A DNA stretch of 64,000 nt from Idiomarina seosinensis. GTDB lineage: Bacteria > Pseudomonadota > Gammaproteobacteria > Enterobacterales > Alteromonadaceae. How positions within the stretch are numbered: the first letter of the stretch is position 1; the number at the start of each line of letters is the position of its first letter. Both the position numbers and the translations under genes were made by a program. Positions 1 through 64,000 of the stretch are shown piece after piece. The DNA is taken from the NCBI RefSeq assembly GCF_003987275.1, contig NZ_PIQF01000001.1, forward strand, positions 806,001 to 870,000, given 5' to 3'. Below the pieces are notes generated by a model that was not told the DNA's origin, made no database searches, and worked only from the letters and a program-made list of their open reading frames with translations.

Positions 1-500
1 ATTCCCGCGGGTGGTGTATGCAAGGCAATACCATCAACCGTTTCGTTGGTACAATAGTGAAAGTAGGCCGCATTGTCAGACAACTGCCACTGCTCTTGTG
101 GCGCAATCGCCTTGCCCTTACCTGTTTCCAGGCAACCGCCAGCTACATTTACCTTGCTAACGTACTTCGCCGCTTCACGAATGGCATAACCCGACCAGAT
201 ACCAGTGTCCAGGTAGTCAACCGTAGCGCTCTTTGCAGCGATATTTTGTGGTACCGCAGAAAACTGGCCACGGCCACCACCTTGCAGAAACAAGACCTCG
301 TAATCGTCCGTGATATTCAATAAGTCACGTAAGTCTTGCTCGGCCTGACGCGCCATTTTCACGTATGCCGGATCTCGATGCGAAAATTCCATCACCGAGA
401 CACCGGTATTATTCCAATTCAAAAGTTCTTCCCGCGCCTGCTGCATGACTTCCTTAGGAAGCATCGCCGGGCCGGCAGAAAAGTTGAACAGATCACTCAT
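1..500 (-). CDS. serC: Phosphoserine aminotransferase SerC (partial, N-terminal 166 residues)
   Basis: PLP-dependent transaminase of serine biosynthesis (3-phosphohydroxypyruvate + glutamate to phosphoserine); it also acts in PLP synthesis. Translating the minus strand from the ATG at 500 gives an uninterrupted frame that opens [19 protein letters not shown], followed by SVMEFSHRD and the [11 protein letters not shown] stretch, all characteristic of SerC. The family is about 360 residues, so the C-terminal half, including the PLP lysine, lies outside the window. The ATG overlaps the last 8 bases of gyrA, which implies translational coupling; gyrA-serC adjacency is common in gammaproteobacteria. 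Confidence 0.95.
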
Positions 501-3114
501 CGTTATTGCCTTCAGCCTTTTCTTCAGTGTCAGTTGTTTCCGTTGCTTCTGCGTCGATCACTTCATCTTCTTCTTCCATCTCATCGATACGCTGCAAACC
601 AACTACTTTCTCGTCATCGGCCGTTCTAATAAGGCGAACGCCCTGCGTGTTTCGACCGACTACAGAAACTTCATGGACACGAGTTCGAACCAACGTACCT
701 TTGTTACTGATCAGCATGATTTCGTTACCATCGATAACTTCCATCGCGCCAACTACAGGGCCATTACGTTCGCTGACTTTAATTGAGACAACACCTTTAG
801 TTGCACGGCTCTTAGTTGGATACTCACCCACTGGCGTACGCTTACCAAAGCCGTTTTCAGTCACGGTTAGTATTGCCGCTTCCTGTTCTTCGTATTCACG
901 CGGCACAATTAACGAGACCATCTGTTGACCCGGCTCCATGCGAATACCGCGTACACCGGTCGCGGTACGTCCCATAGAACGAACCTGATCCTCTTTAAAG
1001 CGCACGACTTTACCGGCATCTGAGAACAACATAATTTCTTGGTTGCCGTCCGTGATATCAACACCAATTAACTCGTCACCTTCATTTAAATTAAGAGCAA
1101 TGATGCCGCCATTACGTGGGCGTGAGTAATCTGCCAATGGAGTCTTTTTCACCGTACCGTTTTTGGTGGCCATAATGACAAATTTATCATCGGGGTAATC
1201 ACGCGTTGGCAATATTGCCGTGATCCGTTCATTCGATTCCAGCGGCAATAAATTAACAATCGGTTTACCACGCGACGCCCTGCTAGCCAGCGGTAACTGA
1301 TATACTTTCATCCAGTAGATACGGCCATGGGTTGAGAAGCAAAGAATCGTGTCGTGTGTGTTTGCCACCCACAAGCGCTCGACGAAATCTTCATCTTTCA
1401 TCTTAGTCGCAGCTTTTCCCTTACCACCCCGTTTTTGCGCTTCGTATTCAGTTAATGGCTGATATTTAACGTAGCCTTCGTGTGACAGGGTTAACACGAC
1501 ATCTTCTTCGTTAATTAAATCTTCCATGCTGATGTCGTGCGCAGCGGCGGTAATTTCTGTGCGGCGCTGGTCACCAAAGTTATCGCGTACTTCAACCAGT
1601 TCATCATGAATAACTTCCATCAAACGTTCTGTTGAACGCAAGATTTTCAGTAGTTCAGCAATCTGATCCAAGATGCCTTTGTATTCTTCCAGGATTTTTT
1701 CGTGCTCAAGGCCTGTTAACTTATGTAGACGAAGATCGAGAATCGCCTGCGCCTGTTCTTCGGTCAGGTAATAATGGCCATCGCGAATGCCGTATTCTTC
1801 TGGCAAGTGATCAGGTCGCGCTGCATCAACACCGGTGGCTTCTAGCATCGCGCTTACGCCACCCAATTTCCAACTGCGTGAAGTTAATCCTGCTTTTGCC
1901 TCTGCTGGCGTTGGCGAGCGCCGAATCAGCTCGATCACTTCATCAATATTGGCCAGCGCAATTGCTAAGCCTTCTAAGGTATGCGCACGTTCACGAGCTT
2001 TGCGTAACTCATACACGGACCGCCGGGTAACCACTTCACGACGGTGACGTACAAACGCGTTCAACATATCGTACAGGTTAAATAAGCGAGGCTGGCCCTT
2101 ATCCAGAGCTACCATGTTTATACCGAACACAACCTGCATTTGAGTGTTCGCATAAAGGTGGTTCAACACCACTTCAGCCACATCACCGCGGCGGATTTCA
2201 ATCACAATCCGCATGCCGTCTTTATCAGACTCATCACGCAGTCCGCTGATGCCTTCTAGTCGTTTTTCCTTAACCAGTTCAGCGATTTTTTCGATAAGGC
2301 GGGCTTTGTTAACCTGATACGGGATCTCCGTAACGATAATACTTTCGCGTCCGCTTTTTTCATCCACTTCGATTTCTGCAGTTGCGCGCAAATGGATACG
2401 GCCACGGCCAGTTTTATAGGCTTCAACAATGCCGGAACGACCGGATATACTAGCTGCGGTTGGAAAGTCAGGACCCGGAATGTATTCCATCAATTCATCA
2501 ATGGTAATGTCCGGATTTTCAATCAGTGCCAGCGTACCATCAACCACTTCAACTAAGTTGTGAGGTGGAATATTGGTCGCCATACCAACGGCAATACCGG
2601 AAGAACCGTTAACCAACAGGTTTGGAATCCGCGTTGGTAATACATCGGGGATACGTTCTGTGCCGTCGTAGTTATCGACGAAGTCGACGGTTTCTTTGTC
2701 GAGATCGGCTAACAGTTGATGGGCTATTTTTTCCATCCGGATTTCGGTGTAACGCATAGCTGCTGCGGAATCACCATCGACCGAACCGAAGTTACCCTGA
2801 CCATCGACCAAGGTGTAGCGCAAGGAAAATGGCTGCGCCATCCGTACAATTGTGTCGTAAACTGCTGAATCACCGTGAGGGTGATACTTACCAATAACAT
2901 CACCGACTACACGAGCCGATTTTTTGTAAGGCTTGTTAAAGTCGTTCCGTAATTCGTTCATCGCAAATAATACGCGCCGATGAACCGGTTTTAAGCCGTC
3001 GCGTACATCAGGTAATGCCCGGCCAACGATAACGCTCATAGCGTAATCAAGGTAAGAACTTTTCAGTTCATCCTCAATGTTGACGGGTGACACTTCTCTG
3101 GCAAGATCGCTCAT
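493..3114 (-). CDS. gyrA: DNA gyrase subunit A
   Basis: Breakage-reunion subunit of the type II topoisomerase that introduces negative supercoils (GyrA2GyrB2, cytoplasm). 873 residues, the usual length. The winged-helix/tower part is followed by the C-terminal beta-pinwheel. The catalytic tyrosine is Y122 in [11 protein letters not shown]. The quinolone-resistance region reads [19 protein letters not shown] with S83 and D87, the drug-susceptible residues. The GyrA-box is QKRGGKG (E. coli QRRGGKG), so the wrapping motif is present. The C-terminal tail is strongly acidic, as in other GyrA proteins. The gene is divergent from ubiG and overlaps serC downstream. Confidence 0.98.
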
Positions 3115-3284
3115 ATTTCTGTCCCTAAAAGATCCGCTAGTTCGTTTTTATAATGATCTAGACATTGTACCCATACCAACACCATCTCGCACCCTCTTTT
3201 TAACAATCGCTGGCTGCGGTATGCTATCGGCCATTATCAGCCTTAAGTTGCCGCTAAGGCGCTAACCTCTTTTGAGTACAAGCT

Positions 3285-4010
3285 ATGAGCAAAAACGAAC
3301 AATTTTCGAACAATGACAATGTTGATCCCTCTGAAATAGAGAAGTTTTCGGCGTTAGCGTCGCGCTGGTGGGATCCCGAGGGCGAGTTCAAACCGCTGCA
3401 TAAGATTAACCCGCTGCGGCTGGACTTTATCGAGCAACAAGTGGCAGGCTTATTCGGTAAGCAGGTGGTTGACGTCGGCTGCGGCGGCGGTTTGTTAACG
3501 GAGGGTCTGGCTGAGCGAGGCGCTAAAGTAAAAGGTATCGATTTAGCCGAGCAGTCATTAGAAGTTGCGCGGTTACATGCACTGGAGAGCCAGCTTAATA
3601 TTGATTACGAGTGCATCGCTGCAGAGAATTTCGCCGAGCAACATAGTGGCCAATTTGATGTGGTGACTTGTCTGGAAATGCTCGAGCATGTACCAGACCC
3701 GGAGTCGATTGTGCGCGCTTGTGCGAAAATGGTGCGCCCGGGCGGACAGGTTTTCTTTTCTACGTTAAATAGAAATACCAAGTCCTGGTTGCTCGGCATT
3801 GTTGCCGCAGAGCATGTCTTGCGCTGGGTACCCAAAGGAACTCATGACCACCAACGATTTATTAAGCCGTCAGAACTACTGTCAATGGCCGATAACGCAG
3901 GATTACAAGCAGAAACAATGAATGGCATTGTTTATCACCCGCTTAAAGGCTTCCATCTGCACCCACATGATGTTGATGTTAATTATATTGTTAGCCTGAA
4001 AAAATATTAA
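3285..4010 (+). CDS. ubiG: Ubiquinone biosynthesis O-methyltransferase UbiG
   Basis: SAM-dependent methyltransferase for both O-methylation steps of ubiquinone synthesis. 241 residues, typical length. The N-terminal signature [19 protein letters not shown] and the SAM-binding glycine loop [18 protein letters not shown] followed by the acidic end of strand 2 (GIDLAE) are both visible; [10 protein letters not shown] is the motif II region. It is divergent from gyrA, as in E. coli, and lies 12 bp upstream of a HAD phosphatase gene with which it is probably co-transcribed. Confidence 0.96.
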
Positions 4011-4022
4011 GGTCACCTTTGT

Positions 4023-4739
4023 ATGAACGCTATCGACAATAAACCGGTTAAGGCAGTGCTGTTTGATCTTGATGGAACCCTATTGGATACGGCCCCCGAT
4101 TTAGGCGCGGCGCTTAATTATCTCTGCCGTCAGTATCAACAGCCTGAAATCAGCGCCGAAACCTATACACCAATTGCTTCTCACGGTTCCCGCGGTTTGC
4201 TGAACCTGGCCTTTGCTGAGCAAATGGCAGTTGCCGATGGCGCTCAAGCCAAACACCTAAGAGAACAATTTCTCAGCTACTATAACGACAATATCGCGCA
4301 TGCTACTCAGCCTTTTAAAGGTGTTGCCGAGTTGCTGCAAGCGCTAAAAGAAGCCACCGTTGAAGTCGCCATTGTGACTAATAAGCCGGAGCTACTTACT
4401 ACCAGGCTATTGCCTTATTTTAGAGACTTGCATGCCATTAGCGTGGTTGTATCAGGTGATACCCTGGACGTTTCTAAGCCTCACCCTGAACCGCTACTGC
4501 ATGCGGCACAGCAATTAGGCGTTGCTGCTGACTGTTGTGTTTATGTGGGCGACGCCGAACGTGACATAGAAGCCGGCAGGAATGCCGGCATGGTAACCGT
4601 GCTTGCCGGTTACGGTTACATCAGTGATCAGGACCAGCCCCAACGTTGGGGTGCAGACTACACGATTGAAACACCCCTGGAGTTATTAAAGATACTCTCA
4701 ATTGATGATTTAGGCCGCGACTCCAGCGCTATAGAATGA
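4023..4739 (+). CDS. HAD-IA phosphatase, MupP / phosphoglycolate phosphatase-like
   Basis: Haloacid dehalogenase phosphatase of 238 residues. Motif I is VLFDLDGTLLDTAPD (nucleophile Asp in DLDGT), motif II lies in IVTNKP, motif III lysine in SKPHPEPL and motif IV in YVGDAERDIEAGRNAGM; a small helical cap follows motif I. Automated pipelines usually call this Gph (2-phosphoglycolate phosphatase). The position directly after ubiG and the C-terminal GYGYI...WGAD segment resemble Pseudomonas MupP, a MurNAc-6-phosphate phosphatase of peptidoglycan recycling. The motifs alone do not decide the substrate. Confidence 0.85.
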   Translation: MNAIDNKPVKAVLFDLDGTLLDTAPDLGAALNYLCRQYQQPEISAETYTPIASHGSRGLLNLAFAEQMAVADGAQAKHLREQFLSYYNDNIAHATQPFKGVAELLQALKEATVEVAIVTNKPELLTTRLLPYFRDLHAISVVVSGDTLDVSKPHPEPLLHAAQQLGVAADCCVYVGDAERDIEAGRNAGMVTVLAGYGYISDQDQPQRWGADYTIETPLELLKILSIDDLGRDSSAIE

Positions 4740-4921
4740 GTAATACTAAAAATAAAAAATAAAAGACAAAAATATTATATGCCGGTTAGTTAATCGCAAA
4801 CGCAAGCCGCTAAAGCGTTGCGTCAAATCCGGCAAATTTGCAACCGCTATTTCTTAGATTTTTCATCTAATTTGACTTGATCACTGACGGCGTTACTTCT
4901 AGCATACTGGTAAATCAAAGA

Positions 4922-4937
4922 CCCCTAGATATTGTGT
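4922..4937 (+). promoter_or_regulatory. NrdR box 1 upstream of nrdA
   Basis: The 16-mer CCCCTAGATATTGTGT fits the NrdR-box pattern acaCwAtATaTwGtgt, most clearly in its right half. It starts 41 bp before the second box, about four helical turns, so both lie on one face of the DNA, as expected for cooperative binding of the ATP-cone repressor NrdR. Confidence 0.75.
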
Positions 4938-4962
4938 TGATTTTCTAATTAGAAGGTTTTTT

Positions 4963-4978
4963 ACACAATATCTTGTGG
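4963..4978 (+). promoter_or_regulatory. NrdR box 2 upstream of nrdA
   Basis: The 16-mer ACACAATATCTTGTGG is a strong match to the NrdR consensus in both half-sites. It lies 39 bp before the nrdA start. With box 1 it makes the tandem arrangement typical of NrdR-repressed ribonucleotide reductase promoters. Confidence 0.82.
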
Positions 4979-5017
4979 CCACACCAATATAACAAATAGA
5001 TAAGAGTCGGCGCTAAA

Positions 5018-7354
5018 ATGAACGATCAATTATTCGTTACGAAACGCAGTGGTCAACGTGAACCTCTCAACCTTGATAAAATTCACCGGGTTATTATGTG
5101 GGCTGCCGAAGGCCTAAATAATGTTTCTGCCTCGCAGGTCGAAATTAAATCCCATATTCAGTTTTATGACGGTATTAAAACCGAAGATATTCATGAAACT
5201 ATTATTAAAGCAGCAGCAGATTTGATATCCGAAGAAGCTCCGGATTATCAATATATGGCTGCACGGCTGGCTATTTTCCATTTGCGCAAGCGCGCTTATG
5301 GGAAGTTTGAGCCCCCCCGCTTGTACGACCATGTTAAAAAGATGGTGGCGGAACACCGTTATGATGAGCACTTGCTAGACGACTTTAGTGAGCAAGAGTT
5401 TGATCAAATGGATGAGATTATCGACCACTGGCGTGACATGGATTTTTCTTATGCAGCGGTCAAGCAGTTAGAAAATAAGTACTTAGTGCAAAACAGAGTG
5501 ACCGGTGATATTTATGAAAGCGCTCAGTTCTTATACATGCTGGTCGCTGCGTGCTTATTCGGCAATTACCCTAAAGCCACGCGGATGGATTACATCAAGC
5601 GTTTTTACGACGCTGTGTCTACTTTTAAGTTATCGCTGCCTACGCCAATTATGTCAGGTGTCCGCACTCCGACACGTCAGTTTTCTTCGTGCGTTCTAAT
5701 AGAAACAGGTGATAGTTTAGATTCGATTAACGCCACCGCCAGCGCCATTGTAAAATATGTATCACAGCGTGCTGGTATCGGTATTAATGCAGGTCGCATC
5801 AGAGCACTGGGTAGCCCAATTCGCAATGGTGAAGCCTTCCATACCGGCTGTATTCCGTTTTATAAGTACTTTCAAACAGCGGTTAAAAGCTGCTCTCAAG
5901 GCGGTGTGCGCGGTGGTGCAGCCACCCTCTTCTACCCGCTTTGGCACTTAGAAGTCGAAAATCTATTGGTATTGAAAAATAATCGTGGGGTCGAAGAAAA
6001 CCGTGTTCGTCACCTCGACTATGGCGTGCAATTTAACCGGACCATGTATCAGCGTCTGATTAAAGACGGTTACATCACTCTGTTTAGTCCATCGGACGTA
6101 CCTGGCCTATATGACGCGTTCTTTGAAGACCAGGATGAATTCGAGCGTTTATACGTGCAGTATGAGCAAGACGAAAGCATCCGCAAAAAACGCATTAAGG
6201 CGATTGAGCTGTTTGGTCTGTTTATGCAAGAACGTGCCAGCACTGGCCGTATTTACGTACAAAACGTCGACCACTGCAACACCCACAGTCCGTTCGATTC
6301 TAAGGTTGCTCCTATCCGGCAAAGCAACCTTTGTTTAGAAATAGCTCTACCCACCAAGCCACTCAGTCATGTGAATGACGAGGAAGGCGAGATAGCGTTA
6401 TGTACTCTGTCTGCCTTTAATTTGGGACAAATCGAGAAACTGGAAGATTTTGAAGAGCTGGCCGATCTAGCCGTGCGAGCATTGGACAGTTTGCTTGATT
6501 ATCAGGAGTACCCGGTTCCAGCGGCTTATAACGCAACCATGAATCGTCGTACCCTGGGAATTGGGGTGATTAACTTTGCTTATTATCTGGCTAAGCACGG
6601 TGTTAAATATTCGGATGGCTCTGCCAACTCCTTGGTGCATAAGACATTCGAGGCAATACAGTTCTATTTAATGAAAGCCTCGATGAACCTGGCCAAAGAA
6701 AAAGGTCAGTGTCCTAAGTTCAACGAAACAACCTACTCGCAGGGCATTATGCCAACAGATACTTATAAGAAAGATCTGGACGCATTTTGTAGCGAGCCAT
6801 TGCACCTTGATTGGGAGCAGTTGCGCAAAGATATCCAACAATATGGCATGCGCAACTCTACACTGTCAGCACTAATGCCGTCAGAAACCTCGTCGCAAAT
6901 ATCTAACGCCACTAACGGCATTGAGCCGCCACGCGGCTTTGTTAGTGTGAAAGCATCAAAAGACGGTGTCACCAAGCAAGTGGTCCCAGACTACGAGAAC
7001 CTTAAAGATAAGTACGAGTTGCTGTGGCAAATCCCGGATAATAAGGGTTATCTGCAGCTGGTAGGTATCATGCAAAAATTTGTCGACCAGACAATTTCAG
7101 CCAATACCAACTACGACCCCGCTAAATTTGAAGGCGGCAAAGTTCCTATGAAGCAATTGCTTCAGGACTTGCTGACTGCCTATAAGATGGGTGTAAAAAC
7201 ACTGTATTACCATAACACCCGTGATGGTGCAGCAGATAATCAGGCGGACATCGGTGAAAACCGGCGTCAAGCGAATAAGCCACAAGCACAAAGCCCGGCT
7301 GAAGTTGTTATCGAAGACGATGATGACTGCGCTGGTGGTGCCTGCAAGATTTAA
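5018..7354 (+). CDS. nrdA: Class Ia ribonucleoside-diphosphate reductase alpha subunit
   Basis: Large catalytic subunit that reduces ribonucleoside diphosphates to deoxy forms. 778 residues. The N-terminal ATP-cone (about residues 1-95) carries the allosteric activity site. Catalytic residues coincide exactly with E. coli numbering: C225 (in SSCVL), N437-C439-E441 (in QSNLCLEI) and C462 (in ALCTLS). The C-terminal tail ends CAGGACKI, the mobile cysteine pair re-reduced by glutaredoxin or thioredoxin. It heads the nrdA-nrdB-yfaE unit, with grxA just downstream, behind paired NrdR boxes. Confidence 0.98.
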
Positions 7355-7370
7355 TAAGGGAGTTTACCGA

Positions 7371-8504
7371 GTGTCTTATTCAACCTTTAATCAAGCGCAA
7401 ATAAACCCGCTGAATGAACCAATGTACTTTGGTAACTCAGTTAACGTGGCGCGCTATGATCAGCAAAAACACAGTATTTTTGAAAAACTGATCGAAAAAC
7501 AAATCAGTTTCTTCTGGCGCCCTGAAGAAGTGGACGTCAGTCGTGATCGTGTCGACTTTAATAAGTTAACGACCAGTGAAAAGCATGTTTTTATCTCTAA
7601 TTTGAAATACCAAACATTGCTTGACTCGATCCAGGGGCGTAGCCCGAATATCGCGCTCCTGCCAATAGTCTCCCTGCCAGAGTTAGAAACCTGGATTGAG
7701 ACTTGGTCATTTTTCGAAACTATTCACTCTCGTTCTTACACTCACATTCTGCGCAATTTATTTAGCGACCCGAGTGAAGTGTTTGAAGACATTGTCATTA
7801 ACGAACAGATAAAAATGCGAGCCAACGACATCTCGCAATACTATGACAATCTGATCTTCTATACCCAGCTATGGCAAACCCATGGCGAAGGCGAGGTTGA
7901 AGTCGACGGTGAAATCTACAATGTCACCATGCGCGAGCTCAAGAAGAAGCTGTTTTTATGCATTAACTCGGTTAATGCGTTAGAAGCAATTCGGTTTTAT
8001 GTCAGCTTTGCCTGCACTTTCGCATTCGCCGAACGTGAATTAATGGAAGGTAATGCAAAAATCATTCGCTTAATCGCCCGCGACGAAAACGTTCACCTGA
8101 CGTCGACTCAGCACATGATTAACTTATGGCAATATGGCGAAGATGACCCAGAAATGAAGGAAATTGCTGAAGAGCTTCGCGACGATGCTTATGAGATCTT
8201 CATGACTGCGGTCAAGCAGGAAAAACAGTGGGCGCATTACTTATTTAAAGATGGCTCGATGATTGGTCTGAATGAAAGCATGCTCTGCCAATACGTCGAG
8301 TACATTGCCAACTTAAGAATGCAAGCCATTGGCTTTGACGCCCCCTTCCCTGAGCAGCGTTCCAACCCACTGCCATGGATGAACAAATATCTTGTTTCCG
8401 ATAACGTTCAGGTTGCTCCGCAGGAAGCAGAAATTAGCTCCTACTTAGTTGGCCAAATCGACAGTAGCGTCGATGCGTCAGATTTAGGCGACTTTGACCT
8501 GTAA
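7371..8504 (+). CDS. nrdB: Class Ia ribonucleoside-diphosphate reductase beta subunit
   Basis: Radical-carrying small subunit with a diferric-tyrosyl cofactor. I place the start at GTG 7371, 16 bp after the nrdA stop and behind an AAGGGAG ribosome-binding site, because the protein then aligns from its first residue with E. coli NrdB (VSYSTFNQ against MAYTTFSQ). A longer in-frame start at 7221 would lie inside nrdA and add unrelated residues. Length is 377 residues. The [10 protein letters not shown] segment holds iron ligands and the radical tyrosine (Y123 counting Met); [12 protein letters not shown] carries the last Glu/His ligands. Confidence 0.97.
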
Positions 8505-8509
8505 CGCAA

Positions 8510-8773
8510 ATGACCCAGTCGGTATTTAAGGTGATAGTCAACGGCGAGCACGAGCTTGCCGTTGACGCTTCTGAAGGTACTCTATTAGAAGCACTCGAAG
8601 CCCATAAATTAGAGGTTAACTATCACTGCAAAAGCGGTTTTTGCGGTGCATGCCGGTCAACCTTAAAAAGCGGTAGTGTACGCTACCTAACCGATCCTCT
8701 GGCGTATATTCGTAAAGGCGACATATTGCCATGCTGTTGTGTTCCAGAATCAGATCTTGAAATTGATCATTAA
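8510..8773 (+). CDS. yfaE: 2Fe-2S ferredoxin YfaE (NrdB cofactor maintenance)
   Basis: Plant-type 2Fe-2S ferredoxin of 87 residues that supplies electrons to rebuild the NrdB diferric-tyrosyl radical. The cluster cysteines lie in CKSGFCGACR and in PCCCVPESD near the C-terminus. It starts 5 bp after the nrdB stop, the same order as E. coli nrdA-nrdB-yfaE, which supports the specific role over a generic ferredoxin. Confidence 0.93.
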   Translation: MTQSVFKVIVNGEHELAVDASEGTLLEALEAHKLEVNYHCKSGFCGACRSTLKSGSVRYLTDPLAYIRKGDILPCCCVPESDLEIDH

Positions 8774-8909
8774 TGCCCAAAAAACTGTATTCACAATATC
8801 GATAACCCCTATCGTTTCGATTCATTGTTAATGGGGTCAAAAAAATGGATAATGCTCGTCAGTTTTAGAGATTTCATTCAATTATATTTAGCAGTAAAGA
8901 GGATTTACT

Positions 8910-9176
8910 ATGTTTACCGTGATTTTTGGCCGTCCAGGCTGTCCATTTTGTGTCCGCGCCAAAGATGTAGCTGATCAGTTAAAAGCTGATCGCGATGACT
9001 TTGACTACCGTTATGTGGATATCCAGGCCGAAGGGATTACTAAAGCAGACTTAGAAAAAACAGTCGGCGCCCCGGTTCACACCGTACCTCAAATCTTCGT
9101 CGACGAAACTCATGTTGGTGGCTTTACAGAATTTGAAGCCTACGCAAAAGAACATTTAGGCTTGTACGCGGCGTAA
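8910..9176 (+). CDS. grxA: Glutaredoxin 1 (GrxA)
   Basis: Small dithiol glutaredoxin, 88 residues, able to reduce the NrdA C-terminal cysteines using glutathione. The redox motif is CPFC near the N-terminus; the TVPQIFVD cis-proline loop and GG(F)T(E)F follow, and the pattern RAEGIT/QAEGIT marks the GrxA rather than GrxC/GrxD type. It lies 136 bp after yfaE behind a GAGGA ribosome-binding site, so it probably has its own promoter but belongs functionally to the nrd unit. Confidence 0.95.
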   Translation: MFTVIFGRPGCPFCVRAKDVADQLKADRDDFDYRYVDIQAEGITKADLEKTVGAPVHTVPQIFVDETHVGGFTEFEAYAKEHLGLYAA

Positions 9177-9196
9177 TTGATACCGTTCAAGCAGTG

Positions 9197-9249
9197 AAGC
9201 CGAGGACCACTCTCGATTTGTCTAACATCGTAATAGTCCTCGGCTTTTT
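9197..9249. terminator. Bidirectional intrinsic terminator between grxA and hrpA
   Basis: Perfect 11-bp inverted repeat AAGCCGAGGAC (9197-9207) and GTCCTCGGCTT (9236-9246) followed by more T on the plus strand, separating two convergent genes. The 28-nt loop is longer than usual. Confidence 0.75.
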
Positions 9250-9252
9250 GGT

Positions 9253-12200
9253 TTAAAGTTCCGCCATCGCATTGCGGACACGTTTTTCGGAAACCGGGTA
9301 TTTAGTGCCAAGCGTTTGCGCGAAGAACGATACGCGTAGCTCCTGTAACATCCAGTAAACTTCTTTGACCTCTTCTGGTACTACTTTCGGATATTTTCTC
9401 TGTAGCTTTTTGTAATCTTGCTCCAGACTATCCAGGCTAATTGTCAGTAACCGGTCCTTATTCGGATCCACCGGTAATTTCTCCAGCCGTTTTAGCAGCG
9501 CCATTAAATAGCGTTCCACATCAGTCAGCCGCGATGCCCCTAACTGACTAACAAAACCTTTAAAGACTAATTCATCCAGTTGTTTCTGAACGTCTCCCCG
9601 AGACTGAATTTGATCGAGTGGGATTTTTCCCTTTAACTGTTTGCGAATCTTTTGATTTAGCAGTAAACAGCGTTCAACTAAGCTGGCGATCTTTTCAACC
9701 CGCGGGTTTAACTCGGCTCTAACCTGCTCTTTGACTTGAAGAAAGCTCTGTTGATCACGAATATCTCGCCCTTGCTGAATATTTTCCTGAATAATTTCAT
9801 CAACGGCTGCTGCGATACAGTCTTTTATTAATACATCAACCTTCCCCCACGGATTAAAATACATCGACAGCTTTGCTTTATTAGAAAGTGACTGCTGTAA
9901 GTATTTAACCGGTGAAGGTACCTGTTTAAGCAACAACTCGCGCACACCCAGCTGATGTTGCTGTTGCGCCTCCTCAGGACTGTCGTACATTTGTATCGAC
10001 AATTTACCCTCAGCAGGTGTTAATGCCGGATATGCTTTTATTTCAAAACCATGCTGCTTTTCACTAACAACCTTGGGTAATTGCTCAAAGTCCCAGTCTT
10101 CGACATCGCTACGTTTAACGTCTTCGCCGGCTGACTTATCCAGACGTTTTTGCACCCGGCCGGCAAGCTGATCTTTTAGTAGTGGCAAGTCGCGCCCCTC
10201 ACGGATCAATTTCTTTCCATCGAAAATCTTAAAATTCATTCGTAGATGAAGCGGAACAGCCTCTTCATTCCAGTGCTCAGGTTCGACCCTGACACCGCTC
10301 ATACGGCGTAGCTTGTCACTCATCGCTTCCTTCAGGCTACCCTCCATTGGCTCGATATCAGCTACTACCGCGCCAGCGTAGTTTGGTGCCGGGACAAAGT
10401 TACGCCGTATTGGCTTAGGTAGCGACTTTATTAGCGCAGCGATACGCTCCTCGCGTAAAGCGGGAATATGCCAGTCAAATCCGTCTTCGCTGACCTGATT
10501 AAGGATAGCTAACTGAATATTAACGCTAACACCATCGTCCTCGGCATTAGGCTCAAAGTTATAGGTGAGCGGTAAGCGCAGGTTCCCCTGACGCCAGAAT
10601 TCAGGGTATTCCTGTTCGGTAATATGCGAGGTATCTCCACCAATTAAATCGTCACGCTCAAAAAATAACAATTTTGGCTGCTGCTTGCTGGCTTTATGCC
10701 ACCAGCCCGCTAACAACTTCTCGGTAAAAATACCTTGTGGAATTGAGCGGTCGTAGGCATCAAATAACTCTTGTTCGTCCACAAGAATGTCGCGCCGCCG
10801 CGATTTAGCTTCAAGCTCCTGCACACTCTCGATTAACTGTAGGTTATGCTTAATAAACGGCAGCTGACGTTTTATTTGGCCCTGCACTAATGCCTCACGG
10901 ATAAAGAGCTCACGCGCTTTTACTGGTGCTACCGGACCATACTGTACCCGTCGCCTGCCGACTAGAATAAGCCCCAATAGCGTGACTTGCTGATCGGCAA
11001 CAACACTACCTTGTTTGGCTTCATAATGCGGCTCTAAGTACTGATGTTTTACCAGGTGGCTTGCAGCTTGCTCAATCCATTCGGGCTCCACTGCTGCATT
11101 TACTCGTGCGAATAATTTGGAAGTCTCAACCAATTCAGCGCTGACGACCCACTTGGGTGGTTTACCAAACAGATGAGACCCTGGAAAAATATGAAACCGG
11201 GTCTGCCGAGTTCCCTGATATTCATGTTTTTGATCTTTTATACCAACCTGCGAAATCAAACCACTGATCACAGCCCGGTGAATTTGTTCAAAAGTTGCCG
11301 GCTCTTCATTAATTCGTAGCCCCATTTCGCGGATGGCCTGCCGACTTTGAGTGTAAATATCCTGCCATTCACGAATACGCATAAAATGCAGAAACTCACG
11401 CGCTAATTGTTTCCGGAACTGATTACCGGTCAGGGATTTTTGCTTCTCCGTTAGATAGTTCCAGAGGTTCAGATAGGCATTAAAATCCGACGTTTTATCT
11501 TCAAAGCGCTGGTGCCATTGGTCTGCTTTTTGTTTCGCTTCGTGCGGACGTTCACGTGGGTCCTGAATACTTAAAGCTGCAGTGATAACCAACATTTCAC
11601 GAACACAGCCGTATTGCTGCCCGGCCAGAACCATCCGGGCTAACCGAGGATCCAGCGGTAACTTTGACAGCTGTCTGCCTATTTCTGTCAATTTGGGTTG
11701 ATGCTGTTTACGACCGGCTTCAATCGCGTGTATTTCTTCCAGTAAATTAAGTCCATCTTTAACGAACCGCTCATCGGGCTTTTGTACAAACGGGAATTCA
11801 CGGATATCGCCTAATTTTAGCGCTGACATTTGTAAAATAACGGCAGCCAGATTGGTTCTTAAAATTTCGGGGTCTGTATATTCTGGACGCGAGATAAAAT
11901 CTTCTTCGCTGTATAAGCGAATACAAATACCCGGACCAATACGGCCACAACGGCCTTTCCGTTGATTAGCGCTAGCTTGTGAAATCGCTTCAATCGGTAA
12001 GCGCTGAACTTTAGTTCGATATGAGTAGCGGCTAATACGAACCGTTCCCGGATCGACCACATAACGAATACCGGGCACCGTCAGCGAGGTTTCCGCCACA
12101 TTGGTTGCGATAACGACACGCCGATTGGAATGTGTCTGAAACACTCTGTTTTGTTCATGCGACGACAGCCGGGCGTATAACGGCAATACTTCCGTATCTC

Positions 12201-13137
12201 GCAGCTGCAATTCATTAATGGCTTCCGCGTAATCTCTTATCTCGCGTTCACCACTGGCAAAAACTAGAATATCGCCGGGACCTTCTGCCTGCAATTCCTG
12301 CACAGCGTCTAGCAAACCCTGCAATACATCTGTCTCCGAGGCTTTACCGTCAGTGGGCGGTCGATAGCGCACATCGACTGGATAGGTTCGGCCACTGACT
12401 GTCAGTACCGGTGCATCATTAAAATGACTGGAAAAGCGTTCGGTTTCGATTGTTGCTGAGGTGATAATGATTTTTAAATCGCGGCGCTTTGGTAATAACT
12501 TATGCAGCACACCTAATAAAAAGTCGATGTTTAAACTGCGTTCGTGCGCCTCATCGATAATAATTGCATCGTACTGCAATAATAAGGGGTCATTCTGTAG
12601 CTCCGACAGCAACATACCGTCGGTCATGAGCTTAATAGCTGTGGTTTCGGCGGTTTTATCCTGAAAGCGAATTTTATAGCCGACTTGTCGTTGTTGACTG
12701 TCCTTAAGTTCTTCCGCAATCCTTGCCGCCACACTGCGCGCGGCTAGCCGTCTTGGCTGAGTATGGCCAACGGTTCCGCGCCGCCCGTAACCCATTTCTA
12801 ACAACATCTTAGGCAACTGAGTGGTTTTACCGGAGCCTGTTTCGCCGGCCACCACCACTACCTGGTGCTGTTCTATAGCCTGCTTTATTTGCTCTCGTTG
12901 CTGCGCCACCGGAAGCTGATCAGGATACTCAATAACGAAGCGCTGCTCCGCTCTGGCGAGGTAGCTGATTTGAGCGTCCTCCAGGTCCTGCTTTATTCGC
13001 TGCAGAATTTGTTGTTGTCGCTCAGCTTTTTTAACTTTCCGTAGCCCACGTAAACGACCGCGCAATTGCGCGGCCTGTTGTAACGTACATTGTTCAAGCT
13101 CGGCCTGATACTGCTGAATCAGCGCTTGTGGATCCAT
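9253..13137 (-). CDS. hrpA: ATP-dependent RNA helicase HrpA
   Basis: DEAH-box RNA helicase that acts on mRNA processing and rescues stalled ribosomes in E. coli. 1294 residues against 1300 in E. coli. Walker A GETGSGKTTQ (about residues 98-107), IIDEAHERS (motif II), SATIE (motif III) and QRKGRCGRIGPG (motif VI) are all visible. They are followed by the HA2/OB region and the long C-terminal extension unique to HrpA. It lies 11 bp downstream of an isoaspartyl peptidase gene on the same strand. Confidence 0.97.
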   Translation of the reverse strand: MDPQALIQQYQAELEQCTLQQAAQLRGRLRGLRKVKKAERQQQILQRIKQDLEDAQISYLARAEQRFVIEYPDQLPVAQQREQIKQAIEQHQVVVVAGETGSGKTTQLPKMLLEMGYGRRGTVGHTQPRRLAARSVAARIAEELKDSQQRQVGYKIRFQDKTAETTAIKLMTDGMLLSELQNDPLLLQYDAIIIDEAHERSLNIDFLLGVLHKLLPKRRDLKIIITSATIETERFSSHFNDAPVLTVSGRTYPVDVRYRPPTDGKASETDVLQGLLDAVQELQAEGPGDILVFASGEREIRDYAEAINELQLRDTEVLPLYARLSSHEQNRVFQTHSNRRVVIATNVAETSLTVPGIRYVVDPGTVRISRYSYRTKVQRLPIEAISQASANQRKGRCGRIGPGICIRLYSEEDFISRPEYTDPEILRTNLAAVILQMSALKLGDIREFPFVQKPDERFVKDGLNLLEEIHAIEAGRKQHQPKLTEIGRQLSKLPLDPRLARMVLAGQQYGCVREMLVITAALSIQDPRERPHEAKQKADQWHQRFEDKTSDFNAYLNLWNYLTEKQKSLTGNQFRKQLAREFLHFMRIREWQDIYTQSRQAIREMGLRINEEPATFEQIHRAVISGLISQVGIKDQKHEYQGTRQTRFHIFPGSHLFGKPPKWVVSAELVETSKLFARVNAAVEPEWIEQAASHLVKHQYLEPHYEAKQGSVVADQQVTLLGLILVGRRRVQYGPVAPVKARELFIREALVQGQIKRQLPFIKHNLQLIESVQELEAKSRRRDILVDEQELFDAYDRSIPQGIFTEKLLAGWWHKASKQQPKLLFFERDDLIGGDTSHITEQEYPEFWRQGNLRLPLTYNFEPNAEDDGVSVNIQLAILNQVSEDGFDWHIPALREERIAALIKSLPKPIRRNFVPAPNYAGAVVADIEPMEGSLKEAMSDKLRRMSGVRVEPEHWNEEAVPLHLRMNFKIFDGKKLIREGRDLPLLKDQLAGRVQKRLDKSAGEDVKRSDVEDWDFEQLPKVVSEKQHGFEIKAYPALTPAEGKLSIQMYDSPEEAQQQHQLGVRELLLKQVPSPVKYLQQSLSNKAKLSMYFNPWGKVDVLIKDCIAAAVDEIIQENIQQGRDIRDQQSFLQVKEQVRAELNPRVEKIASLVERCLLLNQKIRKQLKGKIPLDQIQSRGDVQKQLDELVFKGFVSQLGASRLTDVERYLMALLKRLEKLPVDPNKDRLLTISLDSLEQDYKKLQRKYPKVVPEEVKEVYWMLQELRVSFFAQTLGTKYPVSEKRVRNAMAEL

Positions 13138-13148
13138 AAACTCCCGAC

Positions 13149-14180
13149 TTAGTTTTTATCGTTATAGATAGAGATTTCGCGGCTGCCGTCACCTTTTATG
13201 TAACCGCGATACATGCCCTCGGTATTAAATGGCATGGCAACGTTACCTTCGGCATCGATAATAATGACACCGCCAGTACCGCCCGCTTGCTCGAGTACAC
13301 CATGAATGACTTCATCGCCTGCTTCGGCAACCGATAAGCCTTTGTATTTTACTCGCGAGCAAATATCTGCGGCCACGTGATAGCGAATAAAATACTCGCC
13401 ATGGCCAGTAGCAGATACCGCACAACTTTCGTTATCGGCCCAGGTGCCGGCACCTATAATTGGCGAATCACCAATTCTACCATAACGTTTGGCGGTCATG
13501 CCGCCGGTCGAGGTTCCTGCGCTTAATAAACCGTCTTTATCCACAGCAACGGCGCCGACGGTGCCATATTTATAATCTAAATCAAGATACTCCCAGGCTT
13601 GCTGCTCTGGTTGCTCGCTTTGTTTTATTTGCTGTTTTGCACGCAACAACTGTTGATAGCGACGATCGGTATTAAAATAACTGTTATCGACCATCTCTAA
13701 GCCCTGCTGTTGCGCAAACTGGGCTGCGCCTTCACCGCTTAGCATCACATGAACCGACTGCTCCATCACTTCTCGCGCCAGCTCAATCGGACTCTTCACT
13801 GTTTTTACCCCGGCAACGGCTCCTGCATTGCCATTTTGACCTTCCATCAATGATGCATCTAATTCATGTTCACCGTCCCAAGTGTACACCGCACCAATGC
13901 CTGAGTTAAACAACGGCGAGGCTTCCATCACCTGAATTGCTGCAATTACTGCATCGGTGCTGCTGGCTCCTCTATCAAGCAAATCATAACCGGCTTGTAA
14001 CGCTTCATTTAACTTGTCGCGATAGGCTTGTTCCTGCTGTTCGGTTAAGTTGGCCTTAGTGATAGTGCCGGCGCCACCATGAATAGCGATAGCAATATCG
14101 TTACTATGGTCATCGGCCATTGTAGCTGTCGATCCAAATACAGCGACAGCCAGTAATGAGGTAAGCAAATGTTTTTTCAT
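13149..14180 (-). CDS. Exported isoaspartyl peptidase / type III L-asparaginase
   Basis: N-terminal nucleophile hydrolase of the plant-type asparaginase family (EcAIII/IaaA-like), 343 residues, cleaving beta-aspartyl dipeptides and asparagine. A signal peptide ends near TATMADDH. The mature protein opens with IAIAIHGGAGTI. The autoproteolysis site is the Thr in YGTVGAVAVD, followed by the substrate loop GTSTGGMTAKRYGRIGDSP. The periplasmic location implies scavenging or repair of damaged peptides. It is probably co-transcribed with hrpA, without any known functional link. Confidence 0.93.
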   Translation of the reverse strand: MKKHLLTSLLAVAVFGSTATMADDHSNDIAIAIHGGAGTITKANLTEQQEQAYRDKLNEALQAGYDLLDRGASSTDAVIAAIQVMEASPLFNSGIGAVYTWDGEHELDASLMEGQNGNAGAVAGVKTVKSPIELAREVMEQSVHVMLSGEGAAQFAQQQGLEMVDNSYFNTDRRYQQLLRAKQQIKQSEQPEQQAWEYLDLDYKYGTVGAVAVDKDGLLSAGTSTGGMTAKRYGRIGDSPIIGAGTWADNESCAVSATGHGEYFIRYHVAADICSRVKYKGLSVAEAGDEVIHGVLEQAGGTGGVIIIDAEGNVAMPFNTEGMYRGYIKGDGSREISIYNDKN

Positions 14181-14270
14181 AAAATCCCCTGTTCGTTATT
14201 TTGTTTTTTTACAACTAGTCTTATTAGAGGGGATAACGCAACAAATCGCAATGCGACTGATGGAGGGTTT

Positions 14271-14510
14271 ATGCCAACTTATCGAGTTAACTACCAGCAT
14301 ATTGGCTCAAACGACGAAATGACACTGGAGATTCCAACGGATTCTGCGTCAGCCTCAAAGCAGCAACTAGAAGACGCAATTGCTAAACGGCTTGCGGATC
14401 GCATATTACCCCACGCCGAGTTGGCTATTCGCCACGACGATGGTCGTAATGTTGCCGAAAAACTAGAGAAAGCCTACGACTTGATTATCACTGACTATCA
14501 ACGGGTGTAA
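14271..14510 (+). CDS. Hypothetical 79-residue protein
   Basis: Short frame with its start at ATG 14271, directly behind a strong GGAGGG ribosome-binding site; a longer in-frame start at 14169 has no such site and overlaps the preceding gene. The product opens MPTYRVNYQHIGSNDEMTLE, is hydrophilic, and alternates beta-like and helical stretches. No signal peptide, cysteine motif or known family is recognised. It lies between divergent genes and about 90 bp before sbcB. Confidence 0.7.
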   Translation: MPTYRVNYQHIGSNDEMTLEIPTDSASASKQQLEDAIAKRLADRILPHAELAIRHDDGRNVAEKLEKAYDLIITDYQRV

Positions 14511-14597
14511 TAATCCGGGCTCATGGTATAGTGAACAATTGTCGATTATTTTACCGTCGTCATAATAATTTAATAACAACTGAGCGTAGGATAACGG

Positions 14598-16058
14598 ATG
14601 CAGGGCTCTTCTTACCCAAAACAACAAAATGATCAGCCAACTTTCTACTTTCACGATTATGAGACATGGGGGGTCAACCCACATATTGATCGCGCCGCGC
14701 AATTTGCCGGTGTTCGCACGGATAATCAGTTTAATGTTATTGGCCGGCCACTAAAGCTCTATGCCCAGCCTACTCCCGACTTTTTGCCCAATCCCGAGGC
14801 TGTTCTGGTGACGGGAATCACGCCACAATTAGCACTTAATCAGGGGGTTAACGAAGCTGACTTTGCGCGCGCGATTCATGCCGAGTTTGCGCAGCCCAAT
14901 ACAACGGTGATCGGGTATAACAATATTCGTTTTGACGATGAAGTCACCCGTACTCTATTCTATCGCAACTTCTATGACCCCTATCAGTATGCTTGGCAGA
15001 ACGGCAATTCACGTTGGGATCTGATTGATGTAACTCGTGCCTGTTACGCGCTTCGGCCTGATGGTATCGAATGGCCCAATAACGAAGATGGCCGTGTTAG
15101 TTTGCGCCTGGAGCACTTAACCGTCGCTAATAATATCGAGCACGGACAAGCTCACGATGCGATGTCAGATGTCTACGCGACTATTGGTTTGGCCAAGCTT
15201 ATTGCAGAGAAACAGCCAAAATTATGGCAATGGGCTTATAAGATTAGGCGCAAAGCTGCACTCATGGATTTATTTAACTGGCAGCAGCAGCAACCACTGG
15301 CGCATGTCAGCGGCTTTTACGGCAGCGATAAACGCTACCTAAGCGCTATTTTGCCGATTGGTTTTCACCCCCACCAAAACAATGCCATCGTCGCCTGGGA
15401 TCTGCGTTACGATCCGGCAATACTGGCTGAACTGACGGTTGAACAAATAGCTGAATATGCCTTTGCCAGCAAACAGCAGCGCCAACAACAAGATATCCCC
15501 GAGCTGGGGTTGCAACTTATTAACCTTAGCCGCTGCCCTTTCCTGGCTCCTATTAGTACGGTTTCACCAGCGGCGGCAACTGCAGCAGCTCTTAATCTCG
15601 AACAAGTGAATCAATATGTACAAGCATTACAGCAGCAGGCAGCCAGTCGAGATAAACTAGTCGCCGTTTACGAGCAGCCCAAGGAATTTGTCGCAGCCGA
15701 CGATGTCGATCAACAGCTCTATCAAGGTTTTTTTAGCGATCAGGATCGCAACAACATGGAAATAATACGCGATGCCCGGCCAGAACAATTAGCGGGTCTC
15801 GAATTGAACACTGCTGATCCCAGGTTGCCAGAGCTATTATTTCGCTATCGTGCCCGTAATTTTCCAGCTACTTTGTCCGATAGCGAATTAAATCGCTGGC
15901 GGCATTTTTGTCAGCAACGCATGCTGTCACCTCCAGCGGGCATGTTATCAGCAGAGACATTTATGCTGAGGTTAGAGCAACTAGCTGAACAACATCACGA
16001 CAAAACCCACAAGATGAGTTTGCTGAAATCGTTGTACGACTATGCCCAAAACCTATAG
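14598..16058 (+). CDS. sbcB: Exodeoxyribonuclease I
   Basis: 3'-5' single-strand DNA exonuclease (DnaQ-like fold) used in recombination and mismatch repair. 486 residues, close to the E. coli 475. ExoI motif FHDYETWG gives metal ligands D20 and E22; IGYNNIRFDDEVTRTLFYRN carries ExoII; EHGQAHDAMSDVYAT carries the ExoIII histidine and aspartate. The C-terminal SH3-like and helical extensions are present. It overlaps the GMC oxidoreductase gene by 17 bp. Confidence 0.96.
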   Translation: MQGSSYPKQQNDQPTFYFHDYETWGVNPHIDRAAQFAGVRTDNQFNVIGRPLKLYAQPTPDFLPNPEAVLVTGITPQLALNQGVNEADFARAIHAEFAQPNTTVIGYNNIRFDDEVTRTLFYRNFYDPYQYAWQNGNSRWDLIDVTRACYALRPDGIEWPNNEDGRVSLRLEHLTVANNIEHGQAHDAMSDVYATIGLAKLIAEKQPKLWQWAYKIRRKAALMDLFNWQQQQPLAHVSGFYGSDKRYLSAILPIGFHPHQNNAIVAWDLRYDPAILAELTVEQIAEYAFASKQQRQQQDIPELGLQLINLSRCPFLAPISTVSPAAATAAALNLEQVNQYVQALQQQAASRDKLVAVYEQPKEFVAADDVDQQLYQGFFSDQDRNNMEIIRDARPEQLAGLELNTADPRLPELLFRYRARNFPATLSDSELNRWRHFCQQRMLSPPAGMLSAETFMLRLEQLAEQHHDKTHKMSLLKSLYDYAQNL

Positions 16059-17658
16059 TCAGCACCACTATGATTATATTATTGTCGGCGCTGGCTCTGC
16101 CGGCTGTGTGCTGGCCAACCGTCTAACCGAAGACAGCAGTAAACGTGTTCTTTTACTTGAAGCAGGCCCCGGAACCGGCGGATTCTTCTCATCAATGCCG
16201 TCAGGCTTTGCCCGCTTTATGCACAGTCGCAAGTTTAATTGGCTTTATCGCAGTCAACCCGAACCTAAACTGAGACAGGGACAAGGACTCTACACACCGA
16301 GAGGCAAGATGCTTGGTGGTAGCAGCGGCATCAATGCCATGATCTACACTCGCGGCCTACCATCCGATTATGACCACTGGGCGGCTCTTGGTTGTCACGG
16401 CTGGAGCTATAGTGACATATTACCGTACTTTAGACGGGCAGAAGGCAACGGACGCGGTGCTGACCAACACCACAATGACAGTGGTCCACTTAAAGTTTCC
16501 GATGTTCCCCCTTGGTACAATGTTTCACGACAATTCCTCAGCGCCTGCGAAGATTATGGCCTGCCGCATAATTCCGATTTTAATGGTTCAAAGCTAGAAG
16601 GTTATGGCGCTTACCAATTTACTATCCATAATGGACGCCGTTTTGGTGCTTACGATGCTTACTTAAAGCCCGCCTTAACGCGAACAAACTTAGTGGTGCT
16701 AAGTGAGTGTTTAACCGAACGCGTCCTATTTTCCAACAACAAGGCCACGGGGGTTTGTTACCGTCGAGCCGGTCATCGTTACGTGGCAAGCGCTTCTAAG
16801 CAGGTGATTGTGGCGGCTGGCGCGTTTAATTCGCCGCAGATATTGATGCGCTCCGGCATTGGCGATAGACAGCACTTAGCTAAGCACAATATCGAGTGTC
16901 TGGTTGATAATCCAGAAGTCGGTAAGAATTTGCAGGAGCATGTCGATATTTCGATACACGTCCGCAATCGCAAAAAAGACGGTATGACCTTAACCCCTTG
17001 GGGACTTTTAAAACTGGCTCCTGCGTTGGTGCAGTATATCACCACTAAGAAAGGCCAATTAGCGCGCTCATTAGCCGAGGTTGGGGCTTTTTATCGTTCA
17101 TCTGAGGCGGTGGCTGAACCCGATATTCAGTGTCACTTACTGCCCGTAATGTTCAATGACAGCGGTTATAGCTGGTGGCCAACCCTCAAACATGGCTTTA
17201 CCTGTCATGTCTGCCTACTCCGTCCCCGCTCGCGCGGTCAGGTTTCCCTGAATCATGTTGATCCCATGTTGGCGCCGAATATTCGCTATGGTTTTTTAAG
17301 CAACGCTAATGACCGACAAGACTTAATTAATGGACTGCGTAAAGCGATTGCCATACTCGGCCAACCCAGCTTAGCAGGTCATAATGGCGGTATTGTGTTT
17401 CCAGATAAAAACGCCACCGATCAGCAATTACTTGAACAGATCAGTGAGCAATGCGGGTTAATTTATCACCCGGTCGGAACTTGTCGTATGGGCTCAGACC
17501 CTGCTGCGGTGGTTGATGACTCGTTAAGGGTTAATGGTGTAGCTAACTTGCGAGTGATTGATGCGTCAATTATGCCGACTGTCATTAGCGGCAATACCAA
17601 TGCACCGACCATTGCGATTGCGGAAAAAGGCGCCGACTTAATAAAAGCCGACGCCTAG
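16042..17658 (+). CDS. GMC-family FAD-dependent alcohol/choline dehydrogenase-like oxidoreductase
   Basis: Glucose-methanol-choline oxidoreductase of 538 residues. The Rossmann motif YIIVGAGSAGCVLANRL is at the N-terminus with the FAD glutamate in LLLEAGPG; GGSSGINAMIYTRG and GAFNSPQILMRSGIG are the two GMC signatures; the C-terminal catalytic histidine region is IYHPVGTCRMG, then GNTNAPTIAIAEKGADLI. No signal peptide. The substrate (choline, aliphatic or polyethylene-glycol-type alcohol) cannot be fixed. The start lies inside sbcB without a clear ribosome-binding site, which suggests translational coupling. Confidence 0.9.
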   Translation: MPKTYSQHHYDYIIVGAGSAGCVLANRLTEDSSKRVLLLEAGPGTGGFFSSMPSGFARFMHSRKFNWLYRSQPEPKLRQGQGLYTPRGKMLGGSSGINAMIYTRGLPSDYDHWAALGCHGWSYSDILPYFRRAEGNGRGADQHHNDSGPLKVSDVPPWYNVSRQFLSACEDYGLPHNSDFNGSKLEGYGAYQFTIHNGRRFGAYDAYLKPALTRTNLVVLSECLTERVLFSNNKATGVCYRRAGHRYVASASKQVIVAAGAFNSPQILMRSGIGDRQHLAKHNIECLVDNPEVGKNLQEHVDISIHVRNRKKDGMTLTPWGLLKLAPALVQYITTKKGQLARSLAEVGAFYRSSEAVAEPDIQCHLLPVMFNDSGYSWWPTLKHGFTCHVCLLRPRSRGQVSLNHVDPMLAPNIRYGFLSNANDRQDLINGLRKAIAILGQPSLAGHNGGIVFPDKNATDQQLLEQISEQCGLIYHPVGTCRMGSDPAAVVDDSLRVNGVANLRVIDASIMPTVISGNTNAPTIAIAEKGADLIKADA

Positions 17659-17675
17659 TCTCATTACTTTTCTAA

Positions 17676-20003
17676 TTACGCCTTATTGCCGACTCGCAAT
17701 AAGCGAGCCAGTGCTGGTATCAAGATAAGTGCGCCGAGCATGTTCCAGATGAACATAAAGGTCAGCAAAATACCCATATCAGCCTGGAATTTAATCGGAG
17801 AGAAAATCCAGGTGGCAACACCAATCGCTAAAGTAATACCTGTGAAAGCAACTGCTTTACCGGTGTTTTCCAATGCGTAATGGTAAGTATTCTGCAAGTC
17901 CATACCCTGCTCAAGGCCTTCTTTAACCTTGCTGTAAATATAAATACCGTAATCAACACCAATACCGACGCCCAGTGCGATAACCGGTAATGTTGCTACT
18001 TTGATACCTATTCCCAATACCGCCATAAGCCCCTGACTCATCACTGTGGTCAGCATTAATGGCAGTACGATGCAGGCAACGGTGCGAAGACTGCGGAAGG
18101 TCAACAGACAAAGCGCTATCACTACGCCGTAAACCCATAACAGCATCTTAATTTGTGCACCCTCAATAACCGAGTTAGTCGCGGCCTCGATACCTGAGTT
18201 ACCAGCAGCCATTAACAGTTCAATACCAGGTTGCTGATGCTTACCATTAAACTGTTCAACGGACGCTACCACGTTTTTAAGTGTTTCTGCTTTATGGTCA
18301 TCCAGATAAATAATAATGGGTGCCATTGAGCAATCGTTATTAATCAGTCCATCCGGAATTCGGCTTAACGACGCATTAGTAACGTATTGATTGCGGTTTA
18401 AACTAAACCACTTAAGGTTACCCTCGTTGATTGCAAACATGCCCATTTTCGACACGTAAACGATTGATTTCACGTCCTGTACGCCGGCGGTATTTTCCAT
18501 ATGCCAGCTAAAACGCTCCATCAGCTCAAGATTCTGGTACGCAATACACTGCTGTGGCTCGGTAGCGGCCATTACCACAAAAATATCCGTACTGGAGCTG
18601 TAATTATCGACGATAAACGCATTATCCTGATTGTAGCGACTGTCAGGTCGTAATTCAGGAGCGCCCTTATCCAGATCGCCAATTTGCAGATTCTGGCTTT
18701 GATATAAGCCCCAACTCAACATCACCAACGCCACTACTAAAGCGGTATAAGCCCACTTAGGACGTGCAAACTGTTCGAAGAAGTGAACAATCGGATGCTT
18801 TTGTTGCTGTGCGGCTTTTTGATAGCTGACACCTTTCTCCGAGACACCGAAGTAGGACATCAAGATGGGCAACAAACCAAGATTGGTTAGAACGACAACC
18901 GCAACACCGATACTGGCAGCGATGGCCAGCTCTTTTATCACCTCGATATCAATGACCATTAAGGTGGTAAAGCCAATCGCATCACTGACCAGAGCCGTTA
19001 GACCCGCTATATACAAGCTGCGGAACGCCAGTCGTGAAGACTTAAGTTTGTCGTGCCCCTGGGTTCGGTTAAAACTGATCGCATTTATGATCTGAACGCC
19101 GTGCGAGACCCCAATCGCAAACACCAAAAACGGAACCAGCATTGAATAAGGATTAATGCCGCTGCCAATTAAGTGAATAATTCCCAGTTGCCAAATCACT
19201 GCAATTATCGAACAGCTAAGTACGGTGAAGGTGCTACGCCAGCAGCGACTGTAGATAAACAGCATCACCAAGGTAATAGCGATGGCCAGTAAAAAGAACA
19301 AGCCAACCTGGTAAGCACCATCAATAAGATCACCGATTAACTTAGCAAAACCCGTGATGTGAATTTTTACGGAGTCCGACTGATATTTATCCCGAACCAG
19401 ATTCTCCAGCTTTTGTGAAAAATCTGCATAATCGAGTTTTTCACCCGTTTCCGGATTTACTTCATCGAGCGGCACGTAAATAATCGTCGATTCAAAATTA
19501 TTGGCGACTAAGTTACCGACTTCACCGGAACGCAAAACGTTAGTTCTTAGCTTGTCAATGGACTCTTCAGAGCCATCATAGGAGTCAGGTATTACCGGTC
19601 CGCCGACAAAACCTTCCTCGGTGACCTCCATCCAACGCACGTTAGGTGTCCACAAGCTGCGTAACCCCGAACGGTTAACGCCTGGGATGAAAAAGATTTC
19701 GTCGGTAATATTTTTAACGGTTTCCTGAAACTCCGCATCGAAAATATCGCCTTCGGTATGTTCCACAGCGACCCGCACCACATTACCCAGGCTGGATAAA
19801 TCACGTTGATATTCAAAGTAGTTTTGAATGAAAGGATGTTCCGTAGGGATCATTTTGGTAAAGGACGCATCGGGACGCACCTGCGCCGCGTTATAGCCCA
19901 AAACAGCTGTAATTAGTGCAAAAACAAGTAGCCAGGGCAAACGAAATTTAAACAGAACCCTTTCTACCAAAGAGGGCTTTTTTTCTATTATTTTATTATC
20001 CAC
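17676..20003 (-). CDS. RND/MMPL-family exporter
   Basis: Membrane exporter of 775 residues with the two-fold RND topology: TM1 near residue 20, a large periplasmic loop (about 45-230), a TM block from about 235 to 385, a second periplasmic loop and a last TM block from about 625 to the end (about 12 helices). The LGVGIGVDYGIYIYSKV segment is the sterol-sensing/MMPL-type helix 10 signature. It overlaps functionally with neighbours: it follows a YCF48 protein gene by one base and faces a DUF1329 gene. This grouping recurs in gammaproteobacteria and is usually interpreted as envelope lipid transport; the substrate is unknown. Confidence 0.85.
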   Translation of the reverse strand: MDNKIIEKKPSLVERVLFKFRLPWLLVFALITAVLGYNAAQVRPDASFTKMIPTEHPFIQNYFEYQRDLSSLGNVVRVAVEHTEGDIFDAEFQETVKNITDEIFFIPGVNRSGLRSLWTPNVRWMEVTEEGFVGGPVIPDSYDGSEESIDKLRTNVLRSGEVGNLVANNFESTIIYVPLDEVNPETGEKLDYADFSQKLENLVRDKYQSDSVKIHITGFAKLIGDLIDGAYQVGLFFLLAIAITLVMLFIYSRCWRSTFTVLSCSIIAVIWQLGIIHLIGSGINPYSMLVPFLVFAIGVSHGVQIINAISFNRTQGHDKLKSSRLAFRSLYIAGLTALVSDAIGFTTLMVIDIEVIKELAIAASIGVAVVVLTNLGLLPILMSYFGVSEKGVSYQKAAQQQKHPIVHFFEQFARPKWAYTALVVALVMLSWGLYQSQNLQIGDLDKGAPELRPDSRYNQDNAFIVDNYSSSTDIFVVMAATEPQQCIAYQNLELMERFSWHMENTAGVQDVKSIVYVSKMGMFAINEGNLKWFSLNRNQYVTNASLSRIPDGLINNDCSMAPIIIYLDDHKAETLKNVVASVEQFNGKHQQPGIELLMAAGNSGIEAATNSVIEGAQIKMLLWVYGVVIALCLLTFRSLRTVACIVLPLMLTTVMSQGLMAVLGIGIKVATLPVIALGVGIGVDYGIYIYSKVKEGLEQGMDLQNTYHYALENTGKAVAFTGITLAIGVATWIFSPIKFQADMGILLTFMFIWNMLGALILIPALARLLRVGNKA

Positions 20004-20004
20004 G

Positions 20005-21192
20005 TTATTGCGCTCCCTGAGCAGTAATCACTGCTTCTTCTTTGCTCATTCGTGCGGGCCAATACATTAAACCACTGCGGCCAATGACAATTTTCTCATT
20101 TTGTAACGGAATAATATCGGTTAACACTGAGCTACTTGGGTGCCTGTGCTCAGTTGCATTTAGCTCAGTATCCAATTCTACAATCACACCTGAGTTCCCT
20201 ACCAGCCACTGATGTCCATCTCTATCACTGAAACCAGCTGATAAATTAACGTCAACTGCAGAGTCTACTTGTTGGTAGCTGTCGCCTAAGTCGTTGGAGT
20301 AAAATAAGTTTCCTCTCAAGCCATAGACCCAGAGCCGGTCCTGATTATCAAAGTGAGCACCAAAAAACGAGCCCTGATAAGGTGGCGCCACTGCTTCCCA
20401 ACTATTACCTGAGTCTTTACTGCGATAAGCCGTTCCGGCTTCTCCGGCGATATACAGCTGCTGCTGACTAGCGGTAATAGCGTTAAGGTGAAAGCCATTG
20501 GGATTATCCAGTCGGTCATTCAGCAACTGCCAGTTTTGCCCGCCGTCATCGGTTCTGACAATCGTGTTGTAAGCACCAACGGCAATCGCGGTTTGTTTAT
20601 TAATGGCGACGATATCCAAAAATGGCTTAGTTGGCCCGCTTTCTTGCTTGGCTTGTTGTACTGTCTCTAACTGAAACTTAGCGGTATCCAGATCCCACTC
20701 TAAATCGCCGACTTCGGCATCTTCTGCTGTTTCTAGTTGCTGCTCCAGTTCAGAAACTTGCTGCTTATAAAAAGCGATTTCTAAATCCAATAGCCGAAAC
20801 CCGTCGAGTACCCGCTGCCAACTTTTACCGCCGTCTTTGGTTTTTAGCAGCACCCCGTGATGACCCGTTGCCCAACCGATTTGCTCATTGAAAAACTGAA
20901 CACTGGTTAGGAGAACACTGGTCGGAACAGACGCCTGTTGCCATGTGTTACCATCACTTTCACGATGGATAATATTACCGTGGGCGCCAACAGCGACAAG
21001 TTTGTCGCCTGCAGCTGCAATTTCAATAAGTGCTGATTGTTTTATTTTTTCTACTTTTGCTGTAATTGCCGGTGCTTCAATCACGTCGTACTCGGCGGCA
21101 GAACCTGTATCAGTACTGCCTTCCTGTGCGATTGCATTCATGCTCAGCAGTCCTGTGAGCAACAACCCGACATGGGTTGGGGACAAACGCAT
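20005..21192 (-). CDS. YCF48/BNR-repeat periplasmic protein
   Basis: Exported beta-propeller-like protein, 395 residues, with a signal peptide ending near SMNAIAQEG. Repeats of the type GWATGHHGVLLKTKDGGKSWQ, AVGAYNTIVRTDDGGQNWQ and YIAGEAGTAYRSKDSGNSWE are YCF48/Asp-box blades. A coiled-coil insert with many Glu/Gln residues sits at about residues 145-185. It is transcribed directly before the MMPL exporter gene, and it probably forms the periplasmic partner of the exporter (inference from gene order). Confidence 0.85.
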   Translation of the reverse strand: MRLSPTHVGLLLTGLLSMNAIAQEGSTDTGSAAEYDVIEAPAITAKVEKIKQSALIEIAAAGDKLVAVGAHGNIIHRESDGNTWQQASVPTSVLLTSVQFFNEQIGWATGHHGVLLKTKDGGKSWQRVLDGFRLLDLEIAFYKQQVSELEQQLETAEDAEVGDLEWDLDTAKFQLETVQQAKQESGPTKPFLDIVAINKQTAIAVGAYNTIVRTDDGGQNWQLLNDRLDNPNGFHLNAITASQQQLYIAGEAGTAYRSKDSGNSWEAVAPPYQGSFFGAHFDNQDRLWVYGLRGNLFYSNDLGDSYQQVDSAVDVNLSAGFSDRDGHQWLVGNSGVIVELDTELNATEHRHPSSSVLTDIIPLQNEKIVIGRSGLMYWPARMSKEEAVITAQGAQ

Positions 21193-21355
21193 GGAACCTC
21201 CTGCTTACCTAAGATGTCATAGGATTGTATAAGGTTAAGAATATTTGAAAACCTTTTTTGTCCAATTTCTCGCTTTTTTTCATTAAACTATTGCCTGACA
21301 GGTCAAACCTCTGGCAAAGTGGAGAACGAAAGTAGAACAACAAGGAAAAAATACA

Positions 21356-22708
21356 ATGAACAAACTGATGCTCAAAGCTGGTGTTTTTGCCCTATCGGTC
21401 ATTTCCGCTAGCGTTGCCGCAAAAGTGAGTCCCGATGAAGCAGCACGCTTAGGCCAAGACCTAACGCCAATTGGTGCAGAAAAGGCAGCTAACGCAGACG
21501 GCTCTATCCCGGCATGGAGTGGCGGATATTCAGACAGTAGTGTTGATCAGGTACGTGGGACTAACCCATTTGCCGATGATAAAATTCTGTTTACCATCAC
21601 TAGCTCAAACTTAAACGAATATCGCGATAACCTGACACCAGGCCAAATCGCTATGTTCGAGAAGTATCCTGACTATAAAATGAATGTTTATCAGACTCGT
21701 CGTACTGCGACTTACCCTGACGAGTTATGGCCAAAAATTCAAAAAAATGCTGAAAACGCAGAGCTGGTTGCTGGCGGTAATGGTATTCAAGACTACGAGA
21801 CAACCACTATCCCCTTCCCAATTCCAGAATCTGGCGTAGAAGCTGTATGGAACCATATTACTCGCTTCCGCGGCGGTGCTGTGACACGTCACGTTGCGCA
21901 GTTCCCAGTGTTGTCTAACGGCGACTTCGTGCCAGTTGAACTGAAAGAAACTCTGGTATTTCCTGAGTACCTGGCAACGGGTCGCGAAGAAGCTGACGAC
22001 AACGTACTGTTTTACTTCTTGCAGGAAGTAGAAGCCCCTGCACGTCTGACAGGAACAGTACTATTAGTACACGAAACCATCAACCAGGTTAAAGAAGGCC
22101 GTCGCGCGTGGATTTATAACGCCGGTCAGCGTCGTGTTCGCCGCGCACCTAACGTAGCCTATGATGGACCAGGTACTGCCTCTGACGGCTTACGTACATC
22201 TGATAACCTGGATATGTACAATGGCGCGCCGGATAAGTACAACTGGGAGTTAAAGGGTAAAAAAGAAGTCTATATCCCTTACAACAACTACGAGATCATG
22301 AACCCTGAGCTGGATTATGACGATATTATCCAGGAAGGCCACATGAATCAGGATCTTATCCGTTATGAGAAGCACCGTGTTTGGGAAGTTGAAGGTACGC
22401 TGAAAGACGGCGAGCGTCACATCTATTCAAAACGCACGATGTATCTTGATGAAGACACCTGGACCGCATCTATTGTTGACCACTACGACGGTCGTGGCGA
22501 ACTATGGCGCGTAGGTGAGGCGATTAACACCCAGTTTTACAATGTAAACGTGCCGTGGATGGCTGCCGAAGCGTTGTATGACTTAAGTTCAGGTCGTTAC
22601 ATCTCGTTAGGCTTAGCCAACGAAGAGAGTGAATACATGATTTGGGATATCGAGCCTGAGCGCGAAGACTTCAGCACCAACGCATTACGTCGCGCTGGTA
22701 TCCGTTAA
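21356..22708 (+). CDS. DUF1329 outer-membrane-lipoprotein-sorting-fold protein
   Basis: Periplasmic protein of 450 residues with a signal peptide ending ASVAAK. DUF1329 proteins adopt a LolB/LolA-like fold. Characteristic segments here are LGQDLTPIGAEKAANADGSI, AWIYNAGQRRVRRAPNVAYD and IYSKRTMYLDEDTW. It diverges from the YCF48-MMPL pair and probably forms one lipid-handling system with it. The DUF1302 porin-like gene that often accompanies this set is absent here. A clean terminator follows. Confidence 0.88.
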   Translation: MNKLMLKAGVFALSVISASVAAKVSPDEAARLGQDLTPIGAEKAANADGSIPAWSGGYSDSSVDQVRGTNPFADDKILFTITSSNLNEYRDNLTPGQIAMFEKYPDYKMNVYQTRRTATYPDELWPKIQKNAENAELVAGGNGIQDYETTTIPFPIPESGVEAVWNHITRFRGGAVTRHVAQFPVLSNGDFVPVELKETLVFPEYLATGREEADDNVLFYFLQEVEAPARLTGTVLLVHETINQVKEGRRAWIYNAGQRRVRRAPNVAYDGPGTASDGLRTSDNLDMYNGAPDKYNWELKGKKEVYIPYNNYEIMNPELDYDDIIQEGHMNQDLIRYEKHRVWEVEGTLKDGERHIYSKRTMYLDEDTWTASIVDHYDGRGELWRVGEAINTQFYNVNVPWMAAEALYDLSSGRYISLGLANEESEYMIWDIEPEREDFSTNALRRAGIR

Positions 22709-22737
22709 GATTCGGTTGATACCCTGTTAAACAAACC

Positions 22738-22765
22738 AAAAAAGGCCTCATTCGAGGCCTTTTTT
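22738..22765 (+). terminator. Intrinsic terminator after the DUF1329 gene
   Basis: GGCCTC (22744-22749) and GAGGCC (22754-22759) with a 4-nt loop, extended by A6/T6 to a 12-bp stem with a U-tract. It is near-symmetric and may also serve the convergent gene at 22791. Confidence 0.88.
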
Positions 22766-22790
22766 CTGTCCAGGGAAGGACAATATGGTG

Positions 22791-23675
22791 TTAGTCTTTC
22801 CAGTCGCCAGCCAACTTGTCTAACCGTGCGAGTAAGCTTGAAGTATCCCAGCGACCTCCTCCCATGGCCTGCACTTCGCCATAAAATTGATCCAGCAGTG
22901 CAGTGACTGGTAACGCTGCCCCGCGCCTTTCTGCTTCTTTTAATGCAATGCCTAAATCCTTGCGCATCCAGTTAACAGCAAAACCATGCTCGTATTCCTG
23001 ATCCCACATGGTCCGATAGCGGTTAGCCAATTGCCATGAGCCAGCAGAACCTGCGTTCACTGCTTCAACTAATCTATCCGGGTCGAGTCCAACCTTGCGT
23101 GCAAGGTGTAACCCCTCAGAAACCCCTTGCACCACATTAGCGATACAAATCTGATTAACCATTTTAGCCAGTTGTCCGCTACCTGCAGGGCCCATTAAAA
23201 CACGAGTCTTAGCATAGCATTTAAGCACCTTTTCCGCTTTATCAAAGGTCTCTTGCTCACCACCGACCATAGTCGTCATAACACCATTTTCGGCGCCAGC
23301 CTGGCCACCAGAAACCGGAGCATCCAAAAACTCGCCACCCTTTTCTCGCACTGCCAGGTCCAGCTCTTTGGCAAGTTCCGCTGACGCGGTGGTGTGGTCG
23401 ATAACAATCGCGCCTTGCTTAAGATTGTTTAACAGCCCGTCATTACCATAAAAGACACTTCGTACATCGTCATCGTTACCAACGCAGACCATCACAAAAT
23501 CACTGTCTTTAGCAGCCGCTGCGGGTGTTTCTGCAGAGCGTCCCTGATATTCACTCACCCACTGTTCTGCTTTGGTTTCTGTGCGGTTATAAACACACAC
23601 ATCAAATCCAGCATGTTGCAAATGACGGGCCATGGGGTAGCCCATAACGCCCAAACCAATAAATGTACATTTCAT
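22791..23675 (-). CDS. NAD(P)-dependent beta-hydroxyacid dehydrogenase (3-hydroxyisobutyrate dehydrogenase family)
   Basis: 294 residues. N-terminal Rossmann fold CTFIGLGVMGYPMARHL; family signature DAPVSGGQAGAENG; the catalytic lysine is in GSGQLAKMVNQI; C-terminal helical dimerisation domain. Members act on 3-hydroxyisobutyrate, tartronate semialdehyde or succinic/glyoxylate semialdehyde, and the sequence does not distinguish these. No valine-degradation genes are adjacent. It is 14 bp downstream of a lipid kinase gene. Confidence 0.88.
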   Translation of the reverse strand: MKCTFIGLGVMGYPMARHLQHAGFDVCVYNRTETKAEQWVSEYQGRSAETPAAAAKDSDFVMVCVGNDDDVRSVFYGNDGLLNNLKQGAIVIDHTTASAELAKELDLAVREKGGEFLDAPVSGGQAGAENGVMTTMVGGEQETFDKAEKVLKCYAKTRVLMGPAGSGQLAKMVNQICIANVVQGVSEGLHLARKVGLDPDRLVEAVNAGSAGSWQLANRYRTMWDQEYEHGFAVNWMRKDLGIALKEAERRGAALPVTALLDQFYGEVQAMGGGRWDTSSLLARLDKLAGDWKD

Positions 23676-23689
23676 GGTGTTTTTCTCCT

Positions 23690-24538
23690 TTATTCTGATT
23701 TTTGTGTCCTAACACGACAGCGCACTCTGGATACACAAGCGACTGCCTCAGTACCGACATCCTGATAGAGTTCACCGTCAATCTCTAAGGCCGCCGGTTT
23801 TATAATGAAGTTATCAGCTTGCTCTATGGTCACTAACGGATGTTTCTCGTGTTTACCGCTAAGTACCGCCCACAGCACCCCTAAGAGTTTTAATTTAGGA
23901 GCAGGCGCAACGCTGACACGGGTCAAATTACCATCCTGACGGGCAGCCATTGGCGCTAACTTTATGCCACCGCCTAAGTATCGCCCCACTAGTACTGATT
24001 GCAATACTGGCGCGTTGCTTTTAACCGGCCGATAACGACACCACCAACCGAGCACACCGACTAAGTAACTCAACCGACCAAACCACTTTTTTTGCTGCAA
24101 CGACTGGCTCTGCACCAAGTCAGCCGGCAAACCAACACTAACAGCGTTAACAAACCGAATGCCGTTAACCTCGCCAATATCAAGCTGTCGATGACTAAGC
24201 TCGGTCTCGTCACGCATACGCCAGTCAAGCTTATTTAACCCGCAATCGCGCGCGAAATCATTACCCGTTCCACAAGGAATCACTGAAATGATTAACCGCT
24301 GCGCTTGTTCCTCAGTCAGCTGATTAACCAACCAATGTAAACTGCCGTCCCCCGCCAGTAACACAACTTCGTTCGCCCGTTCCAAATATCTGTGCAACTG
24401 TAAAATATCAATGTCTTTCTCTGGACTTATAATCAACCGAAGAACCGGCTGGCGACATTGTTCAAACCATTTACAATAACGTCTGCTCCAGTATTTAGAG
24501 CGACGACTTGCTGTGTGTTCAATTAACAATATTGTCAT
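23690..24538 (-). CDS. Diacylglycerol kinase-family lipid kinase
   Basis: DAGK catalytic-domain protein (YegS/LCB5-like), about 282 residues. The nucleotide-binding GDGSLHWLVNQL and the IPCGTGNDFARDCGL motif are visible, and the C-terminal part ends with the FIIKPAALEIDGEL segment. I start at ATG 24538, which has an AGGG upstream; a GTG nine bases earlier is in frame but poorly spaced. It is cytoplasmic or peripheral membrane; the substrate (diacylglycerol, sphingoid-like lipid) is unknown. Confidence 0.85.
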   Translation of the reverse strand: MTILLIEHTASRRSKYWSRRYCKWFEQCRQPVLRLIISPEKDIDILQLHRYLERANEVVLLAGDGSLHWLVNQLTEEQAQRLIISVIPCGTGNDFARDCGLNKLDWRMRDETELSHRQLDIGEVNGIRFVNAVSVGLPADLVQSQSLQQKKWFGRLSYLVGVLGWWCRYRPVKSNAPVLQSVLVGRYLGGGIKLAPMAARQDGNLTRVSVAPAPKLKLLGVLWAVLSGKHEKHPLVTIEQADNFIIKPAALEIDGELYQDVGTEAVACVSRVRCRVRTQKSE

Positions 24539-24550
24539 TGCAGCCACACC

Positions 24551-25333
24551 CTATTCATTAGGCTTCTCGATTAACCAATGTTGATAACGACCAAGGTCGC
24601 GAAAAGGAGACACCTGATTGTATTGAAGTTCTAACTCCAGCAACTCATCGAACCGACGTTGATGCTCAATATCACGCAGATAATCGTGGAAACAGCGGAC
24701 ACCTGTCTTACTCTTTATTGTTAACCCTTCAGCTAACAACCAATCTTCGACCTGTGCTGGATCACGGGGCGTTTGCGGGCTTAGTCGGACCGTCTTTTTA
24801 ACCTTTAAGTCCCGGGCAATATAATCAAAGTTCCCATAAACAGCGTTGGCCATCAGTTGGGCGTTACGGTTAAAAAACATTAACGACAGCGTGGCACCGG
24901 GCTTTAACAACTGACTAAGCTGGCTTATTGCAGCAGCACCATCTTCAACCCATTCCAACATAGCGTGGCATAGCACCAAAGAAAATTGCTGTGCAGGAAG
25001 TTGTTCAGTCAGTTTATCCAGCGGGGCAACCAAGTATTGGGCATGACGTGCCAACCCAAGCTGCTGATGACGCTGTTGCGCTTCCACGACCATCTGCTCT
25101 GAAATGTCGGTATGTACCACCCGGTGTTCACGCTCTAAAAACCATTCGTTAACTTGTCCGAGTCCGGCTCCCACATCTAACAGCGAACATTTAGCACCGT
25201 TAATAAAAGGCTCTAAATCGCGCTTTAAAACGGCCATGCGGAGACGCCCTTTGGTGCTACCATAGATGTTTTCAGCAAACTTTTTGCTGATTCCGGAAAA
25301 GTCGCCGCGCGATGTTTTGTTCCGATTATTCAT
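24551..25333 (-). CDS. cmoM: tRNA 5-carboxymethoxyuridine methyltransferase CmoM
   Basis: SAM-dependent methyltransferase that methylates cmo5U34 in tRNA. 260 residues, like E. coli CmoM (formerly SmtA). N-terminal KFAENIYGSTKGRLR, glycine loop LLDVGAGLGQV, the LCHAMLEWVEDG segment, LSLMFFNRNAQLMANAVYGN and GVRCFHDYLRD match the E. coli protein block by block. It overlaps the preceding NIF3 gene by 4 bp, so the two are probably co-transcribed. Confidence 0.92.
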   Translation of the reverse strand: MNNRNKTSRGDFSGISKKFAENIYGSTKGRLRMAVLKRDLEPFINGAKCSLLDVGAGLGQVNEWFLEREHRVVHTDISEQMVVEAQQRHQQLGLARHAQYLVAPLDKLTEQLPAQQFSLVLCHAMLEWVEDGAAAISQLSQLLKPGATLSLMFFNRNAQLMANAVYGNFDYIARDLKVKKTVRLSPQTPRDPAQVEDWLLAEGLTIKSKTGVRCFHDYLRDIEHQRRFDELLELELQYNQVSPFRDLGRYQHWLIEKPNE

Positions 25334-26088
25334 GCAGGATTGTCGATATCAATAAATTCAACGTCGAGTTGAAACTGCTGTTGCAGGTGTTCACCAAGTG
25401 CCTTTGCGCCATACCGTTCTGTGGCATGATGCCCAGCCGCATAAAATGCCATGCCTTGTTCACGCGCGCTGTGTACTGTTTGTTCAGACACTTCACCGGT
25501 AATAAACGCATCAACTCCTAATGCCGCTGCCTGATCGATAAAACCCTGTCCACCCCCTGTGCACCAGGAAAGCTTTTTAATGGCTCTGTTCGCGCTAACG
25601 TAGCAAGTTAACGGGCGTTCCAGCTTGTGTTCGAGCTGAGCAGCCAAGTCGTCACTATTAGTTTCATCGCAATCACCAATGACTAAAGCACAGCCAGCAT
25701 CATTGCTATCAGCTGGACCTTGAATACGCCAGCCCATCAAGTTCGCCAGCTGGGCGTTGTTGCCCCAGATTGGGTGAACGTCCAACGGCAAGTGATAAGC
25801 CAATAGATTAATATTGTTTTGCAGTAACGTTTTTATTCGCCGCTGCTTCATACCGACGATATTGGCGGGCTCATTTTTCCAAAAATAACCATGATGCACC
25901 AGCACCGTATCAACACCTTTTTCCGCAGCTTTATCGAGCAAGGCCTGACTGGCGGTAACGCCGGTTATAACCCGTTGTATGGTATCAGCACCTTCGACTT
26001 GTAAGCCGTTAGGACAGAAATCTCGAATTGCTGAAACATTTAACTGTTTATTGAGGTAGTCAACCAGTTCGCTACGTGCGATTGCCAT
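25330..26088 (-). CDS. NIF3-family metal-binding protein (YbgI-like)
   Basis: 252-residue NIF3/DUF34 protein. Metal-binding segments are LVHHGYFWKNEP, LLAYHLPLDVHP and the C-terminal GHHATERYG. E. coli YbgI is a toroidal di-metal protein; the name GTP cyclohydrolase I type 2 is used in databases but the activity is not established. The start ATG 26088 has AGGAAAAAGC upstream. Confidence 0.9.
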   Translation of the reverse strand: MAIARSELVDYLNKQLNVSAIRDFCPNGLQVEGADTIQRVITGVTASQALLDKAAEKGVDTVLVHHGYFWKNEPANIVGMKQRRIKTLLQNNINLLAYHLPLDVHPIWGNNAQLANLMGWRIQGPADSNDAGCALVIGDCDETNSDDLAAQLEHKLERPLTCYVSANRAIKKLSWCTGGGQGFIDQAAALGVDAFITGEVSEQTVHSAREQGMAFYAAGHHATERYGAKALGEHLQQQFQLDVEFIDIDNPA

Positions 26089-26231
26089 TGCTTTTTCCTC
26101 TATTTTTACGGTGTATACCCGAGATTCTACCGTAAATTAGACAATAATCCGAAAAAACGGTATAAACACAGGGTTAGCGTAGTTTTTGTACGAATATGTT
26201 ATTTAATCTGATACCGAATAGGAATCATTGA

Positions 26232-26606
26232 ATGAGCAAACTGGACAAAGAAAAAGTACTGGCGGAATTCACCGAAGCTTATAAAAAAGCACACGGTAAA
26301 GAGCCAAAAATTGAGAGCAGCAGCGGCTGGTACAGCGTTGATGGTGGCAAAAATGTTCGTTTAGCTCAGCTAGCGGAAGAAGCAGAACAACTGACTTCTG
26401 GCAAAGCTGATAAACCAGCAGCAAAACAGGCGGCACCGAAAAAAGCGCCGGCCAAGAAGTCAGCCACTAAAAAGCCTGCAGCCAGTAAAGCTAAAGCAGC
26501 TAAAACCAAGACGGTATCTTCGGGCAAAGGCCTAACAGCAAAAGAGCTGTGGAAACAAAAACTGGAAAAAGATGCCGCAGACTGCCGTCTACCGAGAGGC
26601 TCCTAA
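26232..26606 (+). CDS. Small protein with histone H1-like Lys/Ala/Pro tail
   Basis: 124 residues. A compact N-terminal region (about 1-55, MSKLDKEKVLAEFTEAYKKA, then a GWYSVDGGKNVRLAQL turn) is followed by a basic low-complexity stretch (about 60-100) of KKAPAKK/KSATKKPAASKA repeats like the eukaryotic H1 C-terminal tail and bacterial AlgP/HctB-type proteins. A short helical C-terminus (LTAKELWKQKLEKD) ends the protein. Nucleic-acid or nucleoid binding is inferred from composition. It is a single gene with its own terminator. Confidence 0.8.
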   Translation: MSKLDKEKVLAEFTEAYKKAHGKEPKIESSSGWYSVDGGKNVRLAQLAEEAEQLTSGKADKPAAKQAAPKKAPAKKSATKKPAASKAKAAKTKTVSSGKGLTAKELWKQKLEKDAADCRLPRGS

Positions 26607-26629
26607 TTAGAGTTCTTAGGCAATTCGTT

Positions 26630-26666
26630 AAAAAGGCCGTCACGATATTCGTGACGGCCTTTTTTA
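26630..26666. terminator. Bidirectional intrinsic terminator
   Basis: A 15-bp stem, AAAAAGGCCGTCACG (26630-26644) with CGTGACGGCCTTTTT, and a 5-nt loop, with T-runs on both strands; it serves the convergent genes at 26232 and 26667. Confidence 0.92.
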
Positions 26667-26918
26667 TTAAAGTACATCTGGATTTTTACCAGCGACTCTA
26701 TCTATCGGAACTCTAATTTTGCGATAGCGGTAAACCAAGAATTCCGCGCGTTTTAATACCACCTGCTCGGTGCCGAAATCTGCCTGCGACACGAGAAATT
26801 TTTCATTCTCTAATACTTGTTTAACAATACCTAACTTGCCAGCATGCTCTCCGCGCTTAACGAAGATAGTCTGGCCGTTAATTCTCGGGTTGTTATAAGC
26901 AAACGTCGGTCCATTCAT
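26667..26918 (-). CDS. Hypothetical 83-residue basic protein with KOW-like segment
   Basis: Small basic protein opening MNGPTFAYNNPRINGQTIFV. Residues 22-45 (KRGEHAGKLGIVKQVLENEKFLV) resemble a KOW motif: a basic/gly turn followed by G-x-V and hydrophobic strands, as in NusG or ribosomal protein L24. No signal peptide. Co-direction with downstream genes is interrupted by the terminator at 26630. Function unknown; the KOW similarity is by eye. Confidence 0.6.
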   Translation of the reverse strand: MNGPTFAYNNPRINGQTIFVKRGEHAGKLGIVKQVLENEKFLVSQADFGTEQVVLKRAEFLVYRYRKIRVPIDRVAGKNPDVL

Positions 26919-27007
26919 AATTACTGCTTAATCCTCAGAACGCAGAGTGCGGAATTATACGCACTTTATCGGCAGTTAACAGGATTACTTAACAACCCGA
27001 AGTCGGA

Positions 27008-27541
27008 TTATTGCCGACCGATATATAGCGTTATATCACCGACCGGCACTCCAAACTTAGACATTTCAGTTCGATTAATCATGTTGTTTTCATCGATCAG
27101 ATACATCCAGTCGTCAAGCGCTAGTGCCAGCGTGTCACCGTCCATTTCGACTTGCAGTGTATACTGCCAGTTAAGTGCATTACCCGCCGTTGTACCAACA
27201 GCTACACCATCTACATCGCTGGCTCTGCCTTCATAGGTATTAGGACCGGTTTTGGTCAAATGCCAGATTCTCTCTTGAGTGCTCCCGTCAGCATAGTAAA
27301 ACTGCTCTTCCAGTTTACCTTTATTGCCTTCCCAGGTACCGACCATTTCCACCCGAAACCGCTGAATCACATTATCGGAATAGTCTTGCACCGTTCCGTA
27401 AGCGACCAATTCACCGCTAAAGAACTCTTCCAGCTTCAACTCTGGAGTGCGTCCTTTATATTCCTCAATACTAGTGGAACATGCCGTTAATGCTAATAAG
27501 CTAGTGACGGCGACAACTGCCCAACGAGATAAAATATTCAT
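27008..27541 (-). CDS. DUF3833 lipoprotein
   Basis: 177-residue predicted lipoprotein: lipobox LLALTAC with Cys21, then a beta-rich domain with SIEEYKGRTPELKLEEFFSG, the DUF3833 opening. Last gene of the photo-oxidative-stress array, overlapping the chalcone-isomerase-like gene by 4 bp. DUF3833 genes are regularly found with COG2907, DUF1365 and CFA-like genes, which suggests an envelope role in the same lipid pathway; the activity is unknown. Confidence 0.88.
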   Translation of the reverse strand: MNILSRWAVVAVTSLLALTACSTSIEEYKGRTPELKLEEFFSGELVAYGTVQDYSDNVIQRFRVEMVGTWEGNKGKLEEQFYYADGSTQERIWHLTKTGPNTYEGRASDVDGVAVGTTAGNALNWQYTLQVEMDGDTLALALDDWMYLIDENNMINRTEMSKFGVPVGDITLYIGRQ

Positions 27542-28065
27542 TGTTTCTCTCCTACCAATTCCTGGCGTTCACTCTTAAAACGTGAGTCCGGTGACAGCCA
27601 GATTGCCAAAAACTGGTCCGTGAACGTTTTGTTTTCGATGGTGCCCAGCAATTTATCGGCTTGATAAAATTCGGCATATCCCTGGTCGTTTTCGCGCAGC
27701 AACAAACAGTCGCCTTCCTTAATGTCTGGCCAGATAGTATTCAGTTGCTCTAACCATTGTTGCTGCTGCTCATGCTTTAACCCCAGGTCTTGCCATTCTT
27801 CTCCGGTGGTTTCAACCAAATCTGCTGCTTTAATGTCTCGCAGGTAGTTAAGCAATAACGCTTTTTGCTGCTTATCTCGTTGCTCCCAGTCATAGTTGCC
27901 GGTGTCTGTATAGAGGTGTGCGTCGTATACATCCCAAAACACGACACTCAAGCGCGTTTCACCTACTTTTTTTAAACTGTCCGGTAATGACTGCTGACAA
28001 GTTGACGCCCATGCACTCGTCGCAACCAGCGCTGACACCAATACCGTGCTAATACGTCCGATCAT
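27538..28065 (-). CDS. Chalcone-isomerase-like exported protein
   Basis: 175 residues with a signal peptide cut near SAWAS. The LPDSLKKVGETRLSVVFWDVYDAHLYT region is the opening of the bacterial chalcone-isomerase-like domain. Plant chalcone-isomerase-fold relatives bind fatty acids (FAP proteins) or catalyse ring closure; the periplasmic bacterial members have no assigned activity. It overlaps both neighbours by 4 bp, so it is in a tightly coupled operon. Confidence 0.85.
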   Translation of the reverse strand: MIGRISTVLVSALVATSAWASTCQQSLPDSLKKVGETRLSVVFWDVYDAHLYTDTGNYDWEQRDKQQKALLLNYLRDIKAADLVETTGEEWQDLGLKHEQQQQWLEQLNTIWPDIKEGDCLLLRENDQGYAEFYQADKLLGTIENKTFTDQFLAIWLSPDSRFKSERQELVGEKQ

Positions 28066-28571
28066 AGAACCAACCTCTCTCCCGCTTTTGCCTTAAGCGC
28101 GCGACAAAAGAACAACATAAACAGCGACCATACTAATGCGTAGGTAATCACCATTTGTAGCAACGATTCACTATTCCCTGCTTCCAGATTCAGTCCTACC
28201 CAATAACTGAACGGCCCGGAAATCGCCCCCAATAAAGCCGCTAACCATGGCGTTTTCGCTAACCAATCCAAAGCAACGGGCGCCATCGAAGCGAATCCGA
28301 GCCATAAAACAGCTAACCACAGTGGGAATAATCCACCACTGAAGTCAATAGCGCCCGTAGCCGTTGCTATCGCTTCTAACAACAAACCAACTGCAAATAG
28401 CTGTAAAATCAAGCGCAGACGAACTCTTGCCACCCAAACGCTGTATACAACCTGAGCTAACACCAGCGCACCGGTCAGCAGAATATAACTGTCCCGACCT
28501 GCAACAGCACTCAACCAAAGGATATTAAATAGAACAAAACTGATTAATTTATGCTTTATAGAATTAGTCAT
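28062..28571 (-). CDS. DUF2878 integral membrane protein
   Basis: 169 residues forming about five hydrophobic helices, with the N-terminal FVLFNILWLSAVAG and the final FSYWVGLNLEAGNSE segments typical of DUF2878. Inner-membrane location is expected. The gene overlaps the CFA-like gene by 8 bp. Function unknown. Confidence 0.85.
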   Translation of the reverse strand: MTNSIKHKLISFVLFNILWLSAVAGRDSYILLTGALVLAQVVYSVWVARVRLRLILQLFAVGLLLEAIATATGAIDFSGGLFPLWLAVLWLGFASMAPVALDWLAKTPWLAALLGAISGPFSYWVGLNLEAGNSESLLQMVITYALVWSLFMLFFCRALKAKAGERLVL

Positions 28572-29802
28572 AACACGCCTTAGTTGCCGTTAACTGCACG
28601 ACTGACACTGTTTCCTCTAAAAAACCACCCTGACAATAACTAAAGTAATAATTCCAGAGTCGGGTAAAGCGCTCGTCATAACCCAACGGCTCTAATTCGT
28701 CCCGTCGGGCGTTAAAATCTAACTGCCAGCGCTTTAATGTCTCGGCGTAGCTTTTACCCATATCATGCACGTCGCGTACCACCATCTGGGTCTGATCTTT
28801 AAACAGCTTCGACATTTGTGTCAGTGAAGGTAAAAAGCCACCGGGGAATATGTGTTTTTGAATAAAGTCGACTGACCGCGCGTAGCTATTATAACGCTGG
28901 TCGGCAATCGTTATGGCTTGTAGTGCCATCTTACCGCCCGGCTTTAACCGCTCATTACAAGTTCGGAAAAAGATTGGTAGGTACTGTTTACCGACAGCCT
29001 CAATCATTTCCACCGACACTAACTTATCGTATTGCCCTCGCAGGTCGCGATAGTCCTCTTTCAGTAATTCGATTCTATCCTCAAGACCTTCTTCTTTTAT
29101 TCGTTGTTGCGTATAGCGATACTGCTCTTCAGAAATAGTGGTAGTAGTAACATGACAACCAAAATGTTTTGCCGCATGTATAGCCAGGCCGCCCCAGCCG
29201 GTACCTATCTCTAATAGCCGGTCAGACGGTTGCAGTTGCAATTGCTGACATAGGCGGTTCATTTTATTAAGCTGCGCTTGCTCTAGAGAGTCGTCAGAAC
29301 TCTCAAATAAAGCACTAGAATACTGCATATTAGGGTCAAGAAAGCGCGAATAAAGCTCATTACCTAAGTCGTAATGTGCAGATATATTTTTCTGCGCCTG
29401 CTGCTTATGATTGCGGTTTGCCCAGTGAGTCACCTTATTAAAAGGAAAGCTTAGCCAACCCACCCTCGATTCCAATCGGTCTAAAGCAGGTAAGTTACGT
29501 GCAAACACCTGAATCACCGAGGTTAAGTCATTGGTCTCCCAGCTCTTATCAATGTACAGCTCGGCAGCACCGATGCTGCCACCAATTAACAGGGTACGAT
29601 AGAAATTAGGTTTTCTAACGTCAATCTCGGCCCGCAGCTCACTGTATTTATCACCAAACTGGCCAACTAAATGACCCTGTTCGGTGACCACTAAACAGCC
29701 ATGTTTCAAATGACTTAACAAGCGCAAGGCAACGACCCGGAACGCCTTATCTAAACCCTTAAATTCAAATGGAGCGGTTAGCGCGCTTTCACCGTTCGCC
29801 AT
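28564..29802 (-). CDS. Cyclopropane-fatty-acyl-phospholipid synthase-like methyltransferase
   Basis: 412-residue member of the CFA synthase family. The catalytic domain begins ISAHYDLGNELYSRFLD; the SAM loop is LLEIGTGWGGLAIH. Compared with E. coli Cfa the bicarbonate ligand E239 is kept (E268 in MIEAVG), but C139 is Ser163 (MQYSSALF) and H266 is Gln295 (MALQAIT). The enzyme thus lacks two of the bicarbonate ligands and may methylate rather than cyclopropanate. This subgroup occurs in RpoE-ChrR regulons (e.g. R. sphaeroides RSP_1091, from memory). It is in the photolyase operon. Confidence 0.88.
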   Translation of the reverse strand: MANGESALTAPFEFKGLDKAFRVVALRLLSHLKHGCLVVTEQGHLVGQFGDKYSELRAEIDVRKPNFYRTLLIGGSIGAAELYIDKSWETNDLTSVIQVFARNLPALDRLESRVGWLSFPFNKVTHWANRNHKQQAQKNISAHYDLGNELYSRFLDPNMQYSSALFESSDDSLEQAQLNKMNRLCQQLQLQPSDRLLEIGTGWGGLAIHAAKHFGCHVTTTTISEEQYRYTQQRIKEEGLEDRIELLKEDYRDLRGQYDKLVSVEMIEAVGKQYLPIFFRTCNERLKPGGKMALQAITIADQRYNSYARSVDFIQKHIFPGGFLPSLTQMSKLFKDQTQMVVRDVHDMGKSYAETLKRWQLDFNARRDELEPLGYDERFTRLWNYYFSYCQGGFLEETVSVVQLTATKACYD

Positions 29803-29830
29803 GGTTTTTACCCTCTTGTATAACTACTTT

Positions 29831-30544
29831 TTAAGGATGCCCGTAAAACGGCGTGCGTTTAATAAACAGCTTCAAAGCTTGCCAATAAATGCCGCCAATA
29901 ATTTTTAGAGCCATCACTGGTGATGTCTTTAATACGCGATTCACCGCACTACGGTTTAATGAGTGACGGGATAAATTCATTCCTGCCACAAAATCCTTTT
30001 CTTCCGTCGCTGCGGATAGTTGTATAAAAAGGTTTTCGCCGGGATCAGTTAACTTCCAGTGGTAGGTCATTTCCAGTGGGTTAAATGGCGATACGTGAAA
30101 CGCCTTTTTTGAGGTGGGATTTTGCTCGGACAAATCGATCAAATAATAATGGCGTTCTAGCCATGGTGTATTGCTGACCTCTGCCAGCAGGTGGGTAAAT
30201 TCTCCACCTTGCTGCAAATAGTAAAAGTTAACTGGGCTAAAATAGATACCGAAGGTGCGGATATTACCCAGAAAGAAAACCCGACCGGACAAGGGTTTCG
30301 CCGCTAATGCTGACATCTTTGTTAAGGCCGCGTGCTGTAAATCGCCCGTTTCGCCCTTTAAGTAATCTTTGCGCCTGAACCATAGGGGGGCAAAACCTTT
30401 GGTTGAAAACCAACGGCTTACCTTATTAGCCTGGTCAAGTTCATCCAGGGCCAAAAACCACTGCATAAACTGATAATCAAAGTCATGCTGTCGGGGTCGA
30501 AAGCGCCGGTGAAACACTTTTCCCCAGTAGAGCGCGCTATCCAT
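29831..30544 (-). CDS. DUF1365 protein
   Basis: DUF1365 protein of about 237 residues. I start at the ATG at 30544, which leads directly into SALYWGKVFHRRF, the conserved beginning of the family (chromosome-partitioning-like annotation YGKVxHxR); a longer in-frame start at 30580 would sit inside the flavoprotein gene. The FLGNIRTFGIYFSPVNFYYL segment is family-typical. It nearly always neighbours a COG2907 flavoprotein and a CFA-like gene, as here. No activity is proven. Confidence 0.86.
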   Translation of the reverse strand: MDSALYWGKVFHRRFRPRQHDFDYQFMQWFLALDELDQANKVSRWFSTKGFAPLWFRRKDYLKGETGDLQHAALTKMSALAAKPLSGRVFFLGNIRTFGIYFSPVNFYYLQQGGEFTHLLAEVSNTPWLERHYYLIDLSEQNPTSKKAFHVSPFNPLEMTYHWKLTDPGENLFIQLSAATEEKDFVAGMNLSRHSLNRSAVNRVLKTSPVMALKIIGGIYWQALKLFIKRTPFYGHP

Positions 30545-31823
30545 TGTCAGAGCCATTATCAATATCCAATAATGGATCAATACGGTTTACGATATCGATT
30601 GCACTACGCACACCATCCTCATGGAAGCCGTTATACCAATAAGCACCGCAGTAGTGAGTATGCTTGTGTCCACATATCGTATGCCGCTGCTCACGAGCGC
30701 GCAAAGAAGCAATAGAGTACTGCGGATGATCATAACGAAACCGGCGTAGAACCTTTGCTGGATCGATAGCCGCGGTATTATTCAGTGTTACACACAGTGT
30801 TTCTTCACACTCGATGCCTTGCAAAATGTTCATGTTATAGGTGACAGAACTGGGTTTAGATTCTGCATCACCGTCGGTTCTCAGCAAGTAATTCCAACTA
30901 GCCCAGGCACGTTTATTGTTCGGCAATAAGCTTTTGTCGGTATGCAACACAACGTCATTCGGTTGGTACTCTATAGCGCCTAAAACTTGCTGTTCCTGCT
31001 CGGACGCATCGCCTAGCAAGTGCAAGGCCTGGTCGCTATGCGTTGCTATGATCAGCTCGTCAAAATATTCACTCTCGCCATTACTAAATAGCAATTGAAT
31101 TTGTTCCTGCTGCCGATTAATGCGAGTAATTTCTGTATTAAGCCTTACGCGTTCCTGAAACGGTCTAATTAAGGCTGGAATATAAGACTTTGAGCCCCCA
31201 TTAATGGTGTGCCACTGCGGTCGATCCGCAACATTGAGCAACCCATGATGTTCGAAAAAGCGCAAGAAAAAACCCAGCGGAAATTGCTCGGCTTCGGCGA
31301 TACTGGACGACCAAATAGCCGAGATCATTGGCAACAAATACAGCTTTGCAACATCATCACTTATCTGCAGTTCTCCAAGAAACTCACCTAACGTTTTCTG
31401 GTCGACATCCTCACCGTCGGCTATGGCTTTTTTTGCTGCTTTATTAAACGATAAAATACCGTTCAATAATTTATAAAACGAAGGCTTAAATAAGTTCGTT
31501 CTCTGCGCGAATAAGGTATTTAGCGTATGACCGTTGTATTCAAGTCCGGATACTGGGTCAGTCACGCTAAAACTCATTTCTGTGTCACGCCAGTTAACCT
31601 GTAGCTCTCGTAATAACCGTTTGAACCTCGGGTAGGTGCGATCGTTGAAGACGATGAATCCAGTATCTACTCTAAAGCTCTTATTATTAACGGTTACATC
31701 CGATGTGTTGGTATGACCGCCGATATAATCATTTTTTTCAAACACACTCACCGTGTGTTTCTTGCTTAAATAGTAGGCCGCTGTTAAGCCGGAAATGCCA
31801 CTACCGATTACCGCTATTTTCAT
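30537..31823 (-). CDS. FAD-dependent amine-oxidase-like flavoprotein (COG2907)
   Basis: 428 residues. Dinucleotide-binding motif IAVIGSGISGLTAAYYLSK, then FEKNDYIGGHTNTSDV with the FAD glutamate, and the second motif VDTGFIVFNDRTYPRF, diagnostic of COG2907. Monoamine-oxidase-like fold; the substrate is presumably an unsaturated fatty acyl lipid, by genetic association with CFA-like and DUF1365 genes. It overlaps the SDR gene by 4 bp. Confidence 0.88.
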   Translation of the reverse strand: MKIAVIGSGISGLTAAYYLSKKHTVSVFEKNDYIGGHTNTSDVTVNNKSFRVDTGFIVFNDRTYPRFKRLLRELQVNWRDTEMSFSVTDPVSGLEYNGHTLNTLFAQRTNLFKPSFYKLLNGILSFNKAAKKAIADGEDVDQKTLGEFLGELQISDDVAKLYLLPMISAIWSSSIAEAEQFPLGFFLRFFEHHGLLNVADRPQWHTINGGSKSYIPALIRPFQERVRLNTEITRINRQQEQIQLLFSNGESEYFDELIIATHSDQALHLLGDASEQEQQVLGAIEYQPNDVVLHTDKSLLPNNKRAWASWNYLLRTDGDAESKPSSVTYNMNILQGIECEETLCVTLNNTAAIDPAKVLRRFRYDHPQYSIASLRAREQRHTICGHKHTHYCGAYWYNGFHEDGVRSAIDIVNRIDPLLDIDNGSDNG

Positions 31824-32554
31824 CCTTGCTGATTCCTTGCCATACGTCGAGATAACGCTACCTGAGCTCCTTGAGGTAACAGCGACATTAACTTTAACAG
31901 TGCACTAAAAGTACGTGGGAAGCAGATATCTCTTTTGCCTTTATCAATGCCTTTTCGTATCGTTTCGGAGGCAAATTCGACGGAGACACGCATTGGCATT
32001 TCAAAGTCATTGGCATCAGTCATCGGCGTTTTTACAAAGCCCGGAGAGATGGCCAGAACCTGAATGCCATATTGCTCACCCAGATCAACGTCTAAGGCAC
32101 GTGTTATATAGTGCATGGCTGCTTTGGAACCACCGTACGCCTCGGCTTTGGTAAACGGTAACAGGCGGGCTAAGCTGCCCACAATAGCCAGCTTACTCCC
32201 CTTCTTAAGCACGGGCAGTAAACCTTCTACGGTATTCATGGTGCCAAATACGTTGACCCCAAACACACGTTCAAACATTGCTGCGTCAAATTTACTGACA
32301 TCCAAGTACTCGCAGACGCCTGCGCTGAGGATGGCAATATCAATTTCAGCTTGCTGACTTAATACATCGACAGCCTGGGCACGGTCACTAATATCGAACG
32401 CAAGTGTTTGTATTTGCTCCGGGAACTGTTGCTGTAATTCGTTCAAGGCCTGCTGCCGACGACCACAAGCAATCACTTGATGCCCTTGCTTCGCATAATC
32501 TTTTGCCAGTTGAAAGCCGATACCTGACGTTGCTCCGGTAATTAATATTCTCAC
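31820..32554 (-). CDS. Short-chain dehydrogenase/reductase
   Basis: 244-residue classical SDR: cofactor motif ITGATSGIGFQLA, NAG-equivalent LSAGVCEY, catalytic Ser (IVGSLARLLPF), and the YGGSKAAMHY segment with Tyr and Lys. The R following the second strand (CGRRQQ) suggests an NADPH preference. It overlaps neighbours by 4 bp on both sides, in the photo-oxidative-stress array; SDR genes also occur in the RpoE regulon of Rhodobacter. Confidence 0.9.
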   Translation of the reverse strand: MRILITGATSGIGFQLAKDYAKQGHQVIACGRRQQALNELQQQFPEQIQTLAFDISDRAQAVDVLSQQAEIDIAILSAGVCEYLDVSKFDAAMFERVFGVNVFGTMNTVEGLLPVLKKGSKLAIVGSLARLLPFTKAEAYGGSKAAMHYITRALDVDLGEQYGIQVLAISPGFVKTPMTDANDFEMPMRVSVEFASETIRKGIDKGKRDICFPRTFSALLKLMSLLPQGAQVALSRRMARNQQG

Positions 32555-32985
32555 TCTGCCACCAACCGTTGTTTAATTTTATCGATAACATAACCAACCA
32601 GCGGGACATGCTCGTAGAGCATGGCTCCAAGGTCATAATGATCCTGTTGTTCGCGTATCTTGCCATCTTCGAATTTGAGGTAGCTTACTCCCGGTAATAC
32701 AATCTCCATGCCATCACCTAATTTGGGGTGAGCAAATCGCATCTGCCACGCTAAAAAGGCTTTATCCTCTCCGACTAATTCATCATCAAAAGCAAAATGG
32801 CAATAATCAACGTTTTCCGTCGAGTGTTCGAAGTATTTCTTTAAGTCTTCAAGACCGACCAGTTGATGAATTGGATCCGTGAAGCTTACTTCTTCATGGT
32901 ACATCTCATCGAGCTGGTCCAGGTTCTCTGTTTTGAACTCGTCATAAAACGACTTGAGCGAATCGACCAATTCTTGTTTATCCAT
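32551..32985 (-). CDS. NTF2-like / SnoaL-fold protein
   Basis: 144 residues of the nuclear-transport-factor-2 superfamily: helical N-terminus FYDEFKTENLDQLDEMYHEE, then VSFTDPIHQLVGLEDLKKYF and a long antiparallel sheet. Such proteins act as isomerases, hydrolases or binding scaffolds. Overlaps phrB by 8 bp and the SDR by 4 bp. It is a standing member of photolyase-SDR-COG2907 clusters in gammaproteobacteria; function unknown. Confidence 0.85.
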   Translation of the reverse strand: MDKQELVDSLKSFYDEFKTENLDQLDEMYHEEVSFTDPIHQLVGLEDLKKYFEHSTENVDYCHFAFDDELVGEDKAFLAWQMRFAHPKLGDGMEIVLPGVSYLKFEDGKIREQQDHYDLGAMLYEHVPLVGYVIDKIKQRLVAE

Positions 32986-34393
32986 TTTTCACCTGCTTGA
33001 AAGTTGTTAGAAAACGTTCTCGCGCCACACCATGATCAACAATCGGCTGTGGGTATGAGTTTTCAGCTTGCTGTTTCAACCAGCTATGCGGCCAATGAAT
33101 GTGTTTTGTAGGCACAGCCTCCAGTTCCTTAACCCAATTACGAATGTAGCTACCGTCGGGATCAAATCTTTCGCTCTGCCTTATCGGATTGAATACTCTA
33201 AAGTACGGCACTGCATCGGTTCCTACCGATGCACTCCACTGCCAGCCACCGTTATTCGCGGGGAAACTACCGTCTATTAGCTTTTTCATGAAATAGCGCT
33301 CACCCCAACGCCAGTCGATAAGCAAATCTTTTACCAGAAAATTAGCGGTAATCATGCGTAGCCGATTGTGCATCCAGCCTGTGGCATTGAGCTGACGCAT
33401 ACCTGCGTCGACAATCGGGTATCCCGTTTGCCCATCACACCAGCGCTTAAACTGCTGCTTATCGTCCCGCCAGGGTATATTCTGTGTCTGCTGTTGATAG
33501 TTCTCGCCACGACTTAAACGAGGTTCGTGATACATCAAGTGCTGATAAAACTCTCGCCAGGCCAACTCGGTTAACCAGGTATCAGGGCCAGGTTCAAGCC
33601 CATATGGGAAAGATGGGGACAATGCCTGTAGGCTGCGAGCTACCGTTTTCGGCGATATAACACCTAACTCCAGGTAAGCAGACAACTTTGACGTTCCATC
33701 AATGGCTGGAATATCCCTGTTTTGCTGGTAGTCCTCGACCTGATGGCCGACAAACTGTCCAAACTTACTCAGCACTGCCTGCTCGCCGACCGGCCAATGC
33801 GATGTATCGGCTCTGGGTAAAGGACATTCTGGTAACACATCGGACTGCCCTTCAAGGCTTTTAGCGACTGAAGGTGGGGGTGATGGCGCCCAGTCATTGA
33901 GCTCAGCGACGCGACTTCGCCAAGCTTTATTAAAGGGGGTGAATACCTTGTAATACTCACCCTGTTTATTTTTGACTTGGGCTGGTGGTATTAGCACCAT
34001 ACCATGCGAGAAATAGCAGCCGATCGACTGCTGTTTTAAAGCCGCCGCAACCGCCCGATCACGTCGCACTTCATCCAACGGATATTCAGCATTAGCGTAT
34101 AAGTTAGTTGCTAAAAACTCCTCGGCAATACTTGATAAAATAGAGCCTGATTGCGAAAAAGAGTCATGCACCTTAACTTTTAGTAATATACCAAGTTGCT
34201 CTAGTTCAGTCCTAAATTGTTGTAGATGGCGCCACAGCAGATCCATTTTATGCGGTGACCACAGATGTTTTTCAAAGGTGTGCTTTGGCACCAAATAGAC
34301 ACCGACGACGTTATCGTGGTTGGCACACGCGGCTTCTAAAGCCGGGTTATCTCGTACTCTTAAGTCATGGCGAAACCATACAATTGCAGTCAT
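32978..34393 (-). CDS. phrB: Deoxyribodipyrimidine (CPD) photolyase
   Basis: Light-driven repair enzyme for cyclobutane pyrimidine dimers, 471 residues, class I CPD type. N-terminal antenna domain opens TAIVWFRHDLRVRDNPAL; the FAD domain has GWMHNRLRMITANFLVKDLL and the GDGSFPANNGGWQW-like DGSFPANNGGWQWSASVGTD core, where the Trp electron-transfer residues lie. It is the second gene of the array, just after DUF523/DUF1722, and is the strongest pointer to light/singlet-oxygen stress as the stimulus. Confidence 0.96.
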   Translation of the reverse strand: MTAIVWFRHDLRVRDNPALEAACANHDNVVGVYLVPKHTFEKHLWSPHKMDLLWRHLQQFRTELEQLGILLKVKVHDSFSQSGSILSSIAEEFLATNLYANAEYPLDEVRRDRAVAAALKQQSIGCYFSHGMVLIPPAQVKNKQGEYYKVFTPFNKAWRSRVAELNDWAPSPPPSVAKSLEGQSDVLPECPLPRADTSHWPVGEQAVLSKFGQFVGHQVEDYQQNRDIPAIDGTSKLSAYLELGVISPKTVARSLQALSPSFPYGLEPGPDTWLTELAWREFYQHLMYHEPRLSRGENYQQQTQNIPWRDDKQQFKRWCDGQTGYPIVDAGMRQLNATGWMHNRLRMITANFLVKDLLIDWRWGERYFMKKLIDGSFPANNGGWQWSASVGTDAVPYFRVFNPIRQSERFDPDGSYIRNWVKELEAVPTKHIHWPHSWLKQQAENSYPQPIVDHGVARERFLTTFKQVKNG

Positions 34394-34394
34394 G

Positions 34395-35342
34395 TTAAAG
34401 TCCGTAACGCAGTTTTAAATCATCTGGGTAAGGCTGGATATACCATTGGCTTTGCAAATAACTATTAGGAAATTCGCGCAGGTAGTGGCGAATCAACGTC
34501 AATGGCGCTATCAACGGCAATACCCCATCGTGATACTGCAAAATAGTGTCACTCAGCTCGGCTTTTTGCTCGGCACTAAGTTTTGCTTTGAAATACCCTT
34601 GAATATGTTGCATTACGTTGGTGTGATTTCGTCTGGAGGCGGGCTCTCCAATAGCATTCATCAAGCTTTCGATATACTCCTTTGCAAACTTTTCTGTTAT
34701 TTGCTGCTGCTCACCCAGCCGCCGTCCGAGTTCTCGGTACTGCGCTTGGTTGTGCGCCAAAAGCAAAAGTTTACAACGCGTGTGAAAATCTAACAGGGTC
34801 GACTTTTTAAGCGGCCGCTCCAGCGCTTGCCAATGACCATAAACCCAAACACGAAGGATAAAATTTTCGCGAAGATAAGGGTCATTCAGCCGGCCGTCTT
34901 CCTCGAGCGGTAATGCTGGGTTTAATTGCTGCAGACGTTCGGCAAATAACCCCATCGCCTCTTTTCGAGCGTGGCCAGTTTCCGGGTCGTAAAGCTTTAC
35001 CCTTTCCATACCACAACTCGGCGATTTTGCGCACAGCACATAACCACTAAGTTGTTCTGCCTTTATTTGTATCCGATCAGCAAACTCTCGCAATTTTAAG
35101 CTGACATCTTCACCGGTTTTCGGAATCACAGCTCGAACCTGCTCGGCGTGCTTTTCCAGCCTTATGGTTGGACGAGGTATCGGCAAACCGATACCAACTT
35201 CAGGGCAAAACCGCACAAACTCGACATGTCGCGACAGCTCATCATCACAAAATGCGGAACGCTTATGGCCGCCGTCAAATCTCACCTGATCGCCGAGTAA
35301 ACAGGAGCTGATACCTACTTTTAATTTTGCTTGTTGCTGCAT
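34395..35342 (-). CDS. DUF523 and DUF1722 fusion protein (YbgA-like)
   Basis: 315 residues. The N-terminal DUF523 part holds VGISSCLLGDQVRFDGGHKRS and the cysteine pair in CAKSPSCG; the C-terminal DUF1722 part (about 175-315) contains KCKLLLLAHNQAQYRELG-like sequence and the KEYIESLMNAIGEPASRRNHTN region. E. coli YbgA sits beside phrB in the same way, giving the long-standing photolyase association; the activity is unknown. First gene of the minus-strand array. Confidence 0.9.
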   Translation of the reverse strand: MQQQAKLKVGISSCLLGDQVRFDGGHKRSAFCDDELSRHVEFVRFCPEVGIGLPIPRPTIRLEKHAEQVRAVIPKTGEDVSLKLREFADRIQIKAEQLSGYVLCAKSPSCGMERVKLYDPETGHARKEAMGLFAERLQQLNPALPLEEDGRLNDPYLRENFILRVWVYGHWQALERPLKKSTLLDFHTRCKLLLLAHNQAQYRELGRRLGEQQQITEKFAKEYIESLMNAIGEPASRRNHTNVMQHIQGYFKAKLSAEQKAELSDTILQYHDGVLPLIAPLTLIRHYLREFPNSYLQSQWYIQPYPDDLKLRYGL

Positions 35343-35484
35343 AATTCCTACTACTATTAACTTTTGTTTTTTAATAACGTATATAGCGTCAGAAAAGATT
35401 GATCCGAGCCAAACTATTTAGATCCAACACCCATTTACTTGCGTAATCATCTGCAACTTTCTTTTAAAACGGCAGTTAAGTGTT
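35343..35484. promoter_or_regulatory. Divergent intergenic region of the photo-oxidative-stress array
   Basis: 142 bases between the first minus-strand array gene and the LON-domain gene. It holds a plus-strand TGATCC at 35400-35405, the hexamer known as the -35 of RpoE-ChrR promoters, about 80 bp before the LON-gene start. No equivalent hexamer was found on the minus strand for the array itself. No binding site is proven. Confidence 0.35.
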
Positions 35485-36063
35485 ATGACGCAGTACGAAG
35501 AACTACCGCTATTTCCACTGACAGCGCATGTGTTACCGCAAGGCAAGTTGTGCTTGCGGATTTTTGAACCGCGCTATACCCGTCTGGTCAAACGCTGCAT
35601 GTCAGAACAATCTGACTTCGTAATATGTATGTTCGACCCTAACGAAGGCAAGGATTCAGAAAATTATATTTTGCCTTATGGAACAGCCGTAAAAATTATT
35701 GATTTTGAAATGCTTGATGATGGTTTTCTTGGAATAACCGTAGAGGGAGTGAGCCGGATTTGCATCAAGCAGCGTCATCGAGAGGCCGACGGACTTCATA
35801 TCGGTTCCGTCGAACGTTTAGACGACTGGCCGACAGCCACAGTTAGTGACGATAAAACCGTTTTAAAAGACAGACTCAAAGAAATTTATCAGGTATATCC
35901 AGAATTAGGCTCACTCTATAAAGCAGAGGCGTTTGATGAGCTCAGCTGGCTGTGCCAGCGCTGGTTAGAGATTTTGCCGTTGGATGTTCACGTAAAACAA
36001 AATTTAATCAAGCAAGATAATTCGCTTAAAGTTTCTGAATATCTGCTACAATTGGTTGCGTAG
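35485..36063 (+). CDS. LON substrate-binding-domain protein
   Basis: 192-residue stand-alone LON N-terminal domain. The opening ELPLFPLTAHVLPQGKLCLRIFEPRY is the family signature; there is no ATPase or protease part. Such proteins may present substrates to Lon or act alone. It sits between the photolyase array and the ECF sigma factor gene, co-directional with the latter, so it may belong to the stress regulon. Confidence 0.88.
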   Translation: MTQYEELPLFPLTAHVLPQGKLCLRIFEPRYTRLVKRCMSEQSDFVICMFDPNEGKDSENYILPYGTAVKIIDFEMLDDGFLGITVEGVSRICIKQRHREADGLHIGSVERLDDWPTATVSDDKTVLKDRLKEIYQVYPELGSLYKAEAFDELSWLCQRWLEILPLDVHVKQNLIKQDNSLKVSEYLLQLVA

Positions 36064-36085
36064 TTAAACATTTTTTCTGATTTCG

Positions 36086-36113
36086 GTGATCCACTGACTA
36101 CGGGACCACGTTC
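36086..36113 (+). promoter_or_regulatory. Candidate RpoE-type autoregulated promoter for the ECF sigma gene
   Basis: GTGATCC at 36086-36092 matches the -35 hexamer reported for the RpoE-ChrR group (TGATCC). Sixteen bases later CGTTC (36109-36113) could be the -10. It lies about 40-60 bp before the first ATG of the sigma gene. The -10 assignment is tentative, and one hexamer in this length is not statistically strong. Confidence 0.45.
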
Positions 36114-36149
36114 ATAGTAAGACAATAAGCAATAAAAGCAGGTCTAATT

Positions 36150-36770
36150 ATGCAAGTGATGTCAGAGAGAACTTCGCAACGGGGAGTTATGAAAGCATCC
36201 CAGCAAGACACTGCCGACAAGGCAGCTGAGCTTCTCGCGAAAGTCGCAGAGTCTCGTAGTAGAGCTGCGTTTAGTGAGTTGTTTAGTCATTTCGCTCCCA
36301 AACTGCAGGCCTATGGGACTCGCCAGTTTGGTAACGAACAAACCGCCATGGACTTGGTTCAGGAAACGATGACCAATGTTTGGCACAAAGCCCATCTATT
36401 TAAACCCGATCGAGGCTCACCATCCACCTGGATTTTTACCATTGCTCGGAATATCCGCTTTGATCTGTTGCGTAAGAATAAAAAACGCAAAGACGATATA
36501 AGTGCCGATGAACTTTGGCCTATCCTGGCTGAAAAAAATGATAGCCTTGACGATGGTTACGCGTTAGATAACGATGTCCTGATGCAAGAAATTGCCCACT
36601 ACTATGGCCAACTTCCTAACGCTCAGCGCGTTGTCGTAGAAAAAATTTATATCGAAGGCAAATCACAGCAAGAAGTATCGGATTCGTTGGGGATCCCGTT
36701 AGGTACTGTGAAGTCTCGTACCCGACTGGCATTAAAGAAGCTGAAAGAGTTAATAGTAGAACATGATTAA
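36150..36770 (+). CDS. rpoE: ECF-family RNA polymerase sigma factor (RpoE/ChrR-partner type)
   Basis: Group IV sigma factor, 206 residues: region 2 AFSELFSHFAPKLQAYGTRQ with the DLVQETMTNVWHKAH promoter-melting part, and region 4 IYIEGKSQQEVSDSLGIPLGTVKSRTRLALKKL helix-turn-helix. The following gene encodes a ChrR-type anti-sigma that overlaps it by 8 bp. I keep ATG 36150; ATG 36159 and 36189 are alternatives. Likely activator of the photolyase/lipid array under singlet oxygen stress, by analogy with Rhodobacter. Confidence 0.9.
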   Translation: MQVMSERTSQRGVMKASQQDTADKAAELLAKVAESRSRAAFSELFSHFAPKLQAYGTRQFGNEQTAMDLVQETMTNVWHKAHLFKPDRGSPSTWIFTIARNIRFDLLRKNKKRKDDISADELWPILAEKNDSLDDGYALDNDVLMQEIAHYYGQLPNAQRVVVEKIYIEGKSQQEVSDSLGIPLGTVKSRTRLALKKLKELIVEHD

Positions 36771-37452
36771 ATCACATCCTAGCGAAGCCATATTGTATCA
36801 ATACGCCGCCGGCGACTTAGGTGCATCAATGACCCTGGTGGTAGGCACCCACATAGATATGTGCCCGGTTTGTCAGCAAACTGTAGGAGAGATAGAAGAG
36901 GACTTGTGCCGTCAGCACTTAGATACTGTCGTCGAGACTCTCACCGTCCCTAGTTCTGACCATGAGGGGATCAGTAAAGCTCACTGCGACAAAATGCTGG
37001 AAGAAATATTTTCTTCCGAGGCGAAGCCTCCAGTTAAAGCAGAAGAGTTGATATGCCTGGAAGGACGCCGCTTTATTTTGCCGCGTACCTTGGCACACAA
37101 CCGCAGCCGTATTGGTGACTGGACCAACATGGTCGGTAAATTATGGCGAGCGCCGGTTAACGTAGGTCCTAAAGGTCATACCAACCTTATTTATATGGCT
37201 CCTGGAACTCAGGTTCCGGAACATACCCATAAAGGCCAGGAAGCAACATTAGTGGTTGATGGTGTGTTCAATGATGAAAAAGATATTTATTACAACGGTG
37301 ATTTTATCTTGTTGGATGGTGAACGCACTCATACACCGCAAACAACGGATCATGACTGCTTAACTCTGGCGACGCTAGATGCGCCACTGCATTTCACATC
37401 CGGTATAAGCCGTTTGTTAAATCCGTTTAGCAGCTTGTTCTTTCGAACTTAG
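36763..37452 (+). CDS. chrR: ChrR-type anti-sigma factor (ZAS domain plus cupin)
   Basis: 229 residues. N-terminal zinc anti-sigma domain with H5, H30, C34 and C37 (HIDMCPVC), which matches the R. sphaeroides ligands H6, H31, C35, C38 shifted by one. C-terminal cupin (about 100-229) with H154, H156 and E160 (HTHKGQE) and H190 (ERTHTP), the metal set needed for singlet-oxygen response in Rhodobacter ChrR. Overlaps the sigma gene by 8 bp, which suggests translational coupling to keep stoichiometry. Confidence 0.92.
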   Translation: MIKSHPSEAILYQYAAGDLGASMTLVVGTHIDMCPVCQQTVGEIEEDLCRQHLDTVVETLTVPSSDHEGISKAHCDKMLEEIFSSEAKPPVKAEELICLEGRRFILPRTLAHNRSRIGDWTNMVGKLWRAPVNVGPKGHTNLIYMAPGTQVPEHTHKGQEATLVVDGVFNDEKDIYYNGDFILLDGERTHTPQTTDHDCLTLATLDAPLHFTSGISRLLNPFSSLFFRT

Positions 37453-37479
37453 TAGCGCGGTGTCATTGTAAAAAATATA

Positions 37480-37507
37480 AAACCCGAGGAATTACTCCTC
37501 GGGTTTT
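37480..37507. terminator. Bidirectional terminator between chrR and ihfA
   Basis: An 11-bp stem, AAACCCGAGGA (37480-37490) and TCCTCGGGTTT (37496-37506), with a 5-nt loop and a short T-run on the plus strand; on the minus strand it covers the ihfA stop codon. Convergent genes on both sides. Confidence 0.85.
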
Positions 37508-37788
37508 GTGTTTTCTACGCGACTTTTAAACTTCTGACCTGGCTTAAAGGTAACCACTCGCCGCGCCGAAATAGGGATGTCCTCTCCAGTTTTGGGATTT
37601 CTTCCTGGACGTTCACTTTTACTACGCAGTTCAAAGTTACCAAAACCTGATAATTTAACCTGCTCGCCGCTTTCCAAAGCAGAACGAATTTCTTCAAAAA
37701 AATCTTCAACTAAGGTTTTCGCGTCCTGCCTGTTGATGCCGTGTTTTTCAAAGAGTACTTCGGCTAGTTCTGCTTTCGTCAGCGCCAT
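37492..37788 (-). CDS. ihfA: Integration host factor subunit alpha
   Basis: 98-residue HU/IHF-fold DNA-bending protein. [24 protein letters not shown] opens the dimerisation helices; the [22 protein letters not shown] arm carries the proline that intercalates into the minor groove. It pairs with IhfB to bend DNA in replication, recombination and transcription. The position immediately downstream of pheT (3 bp gap) is the standard gammaproteobacterial order. Confidence 0.97.
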
Positions 37789-37791
37789 GGT

Positions 37792-40179
37792 TTAATCCCT
37801 CAAGGTTGCATTAAACTCGGTTTTCAGCTTTTCGACAAATTGCTCTATCAGAGCATTCACTTCCGCTTCTTCCAAGGTCTTGTCGGTGTCTTGCAGCGTT
37901 AATGTTAGTGCCAGACTGCGTTTTCCTTCCGGTACACCTTCACCTTCATAAACATCAAACAAGTTTAGGCCAACTAATTGTTTTACGCCAACATTTTCCA
38001 TCTCAGCCAGCACCTCACCGGCCGCAATATGTTGATCTAAAACAATCGCAAGGTCGCGTCGAATACTGGGGAAACGTGAAACCGGTCGAGCCAGAGGCAA
38101 TCGCCGTTGAGCAACTGCAGAAAGTTCGACTTCAAAAACAAACGCTCGCTGATTTAGCCCCAACGCCTTCTGATGTTGTGGATGGAGCGCTCCGACAAAG
38201 CCAACTTTTTGCTCACCCTTGTAAATAGCTGCTGACTGGCCCGGATGTAAGGCGTCATGTCTATCCGCAACAAACCGGAATAAATGTGCTTCACCTGTTT
38301 TTGCTAACAACGCCTCGACATCGCCTTTAATGTCATAAAAATCGACAGCACGCTCACCGTCTGACCAATGTTCCAACTGTGCTTTACCCGCACGAATACC
38401 GGCCAGCATCGCTTCTTGACGAACACCATTTTCGGCAGTTTCATCCGGAATAAAGCGGAGACCGGTTTCAACAAATGCTAATACTGATTGTTGCCGCTTC
38501 TGGTTATGAGCAACAGCTCCCGCAAGTCCCGGCCATAAACTAACGCGCATCGAAGACATATCGATAGAAATTGGATGTGGCAGCGTTAACGCTGCTGCTT
38601 CGTTAAACAACTGAGCCTGATGTTTGGGATCAACAAAGCTGTAGGTAATGGCTTCCTGATAACCGCGCTCGACCAGTGCATTAACCAATTGATGTCTACT
38701 AACGTCTGCCTCTTTATGCGCTGTCATTCGAAGCTGTGCGGCAGGCGCCGCCGCTGTTATCGAATTATAGCCATAAATTCGGGCGACCTCTTCGATTAAG
38801 TCTTCTTCGATATCGAGATCAAATCGATGGGATGGGATCGTTACAGACCATACCCCATCATTAAAGGCGGCATTTAAACCGAGACGATTAAGTATTTCTG
38901 TCACTTGCTCGTCTTTGATATGCACACCTAAAATTTTCTCAAGCCGCGCCGCACGTAAGTTGACCGTTCCGCGTTTTGGTAAATACTCGGAAGCAACAGC
39001 CTCGGTAACCGGTCCAGCCTGGCCACCGCAAATATCGATAATTAACTGCGTTGCCCGCTCAATAGCAGTCCGCTGAAGCTCTGGATCAACACCTCGCTCG
39101 TATCGATGCGATGCGTCGGTATGTAGGCCATAGCGACGCGCTTTACCTAAAATAGCATCCGGCGAGAAGAACGCACTTTCTAAGAAGATATTTTTGCTTT
39201 GCAGAGTGACGCCACTTTCTTTGCCGCCATAGACTCCAGCAATTGCTAACGCCTTTTGTTCATCCGCAATAACCAACACATCGTCATCGAGTTCAATCGA
39301 CTCGCCGTCTAACAACGTTAGTGACTCTTTGTGAGCTGCCTGACGCACATGAATATCACCACTCACTTTGTCCAGATCAAACGCGTGCATTGGGTGACCC
39401 AGTTCAAGTAGCACATAGTTGGTAATATCGACCACCGGATCAATGCTTCTAATACCACTGCGGCGTAATTTTTCACTCATCCAGATAGGCGTTGGCTTAG
39501 TAACGTCAATACCCTCAATAACCCGACCTAAATAACGTGGGCATAACTCTGGCGCGTCTAAATGTATCGTTTTTTGTTGTTCAATGGTCGATGCTGTATC
39601 AACGATCTCAGGCTCTTTGACATCTAGCCCGTTTAATACGCCGACTTCACGAGCGATACCACGGATGCTTAAGCAGTCCCCCCGGTTAGGCGTTAAATCG
39701 ATATCGATACTACTATCATCCAGCCCCAGGTACGCGCGATAATCTTCGCCAATTGGCGCGTCAGTAGGTAGCTCGATAATGCCGTCATGATCGTCAATCA
39801 ATCCCAGCTCTTTAAATGAGCAGAGCATACCGTGTGACGGATGGCCGCGTAGCTTGGCTTTCTTAATCTTAAAGTCACCCGGTAATACCGCTCCGACTTT
39901 TGCCACAACAACCTTTATCCCCTGACGACAGTTTGGCGCGCCACAAACGATATCCAGCAGCTCACCATCATTAGTATTTACCTTAGTAACTTGCAGCTTG
40001 TCGGCATCTGGGTGAGGACCGCATTCAACCACTTCACCAACTACCACCGTATGAAAATCGGCGGCTACCGGCTCTACACCATCAACTTCCAGGCCAGCCA
40101 TACTTAGCTGTTCACTCAATTCGTTGCTGTCAATCGACGGGTTAACCCATTCTCTTAACCACTGTTCACTAAATTTCAT
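37792..40179 (-). CDS. pheT: Phenylalanyl-tRNA synthetase beta subunit
   Basis: 795 residues, as in E. coli. N-terminal tRNA-binding (EMAP) domain around residues 40-150 (VVVGEVVECGPHPDADKLQ, then VCGAPNCRQGIKV), B3/B4 editing domain, B5 domain and the C-terminal ferredoxin-like anticodon-binding domain (RPVSRFPSIRRDLAIVLD). Works as an alpha2beta2 enzyme with PheS; 23 bp after pheS in the same operon. Confidence 0.98.
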   Translation of the reverse strand: MKFSEQWLREWVNPSIDSNELSEQLSMAGLEVDGVEPVAADFHTVVVGEVVECGPHPDADKLQVTKVNTNDGELLDIVCGAPNCRQGIKVVVAKVGAVLPGDFKIKKAKLRGHPSHGMLCSFKELGLIDDHDGIIELPTDAPIGEDYRAYLGLDDSSIDIDLTPNRGDCLSIRGIAREVGVLNGLDVKEPEIVDTASTIEQQKTIHLDAPELCPRYLGRVIEGIDVTKPTPIWMSEKLRRSGIRSIDPVVDITNYVLLELGHPMHAFDLDKVSGDIHVRQAAHKESLTLLDGESIELDDDVLVIADEQKALAIAGVYGGKESGVTLQSKNIFLESAFFSPDAILGKARRYGLHTDASHRYERGVDPELQRTAIERATQLIIDICGGQAGPVTEAVASEYLPKRGTVNLRAARLEKILGVHIKDEQVTEILNRLGLNAAFNDGVWSVTIPSHRFDLDIEEDLIEEVARIYGYNSITAAAPAAQLRMTAHKEADVSRHQLVNALVERGYQEAITYSFVDPKHQAQLFNEAAALTLPHPISIDMSSMRVSLWPGLAGAVAHNQKRQQSVLAFVETGLRFIPDETAENGVRQEAMLAGIRAGKAQLEHWSDGERAVDFYDIKGDVEALLAKTGEAHLFRFVADRHDALHPGQSAAIYKGEQKVGFVGALHPQHQKALGLNQRAFVFEVELSAVAQRRLPLARPVSRFPSIRRDLAIVLDQHIAAGEVLAEMENVGVKQLVGLNLFDVYEGEGVPEGKRSLALTLTLQDTDKTLEEAEVNALIEQFVEKLKTEFNATLRD

Positions 40180-40202
40180 CGTTGCAACTGCCCTTTCATT
40201 GA

Positions 40203-41207
<1,005 letters not shown>

Positions 41208-41250
41208 TTAAACGCGAAATTAGAAAGCGCTCATTCTAGCAGAAATTTGA

Positions 41251-41280
41251 TCAAAAAAGGGAGCCTATTGGCTCCCTTTG
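41251..41280 (-). terminator. Intrinsic terminator between rplT and pheS
   Basis: On the minus strand AAAGGGAGCC pairs with GGCTCCCTTT (10 bp, loop of 4) followed by a U-run, after rplT. In E. coli this region carries the pheST attenuator. No phenylalanine-rich leader frame is visible here, so read-through may set pheST expression instead of leader-peptide attenuation. Confidence 0.85.
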
Positions 41281-41323
41281 AAATCTGTTCAGATTATTTC
41301 ATTCGTCAGAATGATCTAACCAG

Positions 41324-41677
41324 TTACAGTGCACCTTTCGCTTTCTCTACCAAAGCGGCAAAGCCGTTTTGATCGTGAACAGCGATGTCGGCCAGGATTT
41401 TACGATCGATTTCAATTGATGCTTTTTTCAGACCATTGATAAAGCGGCTGTAAGACAAACCGTTTTGACGAGCCGCAGCATTGATACGAACAATCCATAG
41501 TTGACGGAATTGACGTTTCTTGTTGCGACGGTCACGGTATGCATATTGACCTGCTTTAGTGACTGCCTGGACCGCAACGCGATAAACGCGACTACGGGCA
41601 CCATAATAACCTTTCGCCTGCTTCAGGACTTTTTTGTGACGCGCTCTCGCGATTACACCACGTTTTACTCGTGCCAT
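41324..41677 (-). CDS. rplT: 50S ribosomal protein L20
   Basis: 117-residue 23S rRNA-binding assembly protein: [20 protein letters not shown] opens the basic N-terminal extension, and the [20 protein letters not shown] core is typical. In E. coli L20 represses the rpmI-rplT messenger. It is 13 bp after rpmI in the infC-rpmI-rplT unit. Confidence 0.98.
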
Positions 41678-41690
41678 TTGCTATCTCCCC

Positions 41691-41888
41691 TTATGCGTAC
41701 GGTAACATGCGAGCGACTAATTGAACGTCGGCCTCATGGACCATGTTCTTCGCGCGAAGCTGACGCTTACGCTTAGGGCTCTTCTTTGTCAGAATATGAC
41801 GCAAGTGAGATTGCTTGCACTTAAAACCACCAGAAGCAGTCTTCTTAAAGCGCTTGGAAGCGCCTTTGTTTGATTTCATTTTCGGCAT
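41691..41888 (-). CDS. rpmI: 50S ribosomal protein L35
   Basis: 65 residues, [25 protein letters not shown]. The start is ATG 41888; an upstream in-frame start at 41939 adds unrelated residues to a family that always begins MPKMKT/S. Basic protein of the large subunit, translated from the infC operon messenger. Confidence 0.97.
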
Positions 41889-41961
41889 GAAATAAAACTC
41901 CGCATTGTTGATAAAAGTGTGAAAGGGTGAGCCTGACAATCAGACTACTTGTAGACCACGA

Positions 41962-42504
41962 TCACTTCTTGATGGGTGCCAAGACCATAATCATCTGGCG
42001 CCCTTCGGCACGTCTTGGGAACGACTCAAGTGTTGAGATTTCGTCCAAATCGTCTTTAATACGATTTAATAACTCAATACCCAACTCTTGGTGTGCCATT
42101 TCCCGGCCACGGAAACGAATAGTGACTTTAGTTTTGTCACCTCCCTCGAGGAATCGACGCAGGTTGCGCAGTTTTACCTGGTAATCGCCCTCGTCAGTTC
42201 CAGGTCGGAACTTAACTTCCTTAACCTGAATCTGTTTTTGCTTCTTCTTCTGTTCTTTCTGCTCTTTACTCTTTTCGAAGAGGAATTTACCGTAATCCAT
42301 TAAGCGGCAGACCGGTGGTTCCGCGTTCGGACTCATTTCCACCAAGTCAACGCCAGCTTCCGCTGCTGCGTCAAGAGCTTCTTTTATACTGACAACACCA
42401 ATCTGTTCGCCTTCGGTTCCGATTAAGCGAACCTCATCAACCGTAATGTCTTCGTTGATACGATTTTTATCTGCAGCTTTTTGAGTTCTTTTTCCGCCTT
42501 TAAT
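41962..42504 (-). CDS. infC: Translation initiation factor IF-3 (AUU start)
   Basis: 180 residues when read from the ATT at 42504, preceded by GGAGGAATAAACC. The reading [20 protein letters not shown] then continues to [19 protein letters not shown] and [16 protein letters not shown], matching E. coli IF-3 at equal length. The nearest AUG-type frame start would delete about 53 N-terminal residues. IF-3 itself discriminates against AUU, which gives the classic autoregulation. The gene sits directly downstream of thrS. Confidence 0.96.
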
Positions 42505-42527
42505 GGTTTATTCCTCCACTTAATTTA

Positions 42528-44441
42528 TTAAATCTTGCGTGTCTGTACTTCGTCTTCAATACGTGAAATGAAGTCTTCCAAGGGGAATTTGCCCAAGTCT
42601 TCACCACTACGAGTACGAACCGCAACCTCACCTGCTTCGACTTCTTTATCGCCGACTACAAGTAAATAGGGAACTCTTTTAAGAGTATGCTCACGGATTT
42701 TAAAGCCAATCTTCTCATTTCTCAAGTCGGCAGTGGCACGAATTCCCTTTTTATTCAGGGATTTTACCACATTTTTGACATAATCGCTTTGATTATCAGT
42801 GATATTCATTAATACCACCTGCGTTGGTGCTAACCAAATTGGGAAATGACCTGCATATTCTTCGATTAAAATTCCCATAAAACGTTCCAGCGAACCTAAG
42901 ATCGCACGGTGAATCATCACTGGCGTGTGCCGTTCGTTATCCTCACCGACATAAGTCGCATTCAATCGTTCCGGCAAGGCAAAGTCGAGCTGGATAGTAC
43001 CGCACTGCCATGCCCGGCCCAGGCAATCAAATAGTGTAAATTCAATTTTAGGACCGTAAAAAGCGCCCTCGCCTGGTAAATACTCAAAATCGATGTCATG
43101 GGCTTTTAGCGCATCAGCCAGCGCTTTTTCGCTACGATCCCAAGTTGCATCATCACCCAAACGTTTTTCCGGGCGAGTCGATAATTTCACATCGACCTTA
43201 TCAAAACCGAATGTTTGATAAGTTTCGTAAACCATTTTAATACAGCTGGCCACTTCGGACTGTACTTGATCTTCCGTACAGAAAACGTGTGCGTCATCCT
43301 GCGTAAAACCCCGTACTCGCATCAAGCCATGTAATGCACCGGATGGCTCATTCCGATGACAGCTTCCAAATTCGGCCATACGCAGTGGCAAATCGCGGTA
43401 TGACTTTAAGCCTTGATTAAAAATCTGTACATGACCCGGGCAATTCATCGGTTTTACCGCATACTCGCGGTTTTCCGAGGCTGTAGTGAACATCAACTCA
43501 GAGAATTTCTCCCAATGACCTGATTTTTCCCAAAGTACACGGTCCATCATCATCGGACCCTTCACTTCCTGGTAGTTATATTCGCGCAATTTTTCACGAA
43601 TATATTCTTCTAGTTCACGGAAAATAGTCCAGCCATTATGGTGCCAAAACACCATGCCCGGAGCTTCTTCCTGCCAGTGGAATAAGTCTTGATTTTTACC
43701 AATTTTACGATGATCGCGTTTTTCCGCTTCTTCTAAGCGCTTCAAATATGCTTTTAGCTGTTTTTTATCAGCCCAGGCAGTACCATAAATACGTTGCAAC
43801 ATCTTGTTGTCAGAGTCGCCACGCCAATAGGCGCCGGCCATTTTCATGACTTTAAAGTGCTGGCAAAACTTCATATTAGGTACATGCGGGCCCCGGCACA
43901 TATCAATATATTCTTGGTGGTGGTATAACGCAGGATGAGCATCCGTCGGAATATTTTCGTCGAGGATCTCCACCTTATAGGGTTCGTGCCGATCAACAAA
44001 AGTTTCCCGAGCTTGTTGCCAGCTCACTTTGTTTTTCTCTACCCGATATTCAGTTTTAGCCAACTCTTTCATTCGTTGTTCGAGTTTATCAAGATCATCT
44101 TGAGTAAAGGTGTGATCAACGTCGATGTCGTAATAAAAGCCATTATCGATAACTGGGCCAATGGCCATTTTTGCATCTGGCCATAACTGTTTAACAGCGT
44201 GTCCCAACAAATGAGCACAAGAGTGGCGAATGATATCAACGCCGTCATCGTCCTTTGCAGTGACCATTTCGACCCGAGCATCGTGTTCTATTACTTCACA
44301 AGCATCGACCAGTTCACCGTCAATACGACCGGCCACGGTCGCTTTAGCAAGGCCAGGTCCGATATCTGCAGCGACATCAAGAATAGAAACGGGTTGGGCA
44401 AATTCGCGTTGACTTCCGTCAGGGAGAGTGATTACAGGCAT
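42528..44441 (-). CDS. thrS: Threonyl-tRNA synthetase
   Basis: 637 residues from ATG 44441 ([11 protein letters not shown]), preceded by AAAGGA. A longer frame start at 44513 adds leader sequence. Domains: TGS (about 1-60), editing N2 ([19 protein letters not shown], with the zinc-site-like H/C set), class II catalytic core ([21 protein letters not shown], then [10 protein letters not shown]) and the anticodon-binding domain ([13 protein letters not shown]). Probably autoregulated through the leader hairpins at 44464-44546, as for E. coli ThrRS. Confidence 0.98.
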
Positions 44442-44463
44442 GAAACGTCCTTTCTGTACAGTG

Positions 44464-44484
44464 GTGACACCTACCAAGTGCCAC
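44464..44484 (-). promoter_or_regulatory. thrS leader hairpin proximal: GGU anticodon mimic
   Basis: On the minus strand GTGGCAC pairs with GTGTCAC (7 bp including one G-U wobble) and encloses a 7-nt loop UUGGUAG whose positions 3-5 are GGU, the anticodon of tRNA-Thr(GGU). It ends 22 nt before the thrS start, just upstream of the Shine-Dalgarno AAAGGA, the place of operator domain 2 in E. coli thrS. Confidence 0.7.
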
Positions 44485-44525
44485 ATGCGCTTAATTTGAT
44501 TCTTCAGAACCATACGAAATTTGTT

Positions 44526-44546
44526 GCGTTCGTTACAGTCGAACGC
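44526..44546 (-). promoter_or_regulatory. thrS leader hairpin distal: UGU anticodon mimic
   Basis: On the minus strand GCGTTCG pairs perfectly with CGAACGC (7 bp) around a 7-nt loop ACUGUAA whose positions 3-5 are UGU, the anticodon of tRNA-Thr(UGU). Together with the proximal hairpin (44464-44484) it reproduces the two-anticodon-arm layout of the E. coli ThrRS translational operator. Confidence 0.7.
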
Positions 44547-44673
44547 GAGCGGTTACTATAATCGACGGCCTTTCTTTGAGCAACCCTAATACGGCGATTC
44601 TAGCGACAAAAAATAGTCGGCTAACTTGCGTTTTTGTTTCTATAATTAAAGCAGAAATAGGAGGAGTCTATAC

Positions 44674-44883
44674 ATGCATGAAGAAGACCTGAAAAGCATT
44701 CTGGTGCGCTGCCCACATTGTGGCCACAATACCTCGTTGGAAATCGACCAATCTGAAGGGGATCAAGATTATCAGGAAGAGTGTTCCGCTTGCGGAGAAC
44801 TATTTCACGTGCAGCTCACCGTTGATGAACTGCAACAGAAAACACGAGTAAAGATTGACGGCAACGACGAGCAGTTTTACTAA
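44674..44883 (+). CDS. CPXCG-motif zinc-ribbon protein
   Basis: 69 residues with two cysteine pairs, CPHCGHNT at 13-16 and CSACGELF at about 36-39, the CPXCG zinc-ribbon arrangement, then an acidic tail. A strong GGAGGAG precedes the ATG. It is divergent from thrS and convergent with riboflavin synthase (4 bp overlap at 3' ends). Function unknown. Confidence 0.88.
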   Translation: MHEEDLKSILVRCPHCGHNTSLEIDQSEGDQDYQEECSACGELFHVQLTVDELQQKTRVKIDGNDEQFY

Positions 44884-45494
44884 GTTGTTCCGCGCTGCTT
44901 TAATACGCGTTCAACCGTTTCCACGATAGTAATGGTCTGTTGGTCAAGCTCAATATTGAGTTGAGTGCCCGGTTGTGCGTGTGACAAGTTCGTTAATCGA
45001 AGGGTTTCCGGTATTAAATGTAAACTAAACCGATTACCAGTTACCTCTCCGATGGTTAAGCTGGCGCCGTTAACAGCGATAAACCCCTTGGCAAATAAGT
45101 AATCACTGTATTGTTCAGGGACTTCTACCCAGCCGGCCCAGTTGTTATCGCTCTGTTGCACTTCCACTAAAGTGCCCTGGCAGTGAATATGCCCTGAAAC
45201 ATGGTGACCACCAATTTCATCACCGACTTTCAATGAACGCTCTAAATTTACTGAGCTGCCCTTGTTTAACTCGCCGAGATTAGTGAGCCGCAAGGTCTCG
45301 TCGATAACATCAAACTCTACTGTATTTTCGGTATAGTGAACCACTGTCAAACAACAGCCGTTTATCGCTACACTGGCGCCAATATCCAGTTTCTTAAGAA
45401 ATTCTGGCGACACCTGGACGATCAAATGGCGAAATTCGCCAGAGTCTTTAATATTGAGAACCTGAGCTTGTGTTTGAACAATACCAGTGAACAT
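44880..45494 (-). CDS. ribE: Riboflavin synthase alpha subunit
   Basis: Converts two 6,7-dimethyl-8-ribityllumazine to riboflavin. 204 residues made of two homologous lumazine-binding repeats: the first opens MFTGIVQTQAQVLNI with SVAINGCCLTVV, the second with GHVSGHIHCQGT/HIHCQG and FIAVNGASLTIGEV. Catalysis is at the trimer interface. Stand-alone here, convergent with the zinc-ribbon gene. Confidence 0.95.
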   Translation of the reverse strand: MFTGIVQTQAQVLNIKDSGEFRHLIVQVSPEFLKKLDIGASVAINGCCLTVVHYTENTVEFDVIDETLRLTNLGELNKGSSVNLERSLKVGDEIGGHHVSGHIHCQGTLVEVQQSDNNWAGWVEVPEQYSDYLFAKGFIAVNGASLTIGEVTGNRFSLHLIPETLRLTNLSHAQPGTQLNIELDQQTITIVETVERVLKQRGTT

Positions 45495-45526
45495 AACAGC
45501 ACCTGAACAATAAGGGAGTAATTAAG

Positions 45527-46555
45527 TTGCAAAGCAGTTTACTGAGAATCCGCGGCAGTTACCAGTACACCGTAGCGGCTACATTATTATGCCTGACCCT
45601 ATTGGGCTGTTCTCCTGCGCCTTCGGTTTTATCGCCATTACACTCACTGAATGAGCGCATCTCGAATACACTCGGTATCCAACCAGCTTCACTCGACTAT
45701 CAACCACGGCCTGAGCAAATGCCACCGGTTAGATCCCTTAAACCGAGCGGCAACGTCAGCAGTATGAACTTTTTAACCAGCCTGCGGCTAGGCCACTGTA
45801 AGGCTGGCCAACTAATTGCTGAGCGTAATAGTTCACTCGGACGGCTAGAAGATGGTTTAATGCGATACCAACAAGACATTCGGTTATTGGCTGCGCTTAA
45901 TCAATGTGCCGAACACCCACAATCACTTCAAATTAAACAGGAGTTAATAGCCGCGGTCGACGCTAAAGCTGGGCAGGAAGATTACGATCTCGCCGTTGCT
46001 GTAGCTACGGACGATGCCTTACGTAATGCCCTCTCGTATGGCAACAATGCGTTGCGACACGTTAATGAACAACAATTTACGACCGATTTAAATGCATTAA
46101 AGCAGCTAGCGAATTGGCTAACACAACCTAGTGAAACGTCTGAGCTATCGGTTTGGCGTGAGCAATTAGCTCAGTCCGATTATCTTGGACAACTCTACCG
46201 TTCCGTGGTGCAAATGCGCCTTTACCTGACTCAGTTAGAACAACACTTTCCCTCTTTACCAGCAGCCGCTGGCTGCACTACGAAAGGTGTACCGGAACGT
46301 GCTACGGTATTAAGAAATGTGTTTTTAAGTTTTTTTATTGAACAACTGCAGCCTACGTTGGCCCAGCTCACCCAACAGTATCAGCGACTGCAGCCAGTGT
46401 TTGAGCAGCTGCAACAGCGATTACCACAGCCTGAACTGCGACAATATCTACAACAGCTATCGAAACAGGGAGATTTCCTGACTGACAGCAGTAAAAGCTT
46501 TGTACAACCCTGGCAACAACTATTTAAGGCTTGCGAATTTACCCCTGGCCAATAG
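45527..46555 (+). CDS. DUF3080 lipoprotein
   Basis: 342 residues starting at TTG 45527 behind AAGGGAG. The N-terminus carries a hydrophobic segment and lipobox LTLLGC (Cys28). The rest is helical and glutamine-rich, with RSLKPSGNVSSMNFLTSLRLGHC, the DUF3080 mark. Envelope location; function unknown. It precedes aidB by about 60 bp. Confidence 0.85.
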   Translation: MQSSLLRIRGSYQYTVAATLLCLTLLGCSPAPSVLSPLHSLNERISNTLGIQPASLDYQPRPEQMPPVRSLKPSGNVSSMNFLTSLRLGHCKAGQLIAERNSSLGRLEDGLMRYQQDIRLLAALNQCAEHPQSLQIKQELIAAVDAKAGQEDYDLAVAVATDDALRNALSYGNNALRHVNEQQFTTDLNALKQLANWLTQPSETSELSVWREQLAQSDYLGQLYRSVVQMRLYLTQLEQHFPSLPAAAGCTTKGVPERATVLRNVFLSFFIEQLQPTLAQLTQQYQRLQPVFEQLQQRLPQPELRQYLQQLSKQGDFLTDSSKSFVQPWQQLFKACEFTPGQ

Positions 46556-46616
46556 AATGAAGAAAGTGCTACATCCGTGAAACTAGACAGCGGCACTCTG
46601 TCGCAGGAGCCATACG

Positions 46617-48284
46617 ATGACGGACGACAATCGCTATCTCGCCTCTACTCACGACGTGGAAAATCAACCGCCGGTGCTGGAAAACTATAACCTATACGCT
46701 GAAGATCAGGCCCTGCAAGAGGCACTCAATCGCGAAGGTGGTAGCTGGGCCGAGCAAGATGTGGTCCGTTTTGGTGCTGAATGCGGACTCAGTGAACGAA
46801 TCAAATTGGGTTTTGATGCCAACGCCAACAAACCGCAGCTAAGAACGCACGACCGTTTTGGCCATCGTATCGACGAAATCGACTTTCATCCTAGTTATCA
46901 CCAATTGATGGATATTGCCAAGACAGAAGGGTTACACGGTAGTCCCTGGTCTGCTCCGAAAGCCGGAGCTCAAGTCGCCCGTGCTGCCAAATATTATCTG
47001 CACACGCAGGTAGAAGCGGCCCACGGTTGTCCAATTACAATGAGCTTTGCCGCCATCCCGGCACTAAAACATCAGCCCCAGCTATTTAAACAATACGGTG
47101 AAAAGATTTTAGCACCGCATTATGACCCGCGAAACGTACCCGATAGCCAAAAGCATGGATTAACGGTCGGCATGGCGATGACCGAAAAACAAGGAGGGTC
47201 AGACGTTCGCACCAACACAACGAAAGCGTACCCCGTCAGCCAACACGGGCCAGGTGAGGCTTACGAATTAGTCGGTCACAAATGGTTCGTATCTGCACCG
47301 ATGTGTGACTTATTTTTAGTATTAGCGCAAGCACCGGGCGGATTATCTTGCTTCTTAATGCCCCGCTGGCAGCCCGACGGTACTAAAAACCCACTTCAGA
47401 TACAGCAGTTAAAAGACAAAATGGGCAACGTTGCTAATGCGTCAAGTGAATGCGAACTGCGCGGAGCGCTGGGCTGGATGGTTGGTGAAGAGGGCCGCGG
47501 TGTTCGCACTATTATTGAGATGGTTGCAATGACTCGCTATGACTGCATGATTGGCTCTTCGTCAGGTATCCGCCAGGCAACCGTGCAAGCGCTACATCAC
47601 TGTCATTACCGATCAGCCTTTGGAGCTCGGCTCAGCGAGCAACCGCTAATGCAAAACTTGCTGGCGGATTTAGCGCTGGAAAGCGAAGCTGCCATGACGC
47701 TTGCATTTCGTATGGCAAGGGCTTTCGATAACCAGGATGATGAGCACGAACGGCTACTAACCCGCATTGCCACACCAATTGGCAAATACTGGATCTGTAA
47801 ACGCACGCCGAATCATGCCTATGAAGCAATGGAAGTCATTGGCGGTATGGGCGTTATGGAAACCACCATCATGCCCCGCTTATTAAGGGAATCGCCCATT
47901 AACGCAATTTGGGAAGGCAGCGGTAACGTACAGTGTCTGGATATTCTGCGAGCAATACAAAAAGAGCCTAAGGTACTTGAAGTTTTTTTTGCTGAACTTG
48001 GCAAAGCACGAGGCAGGGATAAACGCTTTGATAGCTTTTGCCAGGCGCTACAGCGTGACTTTAAACAGACTCCCCAAGATCAGTGGCAATATCATGCGCG
48101 CCAATTCGCGGATCGAATGGCATTAGCACTCCAAGCAGCGTTATTACTGCAACATGCTCCTGATTATGTTGCTGAGGCTTTTTCTGCCGGACGGCTAGAA
48201 GCGCGTAACCCTATGAATTATGGCGGCTTGCCCAAAAACGTGAATGTCTCAGGTATTATCAATCGCGCAACACCGTCGCTGTAG
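46617..48284 (+). CDS. aidB: AidB-type acyl-CoA dehydrogenase-like protein
   Basis: 555 residues, similar to E. coli AidB (541). Opens with QPPVLENYNLYAEDQALQEAL, then CPITMSFAAIPAL and the FAD-binding MAMTEKQGGSDVRTNTT; C-terminal EVIGGMGVMETTIMPRLLRE. AidB binds DNA and lessens alkylation damage, although the flavin enzyme activity is weak. No ada or alkA gene is adjacent. The EamA gene follows after 8 bp. Confidence 0.93.
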   Translation: MTDDNRYLASTHDVENQPPVLENYNLYAEDQALQEALNREGGSWAEQDVVRFGAECGLSERIKLGFDANANKPQLRTHDRFGHRIDEIDFHPSYHQLMDIAKTEGLHGSPWSAPKAGAQVARAAKYYLHTQVEAAHGCPITMSFAAIPALKHQPQLFKQYGEKILAPHYDPRNVPDSQKHGLTVGMAMTEKQGGSDVRTNTTKAYPVSQHGPGEAYELVGHKWFVSAPMCDLFLVLAQAPGGLSCFLMPRWQPDGTKNPLQIQQLKDKMGNVANASSECELRGALGWMVGEEGRGVRTIIEMVAMTRYDCMIGSSSGIRQATVQALHHCHYRSAFGARLSEQPLMQNLLADLALESEAAMTLAFRMARAFDNQDDEHERLLTRIATPIGKYWICKRTPNHAYEAMEVIGGMGVMETTIMPRLLRESPINAIWEGSGNVQCLDILRAIQKEPKVLEVFFAELGKARGRDKRFDSFCQALQRDFKQTPQDQWQYHARQFADRMALALQAALLLQHAPDYVAEAFSAGRLEARNPMNYGGLPKNVNVSGIINRATPSL

Positions 48285-48292
48285 GATTCCTC

Positions 48293-49177
48293 TTGTCACC
48301 AGAAGTTATCGGTCAATTAGCCGCGTTACTAGCCGCCAGCTTTTGGGCTGTGGCGACGCTTTTATACCACCGTGCCGGAAGCCATTTCTCACCCCTACAA
48401 ATGAACCTGCTGAAAGGTGTCGTTGCAACACCGTTGTTGCTGATAGTTAGTCTATTATTTGGCAATTCTTTGCTTTCAAGTTCAGGGGGCTGGCTATTAG
48501 CATTAAGCGGTATTATCGGTATAACTATTGGCGACAGTTGCCATTTTTCCGCACTACGACGTTTAGGCCCATGGCATGCAATGCTGCTTGAGTATCTGGC
48601 ACCTCCCCTTGCTGCTTTTATGGCGTGGATATTTTTAAATGACCGGTTATCAGTCATTGAAGTTACTGGCGCTTTAATAACACTCAGTGGTGTACTATTT
48701 GTCGTTACCGAGCGGGCTCCCGACCACACACCTAGCTTATCGATGTCCGGTGTGTTGTTTGGCTGCGCTGCTGCGTTATGCCAGGCGACCGGGTTAACCA
48801 TGGCGTTCGCGGTACTGATGAGTTCGGACATGAGCGCCGTGGACGCAGCTTTAGTAAGGTTGGCCGCAGGCTCGTTACTACTGGTTATTATAGTTGGTCT
48901 ATCGCGACGCGGCGCTTATCGAACTATCGCCCGTCAACTTACTGCCGTTAACCCAATGCCTTTGCTGGGAGCTATCCTATTTGGCACTTTTTTAGCGATT
49001 TGGTTACAGCAAGTTTCCATCGCTCATATCAACCCGGGCTTAACCCAAACATTACTCTCAACGGCGCCTTTATTCTTAATTCCCATTGCTTTGCTAAAGC
49101 GTCAAAAACTGACCCGTCGCTCACTTCTTGGGGCGCTGCTGTCACTGAGTGGAATTGGAGTTTTATTCCTGCTTTAG
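48293..49177 (+). CDS. EamA-family transporter (DMT superfamily)
   Basis: 294 residues, about ten TM helices as two EamA repeats (about 5-135 and 150-290). Start TTG 48293 follows AGGA. The substrate is unknown; DMT carriers export amino acids, purines or drugs. The paralog at 49442 lies on the other side of tRNA-Val; the two share only the fold. Confidence 0.85.
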   Translation: MSPEVIGQLAALLAASFWAVATLLYHRAGSHFSPLQMNLLKGVVATPLLLIVSLLFGNSLLSSSGGWLLALSGIIGITIGDSCHFSALRRLGPWHAMLLEYLAPPLAAFMAWIFLNDRLSVIEVTGALITLSGVLFVVTERAPDHTPSLSMSGVLFGCAAALCQATGLTMAFAVLMSSDMSAVDAALVRLAAGSLLLVIIVGLSRRGAYRTIARQLTAVNPMPLLGAILFGTFLAIWLQQVSIAHINPGLTQTLLSTAPLFLIPIALLKRQKLTRRSLLGALLSLSGIGVLFLL

Positions 49178-49287
49178 CGAATTGTCCGAAAACTAATCAG
49201 TCGTGCAATAGTCAGCAAAAAACACTTGCGTCACCCCGCCTAAATGAATAATATAGCGCCCGTCTTCAACGACATCCTCTATAAAGT

Positions 49288-49364
<77 letters not shown>

Positions 49365-49441
49365 TTTGATTATCCCCATCATGTCTTCTAACTTTAAAGT
49401 ATTAACCGCACTAAATTTTCCACTTAGAAGTTGACCCTAGA

Positions 49442-50320
49442 ATGTCTAATTCAGGCGTAATACTGGTGACGTTTGCGGCACTTTTTTGGGGGCTGGCGGG
49501 CGGCATCGCCGGAGTTTTAATAAACAACGGTTGGGATCCTCTGCTTGTGTCCTTTATTCGAGGCGCAATCGGTTTGCTATTTGTGTTGTTATGGTTAGCA
49601 GTTAGGTCACGCAACAGTGGTCTTGTCTACCTGCGCTTATGGTTTTGGTCCATCCTCGCCGGACTAGGCGTCGCAGGTAACTTCGCATTCTATTTCTTAA
49701 GCATCGAAAAAGGCAGTGTCGCCGTTGCTGCGACACTAATGTATTGCGCCCCAGTATTTGTTTATTTGATTTCTTTTGCGTTGAGATTAGAGAGACCTAG
49801 TGCCGTTAAGTGGGCATCAATTTTTTTAGTGTTAGTTGGCGTGGTCATGCTAACCCGCATTTATCAGGTTGACGGCAGTGCGCTAAGCCTGTTTGCGGTC
49901 ATTACTGGTTTACTGTCCGGTTTATCACTGGCGTTGTTCATTTTTGCATTTAAATACGCAGCCATGCAGGGCAGCCCTCAGGCCATCCTGTCCATTGCCT
50001 TTACCACTCTGGTCATTGTACTAGGCTCAACTATTGATCTTACGGAGATTAAAAGAGTACCCGGTTCGGTCGACTGGCCTTTATTCCTGATTCTTGGGGT
50101 ACTTGGTGCTGGCGCCTCTTTTATTCTTTATATCATTGGCTTACGGCAGACACCACCAGCGCTAGCCTCAATCGCCGGAACTCTGGAACCCGTGACGGCA
50201 GCCGTATTTGGGGTCGCTATTTTAAGTGAGACACTAGTCTCCTCTCAAATACTGGGGATGGTTATTATTTTGATTACCGTTACCGGGTTAGGGATCTATT
50301 CACAGCGCTACAAAAGCTAA
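49442..50320 (+). CDS. EamA-family transporter (DMT superfamily)
   Basis: 292 residues, ten predicted TM helices in two EamA repeats. The N-terminal helix ILVTFAALFWGLAGGIAG is typical. It may be a chorismate, amino-acid or drug/metabolite carrier; substrate unknown. Follows tRNA-Val by 77 bp. Confidence 0.85.
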   Translation: MSNSGVILVTFAALFWGLAGGIAGVLINNGWDPLLVSFIRGAIGLLFVLLWLAVRSRNSGLVYLRLWFWSILAGLGVAGNFAFYFLSIEKGSVAVAATLMYCAPVFVYLISFALRLERPSAVKWASIFLVLVGVVMLTRIYQVDGSALSLFAVITGLLSGLSLALFIFAFKYAAMQGSPQAILSIAFTTLVIVLGSTIDLTEIKRVPGSVDWPLFLILGVLGAGASFILYIIGLRQTPPALASIAGTLEPVTAAVFGVAILSETLVSSQILGMVIILITVTGLGIYSQRYKS

Positions 50321-50338
50321 GTTGTAGTCGCTGTGACG

Positions 50339-50731
50339 TCAGTCAATCGAGCATTGCGAGCAGCGTGCCTCACCGGTAAGGAGCTTGGAAATACGGTTCC
50401 TGTGCCTGGCAAAAAACAAGTAAGCCTTGTCCGCAAACCAACCAATGACCGGCCACCTTAACGGAGCAATACACCAACCCTTGCCGACCTGGGACCAGGC
50501 TGCATGCGTCACGTCCAGGCCGTAGACCATTTCCCCGCTATCTAAACGCCCGTGCAAATACGCATTTGCTTTCTCAATATTAACTTCGGGGAAACGTCGG
50601 TTGAAATCATCCTCATTGATATTCTCAAACTGGATTTTTTGACCGGCATCGAGCTTTTTTAAATGACGCATTTCCTTGATGCACAATGGGCAGCCACCAT
50701 CGTAAAAAATAATAAGTTGTGGTTGCGACAT
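50339..50731 (-). CDS. DUF393 / DCC-family thiol-disulfide oxidoreductase
   Basis: 130 residues with the DCC signature IIFYDGGCPLCIKEM, a redox CxxC in a thioredoxin-like fold; a second CxxC (CSQC) lies at the C-terminus. The hydrophobic PLRWPVIGWFADKAY is the family's middle segment. Possible membrane-associated redox role; substrate unknown. It is separated by 75 bp from eda. Confidence 0.88.
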   Translation of the reverse strand: MSQPQLIIFYDGGCPLCIKEMRHLKKLDAGQKIQFENINEDDFNRRFPEVNIEKANAYLHGRLDSGEMVYGLDVTHAAWSQVGKGWCIAPLRWPVIGWFADKAYLFFARHRNRISKLLTGEARCSQCSID

Positions 50732-50806
50732 AAGAAACCTATAAACAGACAGTTAATATCTATGACTACGTAACGGTTACCAATATGTCTCACAAGCTAA
50801 CGCAAC

Positions 50807-51370
50807 TTAGTCTGGAATAACCCACGAGCCACCGACACAAGCTACGTTATCAAGTGCCAGGTAGTCTTGATAGTTACTACTGTTGATACCGCCTGTCGGA
50901 CAAAATCGAACATCCGGAAATGGACCAGCAATTGCCTTTAGTAAAGCAATACCACCAACTGCCGCGGCCGGAAACAGTTTAAAGTTTTGATAACCCAGTT
51001 CAACCCCCTGCATAACCTCTGACACGGTAGCAACACCTGGAATTAATGGTAGGTCATATTGTAAAGCGGTACGCAACAAGCCCGGCGTCGCACCCGGGCT
51101 AATAGCAAATTGAGCCCCCGCTGCTGACACTTGCTGAAGCTGAGACTCAGTCGTCACTGTACCAGCCCCGATAATAGCGTCGGCTGGCATTTTTTCGCGT
51201 AACAGGCTGATCGCTTCTAGCCCATATTCGGTGCGCAGGGTAATCTCAAGTACGCGCATCCCCTGTTCGTACAGAACCTCTGCTAACGGCATGGCTTGTT
51301 CAATGTCGTTAATCACCATAACCGGAATAACCGTCGCTGAGTTAAAAATGTCGTTTGCCGAGAGGGCCAT
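50807..51370 (-). CDS. eda: KDPG aldolase (Entner-Doudoroff), C-terminally short
   Basis: 2-keto-3-deoxy-6-phosphogluconate aldolase, splitting KDPG to pyruvate and glyceraldehyde-3-phosphate. 187 residues against about 213 in E. coli. The catalytic barrel is intact: EITLRTE, GAGTV, the Schiff-base lysine in NFKLFPAAAVGG, and FCPTGGI. It stops after GGSWVIPD, so the last helix present in E. coli Eda is absent. It lies 4 bp after glk, the last gene of the operon. Confidence 0.9.
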   Translation of the reverse strand: MALSANDIFNSATVIPVMVINDIEQAMPLAEVLYEQGMRVLEITLRTEYGLEAISLLREKMPADAIIGAGTVTTESQLQQVSAAGAQFAISPGATPGLLRTALQYDLPLIPGVATVSEVMQGVELGYQNFKLFPAAAVGGIALLKAIAGPFPDVRFCPTGGINSSNYQDYLALDNVACVGGSWVIPD

Positions 51371-51374
51371 CGCT

Positions 51375-52370
51375 TTAGTCCTTTTTTAATGTCTGTTTTA
51401 AATATTGGGCCACCCCACGCATACCAGCGTGTTCTGCGGTTATCACGTAGCAGGGAATCGCCTCCGCTAGGTTGCAGAAACGGCCTTTATGTTCAAATCG
51501 TGTGCGAAACTCTGAAGCGGCCATCAGTGGCAACAACTTAGGTACCACACCACCCGCTATGTAAACCCCTCCGCGGGTATTTAGAGTAAGCGCCAGATTA
51601 CCGGCAAAGCTCCCTAAACTGGCAAAAAATTGGTTAACAGTCTCAGTAGCCAGCGCGTCGCAATTACTCAATGCGCGGGCACCTATAGTGGCTGCTCTCA
51701 TTGGCGGAGCCGGCTGATCATGATAATGCGCTATCGCCTGATAGAGGGTTTCTAGTCCCGGGCCTGACAACAATCGCTCTGCTGATACACGGCCATCAAA
51801 GCGTTGCGCCATAAATTCGTGGATCGCCCATTCTTTTTCATTTATTGGGGCCCAGTCCGCATGACCACCCTCTCCAGGTAGCGGCATAGCATCACCATTC
51901 GGCAACTTGATTAGATGCCCTACTCCTAGCCCTGTGCCAGCGCCCAGAACAGCTCTAGGAGCACTATCAATAGCTGCACCACCGCCAATTTTAGTCACTT
52001 CTTTTTTATTCAGAGTAACCAGGCTCATTGCCGCTGCAGCAAAGTCATTCAACACAATAAAACTCTGTAACTTAAGCGCTTCTCGGGTACCTTTAACTGA
52101 AAACTGCCAGTGATGATTGGTCATTTGAATAGAATCGCTCTCAGCCGGACAAGCAATTGCGATAGCCACATGAATCAACTCGACCTGCTGTTGCTCGCGA
52201 TAAGCAATCATCGCATCCGTCAAGTTTAAATAGTCGGCACAGGGGAAAACCTGAATTCTATCCAGTTCAAACGTTTTGAGATTAATCCGGCCAAAGCGGG
52301 CATTAGTTCCGCCAATGTCGGCTACTACTGCATAATCCGCATCGGTTTTTATTGTTGCATCATTAACCAT
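51375..52370 (-). CDS. glk: Glucokinase
   Basis: ATP-dependent glucokinase feeding glucose-6-phosphate to Zwf. 331 residues from ATG 52370 ([26 protein letters not shown]); the upstream in-frame start at 52451 lies inside edd. The phosphate-binding [23 protein letters not shown] and [22 protein letters not shown] are ROK/Glk motifs. Overlaps the edd stop by 8 bp, implying coupled translation. Confidence 0.94.
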
Positions 52371-54195
52371 GGTTATCGTCGTCCTTGAACAACACACAAG
52401 CACCTGACTCGGCACCGCTAAAGTTATTACGCATCCCCGCAAATAACTCACGCCCCATGCCGAAATGACTGTCCGTTAAATCGACTTGGGCAGCTGAACG
52501 TTGCGCTAGCTCGGCTTCATCCACCAACAATTCCAGCTTGCCTTTTTCGAAGTCAACATTGACGAGGTCCCCGTCATTGATTTTGGCGATCAGCCCACCG
52601 TCAACAGCCTCAGGTGTCAGGTGAATAGCGGCAGGAACCTTACCCGATGCGCCAGACATTCGCCCATCGGTGACCAATGCCACCTTATAGCCACGCTTTT
52701 GTAGTACCCCAAGCGGCGGCGTTAATTTGTGTAGTTCGGGCATTCCGATTGCCTTGGGCCCCTGAAAACGGACAACCACAACACAATCTTTGTTAAGGTC
52801 ACCGGCCTTAAAAGCGGCATCTAACTCATGCTGACTGGTAAAGACCACGGCCGGTGCTGATACCGATTTTGCACCTTCGGGTAAAGACGACGTTTTGATG
52901 ACAGCACGCCCAAGATTGCCTGATAACACCTCTAAGCCGCCGTGATCACTGAAAGGATTTGTGGCCTTACGCAATACATCGGTATCCAAAGACTCATCAA
53001 CAATATCAACCCAGGTTAATTTGCCATTGTCATCTAGCGTCGGACGTTTGGTATAACGGCTTAACCCTTGCCCTGCAATGGTCTCCACATCTTCGTGTAA
53101 TAAGCCGGCGCTCAGTAACTCACGAATCAGAAATGCCATACCACCTGCGCGCTGAAAGTGATTAATATCTGCTTGTCCATTCGGATAAATACGGGTAAGC
53201 AATGGCGTTACGCTGGACAGCTCAGCAAAATCATCCCAGTCGATGTGGTAACCGGCAGCCCGCGCAACAGCAACCAGATGCATAGTGTGGTTGGTCGAGC
53301 CGCCAGTCGCTAGTAGACCGACAATACCGTTGACGATACTTTTTGCTGTGACTATCTGGCTTATCGGCCGATAGTCGGTACCTAGATCGGTTATTCGGGT
53401 AGCTTGTTGAGCGGCGACTCGAGTCAACTGCTCGCGCAGTTCGCTACCCGGATTAACGAAGGATGCTCCCGGCAAATGCAGCCCCATAATTTCAACCACT
53501 AACTGATTGGAATTAGCGGTGCCATAAAAGGTACAAGTGCCTGCGGTATGATAGGAGGCCGCCTCCGCTTCTAATAATTGTTCTTTATCAACTTTGCCCT
53601 CAGCATACAGCTCTCGCACCCGAGCTTTTTCTTTGTTGGAGATACCTGATGGCATGGGTCCCGCAGGTACAAACACAAATGGCAAGTGGCCAAAACTCAA
53701 CGCAGCAATCAACAAACCTGGTACGATCTTGTCGCAAATACCAAGCATTAAGCCACCGTCAAACATGTTATGCGAGAGACTCACTGCTGTTGCCATAGCA
53801 ATCACGTCACGGCTCAATAAACTCAGTTCCATACCAGGCTGTCCCTGGGTGACACCATCACACATAGCAGGCACGCCGCCAGCTACTTGGGCAACACTAC
53901 CGACTTCTCGAATTGCTTGCTTTAACTTTTCTGGATAGTCATGATACGGCTGATGCGCAGAGAGCATGTCATTGTAAGCAGTAACGATACCAATATTGGC
54001 TTTAGTAAGGCTTCGCAATTCACCTTTATCACCCTTGTCGCAGGCAGCAAAGCCGTGTGCCAAATTACCGCACGATAGCGCGCCTCTATGAGGACCGTTT
54101 TTACGGGCCTGTGCAATACGTGCAAGATAGTCTTTGCGCGTAGCTTGGCTGCGTTGCTCTATACGGTCGGTGACTCTTTGTATTACAGGATTCAT
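52363..54195 (-). CDS. edd: 6-phosphogluconate dehydratase
   Basis: 4Fe-4S dehydratase of the Entner-Doudoroff pathway, 610 residues. Cluster and active-site cysteines lie in [27 protein letters not shown] and [33 protein letters not shown] is the IlvD/Edd signature. Acts between Pgl and Eda products; all enzymes are in this operon. Confidence 0.96.
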
Positions 54196-54204
54196 AATGA
54201 CCTC

Positions 54205-54885
54205 TTAGGCGGCCGCGTAATAAACGCTAACCGGCACTTCGGTTTGGTGTAAAAAAGCACTAATCGGAAGTTTACCAGGTTGTGCCTGAGCCAGCGCTGA
54301 CTGTAGAACTGGCAGCTTACTTTCACCGTTTATATGAAAGAAAATCTTACTGCTATTAAGCAACCTGGAAGCTGTTAGGCTGATGCGTTCGTAAGGTGCT
54401 GTCTCAGGCATTACAGCTATGGCCGCCGCACTGGTATCTAGCCCCTCGCTAAATTGCTGGCTACAAGGAAACAATGAAGCAGTGTGACCGTCATCACCCA
54501 TTCCTAAAATCACCGCATCAAAAGTCGGTAACCCTGCCAACTTTTCAGCAACAGCAGCCTCGGCGCTTCGAGCTGTTGTATGGTTAGTCAACAGGCTGAT
54601 AAATTGTGCCTGAGCAGCTTTGTTTTTCAGCAAGGTTGTCTTGACTAACTTATCATTACTATCGTCAGAGTCTGGCCAAACCCAGCGCTCATCAGCTAAG
54701 GTAATAGTTACCCTATGCCAGTCAATATCTTGCCGCGACAATTTTTCAAACAGAGCTCGCGGTGTGCGTCCACCGGATACCGCAAGATAAGCATGACCTC
54801 GCTGTTCAATCGCCTGCGCAAGAATGGCGGCAATTTCGACGCTTAATGTTTCACTAAGTTGTTCATTATTGGTAAAAGTATCCAA
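54205..54885 (-). CDS. pgl: 6-phosphogluconolactonase
   Basis: DevB-type lactonase, about 226 residues. LAVSGGRTPRALFEKLS is the N-terminal glycine-rich motif and LADERWVWPDSDDSN, LGMGDDGHTASLFP follow. I start at TTG 54885, which has AAGGA 7 nt upstream; a GTG at 54933, inside zwf, is also in frame and would add 16 residues. Hydrolyses the lactone made by Zwf. Confidence 0.9.
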   Translation of the reverse strand: MDTFTNNEQLSETLSVEIAAILAQAIEQRGHAYLAVSGGRTPRALFEKLSRQDIDWHRVTITLADERWVWPDSDDSNDKLVKTTLLKNKAAQAQFISLLTNHTTARSAEAAVAEKLAGLPTFDAVILGMGDDGHTASLFPCSQQFSEGLDTSAAAIAVMPETAPYERISLTASRLLNSSKIFFHINGESKLPVLQSALAQAQPGKLPISAFLHQTEVPVSVYYAAA

Positions 54886-54920
54886 CTTCTGTTCCTTTTT
54901 TATTTCTTGTTCTAAATCGT

Positions 54921-56384
54921 TTATTCGTCCCACTGGCGACCATCATGAGCTAACAAAGATATAGCGGCTACTGGCCCCCAGGTGCCAGCTTGATAGCTCT
55001 TCGGCTTCTCTTCGGTGGTTTGCCATGCGTCCAGGATGCCGTCCACCCAGCGCCAGGCATGTTCGACTTCATCACGGTGCACAAATAAGTATTGATTGCC
55101 GTTAATTGCTTCTAATAATAGGCGCTCATAGGCGTCTGCAATCCGCTTTTTCTCGAAGGTTTCGTCGAAGCTAAGGTCGAGCGTTGTCGCCTTTAATTGC
55201 ATATTCTTCCCCAACCCTGGAATTTTATTGAGCATTTGCACTTCCACGCCCTCGTCGGGTTGCAGTCGAATAATTAATTTATTGGCGGGCAATTTACTGG
55301 TGGTTTCATGAAAAATATTGTGTGGCTGCTCTTTAAAGGTGATCACCACCTCACTGCGTTTTTCCGGCATTCTTTTACCAGTGCGCAAATAGAAAGGCAC
55401 TCCGGACCAACGCCAGTTATCCAGTTGAGCTTTCAAAGCAACAAAGGTTTCTGTGTCACTATCAGCTTGCGCCCCTTCCTCGCCCAAATAAGCAGGCACT
55501 TGTTTGCTGCCGACAAAACCAGCACTGTATTGTCCGCGCACCGTGGTAATGTGACTGTTGCTTTCATCAATAGGCCGCAGCGCTTTAAGCACTTTTAGCT
55601 TTTCTTCTCGGATACTATCAGCATCTAGCCGTGACGGGGGTTCCATGGCAATCAACGCCAGTACTTGCAACAGATGGTTTTGCACCATGTCACGCAGCTG
55701 ACCGGCATCATCATAGTAGCTCCAGCGACCTTCAACACCGACCTGTTCAGCTGCAGTTATTTGAATATGGTCAATCGCATTATGATCCCAGTTCGATGAA
55801 AACAACGAATTTGCAAAGCGCAGCGCCAACAGATTTAGAACGGTCTCTTTACCTAAGTAATGATCGATCCTGTAAATCTGAGATTCTTTAAAATACTGAC
55901 CAACCTGTTGGTTAATTTCTTTTGATGACGCTAAGTCGTGGCCAATTGGCTTTTCCAGAATAACCCTTGCAGGTTCTAAATTTAGCGCTCTTTGCTCTAG
56001 CCCCTTACAGATTGCTGCGTATAGCGAAGGCGGTGTTGCTAAGTAATAAACTGGCGTATTGTCAAATCCCGATAACTTATCAGCCAACGCCTGATACTGA
56101 TCACTAGAGAAGTCTAAAGAAACATATTGTAAGCGCTTACAAAAACGCTCAAATGTTGTTTTGTCAATTTCCTCAACAGCTACAAACTGCTTTAGTGTCT
56201 GTTCTACCGAAGCGCAGAATTCACTGTCGCTTGCAGACTCACGAGCCACCCCAATAACGCGCGTGCCGGCAGCTAACAGCCCCGCTTTATCAAGTTGATA
56301 AATAGCAGGCAGCAATTTGCGTCTAGCCAAGTCGCCTTTTACACCAAATAAGATTAAATCACAGCTTTGCTGGCGGTTTTCCAT
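54921..56384 (-). CDS. zwf: Glucose-6-phosphate 1-dehydrogenase
   Basis: 487 residues. Coenzyme motif LILFGVKGDLARRKLLPAIYQL, active site YRIDHYLGKETVLNLLALRFAN (catalytic His in RIDHYLG). Opens the zwf-pgl-edd-glk-eda operon and diverges from hexR. A perfect LacI-type palindrome lies within the coding sequence at 56128-56141. Confidence 0.96.
   Translation of the reverse strand: MENRQQSCDLILFGVKGDLARRKLLPAIYQLDKAGLLAAGTRVIGVARESASDSEFCASVEQTLKQFVAVEEIDKTTFERFCKRLQYVSLDFSSDQYQALADKLSGFDNTPVYYLATPPSLYAAICKGLEQRALNLEPARVILEKPIGHDLASSKEINQQVGQYFKESQIYRIDHYLGKETVLNLLALRFANSLFSSNWDHNAIDHIQITAAEQVGVEGRWSYYDDAGQLRDMVQNHLLQVLALIAMEPPSRLDADSIREEKLKVLKALRPIDESNSHITTVRGQYSAGFVGSKQVPAYLGEEGAQADSDTETFVALKAQLDNWRWSGVPFYLRTGKRMPEKRSEVVITFKEQPHNIFHETTSKLPANKLIIRLQPDEGVEVQMLNKIPGLGKNMQLKATTLDLSFDETFEKKRIADAYERLLLEAINGNQYLFVHRDEVEHAWRWVDGILDAWQTTEEKPKSYQAGTWGPVAAISLLAHDGRQWDE
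56128..56141. promoter_or_regulatory. LacI-family-type palindrome inside zwf
   Basis: Perfect 14-bp palindrome TGTAAGCGCTTACA, differing at one position from the operator-like TGAAAGCGCTTACA upstream of the GH16 gene. It encodes residues of CKRLQ in zwf, about 250 bp after its start, so it could be a roadblock site or a coincidence. Confidence 0.4.
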
Positions 56385-56428
56385 GGTGTCCTCATTGACA
56401 TTTCATAAATGTAATTGATAAAAGATTA

Positions 56429-56440
56429 TGTAACTTTACA
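56429..56440. promoter_or_regulatory. Palindrome in the zwf-hexR intergenic region
   Basis: TGTAACTTTACA, a 5-bp inverted repeat with a 2-nt spacer, related to HexR half-sites (TGTAAT). It may be a weaker second HexR site for zwf. Confidence 0.35.
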
Positions 56441-56490
56441 ACATTTAAGTTAGGATGCTAGCAATAGTTTAGCAAAAATTCCAACATTTA

Positions 56491-56505
56491 CGTAATAAAA
56501 CTACA
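56491..56505. promoter_or_regulatory. Predicted HexR operator
   Basis: CGTAATAAAACTACA matches the gammaproteobacterial HexR consensus TGTAATwwAATTACA at 13 of 15 positions. It lies 15 bp before the hexR start and between hexR and zwf, so it can control both divergent operons. Confidence 0.72.
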
Positions 56506-56520
56506 AAAGTAACGAAACCT

Positions 56521-57366
56521 ATGGACCTGCTACAGCGCATCACCGAAAACCTAAGTCAGTTTAGCAAATCAGAACGCAAAGTGGCTGACATTGCCACCGG
56601 CAACCCTGAGTCTGTAATCCACACCAGTATTGCTAATATGGCAGCTATTGCAGATGTTAGCGAACCCACAGTCAATCGCTTTTGTCGCAGGTTAGACTGC
56701 AAAGGATTCCCGGATTTTAAATTAAAGCTGGCACAGAGTCTGGCTAAAGGCACGCCTTTTTTAAACCGCCACGTGGAAGAAAATGACAGTGTTGATGAAC
56801 TGACTAATAAGATATTTGATTCGACGCTGGCGGCACTAAATATTGCCCGCCAGCAGTTAGACAGTAAGCCAATAGAAGCGGCAATTGACGCATTGCTCAA
56901 GGCACCTAAGATTGCGTTTTTTGGGTTTGGCGCGTCAGCCTCCGTAGCACACGATGCTCAAAACAAATTTGCCCGCTTTGACACCCCTTCCGTGTTTTCC
57001 GACGACCTTTTGATGCAGCGAATGTGGGCGATTAATAGTAAGCCGGACGACGTATTGTTTGCGATCAGCCATACCGGTCGTACTAAAGCTCTGTGCGAAA
57101 TCGCCGAGATTGCTCAGCAAAATGGTGCAACGGTGATCGGCATAACCACAGTCAATAGTCCTTTGGCCGAATTCTGCAACGACGTGGTTAGCTCCAATGT
57201 CCCTGAGGATACCGATCAATATATGCCCATGGCATCACGTATCGCACATCTGGTACTTATTGATGCGATTATCGCTGGCTACACCTTAAAGCGCGGCTCG
57301 GAAGTTCGCGAAAAGCTTGCAAGAATAAAACAGGGCTTAAAAGGCTCTCGATTCCCAAGACATTAA
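56521..57366 (+). CDS. hexR: HexR transcriptional regulator (RpiR family)
   Basis: RpiR-family regulator, 281 residues. N-terminal helix-turn-helix (DLLQRITENLSQFSKSERKVAD, then VSEPTVNRFCRRLDCKGF) and C-terminal SIS domain (FFGFGASASVAHDAQNKFARF, FAISHTGRTKA). In relatives KDPG releases it from DNA. It is divergent from zwf and followed after 27 bp by gap, both regulated by HexR elsewhere. Confidence 0.92.
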   Translation: MDLLQRITENLSQFSKSERKVADIATGNPESVIHTSIANMAAIADVSEPTVNRFCRRLDCKGFPDFKLKLAQSLAKGTPFLNRHVEENDSVDELTNKIFDSTLAALNIARQQLDSKPIEAAIDALLKAPKIAFFGFGASASVAHDAQNKFARFDTPSVFSDDLLMQRMWAINSKPDDVLFAISHTGRTKALCEIAEIAQQNGATVIGITTVNSPLAEFCNDVVSSNVPEDTDQYMPMASRIAHLVLIDAIIAGYTLKRGSEVREKLARIKQGLKGSRFPRH

Positions 57367-57393
57367 TAATGACGCAAATAGCGAGGAGTAATT

Positions 57394-58452
57394 ATGACAA
57401 TAAAAGTAGCCATCAATGGCTTTGGTCGGATCGGAAAAAACATACTGAGAGCTCTATATGAGCGTGAGCTAACCGATAAAATAAAGGTTGTCGCCATCAA
57501 TGACCTTGGCGATCCGGAAGTTCTGGCACACTTGCTACAGTACGACACTGTACATGGTACCTTTAATCGAACTGTCACCCATGGTAACCAAGCAATTATG
57601 GTTGATGGTCAGGCAATTAAGGTTTGTAGCGAGCGCGATCCAGCCAAGTTACCCTGGGCAGAGCTAGAAGTTGATGTCGTTTTAGAATGTACTGGTCTGT
57701 TTACGCAAAGAACTGATGCACAAAAACACATTGATGCAGGTGCCAAAAAGGTAATTATTTCGGCTCCGGGTAAAGACGTTGATGCAACCATTGTGACCGG
57801 AGTTAACGATCATACCTTAAATGCTGACATGCAAATTATTTCAAACGCCTCATGTACCACCAACTGTTTGGCGCCTGTCGCTCAGCCACTGCATCAACAA
57901 CTGGGTATCGAGTCAGGCCTAATGACCACCGTTCATGCTTACACTAACGATCAACGACTAGCAGATTCGTACCATCCTGACTTACAACGCGCACGCGCCG
58001 CAACAGAATCAATGATACCCTCAAAAACCGGGGCAGCTGCGGCAGTTGGGCTAGTTATTCCGGAACTGGCTGGCCGCTTTGATGGCCTCGCTGTTCGCGT
58101 CCCTACCCCCAACGTATCATTAGTCGATTTAAGTTTTATTGCTAGTCGCGATACCAGCGTTGAGGAAGTTAACGAAATAATCAGTTCACATGCGACCAAG
58201 CCAAAACTTGAGGGGATCTTGCAGGTCAATCAACTACCCTTGGTTTCACGTGACTTTAACCATAACCCCCATTCGAGTATTTTTGATAGTCGACAAACCC
58301 GTGTCAGCGGTCGTTTGGTAAAAGTTATGGCTTGGTATGATAACGAGTGGGGCTTTAGTAACCGCATGCTGGATAATTCTTTACGATTGATGGAAGCAGT
58401 AAAAACACAAACTGAAACAAAAAGCGCAGAAGTTTTTACTGAGACTAATTGA
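57394..58452 (+). CDS. gap: Glyceraldehyde-3-phosphate dehydrogenase
   Basis: 352 residues with [18 protein letters not shown] at the N-terminus, the catalytic [14 protein letters not shown] and the [27 protein letters not shown] segment. The unusually placed [10 protein letters not shown] after the S-loop region is like gapB-type enzymes, so an NADP preference is possible. Co-transcribed with hexR; handles the glyceraldehyde-3-phosphate made by Eda. Confidence 0.93.
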
Positions 58453-58478
58453 CGATGTTAATTTCTTGTTCTATTTTA

Positions 58479-58492
58479 TGAAAGCGCTTACA
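58479..58492 (+). promoter_or_regulatory. LacI-family operator upstream of the GH16 gene
   Basis: TGAAAGCGCTTACA, near-perfect palindrome with the AAGCGCTT core of LacI/GalR-type operators, 65 bp before the laminarinase start, ahead of a possible TATAAA at 58501-58506. Likely site of a beta-glucan-responsive LacI regulator, which is not encoded in the window. The palindrome ACATTAAAATGT (58490-58501) overlaps it. Confidence 0.65.
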
Positions 58493-58556
58493 TTAAAATG
58501 TATAAAACGATGTAATCAATAAATAACAACAAGAATGTCTAACCAGGAATTCAGTT

Positions 58557-61202
58557 ATGAAGCCAACAAACCTAACACTTAAACCATTAGCGCTAGCGCT
58601 CGTTGCGCTAGGGCTGTCCGGCTGCGGCGGTGGTGACAGTGTCGAGACGAATACCGATTATACCCAAATTGATACTACCGAACCGGTAAACGATTGGGAG
58701 CTTGTCTGGAGCGATGACTTTGAAGGTAGTAGCATCGATGACAGTAAATGGACCTTTGAAGTCAATTGCCAGGGTGGTGGCAACAATGAACAACAATGCT
58801 ATACCGACTCGCCCGACAATGCGTTTGTCTCGGATGGCACCTTAAAAATTGTTGCTATGCCAGCCGGAGAAGACTCTGACGGCCCCCTGCCTTATACTTC
58901 TGCGCGATTAAACAGTAAGAACAAAGGTGATTTCAAATACGGCCGCATCGAAGTCCGGGCAAAAATGCCAGAAGGCCAAGGTTCCTGGCCTGCGGTTTGG
59001 ATGATGCCAACTGATTCAGTCTATGGCGGCTGGCCAAAATCCGGTGAAATCGACATTGTTGAAGCGGTTAACTTAAAAACCACCGATGAAGACGGCAATG
59101 TCGAAAATAATGTACACGGCACCTTGCACTACGGTCGCGACTGGCCAGATAACAGTTCTTCCGGGAAAGCTTACGAATTAGCCGACGGAGCGAACCCTGC
59201 TGATGAATTCCATACCTACGCTATCGAATGGCAGCAAGGCGAAATTCGCTGGTATGTCGATGGTTACCTTTATCAAACCCAGCGCGACTCGCAAGTTCGG
59301 TTTAACAGTAAAGGCGAAGCGATTGGCCTGAATCATCAAGGATGGTTTACTGAGTATTATGACCAGTCATCGGGAGAGCTCACAGTTGATTATGGTCCTG
59401 CACCATTCGATCAGCAATTTCATTTAATCATGAACTTAGCTGTCGGTGGTGATTGGCCAGAAAACACCAATAACTTGGGTATTGATGAAAGCGCTTTCGC
59501 TGATGGTCAGACGTTAGAAATCGACTACATCAATGTATATCAATGTAATCAGAACCCTGACACCGGTAAAGGCTGTGAAACTCTGCGCGCTGGTTACGAC
59601 GATGAGGAAACACTGATTACCGGCGAAGCACCAATCCCCTCTCCTCCTTCTACCACCGTTGAAAACCTAACTATTTTTGATGGTACACCAAATCCGAACT
59701 GGCCGGCCTGGGACTGCTGCGGCGGCTCAACACCAGCACTTATCGATGATGCTGAAAAAGGCCAGGTCTATCAGTTTGTCGTTAACGATACACCAACGGT
59801 TAATGGCTTTATCTCGCGTGAAGAGTTCATCACCGATGAAAGTGGCGAGCCTCAACCTTTTGATGCCACCGGCATGATCGAAACCGGCAGTATTAGTTTT
59901 GATATGAAGCTGAATTCTGCACCAAGCGATTCATCCGCGTCATGGTTGTTTAAGGTAGAGAGCGACAACAATGCGTCCTTTGCTGAGTTACCCTTAACTG
60001 AAAGCTCAGAAGGCGTTTCACCAACCGTCGGGGAATGGCAGACATACACCTACCCGTTACAACAATTAGTTGACGCAGGCCTTGAACCTAATGCCATTGA
60101 CGCATTTATGGTATTCCCTTCATGGGGCTTAGGTGCCGGTGCGGAATACTCCTTAACTAACGTAGAAATTACCTCACCAGAAGCTGAAGCGCCAGAATTA
60201 GTACTGTTCGATGACCAGCAAAACCCTGACTGGCCGCTTTGGGACTGCTGTGGAGGTACAACACCACAAGAAGTTACTGACGAAGAGCGTGGCATCGTTG
60301 GAGAGTTTGAAATTGGTGCGACCCCAACCGTCGTTGGTTTTAAACCAGCAGATGGTTCAGGCATTCAATTTGATGCTTCTGCGTTAATGGTTGAGGGCGT
60401 TGTCGAATTCGATATGAAAGTCGTTTCGCCACCGAATAATCAAGATTCGGTCTGGAAATTTAAAGTAGAATCAAACGGGGCTGAAACGGCCGTTGAAATC
60501 GATTTAGCGAGCGGCAACGGTGGCGAGTCGCCAGTAACCGGCGAATGGCAGACCTACACCTTCCCACTACAGCAACTTGCTGATGCCGGTTTAGACCTTT
60601 CAGCAATTGACGTTATTATGATATTCCCTGCCTGGGACACTGGCGAAGGTGCCGTATTCCGCGTTGACGAAGCACGCATTTATGATCCAAGTGCTGGTTC
60701 TGACGAAATCACCATCTTCGACGAACAAGTCAATGCAGACTGGTCGCTCTGGGACTGCTGTGCAGGTTCAGAACCACAAGTCGTTGAAGTTGATGCGCCC
60801 TATAATAATGTCGCACAGTTTGAAATCCTGGGTTCACCAGAAACTGTTCTAGGATTCCTTGCGAATGAAGGGGCCACCTTTGATGCATCTTCGTTATTGG
60901 CTAACGGCGCGATTAGCTTTGACATGCGTGTCGTCGATCAACCCACAGGCGCAGATGCACAATGGCTAGTAAAAGTTGAATCTTCTGGCGCAGCCACAGC
61001 TGTGGAGCTACCGTTATCCGCCGGTAATTATGATGAAGAACCAGTTGCCGGCGAATGGGCCACTTACAACTTTACGCTGCAGTCGTTATTCGATGCAGGC
61101 CTGGATATTAGTGACATCAGTGTCATTATGATCTTCCCGACTTGGGGACAGTCTTCCGGCGCCGTTTATCAAGTTGATAACCTTAGCATTGAAAATTTTT
61201 AA
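58557..61202 (+). CDS. GH16 beta-1,3-glucanase (laminarinase) lipoprotein with three C-terminal repeats
   Basis: 881-residue predicted outer-membrane lipoprotein (lipobox LSGC, Cys23). Residues about 46-330 are a GH16 domain with the catalytic GEIDIVEAVN (E164 nucleophile, E169 acid/base) and ELVWSDDFEGSSIDDSKW; this is the laminarinase/lichenase type. Three tandem repeats of about 165 residues follow (about 367-545, 547-712, 718-881), each opening IFDG..NPDW.LWDCCGGS/TP; they resemble the ExoP galactose-binding-like modules and probably bind beta-glucan. Heads an operon with a TonB receptor. Confidence 0.92.
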   Translation: MKPTNLTLKPLALALVALGLSGCGGGDSVETNTDYTQIDTTEPVNDWELVWSDDFEGSSIDDSKWTFEVNCQGGGNNEQQCYTDSPDNAFVSDGTLKIVAMPAGEDSDGPLPYTSARLNSKNKGDFKYGRIEVRAKMPEGQGSWPAVWMMPTDSVYGGWPKSGEIDIVEAVNLKTTDEDGNVENNVHGTLHYGRDWPDNSSSGKAYELADGANPADEFHTYAIEWQQGEIRWYVDGYLYQTQRDSQVRFNSKGEAIGLNHQGWFTEYYDQSSGELTVDYGPAPFDQQFHLIMNLAVGGDWPENTNNLGIDESAFADGQTLEIDYINVYQCNQNPDTGKGCETLRAGYDDEETLITGEAPIPSPPSTTVENLTIFDGTPNPNWPAWDCCGGSTPALIDDAEKGQVYQFVVNDTPTVNGFISREEFITDESGEPQPFDATGMIETGSISFDMKLNSAPSDSSASWLFKVESDNNASFAELPLTESSEGVSPTVGEWQTYTYPLQQLVDAGLEPNAIDAFMVFPSWGLGAGAEYSLTNVEITSPEAEAPELVLFDDQQNPDWPLWDCCGGTTPQEVTDEERGIVGEFEIGATPTVVGFKPADGSGIQFDASALMVEGVVEFDMKVVSPPNNQDSVWKFKVESNGAETAVEIDLASGNGGESPVTGEWQTYTFPLQQLADAGLDLSAIDVIMIFPAWDTGEGAVFRVDEARIYDPSAGSDEITIFDEQVNADWSLWDCCAGSEPQVVEVDAPYNNVAQFEILGSPETVLGFLANEGATFDASSLLANGAISFDMRVVDQPTGADAQWLVKVESSGAATAVELPLSAGNYDEEPVAGEWATYNFTLQSLFDAGLDISDISVIMIFPTWGQSSGAVYQVDNLSIENF
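59657..61199 (+). repeat. Three tandem C-terminal repeats in the GH16 protein
   Basis: Protein-level tandem repeat: units at about 59657-60185, 60195-60695 and 60708-61199. Each holds a WDCC box, a FDMK/R strand, and the WQTYTYPLQQLVDAGL / WATYNFTLQSLFDAGL helix near the end. The two adjacent cysteines (DCC) are conserved in all three. Confidence 0.85.
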
Positions 61203-61232
61203 TCAGTACGACAAACAGAAATGGATAAGATA

Positions 61233-64000
61233 ATGAAAAAACCACTTATGTTTAGCAAAAGCCCAGTCGCGGCAGCCGTCTCAGTCGTACTGAGTGCCGG
61301 CCTGATGTTTCCCTCTTTTGCACAAGAACAGGCAGCAGAATCAGCAGAAACCGAGCAAACTGAACAGCAACTGCAGCAGCGTGAAAAAAACGCTATGGAA
61401 GTCATCAATGTGCAGGGGATCCGCGGCAGTCTGTCGCGTGCTACCGCGTTTAAACGCCAGTCCTCTGGCGTTGTCGACGGCATTTCCGCTGAAGAAATGG
61501 GTAAATTCCCGGATACCAACTTAGCCGAATCGTTACAGCGTATCACTGGTGTTTCGATTAGCCGTAACGACGGGGAAGGCAGCGAAATCACGGTTCGGGG
61601 TTTTGGTCCGGAATTCAACCTGGTGACTTTAAACGGTCGGCAAATGCCTTCTACCGGTTTTTCCCGTTCGTACAATATGGAAGCTTTGTCTTCCGAAAAC
61701 GTAACGGCACTGGAAGTTTATAAAACAGCTCGGGCGGCGATGCCTAGCGGTGGTCTGGGTGCGACAGTAAACATTGTTACGACCCGGCCTTTTCAAACTT
61801 CTGAGCGTCAATTCGTAATCTCGGGCAAAGCGATGCACGACAGTTCGGTTGATATCGGTGATTCGGTAACGCCAGAGCTCGCGGCATTGTATAGCGATAC
61901 CTTTGCAGACGACATGTTTGGCGTGGCTGTATCGCTATCGCAACAACGTCGTGACTTTCAGCAACAATATGCCAATATTCAAGGCTGGCAGGCCAATGTT
62001 GGCCTACCTGATTTGGAAGAAGGTGAGTTTACTGATCCGCGTCCGGTCGGTGATGATGGCGAGCGTATCGGTAACCACTTCTTTCCTAAAGACATGAACT
62101 ATGGCTTTACCGACGTTCAAAACGAACGGACCAACGGCCAGGTCACTCTGCAATTTGCGCCAACAGATACCATAGTCTTGACCGCAGATTACACCGGTTC
62201 TCGAAGGACTTCAGGACGTGTCGGTTATGGTTGGGGCATCTGGAATGAGTTCGGTGGTAACATCAACTCTTATATTTTAGACGAGAACGGCACCGCTGTT
62301 TATGCCGATATAGCCGGTAACGACTCCTCGTTTACCGCTAACTGGGATACTACAGAGATCGAAGCGGACTCCGTTGGTTTAAATCTTAGCTGGGATATCA
62401 CACCTGACCTTAATCTTTGGGTCGATGTACACGACTCAAGTAATAAGATTGATAATGGTGCGGATAAAGGCATTCATTCAACCGGCCAAATCATCTTAGG
62501 CTCAGACCAGCTCCGCACTAAGATTTACGATTATCGCAACGGCGAAATTCCACAAGCCAGCGTGCTTTGGAATAATGGCACTAATGTTCTGGGTCGGGGT
62601 GAAATAGATTCGAACTTTAGCCAGTTTTTGCGTAGCCCCGGTGAGTCCAACATTAAACAGTATCAAGTAGAAGCAACTTGGTATAACTCAGTGTTTGATG
62701 TCCCCCTGGTTAAGGTTACCGGTGGTGTAACTCGCACAGAACAAGACATGGGCGGTTATAATGCCTGGAGTGGTTTGCGTGGTGGTCCGGGTTTCAACCC
62801 TAGTTTCACGCAAATTTTCCCCGATGGAATGTTCGTTTACAACAACACCGATGGGTTTCTTGACGAATTTGCTGGTGGTGGTAGTGACCTAGCACAGAAC
62901 TATTACTACACCTACGATATTGAAGAAGCACTGGCGCGACAGGCTGCTTTTTTAACTGAAGAGCGTATGGGCGCAGACGAATACTATGTCGGCATCCGTC
63001 CAGGCGACATTACCGGTCGTAGTAGTGTTTTAGAAGAAACCGACGCCATTTTCATTCAGTCTGAATGGGAATTTGACGTTGCTGGCTTCTTTACCCAGGT
63101 CAACTTCGGCGCTCGTTATGAGCAAACGGATGTTACCAGTATGGTGCGTCAGCGTGTTGAACAACAAGTTAACTGGGTAAGCCCTTCTGAGTGGATCATG
63201 CAGTATGTCGGCGGCGGCGATGAGTCGACCTTCTTAACGCAGACGGGTGAACACGATGTGTTCTTGCCAATGCTTGACGTTAAAGTCGATATCACTGAAG
63301 ACCTGGTTGGTCGTTTCTCTACCGGTAAGACCATAGCGCGTGCCCCACTTGGCGCACTCAACGGTGGCCGTAGCTTAAGCGGCAGTCCAAAACCGGGCGC
63401 TCGTACCGGCAGTAGTGGTAACCCTAATCTATTGCCCTTTGAATCGACTAATATCGACTTGTCATTGGAGTACTATTACGGCGATGGTAGCTATGCGTCG
63501 ATTGGCTACTTTAAAAAAGACGTCGATAACTTTATTCAAAATACTATCACCGAGACCACTATCGACGGCATCCGTGACATTTTCCAAGGTCCCCGCTATC
63601 AGCAGGCGATTTCCGATATAGAATCTCGTGGTGAACAGGCGACCTCCACTGCAATTTTCGAACAAATGTTGGCAAATGGTCACGGTAACGCCGATGGTGC
63701 AATTGAACCAAACTCTGACGACCCATTGATGGTCTGGAACATCAGCCGGCCGAGTAACACCGATGAAAAGTCAGTTAATGGTTTTGAAATAGCAATCCAA
63801 CAGTTGTTTGGAGAAACCGGGTTTGGCGCCGCGGCCAATGCGACTCTAGTAGACGGTGATACCAGCTTTGATGTCGATAGCTTAGACCAACAATCTCCAC
63901 TTGTTGGCTTGAGCGACTCCGCTAACCTGCAGTTATTTTACGAGAAACATGGCTGGTCGGTACGTGCCACCTATGCATGGCGCGATAGCTATTTGTTAGG
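61233..64000 (+). CDS. TonB-dependent receptor (partial, 3' end outside window)
   Basis: Open reading frame of more than 920 residues running off the right edge without a stop. Signal peptide MKKPLMFSKSPVAAAVSVVL to PSFAQ. A plug domain follows: EVINVQGIRGSLSRA is a TonB-box region, and KFPDTNLAESLQRITGVSISR with ITVRGFGPEFNLVTLNGRQMPS is the plug signature of the proteobacterial sugar-type TonB receptors; beta-barrel strands come after. ATG 61221 in frame is an alternative start. Starts 31 bp after the GH16 gene, so it likely imports the glucan oligosaccharides released by it. Confidence 0.93.
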   Translation, partial: MKKPLMFSKSPVAAAVSVVLSAGLMFPSFAQEQAAESAETEQTEQQLQQREKNAMEVINVQGIRGSLSRATAFKRQSSGVVDGISAEEMGKFPDTNLAESLQRITGVSISRNDGEGSEITVRGFGPEFNLVTLNGRQMPSTGFSRSYNMEALSSENVTALEVYKTARAAMPSGGLGATVNIVTTRPFQTSERQFVISGKAMHDSSVDIGDSVTPELAALYSDTFADDMFGVAVSLSQQRRDFQQQYANIQGWQANVGLPDLEEGEFTDPRPVGDDGERIGNHFFPKDMNYGFTDVQNERTNGQVTLQFAPTDTIVLTADYTGSRRTSGRVGYGWGIWNEFGGNINSYILDENGTAVYADIAGNDSSFTANWDTTEIEADSVGLNLSWDITPDLNLWVDVHDSSNKIDNGADKGIHSTGQIILGSDQLRTKIYDYRNGEIPQASVLWNNGTNVLGRGEIDSNFSQFLRSPGESNIKQYQVEATWYNSVFDVPLVKVTGGVTRTEQDMGGYNAWSGLRGGPGFNPSFTQIFPDGMFVYNNTDGFLDEFAGGGSDLAQNYYYTYDIEEALARQAAFLTEERMGADEYYVGIRPGDITGRSSVLEETDAIFIQSEWEFDVAGFFTQVNFGARYEQTDVTSMVRQRVEQQVNWVSPSEWIMQYVGGGDESTFLTQTGEHDVFLPMLDVKVDITEDLVGRFSTGKTIARAPLGALNGGRSLSGSPKPGARTGSSGNPNLLPFESTNIDLSLEYYYGDGSYASIGYFKKDVDNFIQNTITETTIDGIRDIFQGPRYQQAISDIESRGEQATSTAIFEQMLANGHGNADGAIEPNSDDPLMVWNISRPSNTDEKSVNGFEIAIQQLFGETGFGAAANATLVDGDTSFDVDSLDQQSPLVGLSDSANLQLFYEKHGWSVRATYAWRDSYLL

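Follow-up and report, generated by a model that had tools for sequence, protein, structure and literature searches.

The operator of thrS, the gene for threonyl-tRNA synthetase (ThrRS), is a standard example of how tRNA mimicry can control translation. In the excerpts of the literature consulted, ThrRS of Escherichia coli binds two anticodon-like hairpins of the operator and prevents 30S binding, tRNA-Thr and the mRNA compete for the enzyme, and control passes to MetRS when the anticodon-like sequence of the operator is replaced by the tRNA-Met one; these excerpts describe the operator in E. coli only (PMC7373986, PMC11088916, PMC3858243, PMC9976931). A similar principle is found in yeast, where AspRS and HisRS bind their own mRNAs through an anticodon-like element; according to the excerpt consulted these are eukaryotic systems with other synthetases, and they serve here as an analogy only (PMC6542539).

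We examined a 64,000-nucleotide stretch of DNA (the window) from a genome that belongs to Idiomarina, the ten closest named thrS loci all being from Idiomarina species (90-94% protein identity). The thrS gene lies on the minus strand at 42528-44441 and encodes 637 amino acids (stop included). Its start is ATG 44441, the same N-terminal start as that of E. coli ThrRS (1qf6); the mechanically called open reading frame extends to an in-frame ATG at 44513, within the leader. The protein, the presumed repressor, aligns to E. coli ThrRS over residues 1-636; it is a full-length ThrRS of E. coli type that has both the N-terminal and the anticodon-binding domains. The gene order thrS-infC-rpmI-rplT-pheS-pheT is also that of E. 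coli (taken from the annotation for E. coli and from proteins recognised by eye in the window). The neighbouring infC has no ATG, GTG or TTG at its expected start (42502-42504, minus strand) and its frame opens at ATT after GGAGG, as in E. coli, where infC starts at AUU.

On the minus strand 5' of thrS are two perfect 7-bp stems with 7-nt loops. The arm proximal to the gene (44464-44484) consists of GTGGCAC and GTGTCAC around the loop UUGGUAG, with GGU at loop positions 3-5 and a single G-U in its fourth pair. The distal arm (44526-44546) consists of GCGTTCG and CGAACGC around the loop ACUGUAA, with UGU at the same loop positions. ATG 44441 is separated from the proximal arm by 22 nt, which begin with CACUG directly 3' of the arm (44459-44463, minus strand) and include the Shine-Dalgarno sequence AAGGA (44448-44452, minus strand). 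The UG of CACUG is able to pair with CA at 44487-44486 (minus strand); for this 2-bp extension of the proximal stem we found no covariation evidence. The coordinates, letters, stem and loop lengths and the UGU and GGU loops given in the initial annotation were all exact when the sequence was read again. Hairpins of this general shape (stem of at least 7 bp with at most one G-U, 7-nt loop) occur 60 times on the two strands of the window; NGU occupies loop positions 3-5 in three of them, two of which are the thrS arms.

The arrangement resembles the E. coli operator (domains II and IV) in that it belongs to the same gene, lies directly upstream of the Shine-Dalgarno sequence, and comprises a proximal arm of 7 bp and 7 nt whose loop has N-G-U at positions 3-5 and which precedes CACUG, and a second N-G-U arm upstream. 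The E. coli proximal arm aligns to that of the window without gaps, CACTG included, and the distal arm agrees only in position and loop. Unlike in E. coli, where the arms carry CGU and UGU, the window has GGU in the proximal and UGU in the distal arm; its distal loop has 7 rather than 8 nt, and a stretch of 41 nt that includes a small hairpin separates its arms, the distal one apparently at the very 5' end of the mRNA. Both arms resemble the anticodon arm of tRNA-Thr in their 7-nt loop with N34-G35-U36, and differ from it in a stem of 7 rather than 5 bp and in lacking both a cloverleaf and an acceptor arm.

We assessed how far the proximal arm is conserved in 177 thrS leaders, made up of 110 that include the one of the window genome, a further 66 from its GTDB family and that of E. 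coli K-12; the set holds duplicates of some assemblies, for example L004 and L034. The arm was picked by best stem and loop length near the start codon, and loop letters were ignored. It was present in 175 of the 177 leaders, with a 7-nt loop in 173 and an 8-nt loop in two, and every loop read N-G-U; the two leaders without it (L150 and L174) are from the same family as the window genome. The 93 distinct sequences that were aligned (alignment A1) do not include these two or the two with 8-nt loops (L023 and L051), although the latter do have GGU. Loop positions 4-5, equivalent to tRNA positions 35-36, were GU in 93/93 and the stem was followed by CACTG in 93/93, while loop position 3, equivalent to position 34, was G in 51, C in 21, A in 12 and T in 9. 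In A1, 97.7% of pair cells form, and five of the nine pairs change on both sides; 55 cells are doubly changed against a mean of 13.3 after shuffling, although the rows share kinship, which makes the shuffles an easier test to pass than a comparison of independent events. The number of further pair types was unexceptional in this alignment (13 versus 11.5, with 55 of 500 shuffles equally high). Changes of UA to CG, CG to UA, and AU to GC or CG were seen in several genera. The fourth pair is G.U in 50 rows, A-U in 20, A.C in 14, U.C in 5, C-G in 2 and U-A in 2, so that a wobble or mismatch sits at this position in 69 of the 93 distinct proximal arms, a further difference from the anticodon arm of tRNA-Thr. 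G.U and A.C pairs are similar in shape, which would fit a mid-stem wobble that is kept in the proximal arm.

The initial annotation had read the leader as a ThrRS operator, and this reading withstood the refutation test that the annotation itself had named: relatives keep the position and structure of the arm, its stem covaries, and N-G-U stays at loop positions 3-5. The enzyme is of the E. coli type. Given the structure, position and covariation observed, together with the invariance of G-U and CACUG, we put the probability that the leader is a ThrRS translational operator of thrS, as in E. coli, at about 0.93; binding, repression and relief by tRNA would follow by analogy. ThrRS in excess of free tRNA-Thr would bind both hairpins through the anticodon-binding domains of the dimer as it binds tRNA-Thr anticodon arms, and would read the G and the U that correspond to tRNA positions 35 and 36. 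Once bound, the enzyme would cover the region beside the Shine-Dalgarno sequence and block 30S binding, a block that free tRNA-Thr would relieve by competing for ThrRS.

Two different isoacceptor anticodons had also been proposed to set the Idiomarina leader apart from E. coli, a distinction that did not hold. The proximal loop of E. coli K-12 MG1655 is UUCGUGU, which contains CGU, and the hairpin at the distal position is AUUUGUUG, which contains UGU. From its position, we take the latter to be the published domain IV. The K-12 sequence as read here thus differs from the excerpt of a review in which both E. coli operator loops contain CGU (PMC7373986).

The pair of anticodons in the window could nevertheless mean that the UGU and GGU arms each compete with a different tRNA-Thr, such that the operator would measure both pools. 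GGU and UGU are the only tRNA-Thr species among the 50 tRNA genes found in the window genome, matching the two loops, and the tRNA-Thr(GGU) of this genome has the loop UUGGUAA, which shares UUGGUA with the proximal loop UUGGUAG, so that a single position distinguishes the two. However, both arms read GGU in 9 of 11 Idiomarina leaders, E. coli itself combines CGU and UGU, and position 34 varies freely. One relative (G008) even has AGU in both arms, and in the 38 of its 43 tRNAs that were scanned no tRNA-Thr(AGU) was found, the tRNA-Thr genes being UGU (two) and GGU (one). We regard sensing of separate isoacceptors as very improbable. In the excerpt of a review of tRNA identity, one table lists G34, G35 and U36 for bacterial Thr and a sequence-based table lists 35; 36 (PMC9976931). 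The operators do not keep the G34 of the first table, and they fit identity positions 35 and 36 alone.

The distal arm was less uniform. The 160 nt upstream of the proximal arm were searched in the leader set for hairpins with a stem of at least 6 bp and a 7-nt loop. Of the 50 distinct hairpins obtained, 24 had GU at loop positions 4-5, at least four of these matches being doubtful (that in L048 lies inside a predicted promoter, and those in L155, L167 and the second hairpin of L025 are terminator-like); no other dinucleotide occurred more than four times. The stems of these distal hairpins are mostly unrelated in sequence between genera. Within Idiomarina, in which the sequences flanking the arm can be aligned, compensatory changes were detected in two of the seven pairs, each in one row, among 10 leaders, and 8 of 500 shuffles were as good. 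The corresponding alignment (A2, 10 rows) has an invariant loop G-U and variable loop positions 2, 3 and 7. In Pseudoalteromonas leaders the distal loop mostly has 8 nt (AUUCGUAA). Many relatives lack the distal arm or have none that was detected; none of 15 leaders grouped with Aliidiomarina, in which we placed two metagenome-assembled genomes named Idiomarina sp. (L063 and L068), has a 7-nt NGU distal arm of at least 6 bp. The leader of L044, named Idiomarina xiamenensis and 84% identical in ThrRS, was excluded from the 11 Idiomarina leaders, and its sole NGU candidate has 5 bp.

A predicted promoter lies directly before the distal arm in the window. The -35 element TTGCTC (44578-44583, minus strand) is a consensus match only, and the -10 element TATAGT (44555-44560, minus strand) is 8 nt before the arm. 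The promoter-like sequence TTGCT(C/G)-N17-TATAGT is found in 11/11 Idiomarina leaders and is followed immediately by the distal arm; a promoter scan of 44400-44900 listed no site. With this geometry, transcription would start just before the distal arm, and that arm is probably the 5'-terminal structure of the thrS mRNA in the window. The intergenic region that holds the thrS promoter is shared with a small divergent open reading frame (44674-44883, plus strand) with two CxxC motifs. A hairpin 8 nt after a -10 element is where it could protect the end of an mRNA, and relatives in Pseudidiomarina seem to lack it, both of which would suit a leader in which the proximal arm is the sole ThrRS site and the Idiomarina distal hairpin is a 5'-end stabiliser with an anticodon-like loop by chance. 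We consider such a division of roles unlikely, since among the distal hairpins, with their mostly unrelated stems, GU stands far above every other dinucleotide, and since in Idiomarina the G-U is held while its neighbours in the loop change.

In Pseudidiomarina the leader appears to be organised differently. Only 20-23 nt separate the best promoter-like site from the proximal arm in 13 of 14 leaders (45 nt in L064), and in two of the 14 (L070 and L072) one hexamer is off the TTG/TATAGT pattern. A promoter at that distance would leave no room for a distal arm, and these 13 leaders appear, from consensus-predicted promoters, too short for one. If the predictions are right, one-armed operators would exist in nature; control would then not require the ThrRS dimer to capture one mRNA in bidentate fashion, or one dimer would hold two mRNAs.

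In operators of the E. coli type the ribosome uses an unpaired linker that joins the arms. The two arms of the window are separated by a 41-nt linker (44485-44525, minus strand) that can form the hairpin TGGTTC-TGAA-GAATCA at 44512-44497, which is not significant on its own (z -0.34). Other Idiomarina species (L033-L042) have different linker hairpins or none. Linker length ranges from 24 to 63 nt among Idiomarina species and is mostly filled by these differing hairpins; the length outside the folded hairpin is 24-26 nt in seven of nine distinct linkers, the remaining two giving 7 and 18 nt with the same fold. Folding was obtained for eight linkers, with z values from -0.14 to -2.19. These figures are suggestive of linker hairpins that keep the arms at a set distance in Idiomarina.

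Folding energy distinguished the arms and not the leader as a whole. Each arm was more stable than its own shuffles (z -3.51 and -2.94), whereas the whole leader was no better than shuffled sequences (z 0.00 for 261 nt and -0.73 for 119 nt). Folding energy alone would therefore not flag the operator, and we rejected whole-leader stability as evidence for it. RNAfold also closes U32.G38 and U33-A37 inside the proximal loop to leave the triloop GGU; it likewise closes two extra loop pairs in the anticodon arm of tRNA-Thr(GGU) from the same genome.

Other leader-based regulators were also considered. In Bacillus, thrS is a T-box gene, and terminator-like hairpins occur in the leaders of some relatives, which could point to a T-box, a threonine-codon attenuator or an intrinsic terminator. 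Searching 44430-44700 against Rfam release 15 gave no match, T-box included, up to an E value of 1, and a terminator scan of 44400-44900 listed no site on the minus strand; we consider control of the window leader by any of these mechanisms exceedingly improbable. The terminator-like hairpins lie upstream of the proximal arm in 20 of the 177 leaders (L011, L012, L015, L016, L024, L025, L137, L142, L143, L151-L153, L155, L156, L158, L167, L171 and three others), 19 of which have a promoter-like site upstream of the hairpin. A CACCC..GGGTG stem is present in 17 of the 20, and in L155, L167 and L025 the loop itself reads N-G-U. Such a hairpin could be an attenuator, or the source of a short RNA with one mimic.

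A covariance model (R1) was built from A1 to follow the ThrRS operator beyond these leaders. It matched the proximal arm of the window with 49.6 bits (E 1.3e-14), the window row itself being part of the model. R1 was applied to 143 genomes from the class Gammaproteobacteria, each family being represented once and the window's own family twice; a search for ThrRS in the same 143 genomes gave a thrS match in 134. Besides that of the window, 35 R1 matches were obtained, and 34 of them lie 9-25 nt upstream of thrS. We rejected as chance a match in one genome of the class (G144) that is on another contig than thrS, and likewise a second match in G487. R1 matched 79 of 148 genomes at the order level and 30 of 200 at the phylum level, 27 of the latter within the class; position relative to thrS was checked for the class-survey matches, the second G487 match and the three matches outside the class. 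The three matches outside the class (E 4.2e-6, 0.0066 and 0.0099) were rejected as chance because they have no recognisable thrS start behind them and no 7-nt NGU loop. Two weak matches elsewhere in the window's genome (E 0.0457 and 0.22) also lack such a loop and were rejected as further targets of the motif.

The leaders of the class survey were also scanned directly. Twelve partial thrS matches were dropped (nine without the gene start and three cut at the other end), leaving 120 leaders outside the window's own family, and 119 of these, each from a different family, were searched for an arm with a given loop dinucleotide followed by a CACTG tail, one mismatch allowed. The GU arm with the tail was found in 41 of the 119 families, and the other 15 dinucleotides gave none. 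When the tail was not required, the GU arm was found in 47 of the 119 leaders versus 0-11 for the other dinucleotides. Two further families carry the arm in forms that the scan did not count, one in a leader that was not scanned and in which it was seen by eye (L206), the other in a scanned leader with an R1 match that was missed for its 8-nt loop (L208). The remaining 78 of the 119 families had no strict match to arm and tail; since the strict scan undercounts, the true fraction of families with the arm is uncertain. Together with the two of 177 leaders that have no arm, the families without a strict match indicate that thrS can do without the operator.

The E. coli operator being already known, the Idiomarina element adds another member. 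A family for this operator seems to be missing from Rfam release 15: in the E. coli thrS region the only hit was to the snoU13 model, far upstream of the operator and below the cut-off (E 0.6). We found no comparative survey of thrS operators in the open-licence literature, and earlier comparative work is possible. We give about even odds to the broader view that the thrS operator is an old gammaproteobacterial RNA family, absent from Rfam, in which ThrRS would read only G35-U36 and whose architecture would be fluid, with two arms in Idiomarina (the distal one being the 5' end of the mRNA) and one in Pseudidiomarina. The useful points are its wide conservation and the relatives that appear to get by on a single hairpin, or on an anticodon that was not found in any of their scanned tRNAs. 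A covariance-supported family with natural variants would be a ready mutational series for the loop positions that ThrRS reads in mRNA and for the need for two arms. In leaders from several other families of the class (L258, L261, L268, L277, L281, L283 and L293), what appears to be the 3' end of a tRNA gene (..GCCTACCA) was seen directly upstream of thrS.
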